From positions 1-46,764 of the forward strand of contig QBMC01000015.1 in assembly GCA_003242035.1 (NCBI GenBank): a stretch of DNA of 46,764 bases, given 5' to 3'. The position numbers were made by a program, and so were the translations under genes. Shown here in pieces: positions 1 to 46,764 of this stretch. This stretch comes from Nodosilinea foveolarum (lineage in GTDB: Bacteria > Cyanobacteriota > Cyanobacteriia > Phormidesmidales > Phormidesmidaceae). How positions within the stretch are numbered: the stretch's first letter is position 1; each line of letters opens with the position of its first letter. The notes under the pieces were generated by a model. It did no database searches and was not told the DNA's origin. It was given only the letters and a program-made list of their open reading frames with translations.

Positions 1-118
1 GCGCATAAGCGATGCTCAACTTGAAATCGGGTTTTCAGTCCCTAACCTATCAAGCTATCTCTGCAAATGAAATAGCCCTGGGCCATTAGGTCTTTTTGCG
101 CTAACGCTTTTTACCTTA

Positions 119-170
119 CAAACCCCGTCTCCCTGAGATTCTTTGAACTCTCTTTGGGAGATGGGGTTTG
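119..170 (+). terminator. Long hairpin upstream of glgA
   Basis: Arms at 119-133 and 156-170 pair over 15 positions with one G-T mismatch, and an inner GAGA/TCTC stem (135-138 with 149-152) extends it. No T run follows on the plus strand, so a classical terminator is not certain. It could end a leftward or upstream transcript, or fold in the glgA leader. The rest of 1-232 shows no convincing gene. An AAGG at 221-224 is the likely glgA ribosome binding site. Confidence 0.45.
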
Positions 171-232
171 TCGCTATAAACTGAATGAGCGAGAGGCAGT
201 GATTCTCCTATGGTTTTGCAAAGGGTTTACGT

Positions 233-1654
233 ATGAAAATTTTATTTGTGGCTGCTGAAGCCGCACCGCTAGCAAAAGTGGGCGGGATGGGCGATGTGGT
301 TGGCACCTTACCCAAAGTGCTAAAAGCTATGGGCCACGACGTGCGCGTGCTGATGCCCTACTACGGCTCTATGGTCGGCAAGGTCGATTTGCCTGCCGAA
401 CCGGTGTGGTGGGGCTACTGCATGTTCAATTCGTTTGCCGTCTACGAAACCAAAATGCCGGATACCGATGTGCCGCTCTATCTCCTCGGACATCCTTGCT
501 TTGATCCTGATCGCGTCTACGGCGGCGAAGATGAAGAGTGGCGCTTTACCTTTTTTGCCAACTGCGCTGCCGAATTTGCCTGGAACCATTGGAAGCCCAA
601 CATCATTCACTGCCATGACTGGCACACCGGCATGATTCCAGTCTGGATGAAAGAAACCTCTGACATCGGCACCGTTTTTACCATTCACAATCTGGCTTAT
701 CAGGGGCCATGGCGCTGGCAGCTAGAACGCATCACTTGGTGCCCCTGGTTTATGCAGGGCCACAACACCATGGCCGCAGCGGTGCAGTATGCAGATCGGG
801 TGAACACCGTATCGCCGACCTATGCCGAGCAGATTCAAACGCCAGAGTACGGCGAGGAACTAGAAGGTCTGCTCTCGTTCATTAGCGGCAAACTCAGCGG
901 CATTGTCAACGGCATCGATCTAGACTCGTTCGATCCCGCAACCGACGCTAAAATTGAGCACAACTATACGGCCTCAGCGTTAGACAATCGAGCCAAGAAC
1001 AAAGCTGTCATTCAAAAGGAAATGGGGCTAGCCCAAACGCCTGATACGTTTCTAATTGGCCTAGTCAGCCGCCTGGTCGAGCAAAAAGGTATTGACCTGA
1101 TTTTACAAACGATGGATCGCTATTTGGCCTATTCCGACGCGCAGTTTGTAATCTTGGGAACGGGCGATCGCTTCTACGAAAATCAGCTTTGGGAACTGGC
1201 CAATCGCTATTCCGGTAGAGCTGCTTCGTACATTATGTATAGTGATGCGATCGCTCGTCGCATCTATGCCGGTTGCGACGCCTTCCTCATGCCCTCCCGC
1301 TTCGAACCCTGCGGCATCAGCCAAATGATTGCCATGCGCTACGGCTGCATCCCCATTGTGCGGCGCACCGGCGGACTTGTAGACACCGTTAGCCACAACG
1401 AACCTTCCACCCAAACCGGCACCGGCTACTGCTTCGACCGCTACGAGCCGCTAGACCTATTCACCTCCATGGTACGAGCCGCCGAAGCCTATCGCTTCAA
1501 ACCCCAGTGGGAAGCCCTACAAAAGCGAGCAATGGCCGAAAGCTTCAGTTGGGAGCAGTCGGCAGTAGAGTACATCAAGCTCTACAGCGACGTCATGGGT
1601 TTACCGGCGGAAGACCAGCTACCCGTAAAGTACGGCGGCACCGTTGAGATTTAA
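233..1654 (+). CDS. glgA: Glycogen synthase, GlgA1 type
   Basis: This enzyme transfers glucose from ADP-glucose to the non-reducing end of alpha-1,4-glucan and builds the cyanobacterial carbon store in the cytosol. The 473-residue length is normal for the GT5 family. The N terminus carries the ADP-glucose-binding KVGG motif at residues 15-18, and HCHDWHTG lies in the N-terminal Rossmann half. The C-terminal half has the SRFEPCG segment and the [10 protein letters not shown] loop typical of GT5 enzymes. The whole chain closely resembles GlgA1 of Synechocystis rather than GlgA2, judged from memory. The ATG follows AAGG at 221-224 with normal spacing. The gene appears monocistronic, ended by the terminator at 1683-1716. 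Confidence 0.96.
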
Positions 1655-1682
1655 TAGGTTGAGACCCAGTTATAACCCACAG

Positions 1683-1716
1683 AAAAAGCCTCACTCTACA
1701 AAGAGCGAGGCTTTTT
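1683..1716. terminator. Bidirectional terminator between glgA and tRNA-Asp
   Basis: AAAAAGCCTCACTCT at 1683-1697 pairs with AGAGCGAGGCTTTTT at 1702-1716 across an ACAA loop, leaving one A-C mismatch on the plus strand that becomes a G-T wobble on the minus strand. T runs sit at both ends, so it can stop glgA (plus) and the tRNA transcript (minus). Confidence 0.9.
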
Positions 1717-1737
1717 CAATAGAAGTCGAAAACTCAA

Positions 1738-1811
1738 CGGGCCCGACGAGATTCGAACTCGCAACTTCCGCCGTGACAGGGCGGTGCTCTAACCAATTGA
1801 ACTACGGGCCC
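1738..1811 (-). tRNA. tRNA-Asp (GTC)
   Basis: Read on the minus strand, the 74 nt fold as a cloverleaf. The acceptor stem is GGGCCCG with CGGGCCC, the D arm is GTTC...GAGC, the anticodon stem is CCGCC/GGCGG with loop CTGTCAC (anticodon GTC), and the T arm is GCGAG-TTCGAAT-CTCGT. The discriminator base is G, as expected for tRNA-Asp. CCA is not encoded. Confidence 0.97.
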
Positions 1812-2044
1812 TCGCTTGGATGGAACGCAACCGCTCCCCTCACAAGGCGATCTCTATTGTGCGGAGTCGAGGCCGCTTTGTCAAACAAAAAGCCGAACAA
1901 AATTTCATAAGAAACATCTATAGCGATTTTGTCGCCAATAACAAAAATTTCGACCCGACAGCGCAGGACTTTATTGGTGCGGCTCTATTGGCACTAGGTA
2001 TCATTAACGCTACTATTAAAAGCATTGTTATTACTTTGTCAAAA

Positions 2045-2254
2045 ATGTCTAAAAAACTAAGAGCAACAGAGCTATTTCTATCGCTAGGGCTAGCCGCAAC
2101 GCTTGTAACCGGCTGCGGCGCACCCGAAGAAGGCGGGGAAGCCGTTGAGGGAGATACTGACGTAGAAGTCGTTGAACCAGAAGCCGTTGAACCAGAAGTC
2201 GAGGGCGGTGAAGGCGGTGAAGGTGGCGAAGGCGGTGAAGGTGGCGAAGGCTAA
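2045..2254 (+). CDS. Small Gly-Glu repeat lipoprotein
   Basis: This is a 69-residue predicted lipoprotein of unknown function. A lysine-containing N terminus and a hydrophobic stretch (about residues 10-22) lead to the lipobox VTGC, with the lipidated cysteine at residue 24. The mature part has no basic or hydrophobic content. It holds two VEPEA/VEPEV copies and then five GGE triplets, so it is a strongly acidic, probably unstructured tail on a membrane anchor. The open frame extends upstream to 1820, but the ATG at 2045 is chosen because it opens the signal peptide. No clear Shine-Dalgarno site is visible. A strong hairpin (2305-2345) follows. I do not recognise a named family. Confidence 0.72.
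   Translation: MSKKLRATELFLSLGLAATLVTGCGAPEEGGEAVEGDTDVEVVEPEAVEPEVEGGEGGEGGEGGEGGEG
2204..2248 (+). repeat. Five 9-nt tandem repeats coding Gly-Gly-Glu
   Basis: Five consecutive units of the type GGCGGTGAA / GGTGGCGAA encode GGE five times in the lipoprotein tail. Synonymous changes alternate between units, suggesting selection on the peptide or duplication of an 18-nt pair. Copy number may vary between strains. Confidence 0.85.
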
Positions 2255-2304
2255 GCATAGGTAGTTTACGTATCGTCAGCTATCTGGTGACAGCTTTTAG
2301 TCGT

Positions 2305-2345
2305 ACAAAGCGGGAGCGATTCTATACGAATTACTCCCGCTTTGT
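2305..2345 (+). terminator. Hairpin after the lipoprotein gene
   Basis: ACAAAGCGGGAG (2305-2316) and CTCCCGCTTTGT (2334-2345) form a perfect 12-bp stem. An inner ATTC/GAAT pairing shortens the loop. The following sequence (TGGTTTG) has only a weak T run, so this is a probable rather than certain terminator of the lipoprotein transcript. Confidence 0.65.
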
Positions 2346-2452
2346 TGGTTTGCGCGTGTTTTGTAACTAGTCCTATTTACTCGAGAGCTAAGGATGTTGT
2401 GAGATAATTGAGTCAGTCAGTGAGATCTTCGATGCGATTCTGATGGGTTTTT

Positions 2453-2608
2453 CTAATTTGTAGAGTCGCCTATCTTTTCGCTTTTCCGATTTGCACGTTC
2501 TCGTAGATAGGCACGGAAGACGCCAATAGGCAGGACTATCGCTACCCCAAGGATGTTTAACGAAAAGAACTGCTCGTAACCTAGCTCTGCTATCTGGCGA
2601 TTGAACAT
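2453..2608 (-). CDS. Possible 51-residue single-span membrane protein
   Basis: This short frame starts at ATG 2608 and ends at TAG 2453-2455. The product has an N-terminal polar part, one hydrophobic stretch (about residues 14-35, containing SLNILGVAIVLPIGV) and a very basic tail (RAYLRERANRKSEK). By the positive-inside rule that tail would stay in the cytoplasm. A purine-rich AGGTGG lies just before the ATG. A longer frame on the same strand (2388-2630) overlaps it but gives an unprotein-like sequence. I do not recognise the family, and the call rests on composition only. Confidence 0.42.
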   Translation of the reverse strand: MFNRQIAELGYEQFFSLNILGVAIVLPIGVFRAYLRERANRKSEKIGDSTN

Positions 2609-2661
2609 ATCCACCTGCCCCAACCTCCATCAGAATTGTCGTCTACCCTAGTATGCCGACT

Positions 2662-3069
2662 CTAATTGTTCTCTTGACGTTCAGCACTTGCCGGTTTGCC
2701 AAAGAGCGTACGGCCTCGGCTGACTTGCCAATTGCTAAAGCAAGTCACTAGGCACCATATCGCCACCACATTGAGCGTCTCCTTATTGACCTCTCTGAGC
2801 GAGGTGGTAGGAGCCATAAATAGTTGAGCAGCGGCGACGAAAACTGAAAGACCTATAGATGTAGCCAGGGAGAAAGCAGTAAACCCAGCTATCTTCTTTT
2901 TTTCTGTCCACTGTTTGTTTTTCTGATAATCAAAACCGACGTGAAATAATGCAACAATTGCCCCACCTATTAGGCCAACGACAGTCGCAAATGCGATCGC
3001 TGGCTTAATGGGCGTCAACACAACTGCTTGAATACTTGATAAGTCGAAGTCCATGCGATCGCTCTTCAT
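2662..3069 (-). CDS. Unrecognised three-span membrane protein
   Basis: The 135-residue product has three hydrophobic segments, at about residues 23-43, 60-84 and 99-113. A basic loop (KNKQWTEKKK) sits between the first two and a charged tail ends the chain. No catalytic motif is visible. The start could be ATG 3069 or ATG 3054, and neither has a strong ribosome binding site. It lies downstream of pyk on the same strand with a gap of about 160 nt, so it may be read with pyk or alone. I do not recognise the family. Confidence 0.6.
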   Translation of the reverse strand: MKSDRMDFDLSSIQAVVLTPIKPAIAFATVVGLIGGAIVALFHVGFDYQKNKQWTEKKKIAGFTAFSLATSIGLSVFVAAAQLFMAPTTSLREVNKETLNVVAIWCLVTCFSNWQVSRGRTLFGKPASAERQENN

Positions 3070-3228
3070 CTGCCAGCTAGCGTAGCGATAAACCTATCTG
3101 GGTTGGGTATCCAGCAGCCAAGCTGTAGAACTGTCACAGAGATCTAAATCGTCATCGCTGTCAGAATCTATATGAATAACCACTAGATAACGCATCTTTT
3201 AGCCTTTGGGCATCTGAGCGGAAAAGCC

Positions 3229-5013
3229 CTAAACCAAAGCCATCTGCTTACTCTTGTCAAACGAACCAGAGCGCACAATTCCCTTACTCACATCAAGCGT
3301 CACCAGCGTCCCATTACGAATAATCTCAGTCGCTTTTTCCACGCCCACAATCACCGGAATGCCCAACCGCAGACCCAGCACAGCGGCGTGGCTCGCCATA
3401 CTGTCATCTTCGGTAATAATGCCGCCCGCCCGCCGAATCGTATCTACGTAGTCGGCGCTGGTGCGCGTAACTACCAAAATCTCGCCAGCGTTAAAGTCCT
3501 TTACCGCCGCCGTATCGTGCGCTACTCTAGCTCGACCACTCACTGCACCTTCGCCAATCCCGCGTCCATAACCTAGTACCGCAGTCACTACTTCTACTTT
3601 GATAAAGTCTGTAGAGCCAGCTACGCCCTGAACGGTGCCCGCCGTCATCACGACCAAGTCGCCGTCACGCAGCAAAGACTTCTCTTGGGCCACATTGGTC
3701 GCCGCCTGAAACGTTTCCTCCGGAGAACTAGAGTCCATCACCAGCAGCGGCGTCACGCCCCAAACGAGCTGAAGCTGCCGCGACACGTCCACCAGCGGCG
3801 TGATCGCCAGAATCGGAGCCTTGGGCCGAAACTTCGATACATTGCGGGCGGTGGCCCCTGTACGCGTGAGCGTCATAATGGCGGAGGCTCGAAGCTGAGA
3901 GGAAATTTGCCCCACTGCCTGACTAATGGCGTTGGGAATAGTATGGCTTTTGCTGAACTCTTCGGTCACTCGCTTAAGCTGCTCTTTCTCAGTTCGCAGC
4001 GCAATTCTATCCATCGTCGCCACGGCCTCTACCGGAAACTGACCGACTGCCGTTTCGTTAGAGAGCATTACCGCGTCGGTGCCATCAAAGATCGCGTTGG
4101 CCACATCTGAGACTTCTGCTCGAGTCGGTCTCGGGCTATCCACCATGCTGTCTAGCATCTGCGTAGCCGTAATCACCGGAATGCCCAGCCGGTTAGCGGT
4201 GGCAATCAGCCGTTTCTGTAAGACCGGGACATCTTCTGCGGGTAGCTCCACCCCCAGGTCTCCCCGCGCCACCATGACGCCGTCCGACAGCGATAGAATG
4301 GCGTCCATTTGCTCGATGGCTTCGTGCTTTTCAATTTTGACGATAACGGGCACACGCCGCTTGCTGTTGTTCTGAATGATTTCTTTAATCTCCAAAACAT
4401 CCTGCGGATTGCGCACAAAGCTGAGGGCGACCCAGTCTACGCCCTGATCCAAGCCAAATAGAAGATCTTTTTTATCCTTTTCTGTCAAAGCCTTAATCGA
4501 CAAATAGACGCCAGGGAAGTTCACGCCTTTGCTGTTGGAGAGCTTGCCGCCTACCACCACCTCGCATTCCAGGTTTCGCTGCTCTATCTGCTTGCCGACT
4601 ACTTTCATTTCCACCTTGCCATCGTCGAGCAGAATAACCGCCCCCATAGGCACTTCCTCTACTAGCGGCTCGTAAGTGACAGAGCTTTCTGTCTGTGTGC
4701 CTGGAACGGGACGACTGGTGAGAATGAATTTGTCGCCATTTTTGAGATGAATAAAGCCGTCTGTGAATTTGCCGAGTCTAATTTTTGGCCCTTGCAAATC
4801 CTGCAAAATGCCGACATGTTGGTTAAGCTCAAAGGAGAGTTGACGGATGAGCTTGATATTTTTCTTATGACTCTCTATTTCGCCATGCGAAAAATTGAGC
4901 CGCAAAGTAGTAGCGCCTGCTTCTATTAACGCTCTTAGCGTATCGGGGTCTTGGGTAGCAGGGCCAATGGTCGCAACAATTTTGGTTCGACGCAGAGCAG
5001 GACGCGATTGCAT
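3229..5013 (-). CDS. pyk: Pyruvate kinase with C-terminal mobile domain
   Basis: Pyruvate kinase converts phosphoenolpyruvate and ADP to pyruvate and ATP, the last step of glycolysis. The chain opens with RRTKIVATIGPAT and LRLNFSHG. It then carries the active-site signature VKIEKHEA, the MVARGDLGVELP loop and ITATQMLDSM. The last 110 or so residues form a PEP-utiliser swivelling domain with SMASHAAVLG, the long form usual in cyanobacteria (about 590 residues). I chose ATG 5013, which gives 594 residues and places the conserved KIVATIGP segment at residue 11. The frame is open to 5088, but the extra 25 residues look unlike the family. The gene diverges from crtR, with about 185 nt between starts. 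Confidence 0.95.
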   Translation of the reverse strand: MQSRPALRRTKIVATIGPATQDPDTLRALIEAGATTLRLNFSHGEIESHKKNIKLIRQLSFELNQHVGILQDLQGPKIRLGKFTDGFIHLKNGDKFILTSRPVPGTQTESSVTYEPLVEEVPMGAVILLDDGKVEMKVVGKQIEQRNLECEVVVGGKLSNSKGVNFPGVYLSIKALTEKDKKDLLFGLDQGVDWVALSFVRNPQDVLEIKEIIQNNSKRRVPVIVKIEKHEAIEQMDAILSLSDGVMVARGDLGVELPAEDVPVLQKRLIATANRLGIPVITATQMLDSMVDSPRPTRAEVSDVANAIFDGTDAVMLSNETAVGQFPVEAVATMDRIALRTEKEQLKRVTEEFSKSHTIPNAISQAVGQISSQLRASAIMTLTRTGATARNVSKFRPKAPILAITPLVDVSRQLQLVWGVTPLLVMDSSSPEETFQAATNVAQEKSLLRDGDLVVMTAGTVQGVAGSTDFIKVEVVTAVLGYGRGIGEGAVSGRARVAHDTAAVKDFNAGEILVVTRTSADYVDTIRRAGGIITEDDSMASHAAVLGLRLGIPVIVGVEKATEIIRNGTLVTLDVSKGIVRSGSFDKSKQMALV

Positions 5014-5197
5014 ACGCTTATCAGTTGAAAATATAAGAACAAAGATCTGCTCAAACGATACCATTGTCAGGCTCTGTCTATTCGACAACCGACGCCTTGG
5101 GGATGCCTAGAACCAGCCTTAATTGGTGTCACAAAACTTTATTATTCATCTGGGGTAGCGTATACTACCGAAGAACACAGTGTGAAGGAGCAAATGT

Positions 5198-6112
5198 ATG
5201 GTGTCGGCGGCAGTAAAGCCTCTGGCAGTTACTCGGAGAGTCCCTAAACGGCTGTTAGATGCCGATGGTGGTGTAAGCCCTGATTTACTCATCTTTTTTG
5301 GGGCGGTTTCTTTAGTAGCTGTTTCGACGGCTGGATATTTTGTCTGGGATTTTTCGCACTGGTTCTGTTTTGCCCTAAATACCTTGGCATTGCATTTAGT
5401 CGGGACGGTTATTCACGATGCGTCTCATAATTCGGCCCACAAGAACAAGATTATTAATGCAGCGCTGGGTCACGGTAGCGCTCTGATGTTAGGTTTTACG
5501 TTTCCGGTGTTTACGCGGGTGCATTTGCAGCACCACGCCAACGTAAACGACCCCGAAAACGATCCAGACCACTTTGTTTCGACGGGTGGCCCGCTGTGGC
5601 TAATCGCCGCTCGGTTCTTTTATCACGAGATTTATTTCTTTCAGCGCCGCCTATGGAGGAAGTACGAGCTGCTGGAGTGGGTTTTAAGCCGTCTAACAGT
5701 GGCTGGGTTTGTCTATGCCGCTTACCACTATGGCTTTATTGGCTACCTATTTAACTACTGGTTTTCTCCGGCCCTTGTCGTAGGTTTGGCGCTAGGTCTG
5801 TTTTTCGACTATTTGCCTCATCGACCTTTCAAATCAACTAATCGCTGGCAAAATGCGCGGGTTTATCCGAGTAAGGTACTCAATTACTTAATCTTGGGTC
5901 AGAACTATCATTTGGTTCATCATCTGTGGCCTTCGGTTCCCTGGTACAAGTACAAGCCGACTTACGAGATTATGAAGCCACTGCTAGATGAGAAAGATTC
6001 TCCTCAGTCTTTAGGTTTGTTTAAGACTAAGGATTTTCTCCACTTTGTTTACGATTTGTTTATTGGCATTCGCTTTCATGCTAAGCCGGAGAAAGCCAAC
6101 AAAAAAGCATAG
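5198..6112 (+). CDS. crtR: Beta-carotene hydroxylase CrtR
   Basis: CrtR is a membrane di-iron hydroxylase that adds hydroxyl groups to carotenoid beta-rings, giving zeaxanthin and myxoxanthophyll precursors. The 304-residue chain has the three histidine boxes of the fatty-acid-desaturase fold: HDASHNSAH, HLQHH and HLVHHLWP. Hydrophobic spans lie around residues 30-70 and 165-205. The start ATG follows GAAGGAG (5184-5190) with ideal spacing, and a TATACT at 5161-5166 may be a -10 box. The gene ends in a strong terminator. It converges on the genes for two OCP halves, whose ligand is a ketocarotenoid, so the neighbourhood concerns carotenoids. Confusion with a plain acyl-lipid desaturase is unlikely given the NYHLVHHLWPSVPWYKY segment. 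Confidence 0.92.
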   Translation: MVSAAVKPLAVTRRVPKRLLDADGGVSPDLLIFFGAVSLVAVSTAGYFVWDFSHWFCFALNTLALHLVGTVIHDASHNSAHKNKIINAALGHGSALMLGFTFPVFTRVHLQHHANVNDPENDPDHFVSTGGPLWLIAARFFYHEIYFFQRRLWRKYELLEWVLSRLTVAGFVYAAYHYGFIGYLFNYWFSPALVVGLALGLFFDYLPHRPFKSTNRWQNARVYPSKVLNYLILGQNYHLVHHLWPSVPWYKYKPTYEIMKPLLDEKDSPQSLGLFKTKDFLHFVYDLFIGIRFHAKPEKANKKA

Positions 6113-6128
6113 GTAAACATAGATCTGC

Positions 6129-6171
6129 AATAGGGCCTAGCTGCGAAATGAAGCAGCTAGGCCCTATTTTT
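6129..6171 (+). terminator. Rho-independent terminator of crtR
   Basis: AATAGGGCCTAGCTGC (6129-6144) pairs perfectly with GCAGCTAGGCCCTATT (6153-6168) across GAAATGAA, and TTTTT runs from 6167 to 6171. The AA before the stem gives partial two-way character for the convergent gene at 6208-6678. Confidence 0.92.
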
Positions 6172-6207
6172 ATGAGTCTGCTAATGGGTGTTATTAGTTG
6201 GAAGCTA

Positions 6208-6678
6208 TCAATCTCCAGCCGATTTTAGCCCTAGCAGTTCTGCGGGCGAGGCGAGTAGTTTGATCCGAACGCGCTCAATTTGGCTGGGTTTTGAGGTTCC
6301 GTCGCTGGTTGCCATGATAAAGAACCAGGCGACATTGACTTTGAAAACGACGGCGTTGACTTTGCCGGTGACGATGATTTGGGGGCGATCGCCAGACAAC
6401 TCCTTTGAAGTATCGCCCCCATCATTTTTTACATCCCACCGCTCAGGAAAAGCCGTAATATTGCCAGCCTCCTTCTCCAAATAGGCCAGAATCGCCTGCT
6501 TGCCAACAATCGGTGACTCAAACGGGGGAACTAGCTCGCCCTCTTCACTAAATAGGGCGGCAGTTTGCTCAAACTGATTCTGATTAAAGCTGCGGAAATA
6601 TTCCTCGGTGATGAGACGGTCTGCGGCTTCTATAGCAACGGTCTTCACATCTGTGGACGACTGATTAGTAGCGTTCAT
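6208..6678 (-). CDS. OCP C-terminal-domain homologue (CTDH)
   Basis: The 156-residue product matches the NTF2-like C-terminal half of orange carotenoid protein, judged by remembered alignment. CTDHs bind ketocarotenoids as homodimers and pass them to helical carotenoid proteins. With OCP numbering, the carotenoid-contacting Tyr201 corresponds to Tyr27 and Trp288 to Trp118, while Trp277 is lost in a short deletion before VNVAW. Glu244, the salt-bridge partner of Arg155 in OCP, corresponds to Glu70. PPFESPIVGK and LLASPAELLGL are diagnostic stretches. There is no cysteine, so the disulfide or redox control described for some CTDHs seems absent. It lies 77 nt downstream of the OCP N-terminal homologue on the same strand, probably one transcript. 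The start at 6678 has no clear ribosome binding site. Confidence 0.87.
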   Translation of the reverse strand: MNATNQSSTDVKTVAIEAADRLITEEYFRSFNQNQFEQTAALFSEEGELVPPFESPIVGKQAILAYLEKEAGNITAFPERWDVKNDGGDTSKELSGDRPQIIVTGKVNAVVFKVNVAWFFIMATSDGTSKPSQIERVRIKLLASPAELLGLKSAGD

Positions 6679-6755
6679 ATTCGTTGCAGTTGGATAGATC
6701 TGAAAACTCTACCTCAGCTACTCATTTGAGCACTGGGGTAGAGCTTTAGCGATGA

Positions 6756-7241
6756 CTATTGAGCGCCCATGTCAATAACGGACTGACGCAGCAGCGTAAT
6801 TTGCTGGTTGTAGTCTAGCTGGGTGATTTTGGTGAGTAGCTGCGAGGCGTCTCCTGGTAGCTCGTAGTCGTCAGGCACCTGAACGATGTCGCCTGCATCC
6901 ATCCCTTCGGAGAGGTGATACCAGAAGTACAGCTTGTTGTTGACGTCGAAGCTGCTGTAGATTTTGGTGTTGTCCGTTGAGGTCTGATTGACCAAATCTC
7001 TCATAAAGTCGAGCTGGGCCGAGCTGTCCATGCCTTTGACATCTTCGTACAGTCTTTCTGTAAATTGTGGCTCGGCAGCGCCGGGGGCAGCGGGTGTGAT
7101 AGAGCCACCCATTTTTTTGTAGATCTCCCAAAGCAGGCCAAGCTTGTCGTCGGTGCTGAGCGCTTTAAAAGCGGATATCTCGTTAGTAATATCTTCAGGG
7201 CTGAATTCTTCGGGGCTGGAGGCTTGTGGTGTCTTAACCAT
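6756..7241 (-). CDS. Helical carotenoid protein (OCP N-terminal homologue)
   Basis: The 161-residue product matches the all-helical, carotenoid-binding N-terminal domain of OCP. Such stand-alone proteins (HCPs) quench singlet oxygen, and some quench phycobilisomes. Key OCP residues are kept: Trp41 corresponds to Trp38, Tyr44 to Tyr41, Trp110 to Trp107 and Arg155 to Arg152. The ITPAAPGAA loop and the LLRQSVIDMG end match OCP. The chain stops where the OCP interdomain linker would begin. AAGGAAA precedes the ATG with good spacing. The CTDH gene follows after 77 nt, so the two halves of OCP are separate genes in one unit. The CTDH-adjacent HCP of Nostoc is called HCP4, but I cannot assign the clade here. 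Confidence 0.9.
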   Translation of the reverse strand: MVKTPQASSPEEFSPEDITNEISAFKALSTDDKLGLLWEIYKKMGGSITPAAPGAAEPQFTERLYEDVKGMDSSAQLDFMRDLVNQTSTDNTKIYSSFDVNNKLYFWYHLSEGMDAGDIVQVPDDYELPGDASQLLTKITQLDYNQQITLLRQSVIDMGAQ

Positions 7242-7378
7242 TTGAACGTTTCCTTACGTGGTTCGCTATTAAGCGTAATCGTCACGCAGGTAAGTTTTTA
7301 ATCCTCTGAGGGAAGAGGTTCTAGGCAATTGGTCTCTTTCGAAGGGGACAAGGCGAGGGAGTGGCGATCGCAAATATA

Positions 7379-7771
7379 TCAGTCAGAGGTGAGGCATAAA
7401 TCGGGCCGCAGTCTCTGAGCGCCTCGTAGATAGACGTGGCCGACTTCCGATTGGTGAACGGGTAGGTAGGTATACAGCATGAGGCGAATGCAGCGAGGCA
7501 GACTGCCTTCTACGTGCATTTGCTGAACGTCTAGTAGGGGGACGCAATCCCATTTGGGGCGTTTGCGGGCGATCGCTGCTGGGAACACAGCATCCAAATC
7601 TCGCGTGACTGAAAACGTCGCACTCACAATCCGCGTTGGGTCGATTTGATTGTGTGCTTCAATCGCATTCAACATTTCGCTGACGGCCTGGGCGATCGCC
7701 TCAGCCGAATTTTCCTCAACGGTGGTTGCTCCTCGAATGGCTCTCAATTGCCAATCCGTTTGCCCGTCCAC
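7379..7771 (-). CDS. aroH: Chorismate mutase, AroH type
   Basis: AroH rearranges chorismate to prephenate on the way to phenylalanine and tyrosine, acting as a cytosolic trimer. At 130 residues, the chain aligns without gaps with Bacillus subtilis AroH. Arg7, Arg63, Arg90 and Tyr108 correspond to Arg13, Arg69, Arg96 and Tyr114. Two active-site positions differ: Cys75 is Asp81 and Glu78 is Gln84. I believe other cyanobacterial AroH proteins share this, but could not check. The start is GTG 7771, behind GGGAAAGAG. It lies 36 nt after sppA on the same strand, so the two are likely cotranscribed. The next gene on this strand (HCP) starts 137 nt further down. Confidence 0.93.
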   Translation of the reverse strand: MDGQTDWQLRAIRGATTVEENSAEAIAQAVSEMLNAIEAHNQIDPTRIVSATFSVTRDLDAVFPAAIARKRPKWDCVPLLDVQQMHVEGSLPRCIRLMLYTYLPVHQSEVGHVYLRGAQRLRPDLCLTSD

Positions 7772-7807
7772 AGCGCTCTTTCCCTTTGCTACGTCACGCC
7801 TGTTTAT

Positions 7808-8665
7808 TTAACCACTTATCCTGCGGGCTGCTGACGGTTGATACATCCACAGCGGGAGCCCACTGGTAGCCACCTCAAATTCTATGCGAGACATCGTTGC
7901 AGGCATGTAGTCCGGTAGCGCATCGAAGGCAGTTCGGCTCCCTGGCAGAAGCTTACTCAGCAGCGGCTTTTTCTCTTCAAAGGTGTAGCATTCCGCCTTC
8001 TCAGGATCGAGCCCACCTAGTTCAGCGGCCCATCTGCGCGCATCTTCTTCTGTCCCTAAGCGATCAACCAATCCCAGGCTTACTGCCTGCTCTCCGGTAA
8101 ACACGCGCCCGTCGGCAAATTCTCTCACCGCGTCTTCGGATAGGTTGCGGCCTTCGGCTACGGTGCGCACAAACTGGCCGTAGCTCACGTCAATCAGCGA
8201 TTGTAGAATCGTTTCTTCTTCTGAGGTCAGCGGTCGGTCGAACGCCAAAATATCTTTATAGGGGCCAGATTTGATCACCTTGAAGGAGACACCCACGCGG
8301 TCTAGCAATTTCTCAATGTTATTGCCGCGCAAAATGACGCCGATGGAGCCAGTGATAGTACCAGGATTAGACACGATGTGATGAGCACCAACGCCGATGT
8401 AAACGCCGCCCGAGGCTGAAATATTGCCGAAGCTAGCGACTATTTTGACTTTTTCCTGTAGCTTTCTGAGAGCGCTGTAGATCTCCTGCGAGTCGCCAAC
8501 GGTGCCACCGGGACTGTCAATTCTGAGTAACAGCGCTGGGAATTTCTTTTCCTCTACTTCTTTGAGGGCTTCTAATACCCGCTTGCGAGTGGCTCCGGCG
8601 ATCGCACCCTCAATTTCGATTCGAGCAACCTGTTTCCGATAGCGAGGCTTGAAGGGCCAAATCAT
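7808..8665 (-). CDS. sppA: Signal peptide peptidase SppA (S49 family)
   Basis: SppA-type serine proteases cut leftover signal peptides and some membrane proteins, and in cyanobacteria have been linked to light acclimation. This is the short form (285 residues), with one protease domain. The nucleophile is Ser85 in SASGGVY and the general base is Lys137 in GPYKD, spaced exactly as Ser147 and Lys199 of B. subtilis SppA. RIDSPGGTV and NPGTITGSIGV are also family stretches. No N-terminal membrane span is visible, so membrane attachment would be peripheral or through oligomers. It heads a probable sppA-aroH unit and diverges from the EamA gene over a short region holding a 14-bp palindrome. Confidence 0.93.
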   Translation of the reverse strand: MIWPFKPRYRKQVARIEIEGAIAGATRKRVLEALKEVEEKKFPALLLRIDSPGGTVGDSQEIYSALRKLQEKVKIVASFGNISASGGVYIGVGAHHIVSNPGTITGSIGVILRGNNIEKLLDRVGVSFKVIKSGPYKDILAFDRPLTSEEETILQSLIDVSYGQFVRTVAEGRNLSEDAVREFADGRVFTGEQAVSLGLVDRLGTEEDARRWAAELGGLDPEKAECYTFEEKKPLLSKLLPGSRTAFDALPDYMPATMSRIEFEVATSGLPLWMYQPSAARRISG

Positions 8666-8706
8666 AGAGATCTCTTACCGCGCTGCTTGGTGCGCTAGGC
8701 TTAACA

Positions 8707-8720
8707 TTACTTTAAAGTAA
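8707..8720. promoter_or_regulatory. 14-bp perfect palindrome between sppA and EamA genes
   Basis: TTACTTTAAAGTAA is a perfect palindrome in the 93-nt divergent region. A TATACG follows at 8722-8727 and could be a -10 box for the rightward gene. The position suits an operator for a dimeric regulator controlling one or both genes. This is inference from symmetry and position only. Confidence 0.4.
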
Positions 8721-8758
8721 GTATACGACTTGTCCGGCGCACCCACCCGCCCTAAAGA

Positions 8759-9892
8759 ATGGATTCCTCTGCCGATATCGAAGATTCTTCAGTTGCCGCG
8801 CTAGATCCCTCAACGCTTCAGCCCCGGAGCAGGATAGAAAAGCTGGTGGCTAATCCACTGGTGCTGATTTCGCCTTTCTTTTTGTGGGGCACCTCTATGG
8901 TGGCGATGAAGGGGGCCTTGACTGAAACCACGCCGCTGTTTATCGCGAGCGTGCGGCTGATTCCGGCGGGAATGTTAGTCGTGGCTTTTTCGATGCTGAT
9001 TGGGCGATCGCAGCCTAAAGGCTGGAAGGCGTGGCTGTGGATTGGTCTATTTGCGCTAGTCGATGGCGCGATGTTTCAAGGGTTTTTGGCTAAAGGATTA
9101 GACCGCACCGGCGCGGGGTTAGGCTCTGTGATGATCGACTCTCAGCCGCTGGCCGTGGCGGTGATGGCAAGGTTTTTGTTTAAGGAATGGATTGGGCCGC
9201 TGGGTTGGTTGGGCTTGTTTGTGGGGCTAGTGGGTATTAGCTTTATTGGGTTGCCCGACGATTGGATTTTGGCGGTGTTGAATGGGAAAATTCCGGCGAT
9301 CGCGGTAGAGCAAGAAGTTTGGTCGATGCTGTTTCGGCACGGCGAATGGCTAATGCTGATGGCGGCGCTGTCGATGGCGGTAGGCACTATCTTGATTCGC
9401 TATGTCGCGGCGGTCGTCGATCCGGTGATGGCGACGGGCTGGCACATGATTATCGGGGGCCTGCCGCTGCTAGTACTTTCGAGCCTGGAAGATCCGACGG
9501 CTTGGGAAGGGTTGTCTTGGGCGGGGTGGACGGAGATGGGTTATGCGACCGTGTTTGGGAGTGCGATCGCCTACGGTGTCTTTTTCTATATCGCGGCTCA
9601 AGGCAGTCTGACTAGCCTGAGCGCCCTCACCTTTTTAACGCCGGTATTTGCTTTACTGTTTAGCACGTGGCTACTTTCAGAAAGCCTTAGCCTAGTTCAG
9701 TGGAGCGGTGTAATGCTGACGCTGCTTAGCATTTACCTAATCAATCGCCGGGTTCAAATTGCTAGCTGGCTGTCTAGTCAACTGTCTATTTTCTCGTTTG
9801 TTCATCCTCCGATTGCCCTGTCCAATACGTCAGAGGCTGTCTCTGTAGACACCATCTTGACAGAAGCTGACTCAGACTCAGGAGCACGGTAG
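8759..9892 (+). CDS. EamA/DMT-family transporter
   Basis: The 377-residue product has about ten hydrophobic spans in two EamA repeats, the layout of drug/metabolite transporters that export amino acids, metabolites or drugs. The first repeat opens with the FFLWGTSMVAMKGAL segment typical of the family. The second covers about residues 200-340 and includes ALTFLTPVFALLFSTWLLSESLS. A polar 35-residue N terminus and a serine-rich 45-residue C-terminal tail are extra. The substrate cannot be read from the sequence. The start at 8759 is the only ATG that keeps the whole N terminus, and its ribosome binding site is weak. Confidence 0.88.
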   Translation: MDSSADIEDSSVAALDPSTLQPRSRIEKLVANPLVLISPFFLWGTSMVAMKGALTETTPLFIASVRLIPAGMLVVAFSMLIGRSQPKGWKAWLWIGLFALVDGAMFQGFLAKGLDRTGAGLGSVMIDSQPLAVAVMARFLFKEWIGPLGWLGLFVGLVGISFIGLPDDWILAVLNGKIPAIAVEQEVWSMLFRHGEWLMLMAALSMAVGTILIRYVAAVVDPVMATGWHMIIGGLPLLVLSSLEDPTAWEGLSWAGWTEMGYATVFGSAIAYGVFFYIAAQGSLTSLSALTFLTPVFALLFSTWLLSESLSLVQWSGVMLTLLSIYLINRRVQIASWLSSQLSIFSFVHPPIALSNTSEAVSVDTILTEADSDSGAR

Positions 9893-10263
9893 CGATAACC
9901 AGAAATCCGTCTATTCACTAGCATTCGCAGGCATACGCAGGCGCTATGACCTGACTTGAGGTGTTCACAATAGGATGGCCTCAGTGAAATAACTGATGTG
10001 CGATCGCAAAATCTGGTTCAGACTGCTTTATTGTCATTCTTGCTGCTAGCTGGCGTCGTCTGGGCACTTTGTGCTGAGTCTTGATGTGTTATCTCTTGCT
10101 AGAGCATTTCCACAAGACACGAGTAAATAGCCTCAGTGACAACCTCTATATTCTTCCGATTCTTGGGTGTAGGACTACGTATATCTATATATCAATGTTC
10201 CTATCTTTCTAGATAACATCTTTCTAAAAATCATCTTTCTAAAAACATCAGCTAAGGATAGTA
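9893..10263 (+). other. 371-nt intergenic region with upstream elements
   Basis: I find no gene here. It holds one HIP1-like GCGATCGC near 10003, an A/T-rich stretch with TATATC and ATATAT around 10180-10195 that could hold -10 sites, the 15-nt tandem repeat at 10203-10247, and an AAGGA ribosome binding site just before 10264. Confidence 0.5.
10203..10247 (+). repeat. Three 15-nt direct repeats in a gene leader
   Basis: ATCTTTCTA starts at 10203, 10218 and 10233, a strict 15-nt period. The units are ATCTTTCTAGATAAC, ATCTTTCTAAAAATC and ATCTTTCTAAAAACA. They lie 16 to 60 nt before the start codon of the peptidoglycan-binding gene, where they could be protein-binding sites or leader RNA elements. 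Confidence 0.8.
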
Positions 10264-11553
10264 ATGATTCGGCGTTCTACATTAGTCCTTCTAACCTGTT
10301 TGAGCGCCCTGAGCGTTCCGGCAATACAGACGAAGAGCGTCGCTCAGACACCGGTTGTCCAGGGTACTCCTGCTGGTGATATCAACTTGTTTAAGGGATT
10401 AGGCATTGGTTCTCGGGGCGAAGCCGTCAGGCAGCTTCAGCGTCGCCTAACAGAGAGCAGTTATTACAGCGGCCCCATAGATGGACTTTATGGATTGGAG
10501 ACGCAACGCGCCATCGTCGCGCTTCAGAGGGCTTCTGGCCTAGAGGACACCGGTACGCTGAATGAGGCTACCTGGCAAGCCCTAGAATCAGGTGCTCAGG
10601 CATCTTCTGAGAGTGAGTTTGAATTTAATGAAGCTGAGGCTGGCAATCCGGCGATCGCCCCGCCTACCGAGCGCGAAGCTGAGAACAAACTTCCTTCGGG
10701 TGGCGAGATTGCGGGCGTGCCAGCAGTTGAAAATGAGCCTACAGATGGAATTAAACCCGTCTTTGCCCTGGGGTTTGGTTTGGTTGCCTTATTAGGCAGC
10801 TTTGGCATTGGTTTCTTTGTGGCCAATCGAAACAAGCGTAAGGCAAACGATGATAGAGGATGGGGCACATCCAATTCAGATGCAGTAGGTGTAGATCTTG
10901 CTCTCATCGAGAATAGCGCTGTACCAATAGCCCCAAATTCGGCTTTGTCTGCGGGCGCTCAGGGCGCTCAGCAAAGTGCTCCGGTTTTTAATCAAGGCTA
11001 TGGACAGGGTTATGCTCAGATGGGTGCAACCGGGCCGCTATCTCAGATAGATGTGATTGAAGGACTGCTGGGCGAGCTGCGTAACCCCGATCCGGCGAAG
11101 CGGCGTAAGGCCATTTGGGAGCTAGGGCAGCAAGGCAATTCTATTGCTGTGCAGCCGCTGGTAGATGCGATGCCCAACGCGGACTCGAAGGAAAAGAGTT
11201 TGCTGCTAGCTGCCCTCTCTGAGATTGGCATTCGTTCGCTGAGGCCGATGAATCGGGCAATGGCGATCGCCTTCCAAGATCCTAGCTCCGAAGTGCGCAA
11301 AAACGCCATTCGCGATCTGTCGCGCGTTTACGATTTGGTCGTCCAAATTAGCCATATGCTAGGCCATGCCGCAGAAGACGAAGATCCCGAAGTGCGCCAG
11401 ACCGCAACCTGGGCGCTAGATAAACTCAACCACATCCGCAAAGCTCAAGATGTCGATACCAGTAGTATTCGCTCTTTTTCGGGGAGCGGTGCAACCCCAA
11501 TAGATTTACTTTCGAGTGAAGCGTCGATTCGTCGCTCCCAAGAGATGCGCTAA
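10264..11553 (+). CDS. Peptidoglycan-binding membrane protein with HEAT repeats
   Basis: The 429-residue product has a signal peptide or anchor at residues 1-28 and a PG_binding_1 domain at about 45-107 (GSRGEAVRQLQ, DGLYGLETQRAI). An acidic linker leads to a transmembrane span at about 166-187, followed by basic RNKRKAN. A long tail contains HEAT-like repeats at about 264-400 (NPDPAKRRKAIWELG, DPSSEVRKNAIRDL, DPEVRQTATWALDKL). By the positive-inside rule the wall-binding domain is periplasmic and the HEAT part cytoplasmic. This suggests a link from cell wall to a cytoplasmic partner, which is inference. The start ATG follows AAGGA. Neighbours give no clear function. Confidence 0.8.
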   Translation: MIRRSTLVLLTCLSALSVPAIQTKSVAQTPVVQGTPAGDINLFKGLGIGSRGEAVRQLQRRLTESSYYSGPIDGLYGLETQRAIVALQRASGLEDTGTLNEATWQALESGAQASSESEFEFNEAEAGNPAIAPPTEREAENKLPSGGEIAGVPAVENEPTDGIKPVFALGFGLVALLGSFGIGFFVANRNKRKANDDRGWGTSNSDAVGVDLALIENSAVPIAPNSALSAGAQGAQQSAPVFNQGYGQGYAQMGATGPLSQIDVIEGLLGELRNPDPAKRRKAIWELGQQGNSIAVQPLVDAMPNADSKEKSLLLAALSEIGIRSLRPMNRAMAIAFQDPSSEVRKNAIRDLSRVYDLVVQISHMLGHAAEDEDPEVRQTATWALDKLNHIRKAQDVDTSSIRSFSGSGATPIDLLSSEASIRRSQEMR

Positions 11554-11591
11554 AGACGCCTAATTTCATACCTGATAATAACTGGGCTGTG

Positions 11592-12722
11592 ATGTCTTTG
11601 AGATTACTGCTACTGTCTACGCCGGTTGGCCCTTTAGGTTCAGGTTTAGGTGGGGGCGTTGAGGCGACGGTGCTAAATTTGGCGCAAGTGCTAACTCAAA
11701 GGGGGCATCGGGTGGCGATCGCGGCTCCCGAAGGTTCTCAATTGCCTAGCGACTTAGACAAGGCGATCGCGCTGATTCAGATTCCGGGCGTTTGGCAACC
11801 CACGGCCCAAACGCAAGATAGAAACGCGCTCGTCCTAACTGAATCGGCGCTAGCGAACCTTTGGGACTATGCTCGTCGAGTTCAAAACCAGTACGATTTG
11901 CTGGCGAACTTTGCCTACGACTGGCTACCTTTCTATCTCACCCCTTTTTTGTCTACGCCCGTAGCTCATTTTGTCAGTATGGGGTCTTTGAGCGTTGGCG
12001 AAGCCTCTCCTCTGGAGAATCGCCTAGACCAAGCTATTGTTCATCTATCCGCTCAGTTTCCCGGTACGCTGGGCGCATACACCCAATCTCAGGTAAAGAC
12101 TTTTCAGGGTGTAGATTCTGCGGATTGGGAGATTTTGGGCTGTGGGTTGGATATGGCGCGGTATGAGTATTGCGATCGCCCCAAAGACTTCCTCGCCTGG
12201 GCAGGCCGCATCTCTCCCGAGAAAGGACTAGAAGATGCTATCTCCGCCGCACTCCTAGCCCAAAAACCCCTCAAAATATTCGGCAACATCGAAGATGACG
12301 ATTACTGGCAAAGCCTTCAGCCACTAATGTTGCAAGCTCAGAAGATCGCGCCTATTCAGCACTGCGGATTTTTGCCGACCGCTGAGCTACAGCAAGCACT
12401 AGGCCGCGCCCAAGCGTTGCTCGTGACGCCAAAGTGGACGGAAGCTTTTGGCATTGTCGCAATTGAGGCGTTGGCTTGCGGTGTCCCAGTCATCGCCTAC
12501 AAAAGAGGCGGCCCCGCTGAAATTGTTTGTTCGGGTAAGACGGGGTGGCTAGTTGCGCCAGATGATGTGAGGGCTTTGGCAGAAGCTACGGAACGGCTTC
12601 AGCAAATTGATCGGCAAGCTTGTCGGGAATGGGCGATCGCGAACTATTCTCTATCTGCCTGGGGTGAGCGATTTGAACAGTGGTTTTGTAAAATTGTGGC
12701 GAAGTCCAAGAAACACTCATGA
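11592..12722 (+). CDS. Glycosyltransferase family 4
   Basis: The 376-residue product has the GT-B fold of retaining GT4 enzymes. The N terminus carries the glycine-rich acceptor-side loop (GSGLGGGVE). The C-terminal half has GRISPEKGL and the EX7E motif in EAFGIVAIEAL, then GVPVIAYKRGGPAEIV, which binds the nucleotide sugar. Donor and acceptor cannot be told. I chose ATG 11592; a GTG at 11589 directly before it is also possible. Its stop overlaps the next start by 4 nt (ATGA), so the next small protein is translationally coupled. Confidence 0.86.
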   Translation: MSLRLLLLSTPVGPLGSGLGGGVEATVLNLAQVLTQRGHRVAIAAPEGSQLPSDLDKAIALIQIPGVWQPTAQTQDRNALVLTESALANLWDYARRVQNQYDLLANFAYDWLPFYLTPFLSTPVAHFVSMGSLSVGEASPLENRLDQAIVHLSAQFPGTLGAYTQSQVKTFQGVDSADWEILGCGLDMARYEYCDRPKDFLAWAGRISPEKGLEDAISAALLAQKPLKIFGNIEDDDYWQSLQPLMLQAQKIAPIQHCGFLPTAELQQALGRAQALLVTPKWTEAFGIVAIEALACGVPVIAYKRGGPAEIVCSGKTGWLVAPDDVRALAEATERLQQIDRQACREWAIANYSLSAWGERFEQWFCKIVAKSKKHS

Positions 12723-13096
12723 TTATCCTCACGTCTGAAGAAATCACCCGCTTGAAGTCATCTTTTGCAGAGATGCCGGTTTCCCTAGAGTCGCTGCGAG
12801 AAATCGGAGACTGCGATGGCGATGTAGAAGATGCGGCAATTTCTCTGGCCCTAAGATCCAACCAGGAGCCGGATACGAATGAGCAATGGCTGGGGGACTT
12901 CAGCAAGCGCTATCGGCATGTGGTTTGTCAGGATGAGTTTAGAGGAGCGATAGAGCAGGGAGACTTCAAAGCTTTAGTGATGCACCTAGCCCAAAAGACT
13001 GACTGCCCAGAGCTGATTGCCTTGCCCGTTGCGCTCTACGTTTACAAAACTGGCGTAGATGACTTTTGCCACAGCTTTGACAATAGCCGAGTCTAA
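12719..13096 (+). CDS. Conserved cyanobacterial protein coupled to GT4
   Basis: The 125-residue soluble product has no visible catalytic motif or membrane span. It contains an acidic stretch (EIGDCDGDVEDAAISLAL) and a central CQDEFRGAI segment. I recognise the pattern as a small protein conserved in cyanobacteria without a settled function, from memory only. The ATG overlaps the stop codon of the GT4 gene as ATGA, so the two are made together and the product may act on or with the glycosyltransferase. The following 119 nt contain an 11-nt tandem repeat and no terminator that I can see. Confidence 0.75.
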   Translation: MIILTSEEITRLKSSFAEMPVSLESLREIGDCDGDVEDAAISLALRSNQEPDTNEQWLGDFSKRYRHVVCQDEFRGAIEQGDFKALVMHLAQKTDCPELIALPVALYVYKTGVDDFCHSFDNSRV

Positions 13097-13165
13097 AGCA
13101 CGAACCAGATTCTGACCAGTACGAAAAGGATCTTGCTTCTGAACGTACTGACCAGCGGTGATTTC

Positions 13166-13198
13166 TTTTCGTAGCTTTTTCGTAGCCTTTTCGTAGCA
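13166..13198. repeat. Three 11-nt tandem repeats TTTTCGTAGC
   Basis: TTTTCGTAGC occurs at 13166, 13177 and 13188, a strict 11-nt period close to one DNA helical turn. It sits between two convergent genes, just past the 3' end of the broken AlbA_2 gene. It could be a protein-binding array or slippage product. It is not explained by a coding sequence. Confidence 0.8.
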
Positions 13199-13215
13199 TT
13201 AGACTTATGCTCAGC

Positions 13216-14866
13216 TCATTTTAAGAGAACCCAAGCAGAGTTTTTTCTAGTACCCGCATTTTCGATGATGTTCTTTCTTTTGAGTTCACTGAGTAAGTTA
13301 CCAATTTTGTATTCTTTCTGTTGATCACTCATCCAATCCGGTAGTTTATTCCACAGTAATTCGTTGATGTCTTTCCGAGTAAGGGAGCTATGTTCCTCAA
13401 TAGCTTTACAGACTAGATCAAGATAGTACTGATTATCAAAGGCTTTGTTTTTGCTGTAAGAAGCTTTTTGTCCAGTCTGCTGTGCAATGGGTTTGGCAAC
13501 GTAGAAATTTGGCTTTCGGCCTTCTATGAGCGATTTTTCTTTCAGACGTTTTTCTTCTGCATCGCTGAGAGGCTGACCTTTTTGAACTTTGTCGAGGGCC
13601 ATCACATCAATCAGTGTGAGATCGCTGGTAGCTAATGAGCGGGCATAGTCCATATTCAACACTTTCCCAGTCAGGGTTAGCTGTACGCGTCTGTCAGAGA
13701 TGTCGTAATCTGGCAAAGGGAAAAAGCGGGCTTTTTGATATAAAAACAGTTTACGGATGCCGCCACCTGCAGTATCAACCATTTTCAGATTAAACATGGC
13801 ATTAGCTAAAAAGCGATTGCGATAATACTCTTCGGGGGCATCTTCGATAACAACGCGCTGGACATCACCAGGGACAAAGCTGCCTAGATTGGTAAAGGTA
13901 AGACTTTCGTTACTCTCAATAGCATTGATGCGGCCTGCGAGGGTGTAGTCCTGGTGGGCAATGCAGTTATTGAGGGCTTCGCGGATAGCGTAGGGTTCAT
14001 ATTGGTCAATTTCTTCTGGAAAGAGAGTGCCTTCGGGTAGGTAGCGATATTTTAGGTTACGGATTTTGGCATAAACTTTATCGACGGACAGCAGCAGAGG
14101 TAGGCCAAATACGGCGTAGTCGCGATCGCTGCCCTGATGATCTTTCAAAATTCAACGTATTTTGGGATCGGCGGGCGAGACAAAATGCTCGGACTCGTCT
14201 TTGCCGAGCAGCAGTATGGTAGTGCGGGTGAGTTGGCCTTTGATTGTAAGCTTGGCTTTGTTGAGGAAAGTCAAAGTGTCCCAAGTCTCGACTTCCTCAG
14301 TTTTTTCGGAGAATTTGCTTTTGAAGTTAGCGCGGGCTATCCGTAGGGCTTCGTCATCCAAGTCATCAGTGTCCGCGTTTGGAAGGATGGTGGCGCTCCA
14401 GTCTTCAAGAATTGTCTGAGCGCGGACGCGTTCTATTTCTTCGAGGTTGAGCGGAGATAGTGATTGATTCGCCATCGCGACCGTAGTAGTGGCCTTCAAA
14501 GGCGATAGGGACGCCTTTGGGTGCGGCGGGAATCTCAAATAGGATGACTCGTCCGTTGTCGTGTTGGACCTCGTGGATTTCAATGAAGGTGATGCGGTTG
14601 GTGGTTTTGTCGGCGATCTCTTTCTTTAGACTATCCAAGGATTTTCGATTGGCTCGAAAGTTTGAGCCGACAACTTGGCGATTGTCGGTAATCCCGAAGG
14701 CAAGCCATGCTTGCGGTTGGCGTTTCAGGTTGGCTTCGTTGCTGAGGGCGGAGAAATATTTGCCTAGTTGTCTAAAGTCATAGTTGTTCTTAGCCGTTTT
14801 GAATTCTACGACTTTGTTTTCGGCAGGAAGATCAAGTAGAGTTTGGAGCTTTTGGCATGCATCCAT
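13216..14866 (-). pseudogene. Broken AlbA_2 / ATP-binding regulator-like gene
   Basis: Three reading pieces (14866-14405, 14583-14152 and 14148-13216) together spell one protein of the COG2865 type. It has an N-terminal AlbA_2 (Schlafen-like) domain with FKTAKNNYDFRQLGKYFSALSNEAN, a middle segment ending YRYLPEGTLFPEEIDQY, and a GHKL-like part with IREALNNCIAHQDY. Two lesions break it. A duplicated GATT at 14462-14469 shifts the frame between GRDGES and LSPLNLEEIER. A TGA at 14152-14154 stands where the family has Trp (IR-W-ILKDHQG), and the frame is the same on both sides of it. Removing 4 nt gives 1647 nt, an exact multiple of three. Otherwise the sequence is well kept, so the loss looks recent. 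Family role is putative DNA-binding regulation, unproven. Confidence 0.88.
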
Positions 14867-15064
14867 AGCAGTGTAGAAGATGAGGACTGAGTTAAGCTTT
14901 GTCTGATTTTACTTAGACTTTGCCGCTCACTAAGTTGAGGGAATAAAGTGTCGCGGAGTTTTTTTGGGTCTAAACTTGATGCTTGTTGAAAGAAGATATC
15001 GTACTAAACTTTCAGGCTGCTAACGTAAGGCAGTACACAGAGTACGCATTCGCTTAGCGCTAGG

Positions 15065-15838
15065 CTAAAACGCAGGAAGTGACTGATGCCCTAGACTCGC
15101 CAAATGCCAAAAGTCGCGATTCACCTCGCTCCACAGCGATTGATTATTTGGATCGGTTCGCAGCGCCTTCTTCAGATAGATTCGGGCTTTGTGTGGCTGA
15201 CCTTGTAATATCAATCGTCTGCCCCAGCGCTGGTAGACGATCGCTTGCCACTGGCTCACTTCTGAGTCCGTGGGCATTCGGTGAGCTAAGCCTTCGATCA
15301 GGGCGATCGCCAAAGGAAATTTCTGCTGACTCAACAACGTCTTCAGTTGAGCGTAAGCATCGTGCTTCAGCGTTTCTTCCGCTACAGACAGCGGTCGTTT
15401 AACGGTCTGAACCGCTTGCGATCGCACCCTCTCATTCGCTATTTCTAATTCTCGGTCAGAAATCTCTTCTCTAAACCCTACTTCAACGCCTGCTGAATTC
15501 TTATCTTCCTCATAACCCGTTTGGATCAGCTCGCTCTCTGCGGAGTCTGCTTGACCCTGGAAATTCCCTAGCCCTAGTTTCTCTAGCTGAGCACGAATGC
15601 CGCCTAACCGATCTATAGTTACGCCTCTGCGCTGGCTTTTCCGAACAGCGGCGGCTTCTATTTCCTCTAATACGGCAGTGTAGGCACCGTTGATTTGAAT
15701 AAACCGCTCAATGGCTTCTGCATCGGGATTAATGTCGGGATGATACTGTCTGACTAACTGCCGATAGGCCGCTTTGACTTCACCAGCGGTAGCGCTGTGA
15801 CGGAGTCCCAATATCTTGTAGTGGCGGGCCAGATTCAT
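15065..15838 (-). CDS. J-domain protein with helical C-terminal region
   Basis: The 257-residue product starts with a J domain (about residues 4-65). It contains the HPD motif in QYHPDINPD, so it should stimulate the ATPase of an Hsp70/DnaK. It lacks the G/F-rich and zinc-finger regions of true DnaJ. The C-terminal part (about 165-245) has TPR-like helices (GRRLILQGQPHKARIYLKKALRTDPNN), likely for client or partner binding. No membrane span is visible. It resembles the many cyanobacterial J-domain proteins with TPR tails. Upstream (15839-16072) I see no gene. Confidence 0.87.
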   Translation of the reverse strand: MNLARHYKILGLRHSATAGEVKAAYRQLVRQYHPDINPDAEAIERFIQINGAYTAVLEEIEAAAVRKSQRRGVTIDRLGGIRAQLEKLGLGNFQGQADSAESELIQTGYEEDKNSAGVEVGFREEISDRELEIANERVRSQAVQTVKRPLSVAEETLKHDAYAQLKTLLSQQKFPLAIALIEGLAHRMPTDSEVSQWQAIVYQRWGRRLILQGQPHKARIYLKKALRTDPNNQSLWSEVNRDFWHLASLGHQSLPAF

Positions 15839-16072
15839 AGCAGAGCGATATGAGGCGAGAAGATTATAAGTGGATGCAGTTTTAGGAAGTGGCTGAGATT
15901 ATACGTAAGGTCTCTAGATTTTGAACCCGTAGATTTCAGTAGCTTTATTTGTTTATAGCTTCATTTAAGAGACTGAATCTGTATTTAGCTTAGCTACGAG
16001 CAAAGTTTAACCCGACCAGAATAATGCCTTCTTCACGGCTCGTCGCGCTCTATAGCCAATAGTTCATCATTT

Positions 16073-16109
16073 AAAAGCCCAGCTCAGGAAGGTTTTCTCC
16101 GAGCTGGGC
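16073..16109 (-). terminator. Terminator of the clp operon
   Basis: Read on the minus strand, GCCCAGCTC pairs with GAGCTGGGC (16101-16109 with 16077-16085), and an inner GAA/TTC pairing shortens the loop. TTTT follows the stem. It lies 20-55 nt after the clpP stop. Confidence 0.85.
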
Positions 16110-16128
16110 AGGTGTGAGTGATAAGTGA

Positions 16129-16734
16129 TTAGCTAGCGGGTAGTCGCTCTTCGATCACGCGATCAATTAGGCCGTATTCTTTGGCCTCAGCAGCAGACAT
16201 GAAATAGTCGCGATCGCTATCTTTCTCAATCTGCTCCACCGATTTACCAGAGTGCGACGCCATCAGCTCATTTAGCTCTTTGCGCACCTGCACAATTCGA
16301 ACCGCCTCAATCTCAATATCCGTTGCCTGACGACGGCCCACCCCACCCGAAGGCTGATGAATCATAATGCGCGAGTGCGGCAGTGCCAACCGCTTGCCTT
16401 TAGACCCTGCGTTTAGCAAAAATGCGCCCATACTCGCCGCCAAGCCAACGCAGATAGTCACCACCTCCGACTTGATGTACTGCATCGTGTCGTAGATTGC
16501 CATGCCTGCCGTAACCGAGCCACCCGGCGAGTTGATGTATAGGTAAATAGGCTTGGTAGGATCTTCCGAATCTAGGTAAAGCATATAGGCGACGATCGCA
16601 TTCGCAATCCCGTCATCAACTTCTTCGGTTAAGAAAATAATGCGCTCGCGAAAGAGTCTTTCGTAGATGCTGATCCACTGTTCGTAGGTGCCGCCAGGGA
16701 GACGGTAAGGGACGCTGGGAGTTCCAATAGGCAT
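16129..16734 (-). CDS. clpP: ClpP protease subunit, active (ClpP3-like)
   Basis: This is a serine-protease subunit of the Clp complex, which degrades proteins unfolded by ClpC-type chaperones. The 201-residue chain keeps the whole triad: Ser101 in AASMG, His126 in MIHQP and Asp176 in SDRDYF. The oxyanion loop SPGGSVTAG is intact. It is the last of three clp genes on this strand, 49 nt after the inactive middle member and followed by a terminator. In Synechococcus 7942, ClpP3 and ClpR share one essential core, and the clpR-clpP pairing suggests the same here. The paralogue number is inferred from context. Confidence 0.94.
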
Positions 16735-16783
16735 AGGTCTAAAAAGTGAGGGAGGTTAAGAGAAAGGTTAAATCGCGAATGGA

Positions 16784-17452
16784 CTACGTAGATTCAGAAG
16801 TCAGCGCTTCTTTTAGCGAAGGGTTTTCGATTACCCGGTCAATCAGCCCGTACTCTTTGGCTTCCGAGGCGGACAGGTAGAACATTCGCTCCATGTCTTT
16901 AGCGATTTTCTCTGGGGTCTGTCCGGTATTGTCGGCCAAAATTTGCTGAATCAGCTTGCGTTTTTCTATCACCTGCTCGGCTTCCAGATTAATGTCTGTA
17001 GCCTGTCCGCGAGTAAGTGTCTGCGGATGCGTGAGCGCAATGCTAGTGTGCGGCAAAGAAGCTCGTTTGCCTTTCGCCCCCGTCGAGAGTAAAACCGCAG
17101 CCATGCCGTAGGCGGTGCCCATACAAATGGTGATGACTTCAGACTTAATGTGGGCAATCGTGTCATATACGGCCAATCCAGCTCGAATCGAGACCATCCC
17201 TGCCGAAGCATCTGCCTGCCCAGACATCACCGGGTCGCCGATAGAGTTGATGTAGAGGTATATTGGCTTACTCTGATCGTCGGAGTCCAAGTAGAGCAAT
17301 GCAGCCACAACGGAGTTGGCAACGCCATCGGTAAGGGGCTGGTTGATAAATAGAATACGCTCTTGACTCATGCGCGTGTAGACGCTGACCCACTGCCAGG
17401 ATTGGCTACCCGGAATGTTATAAGGGACGCGCAGAATTCCATCAACAGACAT
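16784..17452 (-). CDS. Inactive Clp subunit with 14-residue insertion (ClpR-like)
   Basis: The 222-residue product has the ClpP fold but all three catalytic positions are changed: Ser to Gly116 (TAYGMA), His to Thr141 (ALTHP) and Asp to Met (ERMFYL). The oxyanion loop SPGGS is replaced by SIGDP, followed by an insertion of about 14 residues (VMSGQADASAGMVSIR). It should be a structural ring subunit that tunes size, partner choice or access, as ClpR subunits do in cyanobacteria and plastids. It lies between clpR (74 nt upstream) and clpP (49 nt downstream). I believe similar inserted forms exist in other cyanobacteria, often annotated simply as ClpP. Confidence 0.86.
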   Translation of the reverse strand: MSVDGILRVPYNIPGSQSWQWVSVYTRMSQERILFINQPLTDGVANSVVAALLYLDSDDQSKPIYLYINSIGDPVMSGQADASAGMVSIRAGLAVYDTIAHIKSEVITICMGTAYGMAAVLLSTGAKGKRASLPHTSIALTHPQTLTRGQATDINLEAEQVIEKRKLIQQILADNTGQTPEKIAKDMERMFYLSASEAKEYGLIDRVIENPSLKEALTSEST

Positions 17453-17526
17453 AGAGCAGGATAACCAAGTGGGGATAGAGGAAACAGGATGCTAAGAAAT
17501 GGGCTTGTGACTAGGCTCGTAAATGA

Positions 17527-18216
17527 CTAGACAGCCACCGGCATTTGAGCAGGTAGCTCTTTAGTGCTAGTCAACACGCGATCAATCAGACCATACTCTT
17601 TGGCTTCTTCCGGTGTGAGATAAAACATCCGGTCGGTGTCTTTGTCGAGTTTTTCTTTTGTTTGTCCAGTGTTGCTAGAGAGAATGTCGAGGAAGGAGGC
17701 TTTGTTCGAAAGGACTTCTTTCGCTCGAATTTGGATGTCGGTCGCCTGACCTTGTGCACCAGAGCGAGACTGGTTTAGCACAATGGTGGCATGTGGCAAG
17801 CTGGCCCGAGAGCCTTTTGCGCCAGAAGACAAAATCATCGCAGCGGTGCCCATTGCCTGACCCAGACAGATGGTGTGCACGGGTGGCTTGATGTATTTCA
17901 GCGTGTCGCAGATAGCAAACGCTTCGGTCTCGAAGCCGACAGCGTCGCCTGTGTACCAAGAAGTGCCGGTGGAGTTGATGTAGAAGAAAATGGGCTTGTC
18001 GGGATCGTCAAATTCTAGATAGAGCAGTTGCGCGATGATGAGCTTAGTCACATCGACGCCCATTTGACGCTTGAAGTCGTCGGAGGAGACGAGGGGTGTG
18101 CCAAGGTAGACAATGCGCTCTTTGAGTAGGAGAGATTGCAAGTCGGGTGGGGGGGTTCGATAGGCCGCGCTGCCTCCAGAGTAGGGAGTCTGCATGGACT
18201 TAATAGAGGAACTCAT
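17527..18216 (-). CDS. clpR: ClpR, inactive Clp protease subunit
   Basis: The product matches cyanobacterial ClpR, the non-catalytic partner of ClpP3 in the Clp core. The N terminus has the RTPPPDLQSLLLKERIVYLG stretch of ClpR, and the loop NSTGTSWYTGD replaces the ClpP oxyanion loop. Catalytic Ser is Gly123 (QAMGTA), His is Asn148 (VLNQS) and Asp is Met (DRMFYL). I placed the start at ATG 18216, since MSSSIKSMQTPYSGG aligns with usual ClpR N termini. The frame opens at ATG 18261, which would add 15 residues. Neither start has a clear ribosome binding site. It heads the clpR-clpR-like-clpP operon and diverges from the VWA gene. Confidence 0.9.
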   Translation of the reverse strand: MSSSIKSMQTPYSGGSAAYRTPPPDLQSLLLKERIVYLGTPLVSSDDFKRQMGVDVTKLIIAQLLYLEFDDPDKPIFFYINSTGTSWYTGDAVGFETEAFAICDTLKYIKPPVHTICLGQAMGTAAMILSSGAKGSRASLPHATIVLNQSRSGAQGQATDIQIRAKEVLSNKASFLDILSSNTGQTKEKLDKDTDRMFYLTPEEAKEYGLIDRVLTSTKELPAQMPVAV

Positions 18217-18409
18217 AAGTGGCTGGTAGGGCTTTGGACTATTGAATAATATGTTTTCCATAGTAGCTTGCGAGCGAACTTGCTGCGGCCTCCTGAGGTT
18301 GGGGTTTTTGGCGGATTACCTCACCTTTTACGGAATTTAAAGAGCGGGGCGTGATGATTAAATGGCGGGTAAAGTATATAGATAAAGTCTTAAGAGCTGG
18401 GGACAAAAG

Positions 18410-19642
18410 ATGAAAGTTGGTTTGCAATGGGCCTTTAGTGATGCTCACCTGCCTACGAGTCAATCCAATAGCCAGCGACAGCTTTCGGTGTCGGTGTCGG
18501 CAGAAGGGGAGGGGTCTCAGGCTCCTTTGAATCTTTGCTTTGTGCTAGATCGCAGCGGCTCAATGGCGGGAACGCCGCTGAAGACGGTGAAAGATGCAGC
18601 GCACAAAATTATTGACCGGCTGACGGAGCGCGATCGCATTTCAATAATCGCCTTCGATCACAAAGCCGAAGTCCTGGTAAAAAATCAGCTTGCGACCGAT
18701 TTAGCCGGGATTAAGCGCCGCATCGACGGTCTTAGATCAGGGGGCGGCACCTCCATTGATGCTGGACTGAAGCTAGGCATCGCGGAGCTAGCTAAGGAAA
18801 AAGATGACTATGTCTCTCAGCTACTGCTATTAACTGACGGTGAGAACGAGCACGGAGACAACGCTAGAGCGGTGAAGCTGGCGGACGTGGCGACGGGCTA
18901 CAACCTGACGGTGAGTACGCTGGGCTTCGGCGACCATTGGAACCAGGATGTTCTAGAGCAGATTGCCGATGCGGGGGGCGGATCGCTTAGCTACATTCAA
19001 CATGCAGAAGAAGCGATCGCTACCTTTGGCCGTCTATTCACGCGGATGCAGTCCGTAAGCCTTACTAATGCATTCCTTAACGTTGAGTTAGCCGACGGTA
19101 CTCGTTTAGCTGATCTCAAACCGGTTGCGCAAGTTGCGCCAGAGACGGTTGAGCTGCCGATTGTGCAAGAAGGCAACCAGGCGATGATTCGGCTGGGCGA
19201 CTTGATGAAAGACCAGCCTCGAGTTATTTTGCTGAATCTATACATTCCTCAGCTTGCAGCGGGGGCAGCAACGGTAGGTAAATTGCAGGTAACCTACGAC
19301 GATCCAGCAATCGGGCTAACTGGCCAGACCTCCGAGTCCGTGCCAATCGAGATCGCGGCAATGGATGACTATTCGCCCAAAGAGGACGCGGGCGTACAGC
19401 AGAATATTCTGGCGTTGGCAAAGTATCGGCAGACGCAGATTGCTGAAGATAAGTTGAAGGCGGGCGATCGCCAGGGCGCAGTCACAATGCTGCAATCGGC
19501 GGCAAATACGGCGATTCAAATGGGCGATCAAAATGCGGCGACGGTGCTGCAAGAGAATGCGACTCAGTTGCAGGCGGGGAAGGAGTTATCGGAGGGCGAT
19601 CGCAAAAAGACCCGAATCGTCTCCAAGACCCAGCTTCAGTAA
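18410..19642 (+). CDS. VWA-domain protein with intact MIDAS
   Basis: The 410-residue soluble protein has a von Willebrand A domain at about residues 40-215. Its metal-ion site is complete: DRSGSM (Asp47, Ser49, Ser51), the GGGTSID threonine and TDGEN. The second half is beta-rich up to about residue 330, followed by an alanine/glutamine-rich helical tail (about 335-400). There is no signal peptide or span, so it is probably cytoplasmic. VWA proteins of this kind usually bind a partner through the metal site. The partner is not evident from neighbours. The gene starts about 190 nt from the divergent clpR start. Confidence 0.85.
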   Translation: MKVGLQWAFSDAHLPTSQSNSQRQLSVSVSAEGEGSQAPLNLCFVLDRSGSMAGTPLKTVKDAAHKIIDRLTERDRISIIAFDHKAEVLVKNQLATDLAGIKRRIDGLRSGGGTSIDAGLKLGIAELAKEKDDYVSQLLLLTDGENEHGDNARAVKLADVATGYNLTVSTLGFGDHWNQDVLEQIADAGGGSLSYIQHAEEAIATFGRLFTRMQSVSLTNAFLNVELADGTRLADLKPVAQVAPETVELPIVQEGNQAMIRLGDLMKDQPRVILLNLYIPQLAAGAATVGKLQVTYDDPAIGLTGQTSESVPIEIAAMDDYSPKEDAGVQQNILALAKYRQTQIAEDKLKAGDRQGAVTMLQSAANTAIQMGDQNAATVLQENATQLQAGKELSEGDRKKTRIVSKTQLQ

Positions 19643-19660
19643 TTAACCTTCAGTAGAATC

Positions 19661-19858
19661 TGTCGAAAATTTTGTGCGATCTCAATTTCTACGCCGCTAG
19701 ATGCGGTCGTTGAATGGCTGACTCAATCAAATGCGCCAATTGTCGAAGGGTCGATACCCCGCACGGGCACCTTTGGCCCTATTCTATCGGTGTACATTCG
19801 TGACCCCGACGGCAATCTAATTGAGGTAGCCAATTTCATAGATGCAGATTCACATTGA
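19661..19858 (+). pseudogene. C-terminal fragment of a VOC/glyoxalase-family gene
   Basis: Frame 2 from 19661 to the TGA at 19856-19858 encodes 65 residues that read as the end of a vicinal-oxygen-chelate protein. The segments are TPLDAVVEWL, then PRTGTFGPILSVYIRDPDGNLIEVANF. The last segment carries the metal-ligand Glu of the family's final beta strand. No start codon or N-terminal half is present, since the VWA gene stops at 19642. Its end overlaps the start of the dgcA-like gene by 17 nt. It looks like a remnant left by deletion. The first few residues are uncertain. Confidence 0.75.
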
Positions 19859-20888
19859 GCCTTTCACCGTACACAAGCGCGTACCGCTAACCATTAGCCG
19901 AGGCACTAGCGCAGGCTCTACTAATCTCTGGGTTCGCATTGAGGCCGATGGCATTGAAGGATGGGGCGAAGCTTCCCCGTTTGCAATTGGGTCGTCCGAC
20001 CCTCAAACAACTGAAGAGATCGCCCGCGACTTATCAGCGCTAGTGCCGATCTTATCTTCGCTGCATCCTATTCAGCGGCAGATCGTTGAGTCCAGGCTGT
20101 CCGGCTTATCTATTTGTTCGGCGGCGCAAGCAGCTATAGACGTTGCCCTGCACGATTGGATGGGTAAGTGTTTTGGCGTACCGCTGTGGCAACTGTGGGG
20201 GCTAGAGCTTCAGCGGATTGGGCCGACAGCGGTGACCGTAGGCATAAATACGCCAGAAGGTGCAGTTGATCGGCTCAATAAATGGTGCGATCAGCAGCAG
20301 GTCAATTCGGTAAAGATCAAATTGGGCAGTCCAGAAGGCATCGCGGCGGATAAAAAGATGTTTACGGCGCTACTGCCTGAAGTGCCTGCGGGCGCTAAGG
20401 TGAGCGTGGATGCAAATGGGGGTTGGGGATTGGAAGATGCGATCGCCATGTCTTACTGGCTCTCTGAATTTGGCGTCATCTACATAGAACAACCACTAGC
20501 CGTTGCAGACGACAAACTGCTGCCTAATTTATACGGTCAATCGCCGCTGCCAATTTATGTGGATGAGAGCTGCTTTGTTAGTTCAGACATTCCGCCGCTG
20601 GCGCACTGTGTGCATGGCATTAATATTAAGCTGATGAAATCGGGTGGACTCAGCGAGGCGATGCGGATGATTAATACTGCTAAAGCCTGCGGACTCAAGG
20701 TGATGTTTGGCTGCTATTCGGACAGTGCGATTTCCAACACTGCGCTAGCTCATCTCTCTCCTCTGGCCGACCACCTCGATCTAGACAGTCACTTCAATTT
20801 GAAGGACGATCCGTTCTCTGGGGCACAGCTCAAGAATGGCTGTTTGGTGCCGAATGCCCAACCTGGACTTGGACTTTCTCATGCTTGA
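19842..20888 (+). CDS. Enolase-superfamily epimerase, DgcA-like
   Basis: The 348-residue product is a dipeptide epimerase / N-acetyl-D-glutamate racemase-type member of the muconate-lactonising subgroup. Catalytic features are Lys158-x-Lys160 (KIK), metal ligands Asp190 (SVDAN), Glu216 (IEQP) and Asp241 (DES), and a second lysine in NIKLMKSGG. It overlaps the DUF1611/DgcN-like gene by 8 nt. In marine Proteobacteria and haloarchaea the pair DgcN (D-glutamate N-acetyltransferase) and DgcA (N-acetyl-D-glutamate racemase) act together on D-glutamate, so that pathway is the best guess. A role in recycling murein L-Ala-D-Glu is the alternative. The start lies inside the VOC remnant. Confidence 0.85.
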   Translation: MQIHIEPFTVHKRVPLTISRGTSAGSTNLWVRIEADGIEGWGEASPFAIGSSDPQTTEEIARDLSALVPILSSLHPIQRQIVESRLSGLSICSAAQAAIDVALHDWMGKCFGVPLWQLWGLELQRIGPTAVTVGINTPEGAVDRLNKWCDQQQVNSVKIKLGSPEGIAADKKMFTALLPEVPAGAKVSVDANGGWGLEDAIAMSYWLSEFGVIYIEQPLAVADDKLLPNLYGQSPLPIYVDESCFVSSDIPPLAHCVHGINIKLMKSGGLSEAMRMINTAKACGLKVMFGCYSDSAISNTALAHLSPLADHLDLDSHFNLKDDPFSGAQLKNGCLVPNAQPGLGLSHA

Positions 20889-21918
20889 CCCTAGCGATCG
20901 CCTTGCCATTTTGATGCATGAAGGACTGAAAGGGCCGAAGGGCAAAACAGGAATCTCTCTGCTGCGCTACAGCCAAAATCCAATCGTAGCGGTGATTGAC
21001 GAATCGGCCGTGGGCGAATCGGTCAGCGAGCTAACAGGGATTGACAAAGCCGTTCCGGTGGTGGCTTCGTTGCAAGCTGCACTGGCCACGGAGCCAACAG
21101 TGCTAGCGATTGGGCTTGCGCCTTCGGGCGGGCAGTTGCCGGAACCTTGGTATGCGGAAGTAAAGCAGGCCGTGAAAGCAGGACTGTCCGTGATGAATGG
21201 TCTCCATACGCGAATGAACTTAGACCCTGAGATTGCGGCGAATATTCGGCCCGGTCAGTGGGTTTGGGACATGCGTCAAGAGCCTAAGGGATTGAGCGTT
21301 GGCAGCGGGAGGGCGATGGGGTTGAAGTGCGATCGCGTCCTTACGGTCGGAACCGATATGGCGGTCGGCAAAATGTCTGCCAGCATTGAACTCAACCGAG
21401 CTAGCCAAGCCAAAGGACTGCGCTCTAAGCTAATTGCCACCGGGCAAACGGGTCTGATGTTAGGAGAAGACGGCGTTCCCCTAGATGCTATCCGCGTAGA
21501 CTACGCATCCGGCGCGGTCGAAGAATGCTTAATGCGTTTTGGCGACAACCACGACGTGCTTTTTGTGGAAGGCCAGGGTTCTTTTTTTAATCCGGCTTCT
21601 ACAGCGACGTTGCCCTTATTACGAGGAAGTCAGCCGACGCATTTGGTCCTGGTACACAAGGCTAAGCTGACGCACATTATGAATTCAGATTTTGAGATTC
21701 CGCCTTTGCCGCAAGTGGTGAAATTGTACGAGGCGATCGCCTCCGCAGCCGGTACATTCACGCCCGCTAAGGTGGCTGGGATTGCGCTAAATACGTTTGG
21801 GTTAGATGAAAAAGAGGCTCGAAGCGCGATCGCAGCGGCTTCTCATGAAACCGGTCTGCCCTGTACCGACGTGGTACGGTTTGGCGCTGAGCCTTTATTG
21901 ACTAATATTTTTGGCTAA
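20881..21918 (+). CDS. DUF1611 / DgcN-family protein
   Basis: The 345-residue product belongs to the DUF1611 (DgcN) family. An N-terminal Rossmann-like part spans about residues 1-125. A P-loop-like segment, GTDMAVGKMS, begins the C-terminal NTPase-like part, which includes FVEGQGSFFNP and LVLVHKAKL. DgcN acetylates D-glutamate in the pathway described in marine bacteria, and the partner racemase-like gene overlaps just upstream, supporting joint function. I chose ATG 20881 (ATGCTTGA overlaps the dgcA-like stop). The open frame reaches back to 20836, but that part is the dgcA coding sequence in another frame. It converges on infA with only 29 nt between stops. Confidence 0.85.
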   Translation: MLDPSDRLAILMHEGLKGPKGKTGISLLRYSQNPIVAVIDESAVGESVSELTGIDKAVPVVASLQAALATEPTVLAIGLAPSGGQLPEPWYAEVKQAVKAGLSVMNGLHTRMNLDPEIAANIRPGQWVWDMRQEPKGLSVGSGRAMGLKCDRVLTVGTDMAVGKMSASIELNRASQAKGLRSKLIATGQTGLMLGEDGVPLDAIRVDYASGAVEECLMRFGDNHDVLFVEGQGSFFNPASTATLPLLRGSQPTHLVLVHKAKLTHIMNSDFEIPPLPQVVKLYEAIASAAGTFTPAKVAGIALNTFGLDEKEARSAIAAASHETGLPCTDVVRFGAEPLLTNIFG

Positions 21919-21952
21919 TCTAGCCCTCTTGACAGCACTGCCTGAGATTAGC
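21914..21952. terminator. Inverted repeat spanning both stops of dgcN-like gene and infA
   Basis: GCTAATCT (21914-21921) and AGATTAGC (21945-21952) form a perfect 8-bp stem that includes the stop codons of both convergent genes. There is no T run. It may act as a weak two-way terminator. It also sits exactly at the inferred inversion breakpoint. Confidence 0.4.
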
Positions 21953-22175
21953 GCTGCTTCTTTAAACGATAAGTGATGCGGCCTTTTGTGAGGTCGTAGG
22001 GAGTAAGTTCTACTTTGACGCGATCGCCCGGCAAAATCTTGATATAGTTCCGGCGAATCTTTCCCGAAATGTGAGCCAGCACGTTAAACCCATTATCCAG
22101 GTCAACACGAAACATAGCGTTTGGCAGCGATTCGGTAATCGTGCCTTCCATTTCAATTAAATCTTGTTTAGACAA
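21948..22175 (-). CDS. infA: Translation initiation factor IF-1
   Basis: IF-1 is a small OB-fold protein that binds the 30S A site during initiation. The 75-residue chain has [15 protein letters not shown] and the conserved end [14 protein letters not shown]. The start codon is the rare TTG at 22175, behind AAGGAA with good spacing. It is the last gene of the leftward ribosomal unit, 116 nt after adk. In most cyanobacteria rpmJ and rpsM follow directly, but here the next DNA is the end of the convergent dgcN-like gene. Confidence 0.97.
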
Positions 22176-22291
22176 ACTAGCAGTTCCTTAAATTTTTCAA
22201 GCGTATATATGGCTACTCAATAGAGTAGCAAATCATCGAAGCATTCCATTACACGGAAATCCGTACAGAGCTAATCTTATGGGTTATCTGC

Positions 22292-22873
22292 TCAGGCTTC
22301 GACCCCTTTAGCATTTACTTCACACTGCACAAACTGCTGGAGCGCTTCCGTCACCCGCTGCATCTCCTGGTTGCCGTCCACAGATCGCAATTGCCCGCTG
22401 CCCTTATAGAGATCAATCAATGGCTCAGTTTGCTCACGATAAACTTCCAGTCGATTGCGAATAACCGCTTCCTTGTCGTCTGCTCGCCCTCGGCTGAGCA
22501 TTCGGGTCACTAGCTCATCGTCAGGCACTTCTAAATTAATGACGACATCACAAGTCTGATTAATTTCAGCTAGCAGTTTATTTAAAAATTCTGCCTGCTC
22601 TACATTTCGAGGAAACCCATCCAGCAACCAACCGGTTGCCGTATCATTCTCACTCAATCGCTCGCGAATAAGATCAAGAATCAGGTCATCAGGCACCAGC
22701 TCGCCAGCGCTCATATACCCTTCAGCTTTTTGGCCCAGCTCTGTTTCCGCTTTAACAGCCGCTCGTAAAATGTCGCCCGTTGAGATGTGCGGCACATTAC
22801 ACATGCCAGACAGAGCCTTTGCTTGAGTCCCTTTGCCAGCGCCCGGTGGCCCCAAAAAGATCAGTCTAGTCAT
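22292..22873 (-). CDS. adk: Adenylate kinase
   Basis: This enzyme interconverts AMP, ATP and ADP. The 193-residue short form has the P-loop [10 protein letters not shown] at residues 8-17, AMP-site residues in STGDILR, the DGFPRN segment and a minimal lid, as in other cyanobacteria. Its ATG overlaps the secY stop by one base (TAATG), so it is translationally coupled to secY, the usual order in the spc operon. Confidence 0.97.
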
Positions 22874-24180
22874 TACTGCTTTACCATCCCTTCGTAGCGC
22901 TGAGAGATCACATAGGTCTGAATCTGCTTGGCGGTGTCAATCGCTACACCGACCAAAATCAGCAGTGAAGTTGCACCAAATCCTCTGAAAGTAGTAACGT
23001 CAGTAGCACTCTCTACCAGCACTGGAATAATCGCGACCATCCCTAAGAAAATAGCGCCCAAAAAGGTAAGCCGGTTTAGCACCTTGCTAATGTAGTCAGT
23101 CGTCGCTCGTCCTGGTCGAATGCCTGGAATACTTGCACCCATCTTTTTCAAGTTGCGAGACATATCTTCTGGGTTCACTACCAAAGAAGCATAAAAGTAG
23201 CTAAAGAAGATAATCATCGTCAGGTAAACAACGATGTACAACGCTGAGGTAGGGGTGAAGTTCTTGGCCATAAACGTTGAAAACGCGACCGAAGGAATGA
23301 CCGATACCGCAAAGCTAGGAATAATCAGCATCGACGACGCAAAGATGATCGGCATGACGCCGCCCTGATTGAGTCTAAGCGGTAAGTAGTTGCTTTTCTC
23401 TAAATAGAGCTTTCGTCCTACCTGACGTCTAGCCGAGACAATCGGGATTCTCCGGGTGCCTTCTTGGACGAACACGATGCCGACGATAGTTGCAATAAAT
23501 ACCAAAAACAGCGTGATGATCCCTCCGACATCTTGCCGATCTCCCGTTTGGGCTAGCGTAACGGTGTCGCCCAGCACTTTGGGTAGTGACGATACGATGT
23601 TAAGGAAAATCAGCAGCGAAGCGCCATTCCCAAGACCTCGTTCAGTAATCAGTTCGCCCACCCACATCACAAACATTGAGCCTGCGGTTAGGGCCAGCAC
23701 AGTCTCAAATACAAAGGCAGGCCCGAAATTATAGGCAAAGTCTCGCAGTATAAAGCAAGAGAGCATAGTGCTCTGTACAATAGTCCAGCCAAAGGCCACG
23801 TAGCGAGTCACCTGGGAAATTTTTCGCCTGCCTGCTTCGCCTTCGTTCTTTTGCAGATCTTCTAGAGCTGGAATTGCCGCTGTCAGCAACTGCATGATAA
23901 TCGAAGCGTTAATAAAAGGCAGAATGCCCAGCGCGAAGATACCTAGTAGCGATAGTCCACCACCGCCGATGATATCTAGAAAGCTAAGAGCAGCGTTCCC
24001 ACTCTGAATGGAGGCTGAGAAGGCTGCTCGGTCTATACCAGGGACTGGAATATAAATTCCCAGCCTAACTAAAATCAGCAAACCCAACGTGACTAGCAAC
24101 CGGTTGCGCAACCCAGCAGCCTGAGCCATTTGTAAAAATGTCTCCTGCGCACTAGGCGACTTTCCTTGACTCACTACCAT
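22873..24180 (-). CDS. secY: Protein translocase subunit SecY
   Basis: SecY is the channel of the Sec translocon and exports or inserts proteins at both plasma and thylakoid membranes. The 435-residue chain has about ten spans, beginning with [25 protein letters not shown]. Conserved features include the plug region after [16 protein letters not shown], and the cytoplasmic loop with IPGIRPG between later spans. It is followed directly by adk. A 370-nt gap separates it from rplO upstream, longer than other gaps in the operon, so a separate promoter may drive secY-adk-infA. Confidence 0.97.
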
Positions 24181-24550
24181 CTTTTGAAAACCTCTTATAG
24201 CGCTTTGCTGGCGCTGCTACCTCTATCGTTGCTCTACTAGTCTAAATCACTGGCTATGACTCGCGCACAGACGTACCAAAGAAAAGACTACTTTGACTAA
24301 CCGCTTAGTACTCATTACAAGGTGATGACTACAAAAGACACTATCTCATCATAAAGGGAGCAGGGAGCTTTGATCAGTATATAGAGATGCATCGAGTTAA
24401 ACTCTTGGTATCAATAGCAAGAACGCTCTGAAAATCAGCGCTCTCTGCTACAAATAGCCCCTATATAATGGTGTGCTCTTCTACTCCCAGTACAGTATTA
24501 TTCAGCGCTCTATCGCCTCGAAATACTATTTGTACGACCGTCTATAAGAC
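24181..24550 (-). other. 370-nt gap between rplO and secY
   Basis: I find no credible gene. On the minus strand A/T-rich TATATA and TATACT motifs near 24370-24385 and 24455-24470 are possible -10 elements for secY. GAGTTAAACTC at 24394-24404 is an 11-nt palindrome close to one of them. None has a clear -35 at standard spacing. Confidence 0.4.
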
Positions 24551-24994
24551 TTACACTACTTCACAGCTACCGCCTGCAGCCTCAATTTTCTCTTTTGCAG
24601 ACTTCGTAAATGCCGCAGCCTTGACGTTGAGCGCGTTAGAAACTTCTCCATCTCCTAAAATCTTTAGCGGTCCGTCATCAGAGGTGACGATACCTGCTTC
24701 TATCAACGACGCCATGTTGACGTCGGTATTGGCAGCTAAGTCAGCGAGACCCTTCACATTAATAACCGTGTAGACTTTCTGATTAACTAGAGTAAAGTGC
24801 TTAAGCTTAGGGACTCGACGGTACAAAGGCATTTGGCCACCTTCAAAACCGGGGCGAGTGCCGCTACCCGAGCGAGATTTTTGGCCTCGCATACCAAATC
24901 CGCAGCTAGCACCTTGTCCAGCCGAAATACCTCGGCCTTTGCGTGTCTTTCGCTTTTTCGAACCTGCTTTGGGCTTCGCATCTTCTAGTTTCAT
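24551..24994 (-). CDS. rplO: Ribosomal protein L15
   Basis: L15 is a late-assembling 50S protein. The N terminus ([22 protein letters not shown]) is the glycine/basic extension that threads into 23S rRNA, and GQKSRSG and [15 protein letters not shown] follow as usual. I chose ATG 24994, behind AAGGAAG, for 147 residues. The frame runs to 25024 but the first ten extra residues lie outside the family. It lies 112 nt after rpsE. Confidence 0.96.
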
Positions 24995-25106
24995 CTCAGG
25001 GACTTCCTTTTGTAAGCGACGCATTGCGCTGCGTCTGGTCTATTGGTCTATTCTGGGCGACGCATCGCCTGCGTCAAGGATTCTGATGCCAGATGAGCAA
25101 ATCAGA

Positions 25107-25646
25107 TTAAGCATATAGCTTTTCAAGGGGAATGCCACGTTCTTCAGCTACGTTAGAAAGCGTTCTGAGTGAATCTAACGCTTCTACCGCTGCGCGAGCA
25201 TTGTTTAGTGGGTTATCAGAACCCAATTGCTTGGCCAAGATGTTGCGAATGCCCGCTAGTTCCAGTACGATTCGGACTGCGCCACCGGCAATTACGCCTG
25301 TACCAGGAGCCGCAGGTCGCATAAAGACTCTGGCGCCACCAGCTCGACCCGTGGAAGGATGAGGAATGGAGTAAGCCTTGTTCAAAGGGACTTCGATCAG
25401 GTGCTTTTTACCGTCGGCAACGCCTTTTTTAACTGCGCCGATGACGTCGCTGGCTTTGCCCACGCCGACACCGACCTGTCCTTTTTCGTTGCCGACTACC
25501 ACAATGGCTCGGAAGCTGAGCTTTTTACCGCCCTTTACTACCTTGGTTACGCGACGAATCTGGACGACGCGCTCTTGCCATTCGGAGTCTTTCTCCTTGT
25601 TTCTACCCTTACCTTTCTTACCACCACGGTCGTTACGGTCTGCCAT
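25107..25646 (-). CDS. rpsE: Ribosomal protein S5
   Basis: S5 is a 30S protein at the mRNA entry site and affects decoding accuracy. The 179-residue chain has a basic N-terminal extension ([15 protein letters not shown]), the double-stranded-RNA-binding-like part ([17 protein letters not shown] type) and the [11 protein letters not shown] segment, then ARAAVEAL near the end. Order rplR-rpsE-rplO is standard. Confidence 0.97.
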
Positions 25647-25741
25647 CTGTGTTTAGCCTTTAGTGTTCGGCGCTAGAAGTACTGCTTTGTATGCTGTTTT
25701 GAACTGTCGTTAAAAAGCTGCTGTTAATAAAACAACCTGCT

Positions 25742-26098
25742 CTAAAACTTGAGTCCGCCTTCACGAGCCGCATCAGCTAAAGCCGCTACTCGACCGTGAT
25801 AGAGATTGCCGCCTCTGTCAAAGACAACCTGTGAAATATTCTTACTCTTTGCTCGCTCTGCAATCAGTTTGCCAACTGCTGCTGCTGCTTCCGAGTTAGA
25901 CCCAACGCTAACGCCAGCATCCTTATCCAAAGTAGAGGCGGCGGCGAGTGTTGTGTGTTCAGTGTCGTCAATAACTTGAGCGTAAATGTGCTGGTTAGAC
26001 CGAAAGATTGCGAGTCTGGGTCGTTCTGTCGTGCCTTTTACCCGACGGCGGACGCGCGAATGGCGGCGGCGGGTAGATTCTTTACGAGTTGCTTTCAT
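25742..26098 (-). CDS. rplR: Ribosomal protein L18
   Basis: L18 binds 5S rRNA in the central protuberance. The 118-residue chain has the basic N terminus with [14 protein letters not shown], then [20 protein letters not shown] and the C-terminal [26 protein letters not shown]. It lies 26 nt after rplF and 95 nt before rpsE. Confidence 0.97.
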
Positions 26099-26124
26099 GA
26101 TTTTTACTCTACTTTAAGCCCTAC

Positions 26125-26661
26125 CTATTTACCGGCCTTACCGGCCTTACGTCTGACTTGCTCGCCTGCATAGCGGACACCTTTGCCTTTATAAGGCTCG
26201 GGGGGTCTAGCAGCGCGGACAGTCGCAGCAGTGTTGCCCACCAACGCTTTATCGATACCGGTTACGGTCACGTTGGTGTTGCCTTCTACCGCAAATTGAA
26301 TGCCAGAAGGCGGCTCGAACTCAACCGGGTGGCTGTAGCCTAACGCCATTACTAGCTTTTGGCCCTGAAGTGAGGCTCTGTAACCCACTCCCTGAATCTC
26401 CAACTTCTTTTGATAGCCGTTGGAAACGCCTTCTACCATGTTGGCAATCAGGGTGCGGACTAGGCCGTGTCGCTGTCTGGCGTTGCGAGATTCGTTACGA
26501 CGCGTGACGACGATTTCCTCGCCTTCTTGCTCAAACTTAATCTCGGGAGGCAGCTCCTGCGTGAGTTCTCCTTTTGGCCCCTTTACCGTGACGCTTTGAC
26601 CATCAATGTTGATGGTTACCGCTTTAGGAATGGGGATCGGCTGTTTGCCAATTCTGGACAT
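26125..26661 (-). CDS. rplF: Ribosomal protein L6
   Basis: L6 sits near the factor-binding site of 50S. The 178-residue chain has the two related domains, starting [12 protein letters not shown] and including [29 protein letters not shown] and the C-terminal signature [14 protein letters not shown]. The order rpsH-rplF-rplR is standard. The gap to rpsH is 107 nt. Confidence 0.97.
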
Positions 26662-26768
26662 TTTACTTCTCCTGCATGGACGGGGATAAAAACGGGTGTT
26701 TCTTGTCTTTGAGCTGCGTTTTCACACTGCTCTGGGCTAAATCAATTGATCGGCGTTAAGTGCCAAAC

Positions 26769-27170
26769 CTAATAGATGTAGCAAAGGACTTCTCCGCCAA
26801 TGCCCTGACGACGAGCATCTCGGTCGGTCATAACGCCGCTGGAGGTTGAAATGATGGCAATACCGATGCCGCCGAGTACGCGAGGTAGCTCTTTGCGGTT
26901 GGAGTATACGCGCAAACCTGGCTTGCTGACGCGAGTGAGGTTACGAATAATAGGCTGACGCTGTTTGCCCTTGTACTTCAACGTGATGGTAATTTTACGC
27001 TCCATGCCGTCGCCGCCGTCTTCAGATTCGGCTACGAAGCCTTCCTCTTTGAGTACGCTAGCGATGCTGCGAGTCATCTTGGTAGATGGAATGTCTACTG
27101 TTTGATGCCGCGCCAGGTTAGCGTTCCGGATGCGCGTCAGCATGTCTGAAATCGTGTCGTTAGACGCCAT
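26769..27170 (-). CDS. rpsH: Ribosomal protein S8
   Basis: S8 binds the central domain of 16S rRNA and in E. coli represses the spc operon. The 133-residue chain begins [18 protein letters not shown] and ends with the family signature [26 protein letters not shown]. It follows rplE after 33 nt. Confidence 0.97.
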
Positions 27171-27203
27171 AGTCCTCTTGTTTGCTAATGCCTTTGCTAG
27201 TCC

Positions 27204-27749
27204 TTAACTTTCTTTAAATGGCATACCCAATGCCTTAAGCAGTGCTCTGCCTTCTTCGTCGGTGTTGGCGGTGGTGACAATGGTGATGTCCATACCGCGA
27301 ATTTGATCGACGCTGTCGTACTCTACTTCTGGGAAGATTAGCTGCTCGCGCAGACCCAGCGTGTAGTTGCCGCGTCCGTCGAAGCTGCGAGGGCTAACGC
27401 CCCGGAAGTCGCGGATGCGGGGAAGGGTTAAATTAATTAGGCGGTTCGTGAAGGCGTACATGCGGTCCGAACGAAGCGTGACTTTCACGCCGACGGGCAT
27501 TCCTTCGCGAATCTTAAAGCCTGCGATCGCACGCTTGGCTCGAGTAACCACCGGACGCTGCCCGGTAATCATGGCCAGTTCGCTAATAGAAGATTCCAAA
27601 GCCTTGGCGTTTTGAGATGCTTCTCCCAAACCACGGTTAACCGTGACCTTGAAGAGCTTAGGAACTTCGTGAGGGTTGCTGTAGCCAAACTCTTCTTTGA
27701 GTTTAGGAACAGCTTGCTCTTGATAAAGGGTCTTAAGTGAGTCGGCCAT
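27204..27749 (-). CDS. rplE: Ribosomal protein L5
   Basis: L5 carries 5S rRNA into the central protuberance. The 181-residue chain has [41 protein letters not shown] and the end [20 protein letters not shown]. Length is normal. It follows rplX after 69 nt. Confidence 0.97.
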
Positions 27750-27818
27750 TGTTTCCTTTTGAAAGATGTTTCCCTGGGCTTGGTCAGGGGATAGACGGGA
27801 ATCGATCTATCTGGACAA

Positions 27819-28163
27819 TTAATCTAGAATCTCGCCAGTTTTCTTCAACATGCGCACCTTACGGCCGTCGTCAGTAAAGGAGTAAGTCATACGACTCGCT
27901 ACCTTTTGCTTTGTGGAGTAAAGCATCACATTGGAGCTGTGAATGGGAAACTCTTTGGTAAGAATTTGACCCGACTCACCTTCTTGTTGGGGTTTCACGT
28001 GCTTGGTTCGCACATTGACGCCCTGCACAATGACCTGAGACTTCTTGGCATTGATGGCGACGACTTCGCCAATCGTGCCTTTGTCTTTACCGGTGATGAC
28101 CTGAACGGTATCCCCTTTACGAACGTGCATCTTCTGACGCACCGTTGCCTTCGACTTTTGCAC
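27819..28163 (-). CDS. rplX: Ribosomal protein L24
   Basis: L24 is an assembly initiator of 50S with a KOW fold. The 114-residue chain has [20 protein letters not shown] near residue 13 and [12 protein letters not shown]. The ATG sits immediately after the rplN stop with no spacer, so it is coupled to rplN. Confidence 0.96.
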
Positions 28164-28532
28164 TTACAGTACCTCCGGTGCTAGAGAAACGATTTTAGTA
28201 AAGCCCTTGTCGCGCAGTTCGCGAGCAACTGGGCCAAATACCCGTGTTCCTCTGGGGTTGCTGCCGTCCTGATTAATAATCACGGCGGCGTTGTCATCGA
28301 AGCGAATACTCATACCGCTTTGGCGACGAATACCTTTGCGGGTGCGCACCACGACGGCTCTCACCACGTCGGACTTCTTTACGCCCATATTGGGGAGAGC
28401 GTCTTTGACGACAGCGACGATTACATCGCCCACGCCTGCATACTGTTTGCGACCGCCGAGCACTCGAATGCACATGAGCTTACGAGCGCCACTGTTGTCG
28501 GCTACGTTGAGATAGGTCTCTTGCTGAATCAC
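28164..28532 (-). CDS. rplN: Ribosomal protein L14
   Basis: L14 lies at the subunit interface, contacting 16S rRNA. The 122-residue chain is standard, with [20 protein letters not shown] at the start, [14 protein letters not shown], and the end [23 protein letters not shown]. It follows rpsQ after 38 nt and abuts rplX. Confidence 0.97.
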
Positions 28533-28570
28533 GGTTAAATCCTCTTACTGATATCTAATTTGATATCCAC

Positions 28571-28819
28571 TTATAGGTCGGAAGAACTGAGGATGTCGGC
28601 CACGATCCAGCGCTTGTGGCGGCTCATGGGGCGAGTTTCGCTGATGCGAACGCGATCGCCTTCCTTGCAGTTGTTGTCTTCGTCGTGGGCTTTATAGCGC
28701 TTAGTTCGCACCATAATTTTCTTGTACTTGGCGTGCTGAACGCGAGATTCCACCGCGACCACCACCGTCTTATCCATTTTGTTACTGACCACCAGGCCAA
28801 TTCTTTCTTTCGCTGCCAT
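28571..28819 (-). CDS. rpsQ: Ribosomal protein S17
   Basis: S17 binds 16S rRNA early in 30S assembly. The 82-residue OB-fold chain has [20 protein letters not shown] and the signature [18 protein letters not shown]. It follows rpmC after 76 nt. Confidence 0.97.
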
Positions 28820-28895
28820 CTTTTCCTAACCTTTTTTAGACCCTTAGCTATTTATCAACCCTTCAACCAGACTTTAAAAAACCTGCTTTAGATGC

Positions 28896-29411
28896 TTACT
28901 CTTCTTCAGATCCACCCGTCACCGCTTCTGCAACCGCAGCGGCAGCACCGGTAACCGTCGCAGCAGCGGCAGCGACTGTAGCCCCGATGGCGTCAGCAAA
29001 CTCAGCAATTGGATTTGTTTCGGCTTCAGTTTCAGCGGGCGCAGTCTCAGCGGCTTCAGTTTCAGCAGGCGCAGCATCAGCCACTGCTTTTGCCTTGGCT
29101 TTGCGCTTAGCTGCTTTAGCCTGAAGCTTTTCTTCCGCTGTCTTTGGCGGATTCTCAGCGGCCTCTCTAGCGCGAGCAACCAGCTTCTCGGCGGCGACTT
29201 TCTTTTCTTCTTCGATTGATCGTTCGCGCTCGACAGTCATGAGCTGAGCCAACCGACGACGCAGTTGCTTAAACTCATGAAAGCCCGTTTCCATCTGGCG
29301 CGTAGCCTTCTTAAATCGGAGGTCAAACAAATCTCGCTTGGCTTTTGCGATTTCTGTTGTAATGTCCTCTGCGCTTAGATCTCTGAGTTCTTTTGCTTTA
29401 GTTAGTGGCAT
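28896..29411 (-). CDS. rpmC: Ribosomal protein L29 with long C-terminal extension
   Basis: Residues 1-66 are a normal L29, a helical protein near the peptide exit tunnel that helps dock SRP and trigger factor (RDLSAEDITTEIAKAKRDLF, then QLRRRLAQLMTVERER). The product continues for about 105 residues, while L29 is usually 60-75 long. The extension has a charged helical stretch (67-112), two PAETEA copies (115-130) coded by a 30-nt DNA repeat (29022-29044 and 29052-29074), and an Ala/Gly/Val-rich segment (136-165) that could be an amphipathic or membrane-seeking helix. I chose ATG 29411, 5 nt after rplP, with a GGAGGG upstream. The frame runs to 29561 inside rplP, which is not credible. Confidence 0.93.
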   Translation of the reverse strand: MPLTKAKELRDLSAEDITTEIAKAKRDLFDLRFKKATRQMETGFHEFKQLRRRLAQLMTVERERSIEEEKKVAAEKLVARAREAAENPPKTAEEKLQAKAAKRKAKAKAVADAAPAETEAAETAPAETEAETNPIAEFADAIGATVAAAAATVTGAAAAVAEAVTGGSEEE

Positions 29412-29416
29412 CGAAA

Positions 29417-29836
29417 TTAACCCTCCTCTGACTCCTTGGCGATGAACTTGGTTTTGAAGGGCAGCTTGAAGGACGCTAAGCGCATCGCTTCTCTGGCAAT
29501 CTCTTCGGTCACACCAGCGATTTCGAACACGACTCGGCCGGGTTTGATGACTGCGACCCAAAATTCAGGGTTGCCTTTACCCGAACCCATTCGAGTTTCT
29601 GCAGCTCGCATGGTAACGGATTTATCCGGGAAAACTCGAATCCAGATTTTTCCGCCCCGTTTGATGTAGCGAGTCATGGCTCGACGGGCGGACTCAATTT
29701 GTCTTGAGGTCATCCAGCTACATTCAGTGGCTTGCAATGCAAATTGGCCAAAGTTGATTTCATTGCCCCGATGGGCCATGCCGCGCATCCGACCGCGATG
29801 CTGCTTCCTAAATTTTGTTCTTCTTGGGCTTAACAT
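29417..29836 (-). CDS. rplP: Ribosomal protein L16
   Basis: L16 helps position tRNA at the peptidyl-transferase centre. The 139-residue chain starts [17 protein letters not shown] and has the signatures [15 protein letters not shown] and [20 protein letters not shown]. It lies 102 nt after rpsC and 5 nt before rpmC. Confidence 0.97.
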
Positions 29837-29938
29837 GATGGATCTCAGTGAGGAGACGAATCTCTTAAAAGGTTGAAGCCTCTACGTCTGAAAAAGACAG
29901 GCGAAATAGGCTGTTGGTGTAGCGCAGTCAGCTATGGC

Positions 29939-30670
29939 TTAAGACTCGTTAGAACGGTCGTCAAACTGCTGACGGCGACGGGGCTGACGGCGACGGGGCT
30001 GAGCATTGGCTTCCTCGGCCTGAGTTTCCTGTCCAGGAATGACCTCACCTTTAAACACCCAGGTTTTGACACCCAAAATACCGTAGGTAGTCTGTGCGGT
30101 GCGGTAAGCGTAGTCGATGTTCGCTCTTAACGTATGCAAAGGTACACGACCTTCACGCGTCCACTCAGTTCGAGCAATTTCAGCGCCGTTGAGACGACCG
30201 CTCACCTGAATTTTGATGCCTTCAACGCCTGCTCTTTGGGCGCGCTGAATGGCCTGACGAACGACCCGACGGAAGGAGACTCGGCGCTCTAGCTGTTGAG
30301 TTATGTACTCGCAGATCAGACCAGCATCGGCGTCAACACGGGCAACTTCCACCACGTTAATGCGAATTTGGCGACTGTCGTCTTTGATTTTCTTTTGGAG
30401 ACCGACTCGCAGCGTCTCAATGCCTGCGCCGCCGCGACCCACCACTACACCTGGACGAGCGGTACGAACTTCGAGGTCGATTTGATCCGCTTTGCGCTCG
30501 ATGCGAACGTCTGAGATTCCGGCGTTAGCCAAGTTTTTCTCGACGTACTTGCGGATTTCGTAATCCTCTTCGAGCAGTTCTGGGTATCGCTTCTTGTCGG
30601 CATACCAGCGGGAGCGATGCTCCTGAGTGATGCCAAGGCGAAGACCGATTGGGTGAATCTTCTGTCCCAC
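29939..30670 (-). CDS. rpsC: Ribosomal protein S3
   Basis: S3 forms part of the mRNA entry helicase. The 243-residue chain begins [13 protein letters not shown], has the KH-domain loop [14 protein letters not shown] and ends in [14 protein letters not shown]. The start is GTG 30670 behind AAGGAG. The open frame reaches 30787 but overlaps rplV. The C-terminal tail has two PRRRQ copies coded by an exact 15-nt duplication (29971-29985 and 29986-30000). Confidence 0.96.
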
Positions 30671-30744
30671 TGATGTACTCCTTAGAAAGTGAATAGGTGA
30701 AATGATCTGAGAAATAGCTAGATGTCTGAATCTAGACTTAGTAT

Positions 30745-31107
30745 TTATGCTTCGGTGCCGGGGGCGACTGCGATCGCAATATGGCAAGTCGGCTTCTTAA
30801 TCTGAAAAGCTCGTCCCTGTGCGCGAGGGCGGAAGCGCTTCAGCACAGGCCCTTGGTCGGCGTAGGCTTCGCTAATGTATAGGTTTACGGGATCAAGTCC
30901 GTTGTTATGCTCTGCGTTAGCCACTGCCGAGCGCAAAACCTTAAGGATAGGCTCGCAGGATCTGTAGGGCATAAACTCAAGCATAATCAGCGCTTCGCGG
31001 TAAGAGCGGCCCCGAATTTGGTCGAGTACGCGGCGTACCTTAAAAGGAGACATGCGGACGAACTTGGCCGTCGCCTTAACTTGTGAATCTGAATCGATAT
31101 CAATCAT
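30745..31107 (-). CDS. rplV: Ribosomal protein L22
   Basis: L22 lines the exit tunnel. The 120-residue chain has [20 protein letters not shown] and the end signature [21 protein letters not shown]. It follows rpsS after 29 nt and precedes rpsC. Confidence 0.97.
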
Positions 31108-31136
31108 GATTTTCTTCTAACTCCTTTGGGGCTTCT

Positions 31137-31415
31137 TTAGCGCCGTGCCTTTTTGTCGCTTTTTGCGTGGCCCCGAAATGTTCTAGTCGGTGCAAATTCG
31201 CCTAGCTTGTGGCCCACCATTTGCTCGTTAATAAAGACGGGCACGTGTTGACGACCGTTGTGTACCGCTACCGTATGACCGATAAACTGCGGAATGATGG
31301 TAGAAGCGCGAGACCAAGTCTTAACGACCTGCTTTTCGTTCTTCGCATTGAGCTTTTCAATTTTGGTAAGAAGGTGATCTGCCACAAATGGCCCCTTCTT
31401 AAGGGAACGAGACAT
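31137..31415 (-). CDS. rpsS: Ribosomal protein S19
   Basis: S19 lies in the 30S head near the A site. The 92-residue chain begins [15 protein letters not shown] and has [20 protein letters not shown] and the [15 protein letters not shown] signature. It follows rplB after 56 nt. Confidence 0.97.
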
Positions 31416-31471
31416 GTTGTTTTCCTGAGATAAGACTGAAGACTTGAGAAAGAAGACTGTAGGTGGTAAAC

Positions 31472-32335
31472 CTATGCGTTACGTCCACCGCGACCGCGCT
31501 TGGAAGACCGACGACGACGACGCACAATCAGAGAATCACTACCTTTCTTTTTCTTGCGGGTCTTGTAACCCAAAGCAGGCTTACCCCAGGGCGTAACCGG
31601 GCCTGCACGACCGATAGGTGCTTTACCCTCACCACCACCGTGTGGGTGGTCTACCGGATTCATGACGCTACCGCGAACCTGCGGGCGACGACCGGCCCAG
31701 CGAGTGCGACCTGCTTTACCCAACGTCAGGTTACGGTGCTCGATATTGCCAACCTGTCCGATAGTGGCATAACACTCACGACGAACCATGCGCACCTCAC
31801 TAGAAGGCAGTTTGAGGGTGGCATAGCCGCCTTCTTTAGCCACAAGCTGCGCGCCTGCACCGGCTGCGCGAGCCATTTGGCCGCCCTTGCCGGACTCTAA
31901 CTCAATATTATGAACTGTTGTACCTAAAGGAATGCGGTGCAGCGGCAGCGCGTTACCCACTTCAAACGGTGCGTCTTCGCTGGCAATGATAGTATCGCCG
32001 ACAGCTAGCCCAACGGGATGAAGAATATAACGCTTTTCGCCGTCTGCATAGTTGAGCAGACAGATGCGAGCGTTGCGGTTGGGATCGTACTCAATCGTAG
32101 CGACCTTAGCGGTAATGTTGCGCTTGTCACGCTTGAAATCCACCTGACGGTATAGGCGCTTGTGTCCGCCACCGCGATGGCGACAGGTGATAACGCCTCG
32201 GTTGTTGCGACCTTTAGGCCGGTGAACCGAGTAGGTTAAAGATTTTTCAGGCTTGTCTGTGGTGATATCAGCAAAGTCTGAAACGGTACGCTCGCGCGTT
32301 CCTGGGGTTAGTGGTCGGTAGGAGCGAATGCCCAT
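31472..32335 (-). CDS. rplB: Ribosomal protein L2
   Basis: L2 is needed for subunit joining and peptidyl-transferase activity. The 287-residue chain has [37 protein letters not shown] and the signature [19 protein letters not shown], which carries the functionally important His. It follows rplW after about 105 nt. Length is normal. Confidence 0.97.
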
Positions 32336-32440
32336 GGCTGTAACTCGTCGCTTTTAGTACTGCTAAATTGAGGCTGGGGTCTTCAGTTGTTCTGTCTAGA
32401 TGCTCGCTTCGCTTTTTTGCTCAGCATTGAATCGCCGGTT

Positions 32441-32746
32441 CTATACGTCTGGGAAGAGCGTAATCGTATTATCGGGTGCAAGGGTAACCACGGCTCGCTT
32501 GTAGCTAGCGCGGTGACCGATAAACTGACCGACTCTGCGCTTCTTTCGAGGCGGATTCTGAGTGCTGACGCCGGTCACCTTAACGTCGAACAGTTCTTCA
32601 ATCGCGGCTTTTATTTGGGGCTTGGTGGCCTTGGGTGCCACTTCAAAGGTGTATTGATTATTCTCTAACGCGATAGTTGCTTTCTCTGTGATCAGAGGCT
32701 TTCGAATGATATCGGGAATTTCATGGGGCGCGTAACGTTTACTCAC
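32441..32746 (-). CDS. rplW: Ribosomal protein L23
   Basis: L23 sits at the tunnel exit and is a docking site for trigger factor and SRP. The 101-residue chain has [22 protein letters not shown] and the basic [17 protein letters not shown]-type loop near residue 65. Its start overlaps the end of rplD by 8 nt, suggesting translational coupling. Confidence 0.96.
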
Positions 32747-33371
32747 CGTATACCTCCTGGATCTTGTCGAGGGCAGATGCTGTCACGATTAGGTGCTCAG
32801 CGTTCAAAATGTCGTAGATGTTGAGGTTGGTTGCGGCAATCAGTTTCACGTTTGGAATGTTGCGCACTGAGCGAGTGACAGTCTCGTCTTTTTCAGCGGT
32901 CACTAGCAAAATCTTTTCGCTGCTATCTACACCCCAACGACCTAGCGCTGCAATAATCTCTTTGGTTTTCGGCTGAGATAGCTCGCTGGCGAAGTCTTGA
33001 ACCACAATCAGGCTATCAGCACAGCCCTGGAACGCGGTGCGAAGGGCCAATCGGCGCTCTTTCCGGTTCATTTTTGTGGTGTAGTCGCGGGGCTTGGGGC
33101 CAAAGATGACTCCGCCGCCCCTCCATAACGGAGACCGAATCGAACCGGCTCTAGCGCGGCCCGTTCCTTTTTGTCTCCAAGGCTTGCGACCACCACCACG
33201 CACTTCTGCGCGGGTTTTGGAAGAGGCGTTGCCCTGACGACCGTTATTTATTTGGCGTACTAATGCCCGGTGGACAATATGTGACGCATTTTCTTCTTTG
33301 GCGACTTTAAGGTCGAGGGTGGCGGTGCCTGCCTCTGCTCCTTGCCAGTCTTTAACTACACAATCAACCAT
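32739..33371 (-). CDS. rplD: Ribosomal protein L4
   Basis: L4 lines the exit tunnel and, in E. coli, represses the S10 operon. The 210-residue chain has [20 protein letters not shown], the loop [20 protein letters not shown] and LALRTAF. It follows rplC after 91 nt and overlaps rplW by 8 nt. Confidence 0.97.
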
Positions 33372-33462
33372 GATTTCCTTTGGCTTTCTATCTACCTACT
33401 TACTGCCTTTGTATAAGGCATCGAACCTGAATCGTTGAGCTTTAATCTTTGAACTTGAAGCT

Positions 33463-34104
33463 CTATTGCTGTCCAACGATGGTTGCAGGTCGAATATTTA
33501 GCAACGTACCGGGCTTGCCGGGAACGGCCCCTTTGACGAGCAGTAGGTTGCGATCGCCATCCACCCTAACTATGCTCAGCTTACGAATGGTAACTTTCTT
33601 ATTACCCATCTGACCGGCCATTTTCTTACCAGGGTAAACGCGACCAGGCGTTGTACCAGCGCCCGTCGAACCAGGCGCACGGTGGTTTTTAGAACCGTGA
33701 GACATGGGGCCTCGGCGGAAGTTGTTGCGCTTCTGGTTCCCCGCAAAACCGCGACCAATACTGATGCCGCTAACGTCAATCAGTTGACCGGCTTCAAACC
33801 TAGCTGCGCCCATTTCCTGGCCTAGCTCGAATGCGCCGTCAGCTTCTTTCGTCCGATATTCAATCAGGTGGCGAACGGGAGAAGTCCCAGACTTTTTAAG
33901 ATGGCCGAGCTTAGGGCGGTTGAGTGCCTTCTCTTTCACTTCTTTGAAGCCAATCTGTACAGAGGCGTAACCGTCTGTCTCCTTTGTCTTTACCTGCGTT
34001 ACGAAGCAGGGGCCAGCTTGAACAACGCTGACGGGAATGGCGTTACCGATGTCGTCAAACACCGTCGTCATACCTAGTTTTGTACCGAGAATACCGACAG
34101 ACAC
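33463..34104 (-). CDS. rplC: Ribosomal protein L3
   Basis: L3 is an assembly initiator of 50S near the peptidyl-transferase centre. The chain begins [20 protein letters not shown] and has [20 protein letters not shown] and [25 protein letters not shown] chose GTG 34104 (213 residues, the usual length), with GGAG 9 nt upstream. ATG 34119 would add five residues and use that GGAG as coding. rplC is the first gene of the unit: as in other cyanobacteria, rpsJ is not next to it. Confidence 0.96.
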
Positions 34105-34912
34105 TAATCTTGTCTCCATTTACGAGTCCGAGGCATTGGTAGACACTTGGTTAAGCGCCTACATACCTCAGCTTTTTGCACATTAACCAGCTAGCGACAG
34201 AGCGCCCAGCAACGCTCTCTTAAAGTTCTAGCGCCAGTGATCGCTCGTAAGCTGAGCTGGCACGTCATAGAACTCCAGAGAGATAAGTAACTGACGTTAA
34301 ATCCGCCTTAGCCACACTGGAAATCAGTTCGATAGACTTTATTGAAAGAGGCTCAACCGCTTTGTTCCTGAATGCTCCAGGCGCGGGAATGCTCGTTTCT
34401 TGTCTGAATCTTATCGCGGCAGACTGGAAGGATGCGCGTGCTTTCAACTGAATGAATAACGTTGCGATGGAGCAGTCATTTCTAGCTTCGCTGCTGAATA
34501 AGCAGATGAGCTGGTGAATGAAAGCCGCTTGCCTCTAGTATCTGATAATCGCGACACAGTCTCCAATAATTACACGGTTGTAGACCTGTGTCTAGTTTTT
34601 TCGAAAAGAAAATTCTTGATGTCAGAACATCCTGACCATACTGCCTGTCCCTACGAAGGTGGAAACTTGACTCAGCCGTGTTTTGAGACATCGCCTAAGC
34701 GAGTTTGTATCATACCGTAATATCTCTGAGCTGAGAACCGCATTTTGACATCTGCACAGGGGTGACGAAACAATCCTTTTGCCTATTCCGCGCACTCGGC
34801 TTATCGAGTAGTATTGCTTCTATTGCAATTTGCTTTTTTGCTTTTTTGCAATTGTGCAATCTGCTTTTTTGCAATTGTGCATTTTGTATAGATGCGTATA
34901 GCTGGATTTCCT
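34105..34912. other. 808-nt divergent region between rplC and ndhN
   Basis: No credible gene is visible. Short frames here lack protein-like composition. The region must hold the promoter and leader of the whole leftward ribosomal unit and the ndhN promoter. Visible elements are a hairpin at 34484-34512 (CTGCT/AGCAG at 34491-34505 inside AGCT/AGCT), a TATGAT on the minus strand at 34709-34714 that could be a -10 for rplC, and the repeat array at 34831-34882. Confidence 0.5.
34831..34882 (+). repeat. Direct repeats with TTGCA/TGCAA symmetry before ndhN
   Basis: TGCTTTTTTGCAATTGTGCA occurs at 34839 and again at 34862 (period 23), and a half copy TGCTTTTTTG begins at 34831. In each full copy TTGCA and TGCA(A) form an inverted repeat around ATTG. 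The second copy ends 4 nt before TATAGA (34887-34892), a likely -10 box, so the array sits in the -35 region of the ndhN promoter. Confidence 0.8.
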
Positions 34913-35383
34913 ATGGGACTGCTCGTTATCGGTAATAAGTTCACTCGCGATCTAGAAAAGGCTGGTGCGTTGGCCGTACGAATGCCTTTAGAGGGTGGTT
35001 TTGAAGGTCGTTACCGTCGTCGGGTGCGGCAGGCTGGTTACGACTGCGTTCATATGTCGGTGCGCGGGTTGGGCGATTTGTCGGCTTACTTGCTCGATGT
35101 GCATGGGATGCGTCCGCCTCACCTCGGTAAGAAGAATATGGATGAGTCGGCAGTGGGCGATCGCTACTTCATCCCACCGATTGTCAAGTACCGCTTAGAA
35201 TCGCTTTCGCCCAATTCCAAAGGCTTGCTGCTTTGGCTGATTGAGGGACACATTCTTTCTAGCCAAGAAGTGAAATTTTTGATTTCGTTGCCGAGTCTTG
35301 AGCCAAAGGTCAAAGTGGTTCTAGAGATGGGGGGCGATCGCAAATTTACCTGGTTCCCCCTAGAAGAAGCGGTTGCGGCATAG
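34913..35383 (+). CDS. ndhN: NAD(P)H dehydrogenase-like subunit NdhN
   Basis: NdhN is an oxygenic-photosynthesis-specific subunit of thylakoid NDH-1, which drives cyclic electron flow and respiration. The 156-residue chain has RDLEKAGALAV, PLEGGFEGRYRRR, ARGLGDL-like RGLGDLSAYL, GMRPPHLGKK and VVLEMGGDRKF, all typical. I chose ATG 34913 because MGLLVIGNKF matches the family N terminus and because TATAGA at 34887-34892 looks like a -10 box, which rules out ATG 34892. A transcription start near 34899 would leave a very short leader. ldpA follows after 24 nt. Confidence 0.92.
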   Translation: MGLLVIGNKFTRDLEKAGALAVRMPLEGGFEGRYRRRVRQAGYDCVHMSVRGLGDLSAYLLDVHGMRPPHLGKKNMDESAVGDRYFIPPIVKYRLESLSPNSKGLLLWLIEGHILSSQEVKFLISLPSLEPKVKVVLEMGGDRKFTWFPLEEAVAA

Positions 35384-35401
35384 ACTCGGACTTCTACAAT
35401 A

Positions 35402-35419
35402 AGAGGTGTGAAAACCTCT
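35402..35419 (+). promoter_or_regulatory. Hairpin enclosing the ldpA start codon
   Basis: AGAGGT (35402-35407) pairs with ACCTCT (35414-35419), and the loop GTGAAA (35408-35413) contains the annotated GTG start. The AGAGG that would serve as ribosome binding site is in the stem and only 1 nt from the GTG. If real, this fold would hinder initiation. It may instead show that the true start is downstream. Confidence 0.4.
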
Positions 35420-36532
35420 GATCTAAAACTTCCGACTTCTGACTCTCCTTTGCGGTCTTTGCAAGCAGGCCGCTGGTTTAAGCTGATTTGCGGCGCGAGC
35501 TACCAGTCACTTCCAGCAGTCAGGAACTTGGCGCTGGCTTATGCATTGGCGGGCGCTGACTGTATTGATGTGGCTGCCGATCCAGCAGTTGTGGCGGCGG
35601 CTAAAGAAGGATTGAGCGCAGCGACTCAGTTAGCATCGACTGGCGACTTTTCTGATCTCTCTCGGCCCTGGCTCATGGTGAGTATGAGTGCTGGGGAAGA
35701 TCCCCATTTTCGCAAAGCTTGGTTTGACCCAGCGATTTGTCCGGCTGATTGTCCGCGCCCCTGCGAGCGGATTTGTCCGGCAGCGGCGATTAATATGTCT
35801 GGGGTTGTGCGCGATCGCTGCTATGGCTGCGGTCGATGTTTGCCGGTGTGTCCGTTGGGTTTGATTGAGGCGCGATCGCACCCCACTACGATTGATGCGA
35901 TCGCCCAACAAACGCTCGCCCAGGTAGACGCACTAGAAATTCATACCCATGTGGGTCAGTTAGACGAATTTGCTCAGCTTTGGGACAAGATTGAACCTTG
36001 GACGAGACATCTGAAACTAATTTCGGTGAGCTGTCCGGATGGGGAAGGGTATTTGGAGTTTGGGCGATCGCTCCAAAAAATAATCCGGGCGAATATTAGC
36101 GATATCCGCCCCCTGGTAATGTGGCAGACAGACGGACGGCCCATGAGCGGTGATATTGGAAAAGGGACGACTCACGCGGCGATCGCCCTGGCTCAAAAAG
36201 TCTTGAATTCAGATATTGAAGGCTATGTACAGCTAGCTGGTGGTACAAACCAGTACACCGTCCCTAAGTTGAATGCGCTAGGCTTATTGCACAGTCGTCC
36301 TTACGTCTGTCCACCGAACCGTCCTTTGGGCGAAAAGGCTGATTCCTTTGTGGAGATAGCGCGATCGCGTAAAGTCTCTGGGATCGCCTACGGTAGCTTT
36401 GCTCGTAGCTTATTAATACCAACTATAGAGCAAACCCTTTATCTTGAAGAAGTCCCTCAACAACTGCGGACTGCTGTGGATCTCGCTAAATCCTTAGTCG
36501 ATCCTCTCAAGCGCTCTGCATTCTCGGGATAG
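35408..36532 (+). CDS. ldpA: Circadian-input iron-sulfur protein LdpA
   Basis: LdpA senses redox state and adjusts the period of the KaiC clock with light intensity in Synechococcus. The product (374 residues from GTG 35408) has GRWFKLICGASYQSLPAVRNLALAY and GADCIDVAADPAV. It then has two cysteine clusters for 4Fe-4S centres: CPADCPRPCERICP and CYGCGRCLPVCP. The start is uncertain. GTG 35408 lies in a hairpin loop and has poor ribosome binding site spacing, while TTG codons at residues 15 and 18 would give an N terminus closer to that of relatives. It follows ndhN by 24 nt, so they are probably cotranscribed. Confidence 0.9.
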   Translation: MKTSDLKLPTSDSPLRSLQAGRWFKLICGASYQSLPAVRNLALAYALAGADCIDVAADPAVVAAAKEGLSAATQLASTGDFSDLSRPWLMVSMSAGEDPHFRKAWFDPAICPADCPRPCERICPAAAINMSGVVRDRCYGCGRCLPVCPLGLIEARSHPTTIDAIAQQTLAQVDALEIHTHVGQLDEFAQLWDKIEPWTRHLKLISVSCPDGEGYLEFGRSLQKIIRANISDIRPLVMWQTDGRPMSGDIGKGTTHAAIALAQKVLNSDIEGYVQLAGGTNQYTVPKLNALGLLHSRPYVCPPNRPLGEKADSFVEIARSRKVSGIAYGSFARSLLIPTIEQTLYLEEVPQQLRTAVDLAKSLVDPLKRSAFSG

Positions 36533-36628
36533 TTCACTCTTTCAGTGCACCTAGCCAGCCCCTTATAGAAATCCATCGAAACAACTGCCGGGTCGCACTC
36601 CCCGTCCTTTCGTTTATTTCCCACCTTT

Positions 36629-38521
36629 ATGCAGAGCTTTGACGACAACTTGTTTGAAAGTGTCCCTGCGGCGAAGCCCCCTACGGTTTCCACTGAACAC
36701 AAGACAGTGCCCCCTGTCAAAGTAGAAACGTCCGAAGTAACCGACGACCTGCCTCAGCTTTTAGCAGTCCTGCCCGAGTCCATTCGCGGCAAGCTCACCG
36801 ACCATCCCAATCAATACAAGCTGATTGAAGTGATTATGGATTTGGGCCGTCCCCCAGAGGCCCGATTCTCCGATGCGGTTGAATATCTTTCGGAAACGCC
36901 CGTTACCAAAGCCGATTTGGAATATTGCGTGGGCAGAGTCGGTCACTTTGGTGGCGATAACCGGGCGGGATTGGAGAAAACATTGCACCGAATTAGTGCG
37001 ATGCGTAACCGGTTGGGCGAAATTATTGGCCTCACCTGCCGCGTGGGTCGAGCCGTCTTTGGCACCATCAGCATGATTCGAGATCTGGTGGAAACCGGGG
37101 AGTCGATTCTGATGTTGGGTCGTCCTGGTGTGGGTAAGACGACGGCGCTGCGAGAGATTGCGCGGGTGCTGGCAGACGACCTGATGAAACGCGTCGTGAT
37201 TATCGACACTTCAAATGAAATTGCGGGCGACAGCGATATTCCTCACCCGGCGATTGGTCGAGCGCGGCGGATGCAGGTGGCTAGGCCCGAACTGCAACAT
37301 CAGGTGATGATTGAGGCGGTGGAGAACCACATGCCGGAAGTCATTGTGATTGATGAGATTGGCACTGAGCTAGAGGCACTAGCGGCTCGGACGATTGCTG
37401 AGCGTGGCGTACAGCTAGTCGGAACGGCTCACGGTAATCGACTGGAGAACTTGATTAAGAACCCGACGCTTTCTGACTTGGTGGGCGGTATTCAATCGGT
37501 GACTTTAGGTGATGACGAAGCGCGGCGTCGGGGCAGTCAAAAAAGCGTATTAGAACGCAAGGCTCCCCCAACGTTTGGTATTGCCGTAGAGATGCTAGAG
37601 CGTCAGCGGTGGGTGGTACATGAAGATGTGTCCGACACTGTGGACGATTTGCTGCGCGGGCGAGTGCCTGGTCAGCAGGTGCGCGAGCTAGGCGAAGACA
37701 ATAAGGTAATCGTGACGAACGAGCTGCCTAGTCAGTCTGGGTTAGCGACTGCTGCGATGCGCTCGGATCACAAGGGGCGATTGAATGCCGGAAACTTGCG
37801 ACCTGTCGGTACGAATACGGCGAGTCCCGGTGGCTGGCGTACGTCGGGGCAGATGAATCCGCTTGGCTCTGATGTCTTCGGGAAGAAAAAGCGGGCGAGT
37901 CGGCCTTCTTTACTACAGCAAGACGAGCGCCAGAGTTTTCAGTCTTTGCTTGACGATTCGTTGGGAAAACTGGCGATCCCTTCTACGGCGCAGGAGCCAG
38001 AAGAATTTGACCCGGATGCGACTTCAATCTATGCCTATGGTATTAGCCGTCAGCAGTTAGACCATGTAGTGAGTACGCTGTCTTTGCCGGTGCGGTTTAC
38101 GAAGGATTTGGGGTCGGCGGATGCGGTTTTGGCGTTGCGATCGCACATCAAAAATCATTCCAAGCTCAAAGACGTGGCCCAAGCTCGGCAGATTCCGGTT
38201 TATGCGGTGAAGTCGAATAGCATTCCGCAAATTACGAGATCGCTCCGCCGCCTGCTAGATCTTGATGACGACGACATGGCTGCTGAAGCTATCAATCTGG
38301 AACTGTTTTCTCGCAGCGGCGCGAATGATGAATTGGAAGCTTTGGAAGAGGCACGGTTAGCTGTGGAGCAAATTGTGATTCCGAAGAGTCAGCCGGTGGA
38401 ATTGTTGCCGCGATCGCCCAAAATTCGAAAAATGCAGCATGAGCTAGCCGAGCACTACCGACTCAAGTCTTTGAGCTTTGGCGACGAACCCAACCGGCGC
38501 TTAAGAATCTACCCAGCCTGA
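36629..38521 (+). CDS. R3H-domain AAA ATPase, Ycf45-like
   Basis: The 630-residue product belongs to the Ycf45 / R3H ATPase family of cyanobacteria and some plastids. The ATPase part, SpoIIIAA-like, spans about residues 115-330. It has Walker A GRPGVGKTT, Walker B VIVIDEIGTE and sensor-like VGTAHG. A long polar linker follows (about 365-445). The C-terminal third carries a domain around 460-535 and the R3H motif at the end (RKMQHELAEHYRLKSLSFG), which binds single-stranded nucleic acid. The exact role is not known. Genes for this family commonly sit near ldpA and ndhN in cyanobacteria, as I recall. psb27 follows after 98 nt. Confidence 0.87.
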   Translation: MQSFDDNLFESVPAAKPPTVSTEHKTVPPVKVETSEVTDDLPQLLAVLPESIRGKLTDHPNQYKLIEVIMDLGRPPEARFSDAVEYLSETPVTKADLEYCVGRVGHFGGDNRAGLEKTLHRISAMRNRLGEIIGLTCRVGRAVFGTISMIRDLVETGESILMLGRPGVGKTTALREIARVLADDLMKRVVIIDTSNEIAGDSDIPHPAIGRARRMQVARPELQHQVMIEAVENHMPEVIVIDEIGTELEALAARTIAERGVQLVGTAHGNRLENLIKNPTLSDLVGGIQSVTLGDDEARRRGSQKSVLERKAPPTFGIAVEMLERQRWVVHEDVSDTVDDLLRGRVPGQQVRELGEDNKVIVTNELPSQSGLATAAMRSDHKGRLNAGNLRPVGTNTASPGGWRTSGQMNPLGSDVFGKKKRASRPSLLQQDERQSFQSLLDDSLGKLAIPSTAQEPEEFDPDATSIYAYGISRQQLDHVVSTLSLPVRFTKDLGSADAVLALRSHIKNHSKLKDVAQARQIPVYAVKSNSIPQITRSLRRLLDLDDDDMAAEAINLELFSRSGANDELEALEEARLAVEQIVIPKSQPVELLPRSPKIRKMQHELAEHYRLKSLSFGDEPNRRLRIYPA

Positions 38522-38619
38522 TCCCCATCTCTGGCTTATCCCTCTGTCGGGGCTATTTTGTGAGTCCCGCAGCGAGATAAGATGTCACGGACTCTAAACT
38601 CCCAAAAAAAAAGAGAACT

Positions 38620-39027
38620 ATGAGAAAATTATTGTCTCGCCTGTTTGCGCTCATGCTAGTCGCTACAATCGGACTTACTGGCTGTAGTGCGATTGGTACG
38701 CCCACCGACGGTCTCAGCGGTAGCTATCAAGACGACACCATTGCACTAATCGACAGCCTCAGAGAATCCATCGCCCTCCCTACCGACGCCCCGAACAAAG
38801 TCGAACTTCAGGCCGAAGCCAAGCAAAGAATTAACGACTTTGCTTCTCGCTACCGCCGCGATGGAAACATTGCTAACCTAAGTTCATTTGCAACCATGCG
38901 CACCGCGCTCAATGCCTTAGCCGGTCACTACAGCTCCTACCCCAACCGTCCGGTTCCTCAGAAGCTACAAGATCGCTTAGAGCAGGAATTTAAGCAGGTT
39001 GAAGGCGCACTCCGAAGGGGCACATAG
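38620..39027 (+). CDS. psb27: Photosystem II assembly lipoprotein Psb27
   Basis: Psb27 is a lumenal lipoprotein that binds CP43 in immature photosystem II and helps assembly and repair of the manganese cluster. The 135-residue chain has a signal peptide with lipobox LTGC (Cys22). The four-helix domain follows, with segments matching Synechocystis Psb27 from memory: DTIALIDSLRESIALP, NDFASRYRR, SFATMRTALNALAGHYSSY and RPVPQKLQDRL. An AGAGA before the ATG is a modest ribosome binding site. A strong hairpin (39062-39102) lies 35 nt after the stop. Confidence 0.92.
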   Translation: MRKLLSRLFALMLVATIGLTGCSAIGTPTDGLSGSYQDDTIALIDSLRESIALPTDAPNKVELQAEAKQRINDFASRYRRDGNIANLSSFATMRTALNALAGHYSSYPNRPVPQKLQDRLEQEFKQVEGALRRGT

Positions 39028-39061
39028 ACGACACGTTATCTGAGAGACGCCCGAAAATCTT

Positions 39062-39102
39062 GAAGATCTATGGAACTTGATTTGCCGGTTCCATAGATCT
39101 TC
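39062..39102. terminator. Perfect 15-bp hairpin between psb27 and rpmJ
   Basis: GAAGATCTATGGAAC (39062-39076) pairs perfectly with GTTCCATAGATCTTC (39088-39102) across an 11-nt loop. No T run follows. It may stop psb27 transcripts or fold in the rpmJ leader. It also lies where I place the right end of the inversion. Confidence 0.6.
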
Positions 39103-39145
39103 TGATACGATAACCATTCTGTGAGTAAATAGGAAATTTTAGGGC

Positions 39146-39259
39146 ATGAAAGTTCGCGCATCTGTTCGAAGAATGTGTGAAAAGTGCCGAGTTATCCGCC
39201 GCCGTGGTCGGGTAATGGTCATTTGCACTAATCCCAAGCATAAGCAGCGCCAGGGTTAG
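39146..39259 (+). CDS. rpmJ: Ribosomal protein L36
   Basis: L36 is the smallest 50S protein. The 37-residue chain begins [20 protein letters not shown] and keeps the zinc ligands Cys11, Cys14, Cys27 and His32 (CEKC, CTNPKH). AGGG precedes the ATG. It is the first gene of the rightward ribosomal unit. In most cyanobacteria it follows infA, which here lies 17 kb away on the other strand. Confidence 0.97.
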
Positions 39260-39310
39260 AGCTAACAGCACTACACAACATTATTAACGGGAAACGAGGG
39301 AGAAACATCG

Positions 39311-39688
39311 GTGGCACGAATTGCAGGCGTTGACCTGCCAAGAGACAAGCGTATTGAAATTGGTTTGACCTACATCTACGGTGTGGGCCTTAGCCGGTCT
39401 CATGAAGTCCTTAAGAAAACGGGCGTCAACCCTGACATCCGCGTCAAGGATCTCGAAGACGCTGACGTAATTAAGCTAAGAGAAACCGTCGAAAGCTATC
39501 TGATTGAAGGTGACCTTCGCCGTCAGATAAACATGAACATCAAGCGACTGATTGATATCGGTTGCTATAGAGGTCGTCGTCATCGATTGGGCTTGCCCGT
39601 TCGCGGTCAGCGAACCCGCACCAATAGCCGCACCCGTCGCAGCGGCAAGCGAACCATTGCAGGTAAGAAGAAGCCGCCTCGTAAGTAG
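39311..39688 (+). CDS. rpsM: Ribosomal protein S13
   Basis: S13 contacts the P-site tRNA and links the subunits. The 125-residue chain begins [21 protein letters not shown] and has [21 protein letters not shown] and a basic tail. The start is GTG 39311 behind GGGAG. It lies 51 nt after rpmJ. Unusually, 342 nt separate it from rpsK. Confidence 0.97.
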
Positions 39689-40030
39689 CTTTGAAAGTCA
39701 GCTTGGCTGCGCAGATTTTGGCTCAATGCCAGCTTGAAGGCGCGGTCTACTGTGAGCAATCCTCCGCGAGAGTGGAGGTGCCATCGCAGATGCTGACTGA
39801 TTGCAACGCGCACTGATGTAAGTCGGTTCGCGTTTTTGTATGGGCGCGCAGACTGAAAAACTGCTCTAAAACCGCTCTGAGAACCGTAGTTTGCAGCCTG
39901 ATTTTGCTAAATCCTTTTGGTGAATTTCAGTTTTTGGGTAATTTGCCTTTCGAAAGGGCTTGCAGCTAAATAACTACATATCATCTAACCCTTTGAACAA
40001 GCTAACTAGGAATAACGCTAACTTAGAATT
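39689..40030 (+). other. 342-nt gap between rpsM and rpsK with terminator-like hairpin
   Basis: These genes are normally close together. Here the gap holds CCTCC/GGAGG (39761-39778), a stem AACGCG/CGCGTT (39805-39810 with 39839-39844) followed by TTT, and the palindrome CCTTTCGAAAGG (39946-39957). The second element could end transcription after rpsM, so rpsK and rpoA may have their own promoter here. No credible gene is visible. Confidence 0.5.
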
Positions 40031-40423
40031 ATGGCAAAACCAGTCAGAAAAACGGGTCCCCGTAAGCAAAAGAAAAATATTCCTAACGGAGTCGCTCACA
40101 TTCAGTCCACCTTCAACAACACGATTGTTACCATTACCGATGCCACTGGTAACGCGGTTTCGTGGGCTTCTGCGGGTTCTAGCGGATTCAAGGGGGCTAA
40201 AAAAGGAACGCCTTTCGCAGCGCAAACGGCTGCTGATAGTGCTGCTCGTCGGGCAATGGATCAAGGGATGCGTCAGTGCGAAGTGCAAGTTAGCGGGCCG
40301 GGTTCGGGTCGTGAGACAGCGATTCGAGCTTTGCAAGGCGCAGGTTTAGAAATTACGTTGATTCGGGATGTTACGCCAATCCCTCACAACGGTTGTCGTC
40401 CTCCGAAGCGTCGCCGTGTGTAA
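40031..40423 (+). CDS. rpsK: Ribosomal protein S11
   Basis: S11 lies on the 30S platform near the mRNA exit. The 130-residue chain has [20 protein letters not shown] and ends with [21 protein letters not shown]. It precedes rpoA by 70 nt. Confidence 0.97.
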
Positions 40424-40493
40424 CTTCACTTAGTTTTTGACAACGTAATCTTAAAGATCCAAAGCAAAAAGACCAGAGCAACGAGGTGAGTGA

Positions 40494-41441
40494 ATGGCAC
40501 AATTTCAAGTTAACTGCGTAGAGTCCATTGTTGAAGACGACCAGAGCCAATACAGCCGCTTTATCATTGAGCCGTTGGGTCGCAGTCAGGGCACGACGGT
40601 GGGTAATGCGCTCCGCCGGGTCTTGCTGTCCAACCTAGAAGGGACAGCCGTAACCGCTGTGCGGATTGCGGGTGCAAGCCATGAGTTTTCTACTATTCCA
40701 GGCGTTAGAGAAGATGTTTTAGACATTTTGCTCAACATGAAGGAGACAGTGTTCAAGAGCTATTCATCGCAGCCGCAAATTGGCCGCATGATGGTGCAAG
40801 GGCCAGCTAGAGTGACGGCTGCTAACTTCGACTTGCCTTCTGAGGTGGATTTGATCAGCGCCGATCAGTACATTGCGTCTGTCGCAGCGGGTAATACGCT
40901 GGAAATGGAGTTTCGCATCGAGCAGGGCAAAGGCTATCGCGCCATTGACCGCAGCCGTGAGGAAACAGGCGGCGTTGACTTCATGCAGGTTGACGCGGTC
41001 TTTATGCCAGTGCGGAAGGTCAACTACAGCGTTGAGAACTTCATCGACCCTGAGGGCAATCCTAAAGATCGCCTCGTGATGGAGATCTGGACAAATGGGA
41101 GCCTGACGGCTCAACAGGCTATGAGTGAAGCGGCGGCTTTACTAGTAGACATGTTCAATCCACTGAAGGATGTCACGCTTGAGCCTAAGCGCGATGAGGA
41201 CGTGAAGGAAGAAGATCCGACTTATCAGATTCCGATTGAGGAATTACAACTGTCGGTTCGCGCTTACAACTGCTTGAAGCGAGCGCAAATTAACGCGGTT
41301 TCAGATTTGTTGGACTACAGTCAGGAAGATCTGCTGGAGATCAAGAACTTTGGTCAGAAGTCTGCTGAGGAAGTAGTCGAGGCGTTGCAAATTCACTTAG
41401 GCATCATGCTGCCTTTGGAGAAACCAGCGAAGTCTGTTTAA
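40494..41441 (+). CDS. rpoA: RNA polymerase alpha subunit
   Basis: The alpha subunit dimerises to nucleate RNA polymerase and contacts regulators. The 315-residue chain has the N-terminal domain with SRFIIEPLGRSQGTTVGNALRRVLLSNLEG. An acidic linker around residue 235 leads to the C-terminal domain, with LQLSVRAYNCLKRAQINAVSDLL and LLEIKNFGQKSAEEV, which binds UP-element DNA. AGGTGAG precedes the ATG. A hairpin follows before rplQ. Confidence 0.97.
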   Translation: MAQFQVNCVESIVEDDQSQYSRFIIEPLGRSQGTTVGNALRRVLLSNLEGTAVTAVRIAGASHEFSTIPGVREDVLDILLNMKETVFKSYSSQPQIGRMMVQGPARVTAANFDLPSEVDLISADQYIASVAAGNTLEMEFRIEQGKGYRAIDRSREETGGVDFMQVDAVFMPVRKVNYSVENFIDPEGNPKDRLVMEIWTNGSLTAQQAMSEAAALLVDMFNPLKDVTLEPKRDEDVKEEDPTYQIPIEELQLSVRAYNCLKRAQINAVSDLLDYSQEDLLEIKNFGQKSAEEVVEALQIHLGIMLPLEKPAKSV

Positions 41442-41446
41442 TAACA

Positions 41447-41476
41447 AAGCCCTTGTCTTACTGAAGATGAGGGCTT
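41447..41476 (+). terminator. Hairpin between rpoA and rplQ
   Basis: AAGCCCT (41447-41453) pairs with AGGGCTT (41470-41476), and AAC/GTT outside can extend it with a bulge. TTTATTTT lies about 8 nt further. It may be an attenuator or partial terminator reducing rplQ readthrough, or an RNA processing site. Confidence 0.5.
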
Positions 41477-41518
41477 CGTTACGCTTTATTTTCAAGACAA
41501 TTACAAAGGAGAAAGAAC

Positions 41519-41869
41519 ATGCGACATGGACGTCGTGTACCGAAGCTGGGCAAAGCTGCTGACCAGCGAAAGGCATTGTTGAGATCGCTCACTACTGAGC
41601 TAATTCGTAATGGCCGAATCAAAACAACTGAAGTGCGAGCTAAAGCAGTTCGTTCTAAAGTTGAACGAATGGTTACCCTAGCTAAAGATGGCTCGCTTTC
41701 TGCGCGTCGTAAGGCGTTGGGATACATCTATGACAAGCAGCTAGTTCACGCTTTGTTCGAAGGTGCTGCTGAGCGCTACGCTGATCGCAACGGTGGCTAC
41801 ACTCGCATTGTTCGTACCGTTAGCCGTCGCGGTGACAATGCTCGCATGGCTATCATTGAGCTGACCTAA
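41519..41869 (+). CDS. rplQ: Ribosomal protein L17
   Basis: L17 lies near the peptide exit site. The 116-residue chain begins [20 protein letters not shown] and has [19 protein letters not shown] and [26 protein letters not shown] precedes the ATG. truA follows after 10 nt. Confidence 0.97.
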
Positions 41870-41879
41870 TTTAGCTTTG

Positions 41880-42782
41880 ATGCCTAAACGTGCTTCCAAG
41901 CTCTCTGCGCAGTTGATGAACTTACCTAAAAACAAGCGGCAAGTCCATCGAGTAGCTATGGTGGTGCAGTATAAGGGCACTGCATTCCATGGCTGGCAAC
42001 GGCAGCGAACGGAGCGAACGGTACAGTCTGAGATTGAGGATGCGATCGCCTCAATCACCAACAACCAACCTACCGTGCACGGTGCAGGCCGTACGGACAC
42101 GGGAGTTCACGCAGCGGCTCAGGTCGCCCACTTTGTCGCTCCTAAGGTCATTCCCGCTGAGCGATGGGCCGCTATCCTCAACGACCGACTGCCAGAGGAC
42201 ATCGTTATTCGAGCGTCTGCGGCGGTGGCCGACGACTGGCACGCCCAGTTCTCAGCCGAGTGGCGGCGCTACCGATATACCTTCTATACCGGTAGCTATC
42301 CGAATTTATTTGTGGCTCCTTATGTCTGGCATTACTATTATCAGCCGCTGGACGCAGCGCTAATGGACTCGGCGCTACGGCCCCTATTGGGTTATCATAA
42401 TTTGGCCGCATTTCATCGGGCGGGGTCGGATCGGGCGCATTCTTGGGTGGAAGTTCAAGCTGCGAGGTGCGATCGCCAAGGTTCGTTTGTGCAGGTCGAA
42501 TTGCAGGCAAAAGGCTTTCTGTACGGCATGGTGCGGTTGGTCACGGGGCTAATTGTTCAGGTGGGGCAAGGTCAACTTCAACCCGCCGAATTTACCCATC
42601 TCTGGCGACAGCAGCGCCGCGATTTGGTAAAATATTCAGCTCCCCCCCAAGGACTTTGTTTGCTGCGGGTGGGCTATGCAGATTTTCCCTTCTCTCCTGA
42701 GGCTTGGGTCGATACTCAACCTGAGTTTTTACTGACTTCTGACTTTTCTAACTGGCGAGATCCCGTTAGCGAAGCAAATTAA
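41880..42782 (+). CDS. truA: tRNA pseudouridine synthase A
   Basis: TruA makes pseudouridine at positions 38-40 in tRNA anticodon arms. The 300-residue chain has VVQYKGTAFHGWQRQ, the catalytic aspartate in GAGRTDTGVHA (with the Arg before it), and LVTGLIVQVGQGQL near the end. I chose ATG 41880. A TTG at 41877 directly before it is possible but less likely. The N terminus is longer than in E. coli. The order rplQ-truA-rplM is the usual cyanobacterial one. Confidence 0.95.
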   Translation: MPKRASKLSAQLMNLPKNKRQVHRVAMVVQYKGTAFHGWQRQRTERTVQSEIEDAIASITNNQPTVHGAGRTDTGVHAAAQVAHFVAPKVIPAERWAAILNDRLPEDIVIRASAAVADDWHAQFSAEWRRYRYTFYTGSYPNLFVAPYVWHYYYQPLDAALMDSALRPLLGYHNLAAFHRAGSDRAHSWVEVQAARCDRQGSFVQVELQAKGFLYGMVRLVTGLIVQVGQGQLQPAEFTHLWRQQRRDLVKYSAPPQGLCLLRVGYADFPFSPEAWVDTQPEFLLTSDFSNWRDPVSEAN

Positions 42783-42786
42783 GTAA

Positions 42787-42835
42787 AAGACTGGGTTAAA
42801 GCCACTCCTCAGTCTTGTTACTCCTTTTTAGAGTA
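42787..42835 (+). terminator. Double hairpin between truA and rplM
   Basis: AAGACTG (42787-42793) pairs with CAGTCTT (42810-42816). A second stem TACTC/GAGTA (42819-42823 with 42831-42835) encloses a T-rich loop. The pair may be a partial terminator or leader structure before rplM. Confidence 0.45.
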
Positions 42836-42913
42836 GGAAAAGCAAGCGCCACGGAAGACATTTCCTGCTCTCATTAACATCCTTTTCATTTCACGAAGAT
42901 TACGGTATCCGCT

Positions 42914-43369
42914 ATGTCTACAAAAACTGCCCTTACTCCGATTAAAGAAATCCAGCGTGATTGGTATGTGGTAGATGCCGCCGACCAGCGTTTGGGTCGG
43001 TTGGCCAGCGAAATTGCGCAGGTCATTAGAGGCAAGAAAAAAGCTAATTACACGCCCAACATGGACGTTGGTGATTTCGTCGTTGTCATCAACGCCGAGA
43101 AAGTAGCTGTAACCGGCAACAAGAACTCTCAAAAGCTTTATCGCCGTCACTCGGGTCGCCCAGGCGGAATGAAAACAGAGACTTTTGACCAGGTAAAGGC
43201 TCGCATTCCTGAGCGGATCATCGAAAAAGCGGTAAAAGGTATGTTGCCGAAGAATTCCTTGGGCCGTCAGCTCTTCACCAAGCTCAAGGTATATGCTGGG
43301 CCTGACCATCCTCATGCTGCGCAAAACCCTGAAACATTGACTATCAACACTATTCCCGGAGGTAACTAA
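42914..43369 (+). CDS. rplM: Ribosomal protein L13
   Basis: L13 is an early 50S assembly protein. The 151-residue chain has [39 protein letters not shown] and [20 protein letters not shown]. It overlaps nothing; rpsI starts 2 nt after its stop, so the pair is coupled. Confidence 0.97.
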
Positions 43370-43371
43370 AC

Positions 43372-43776
43372 ATGGCAGATTCTGATCGCGCTGTATATTG
43401 GGGCACTGGCCGCCGTAAGTCCTCAGTCGCTAGGGTTCGCCTGGTGCCTGGTAGCGGCAACCTGACCATTAACAAGAAGCTAGGTAGCGAGTATCTTCAG
43501 GATAATCCTGCCTATCTCACCTCTGCTAAAGCGCCTTTAGAGACGCTAGGGCTAGAGAGTGACTACGACATTTTGGCAACGGTGCATGGCGGTGGACTCA
43601 CCGGTCAGGCAGATTCCATCAAGTTAGGCGTAGCTCGTGCGCTGTGCGAACTCGATCCTGATAATCGGATGCCGCTAAAGACAGAGGGCTATTTAACCCG
43701 CGACCCTCGTCAGAAAGAGCGTAAGAAGTACGGACTGAAGAAAGCGCGTAAGGCACCTCAGTTCTCGAAGCGCTAA
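43372..43776 (+). CDS. rpsI: Ribosomal protein S9
   Basis: S9 reaches the P-site tRNA with its C-terminal Lys-Arg. The 134-residue chain has [39 protein letters not shown] and the end [12 protein letters not shown]. It directly follows rplM. Confidence 0.97.
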
Positions 43777-43830
43777 ATTTTTGACTCCGCTCGAATTTTA
43801 ATCTCTAAGAACATCTCTTTATTTAGAACA

Positions 43831-44088
43831 ATGCCAAAAGCTGACATCCATCCCAAATGGTATCCGGAGGCCCAAGTTTACTGTAACGGTGAACTGGTTA
43901 TGACCGTCGGTTCTACCAAGCCTGAAATGAATATTGACGTGTGGTCGGGCAATCACCCTTTCTACACCGGTACGCAAAAGATTATTGACACGGAAGGTCG
44001 CGTTGAGCGGTTCTTGCGTAAGTACGGCATGTCTACTGAGACTGACGATGCGGGTACTGACGACAAAAAAGCTGACGCTAAGAAGTAG
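43831..44088 (+). CDS. rpmE: Ribosomal protein L31
   Basis: L31 bridges the subunits. The 85-residue chain begins MPKADIHPKWYPEAQVYCNG and has DVWSGNHPFYTGTQKIIDTEGRV split over the middle. It has only one cysteine (Cys18), so it is the zinc-free form. The tail is acidic and lysine-rich. A strong terminator follows. Confidence 0.95.
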   Translation: MPKADIHPKWYPEAQVYCNGELVMTVGSTKPEMNIDVWSGNHPFYTGTQKIIDTEGRVERFLRKYGMSTETDDAGTDDKKADAKK

Positions 44089-44107
44089 CGATCGCTCTCC
44101 CATTAAA

Positions 44108-44167
44108 ATCCGAGTAGCCAATCCCTTTGTTCAATTCAAAGGAGACCGGCTGCTCGGATATTTTTTT
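44108..44167 (+). terminator. Rho-independent terminator between rpmE and prfA
   Basis: ATCCGAGTAGCC (44108-44119) pairs with GGCTGCTCGGAT (44148-44159), with one T-G wobble. An inner CCTTTG/CAAAGG stem (44124-44129 with 44137-44142) folds the loop. ATTTTTTT follows. It should end the ribosomal unit before prfA, unless readthrough supplies prfA. Confidence 0.88.
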
Positions 44168-44226
44168 GGCAAAAACGAGATTTTCTTTAGCAAATTACCT
44201 GCCGGTCGGACGAATCGGCTAAAACA

Positions 44227-45330
44227 ATGGCTGAATCCTATCTATTAGACAAACTAAAGTCGGTCGAGCAGACGTTTGACGAAGTGACGCGGCGCATGGC
44301 CGATCCGGACGTGGCTAGCGATCCAGATGAGTTTCAAAAGATTGCTAAGATGCGGGCTTCTTTAGAAGAAACCGTGCAGACGTACCATCAGTGGCAGGAG
44401 CAAACCAAGCAGCTTAAAGGCGCTCAGGAGATCTACAAGGAGTCAGTCAGCGATCTTGAGATGCACGAGATGGCAGGGATGGAAGTCGCTGAGCTAGAGG
44501 AAGAGATTGAAAAGCTGGAAGAACGGCTGAAGGTATTGTTACTGCCTCGCGATCCGAACGACGAAAAGAACATCATGTTGGAGATTCGAGCGGGTACGGG
44601 CGGTGATGAAGCTGGGATTTGGGCCGGTGACCTGATGCGCTTGTACAGCCGCTATGCGGAAGGTCAGGGCTGGAAAGCTCATTTGGTTAGCGAGTCTCGA
44701 GCAGATATGGGTGGCGTGAAAGAAGCTGTGATGGAAGTGACGGGCGATCAGGTTTATAGCAAGCTGAAGTTTGAGTCGGGGGTGCATCGGGTGCAGCGGG
44801 TGCCGCTAACCGAGTCTGGTGGGCGCGTTCATACGTCTACGGCGACGGTGGCGGTGATGCCTGAAGTGGATGATGTAGAAGTGCATATAGACCCTAAGGA
44901 TATTACGATGACGACGGCCAGGTCGGGTGGCGCGGGCGGTCAGAATGTGAACAAGGTGGAGACGGCGGTTGACCTGATCCATAAGCCGACGGGGATTCGG
45001 GTGTTTTGTACGGAGGAGCGATCGCAGTTTCAAAACCGGGAACGCGCTATGCAGATTTTGCGGGCAAAGCTGTATGAGATGAAATTGCAAGAGCAGCAGG
45101 ATGAGATTACTTCGATTCGGCGATCGCAAGTCGGCTCTGGCTCACGCTCCGAAAAAATCCGCACCTATAACTACAAAGACAACCGTATGACCGATCACCG
45201 GCTGAATCAGAACTTTGGTCTCAGCGGCATTTTGGAAGGCGACATTGAGACAGTGGTGCAGTCTTGCATCACTCAAGATCAGCAGGAAAAACTAGAGGCG
45301 TTAGCTGCATCTACCTCAGAAGAAGTTTAG
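44227..45330 (+). CDS. prfA: Peptide chain release factor 1
   Basis: RF1 ends translation at UAA and UAG. The 367-residue chain has the stop-codon-reading Pro-x-Thr motif as PLT ([16 protein letters not shown]) and the catalytic GGQ in [20 protein letters not shown]2 would have SPF in the first position. A strong terminator separates it from rpmE, so it probably has its own promoter around 44168-44226, though none is clear. Confidence 0.96.
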
Positions 45331-45429
45331 GCAGCGATGTCATTAATCAGGGTGCAGTTGTACTATGAAATCAGACCCACAAAATTAGACTTAATTAGTC
45401 GATTTGTCTCTGTTGTTTGATATTAAGCG

Positions 45430-46689
45430 ATGCCTAAATTTCTACATGTTTCTGATATCCACCTGGGCTTCGACCGCTACGATAGCAAAGAGCGAACGCT
45501 GGACTTTTTTCATTCTCTGAAGGATGTTTTCGAGAAGTACGCAGTGGGTGAGTCGGTAGACTTTGTCGTTATTGGTGGCGACCTGTTTGAGCATCGCAAT
45601 ATCAAACCCGCAATTCTCAATCACGCTCAGGTTTGTTTGCAAATCTTGCAGGCAGCGAATATTCCGGTGCTGGCAATTGAAGGCAATCATGATAATGCGC
45701 CTTACGGGACTAAATCTAGCTGGCTGCGCTATCTGTCTGACTGGGGGCTGCTGAATTTACTGGAGCCGGGAAACGTAGGCGATGGCGAGGCATTCTATTC
45801 GCCTTGGGATGAAGAGAGCCGTCGAGGGGGCTATATTGATCTTGACTGTGGCGTTCGCGTACTGGGGTCTAACTGGTATGGTGCGGCGGCTCCTAGAGCG
45901 ATTGAGCAAATTGCTGAGTGTATAGGCAAGCTGCCACCGGCACCGGGGCCGTCAATTTTATTATTTCATCACGGGTTAGAAGGACAGATCGCTCGGTATT
46001 CGGGCGCTTTGCGCTACAGCGAGCTGTTGCCGCTGAAAAAAGCTGGATTAGATTATTTGGCGCTAGGTCACATCCATAAGCACTACACAGAAGATGGCTG
46101 GATTTTTAATCCCGGATCTATAGAAGCCAATAGCGTTGAGGAAGGTCAGTTTGAGCGGGGTGCTTATCTAGTTGAGATTGACGAGAAAGGAGTCCGCGCT
46201 GAGCTGAAGACGGATTATAAGCAGAGGCCGATTGTGCGGCTGCGCCTGAAGCTGACTAGTCATAATGAGCTGGAGTCGGTGGAAGAAGGGGCGATCGCGC
46301 TCATCCAAAAATCCATAAAATCCAAAGAAATCCGCCCCGAAACCAATCCCATCGTCGAGCTACGCATTCACGGCACCATCGGCTTTGATCGTTTAGAACT
46401 GGATACAAAAGGACTAGAACAAAAACTAAAAACCCTCAGCGGTGCCCTGATATTTTTACTGCGCTACGACGTAGACGAAGCTGCTTTTGCCTCTCCGATT
46501 GCAGAAGATGCCACTCGGCTAGAAGTAGAGCAAGAAGTGTTTACCGATTTGTTAGCAGCCAATACTCGCTATAAGGAAAATGCTACAAAGTTGGCGCAGG
46601 GACTTATCGATCTGAAGGATCGGCAGATGGCTGGTGAGGGTGAGGAAAGCTTATATAGTCTGGTAGAAAGTCTTTTAGAGAAAGATTAG
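45430..46689 (+). CDS. SbcD/Mre11-like DNA exonuclease
   Basis: The 419-residue product is a calcineurin-like metallophosphoesterase of the SbcD/Mre11 type, which trims DNA ends and hairpins together with an SbcC-type ATPase. Metal-ligand motifs appear in order: SDIHLG (Asp9, His11), GGDLFE, GNHDN, FHHG and GHIHKH. A capping region and a helical C-terminal tail follow (about 330-419). No sbcC gene is in the window; it may lie downstream, since the window ends 75 nt later. The ATG at 45430 has a weak ribosome binding site. Confidence 0.9.
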   Translation: MPKFLHVSDIHLGFDRYDSKERTLDFFHSLKDVFEKYAVGESVDFVVIGGDLFEHRNIKPAILNHAQVCLQILQAANIPVLAIEGNHDNAPYGTKSSWLRYLSDWGLLNLLEPGNVGDGEAFYSPWDEESRRGGYIDLDCGVRVLGSNWYGAAAPRAIEQIAECIGKLPPAPGPSILLFHHGLEGQIARYSGALRYSELLPLKKAGLDYLALGHIHKHYTEDGWIFNPGSIEANSVEEGQFERGAYLVEIDEKGVRAELKTDYKQRPIVRLRLKLTSHNELESVEEGAIALIQKSIKSKEIRPETNPIVELRIHGTIGFDRLELDTKGLEQKLKTLSGALIFLLRYDVDEAAFASPIAEDATRLEVEQEVFTDLLAANTRYKENATKLAQGLIDLKDRQMAGEGEESLYSLVESLLEKD

Positions 46690-46764
46690 GATCAAGGACT
46701 AAATAAGAGGGCCGATATCGCTGATAATGACGGTCTGCTCATAAAATTCTAGGCAGGTAGCAGT

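Follow-up and report, generated by a model that had tools for sequence, protein, structure and literature searches.

Two separate genes of the cyanobacterium Nodosilinea foveolarum encode homologues of the N- and C-terminal halves of the orange carotenoid protein (OCP), and the pair adjoins a convergent crtR gene. This arrangement raises the question of whether the two proteins, a helical carotenoid protein (HCP) and a C-terminal domain homologue of OCP (CTDH), re-form an OCP-like, light-switchable complex or act as a carotenoid relay, two interpretations that a first-pass annotation had placed side by side. OCP is proposed to have arisen by fusion of proteins whose descendants are the HCP-CTDH pairs. 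In the following, the window denotes the whole stretch of DNA that was analyzed (46,764 nucleotides).

Identity of the gene pair

The features of the locus are collected in Table 1. Each of the two open reading frames has its own start and stop codon, and HCP and CTDH are 77 nt apart. The HCP matches Pfam Carot_N (PF09150) as a stand-alone domain (2e-54, residues 16-160 of 161), and its closest solved relative in phmmer is Anabaena HCP4 (8qx5, 3e-35). Its AlphaFold model is all-helical (pLDDT 82), with Anabaena HCP4 as the best PDB match in Foldseek. The CTDH is missed by the specific Pfam models and gives only a weak NTF2/SnoaL match; its best solved relative by sequence is the Anabaena CTDH All4940 (6s5l, phmmer E 2.4e-18), and its AlphaFold model is NTF2-like (pLDDT 84) with an Anabaena CTDH as the best PDB match (Foldseek E 7e-12). 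In the alignment, the protein carries the 4-residue deletion that sets CTDHs apart from OCP C-domains (PMC6123778).

Table 1. Positions and supporting evidence of the features at the HCP-CTDH locus
Feature	Positions	Strand	Evidence
Pyruvate kinase, conserved crtR-side neighbour	3229-5088	minus	PF00224 3e-120; synteny
crtR, beta-carotene hydroxylase	5198-6112	plus	NCBIfam NF045688 equivalog 537 bits, cut-off 475
Perfect 16-bp hairpin with trailing T run, between crtR and CTDH	6129-6168	plus	inverted repeat; fold z -6.6
CTDH, clade-1-like	6208-6678	minus	156 aa; phmmer, model, residues
HCP-CTDH spacer, stable stem-loop followed by UUUU	6679-6755	minus	77 nt; fold
HCP, called HCP5 type	6756-7241	minus	161 aa; Pfam, phmmer, model, tree
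aroH-type chorismate mutase, upstream neighbour	7379-7771	minus	TIGR01796 155 bits, cut-off 82
S49 (SppA-like) peptidase, conserved neighbour	7808-8665	minus	PF01343 3e-51; synteny
EamA family transporter, conserved neighbour	8759-9892	plus	PF00892 2e-44; synteny

A split or frameshifted OCP is ruled out by the separate starts and stops, the missing linker and the CTDH-specific deletion. The base composition gave no signal of a horizontal origin, with a GC content of 0.51 for HCP and CTDH and 0.51 for the window. Two loop insertions of ~8 and ~6 residues, at about 81-90 and 124-131, distinguish the CTDH from the Anabaena CTDH and most relatives. The gene identities given at first pass were correct according to Pfam, phmmer and Foldseek and, for crtR, the NCBIfam equivalog, and the pair and its spacing were likewise confirmed. 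The locus holds a natural HCP-CTDH pair of a known kind.

Phylogeny and class of the two proteins

Phylogeny, a check that the first-pass annotation had proposed, places the HCP in a probable HCP5-type clade and the CTDH among mostly HCP-linked CTDHs. The HCP falls into a 30-row clade (support 99/100) with the HCP of ESFC-1, a clade obtained with a tree that did not include the Spirulina HCP5 sequence itself, and outside which one Halothece HCP lies. The Arg58/Phe145 numbering of the ESFC-1 HCP is that of Spirulina HCP5 (PMC12059629). Judged by this placement, the window's HCP is called HCP5 type, with the caveat of the outlying Halothece HCP, which implies that HCP5 may be broader than one clade. 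Arg60 and Phe147 in OCP numbering, which are conserved HCP5 features and not published strict criteria, are both absent from the window's HCP. Assignment to HCP4 was rejected, as grouping with Anabaena HCP4 gave an AU p of 5.8e-8.

The CTDH groups with CTDHs of Leptolyngbyaceae (90/82), while those of same-genus relatives form a separate clade (98/90). Orthology of the window's CTDH with these sibling CTDHs was rejected, the p value of a joint clade being 0.006. Clade 2 CTDHs carry Cys103 and form a disulfide-regulated dimer; the window's protein has Phe112 at this site and no cysteine anywhere, and with neither Cys103 nor Trp277 it looks like a clade 1 CTDH.

Partner genes and the frequency of the arrangement

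The OCP, FRP and ketolase genes for which a genome search had been suggested at first pass are all present in the organism's own genome (4.75 Mb, 299 contigs). Its three Carot_N proteins are the window's HCP and two full-length OCPs, one of which is followed by FRP (3e-30 to the solved FRP). CrtO was found above the cut-off and two CrtW-like proteins below the cut-offs, making a ketocarotenoid supply plausible. The only stand-alone CTDH is that in the window. Next to the second full-length OCP gene is an ORF that by eye looks like an IS6-type transposase (L002:457-1005, contig C67), so that this OCP copy may have moved.

A locus scan that took one genome from each species gave 80 loci, of which 76 are HCPs. 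A CTDH lies directly downstream on the same strand in 59 of these 76 (median gap 140 nt), a proportion that is not an unbiased frequency because the sample was chosen by likeness to the query. In 12 genomes the scanned HCP either has no adjacent CTDH or loses its neighbour to a contig end, and nine of these genomes contain a stand-alone CTDH elsewhere. Adjacency has been published for Anabaena HCP4-CTDH (PMC6123778) and for Euhalothece HCP5-CTDH1 (PMC6971039). HCP-CTDH adjacency is ordinary and already described.

Two further arrangements were seen in the scan. In Leptolyngbya sp. Heron Island J, an HCP-CTDH pair is followed ~550 nt downstream on the same strand by a gene for a CrtW-like ketolase (L105:5417-6205), a possible cluster of ketocarotenoid supply and carrier. 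At seven loci, mostly of Nostocales, a second, divergently oriented HCP of another clade is located ~2.5 kb from the HCP4-CTDH pair (L117:913-1443, L141:762-1292 and similar).

A carotenoid relay as the probable function

The pair probably works as a relay from CTDH to HCP, with a protective HCP that is independent of light. The cysteine-free, clade-1-like CTDH would take a ketocarotenoid from the membrane, form a homodimer around it and hand it to the neighbouring HCP for burial between Tyr41 and Trp107. Once loaded, the constitutively red HCP would shield the cell by quenching singlet oxygen, excess phycobilisome excitation or both, and would do so without a light switch, alongside the two complete OCPs.

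The observed gene identities, folds, contact residues, partner and ketolase genes, phylogeny and synteny agree with such a relay. Equivalents of the carotenoid-contact residues are kept in both proteins, namely Trp38, Tyr41 and Trp107 of the HCP (OCP Trp41, Tyr44 and Trp110) and the Tyr201 and Trp288 equivalents of the CTDH. Carotenoid binding, the direction of transfer and quenching would be as in the studied homologues. Natural CTDHs draw canthaxanthin out of membranes and deliver carotenoid to HCPs, HCP4 cannot take up carotenoid from membranes alone, and holo-CTDH with apo-HCP gives complete transfer, with no shared carotenoid (PMC6123778). The 4-residue deletion has been linked to shifted Glu244 and Trp277 and to complete transfer in place of sharing (PMC6123778). 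Quenching of phycobilisomes in vitro is known for HCP4 and HCP5 (PMC12059629), and the Euhalothece HCP and CTDH with canthaxanthin, apparently tested singly, did not react to light (PMC6971039). Full transfer, the transfer-linked deletion, the missing photoresponse and quenching by HCP5 together make a relay with a constitutively active HCP the best reading. The pairing is not obligatory, since same-genus relatives keep the HCP without a CTDH of the window's type.

We consider it unlikely that the CTDH is mainly a general carotenoid loader or store, serving also the two OCPs, and owes its position next to the HCP to inherited linkage. No other stand-alone CTDH occurs in this genome, which has two OCPs, CTDHs can load apo-OCP in vitro (PMC6123778), and in five relatives the same HCP stands with no CTDH beside it. 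However, many cyanobacterial families keep HCP and CTDH linked, suggesting a tie between the two proteins, and OCP itself can draw carotenoid from membranes (PMC6123778).

Contact residues and the salt bridge

The case for a light-switchable complex had been built on conserved contact residues, and the alignment bears out every equivalence then named. HCP Arg152 corresponds to OCP Arg155, and Tyr27, Glu70 and Trp118 of the cysteine-free CTDH correspond to OCP Tyr201, Glu244 and Trp288; the Trp277 site is occupied by Val111. In closed OCP, Trp277 acts as the second clasp. All tabulated HCP4, HCP5-type and OCP sequences carry Arg155, including the five same-genus HCPs that have no CTDH at the locus. 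Among 82 further CTDHs, whether or not an HCP adjoins them, Glu244 is found in 81 and Tyr201 and Trp288 in all, while Trp277 is kept in 24, mainly of the Cys103-bearing type, and the Cys103 site is Phe in 61. Since the salt-bridge residues are family-wide, and kept also where no partner is adjacent, they do not point to a re-formed light-switchable OCP; as judged from the alignment, they describe the family and nothing special to the window's pair.

An OCP-like heterodimer of HCP and CTDH, with one shared ketocarotenoid and switched by blue light, is thus very improbable. The Arg152 and Glu70 of the Arg155-Glu244 salt bridge are in place together with Tyr27 and Trp118, and separately expressed OCP domains can form an OCP-like heterodimer, as cited in PMC12059629. 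Yet HCPs and CTDHs without an adjacent partner show these residues with little or no variation, the Asn104-Trp277 contact is impossible with Val111, a linker is missing, and the CTDH has the 4-residue deletion that follows the Cys103 site. The unresponsive Euhalothece proteins also speak against a switch. Of the two first-pass interpretations, the relay stands in view of the published natural pairs, whereas the light-switchable complex is not supported, its residues being family-wide, Trp277 lost and transfer in natural pairs complete.

As for quenching, HCP Asp31 and Asp32 are kept at the sites of OCP Glu34 and Asp35, to which calculations on OCP with the phycobilisome give, along with Arg155, a part in shaping the quenching state (PMC10997198). 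Arg60 and Phe147 (OCP positions) have been named as HCP4/5-specific phycobilisome contacts (PMC12059629). The window's HCP has Glu57 at the first of these sites, where its siblings have Glu, Gly or Asn, and Tyr144 at the second, where they keep Phe; Arg occupies position 60 in 24 of 26 HCP5-type and in 21 of 21 HCP4 sequences. Several OCPs also lack Arg60, so Glu57 alone does not rule out phycobilisome binding. With Glu57 and Tyr144 combined, the window's HCP may lack the quenching demonstrated for HCP5.

Locus history and transcription

The gene order HEAT-EamA-sppA-aroH-crtR-pyk is common to four other genera, in full in three (G008, G009, G012) and to contig reach in the fourth (G011), and in all four aroH adjoins crtR with no HCP between. 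In the window's genus, the HCP lies between aroH and crtR in six of the seven genomes and is missing from the seventh (G005), and only the window has a CTDH at this locus. The six genomes with this HCP each contain exactly one stand-alone CTDH, and the seventh has neither; in the five relatives the single CTDH is located elsewhere, in three of them just upstream of a different type of HCP. We infer that the ancestor of the genus acquired the HCP, probably with the CTDH, at the old aroH/crtR site. A position of the window as sister to all relatives was not rejected (p 0.15 for the flanking genes, 0.33 for the HCP), and a single loss of the CTDH in the relatives and a later regain in the window lineage are both compatible with the trees. 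That the pair sits in an older aroH/crtR locus, HCP-free in other genera, is modestly new. In G005, crtR is broken into two frames (L190:5891-6807), through either an assembly error or a pseudogene, and the HCP is absent from the locus.

It is most improbable that hydroxylase and carotenoid proteins form one functional carotenoid module, for although the HCP stands beside convergent crtR in six of seven genus genomes, the crtR-aroH adjacency is older and HCP-free in the four other genera, a strong hairpin separates the convergent genes, such an enzyme occurs within 4 kb among the 76 HCP loci only at the genus loci and at one CrtW-like locus, and CrtR makes hydroxylated, not keto, carotenoids. 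Convergence of crtR with the CTDH had been recognized at first pass and was confirmed; the HCP keeps its place beside crtR within the genus, whereas in other genera this neighbourhood is not kept. The adjacency is a shared position of the genus and not evidence of joint function.

The hairpin between crtR and CTDH is a probable crtR terminator. The region 6679-6760 on the minus strand folds with -27.2 kcal/mol (z -5.1 against dinucleotide shuffles), and its stem-loop is a possible attenuator; with a hairpin and U run between HCP and CTDH, a simple single operon may not hold. Of 54 HCP-CTDH spacers, 39 fold with z < -2, a count that covers these spacers alone, and a conserved attenuator is not claimed.

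Relation to known systems and significance

The HCP4 (8qx5) and CTDH All4940 (6fej, 6s5l) of Anabaena PCC 7120 resemble the window's pair in adjacent genes, folds, carotenoid-contact residues, the Arg155 and Glu244 equivalents and the 4-residue CTDH deletion. In contrast to them, the window's HCP is called HCP5 type, 47% identical to Anabaena HCP4 and outside the HCP4 clade, and its CTDH lacks Cys103 (Phe112) and Trp277 (Val111) and has the two extra loop insertions. With full-length OCP (OCP1) the pair shares homology of both halves and their order, but it consists of two genes without a linker, lacks Trp277 and has the CTDH deletion, and true OCPs are encoded elsewhere in the genome. Closer parallels are HCP5 of Spirulina subsalsa (PMC12059629) and Euhalothece HCP5-CTDH1 (PMC6971039), with which the window has in common an adjacent cysteine-free CTDH and, on the assignment made here, an HCP5-type HCP. 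The window's pair most likely shares their working principle. It differs from these HCP5 proteins in having Glu for the conserved Arg60 and Tyr for Phe147, and, unlike that of Euhalothece, in which ketolase and FRP are missing, the genome contains ketolases, FRP and two OCPs.

An exchange of carriers within the genus is a tentative possibility: the window's organism would keep the old HCP-linked CTDH, the relatives would have dropped it and load the same HCP from a CTDH of another lineage encoded elsewhere, and the HCP surface (Arg60 to Glu) may no longer quench phycobilisomes as HCP5 does. If true, carriers and receivers would be interchangeable in nature. With near-identical loci with and without an adjacent CTDH, the genus offers a natural comparison, useful for asking whether the HCP needs its own CTDH or any CTDH will serve, and whether quenching is altered when the charge at the phycobilisome contact changes. 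The noteworthy points of this locus are the possible exchange of partners in the genus and the changed residue at the phycobilisome interface.
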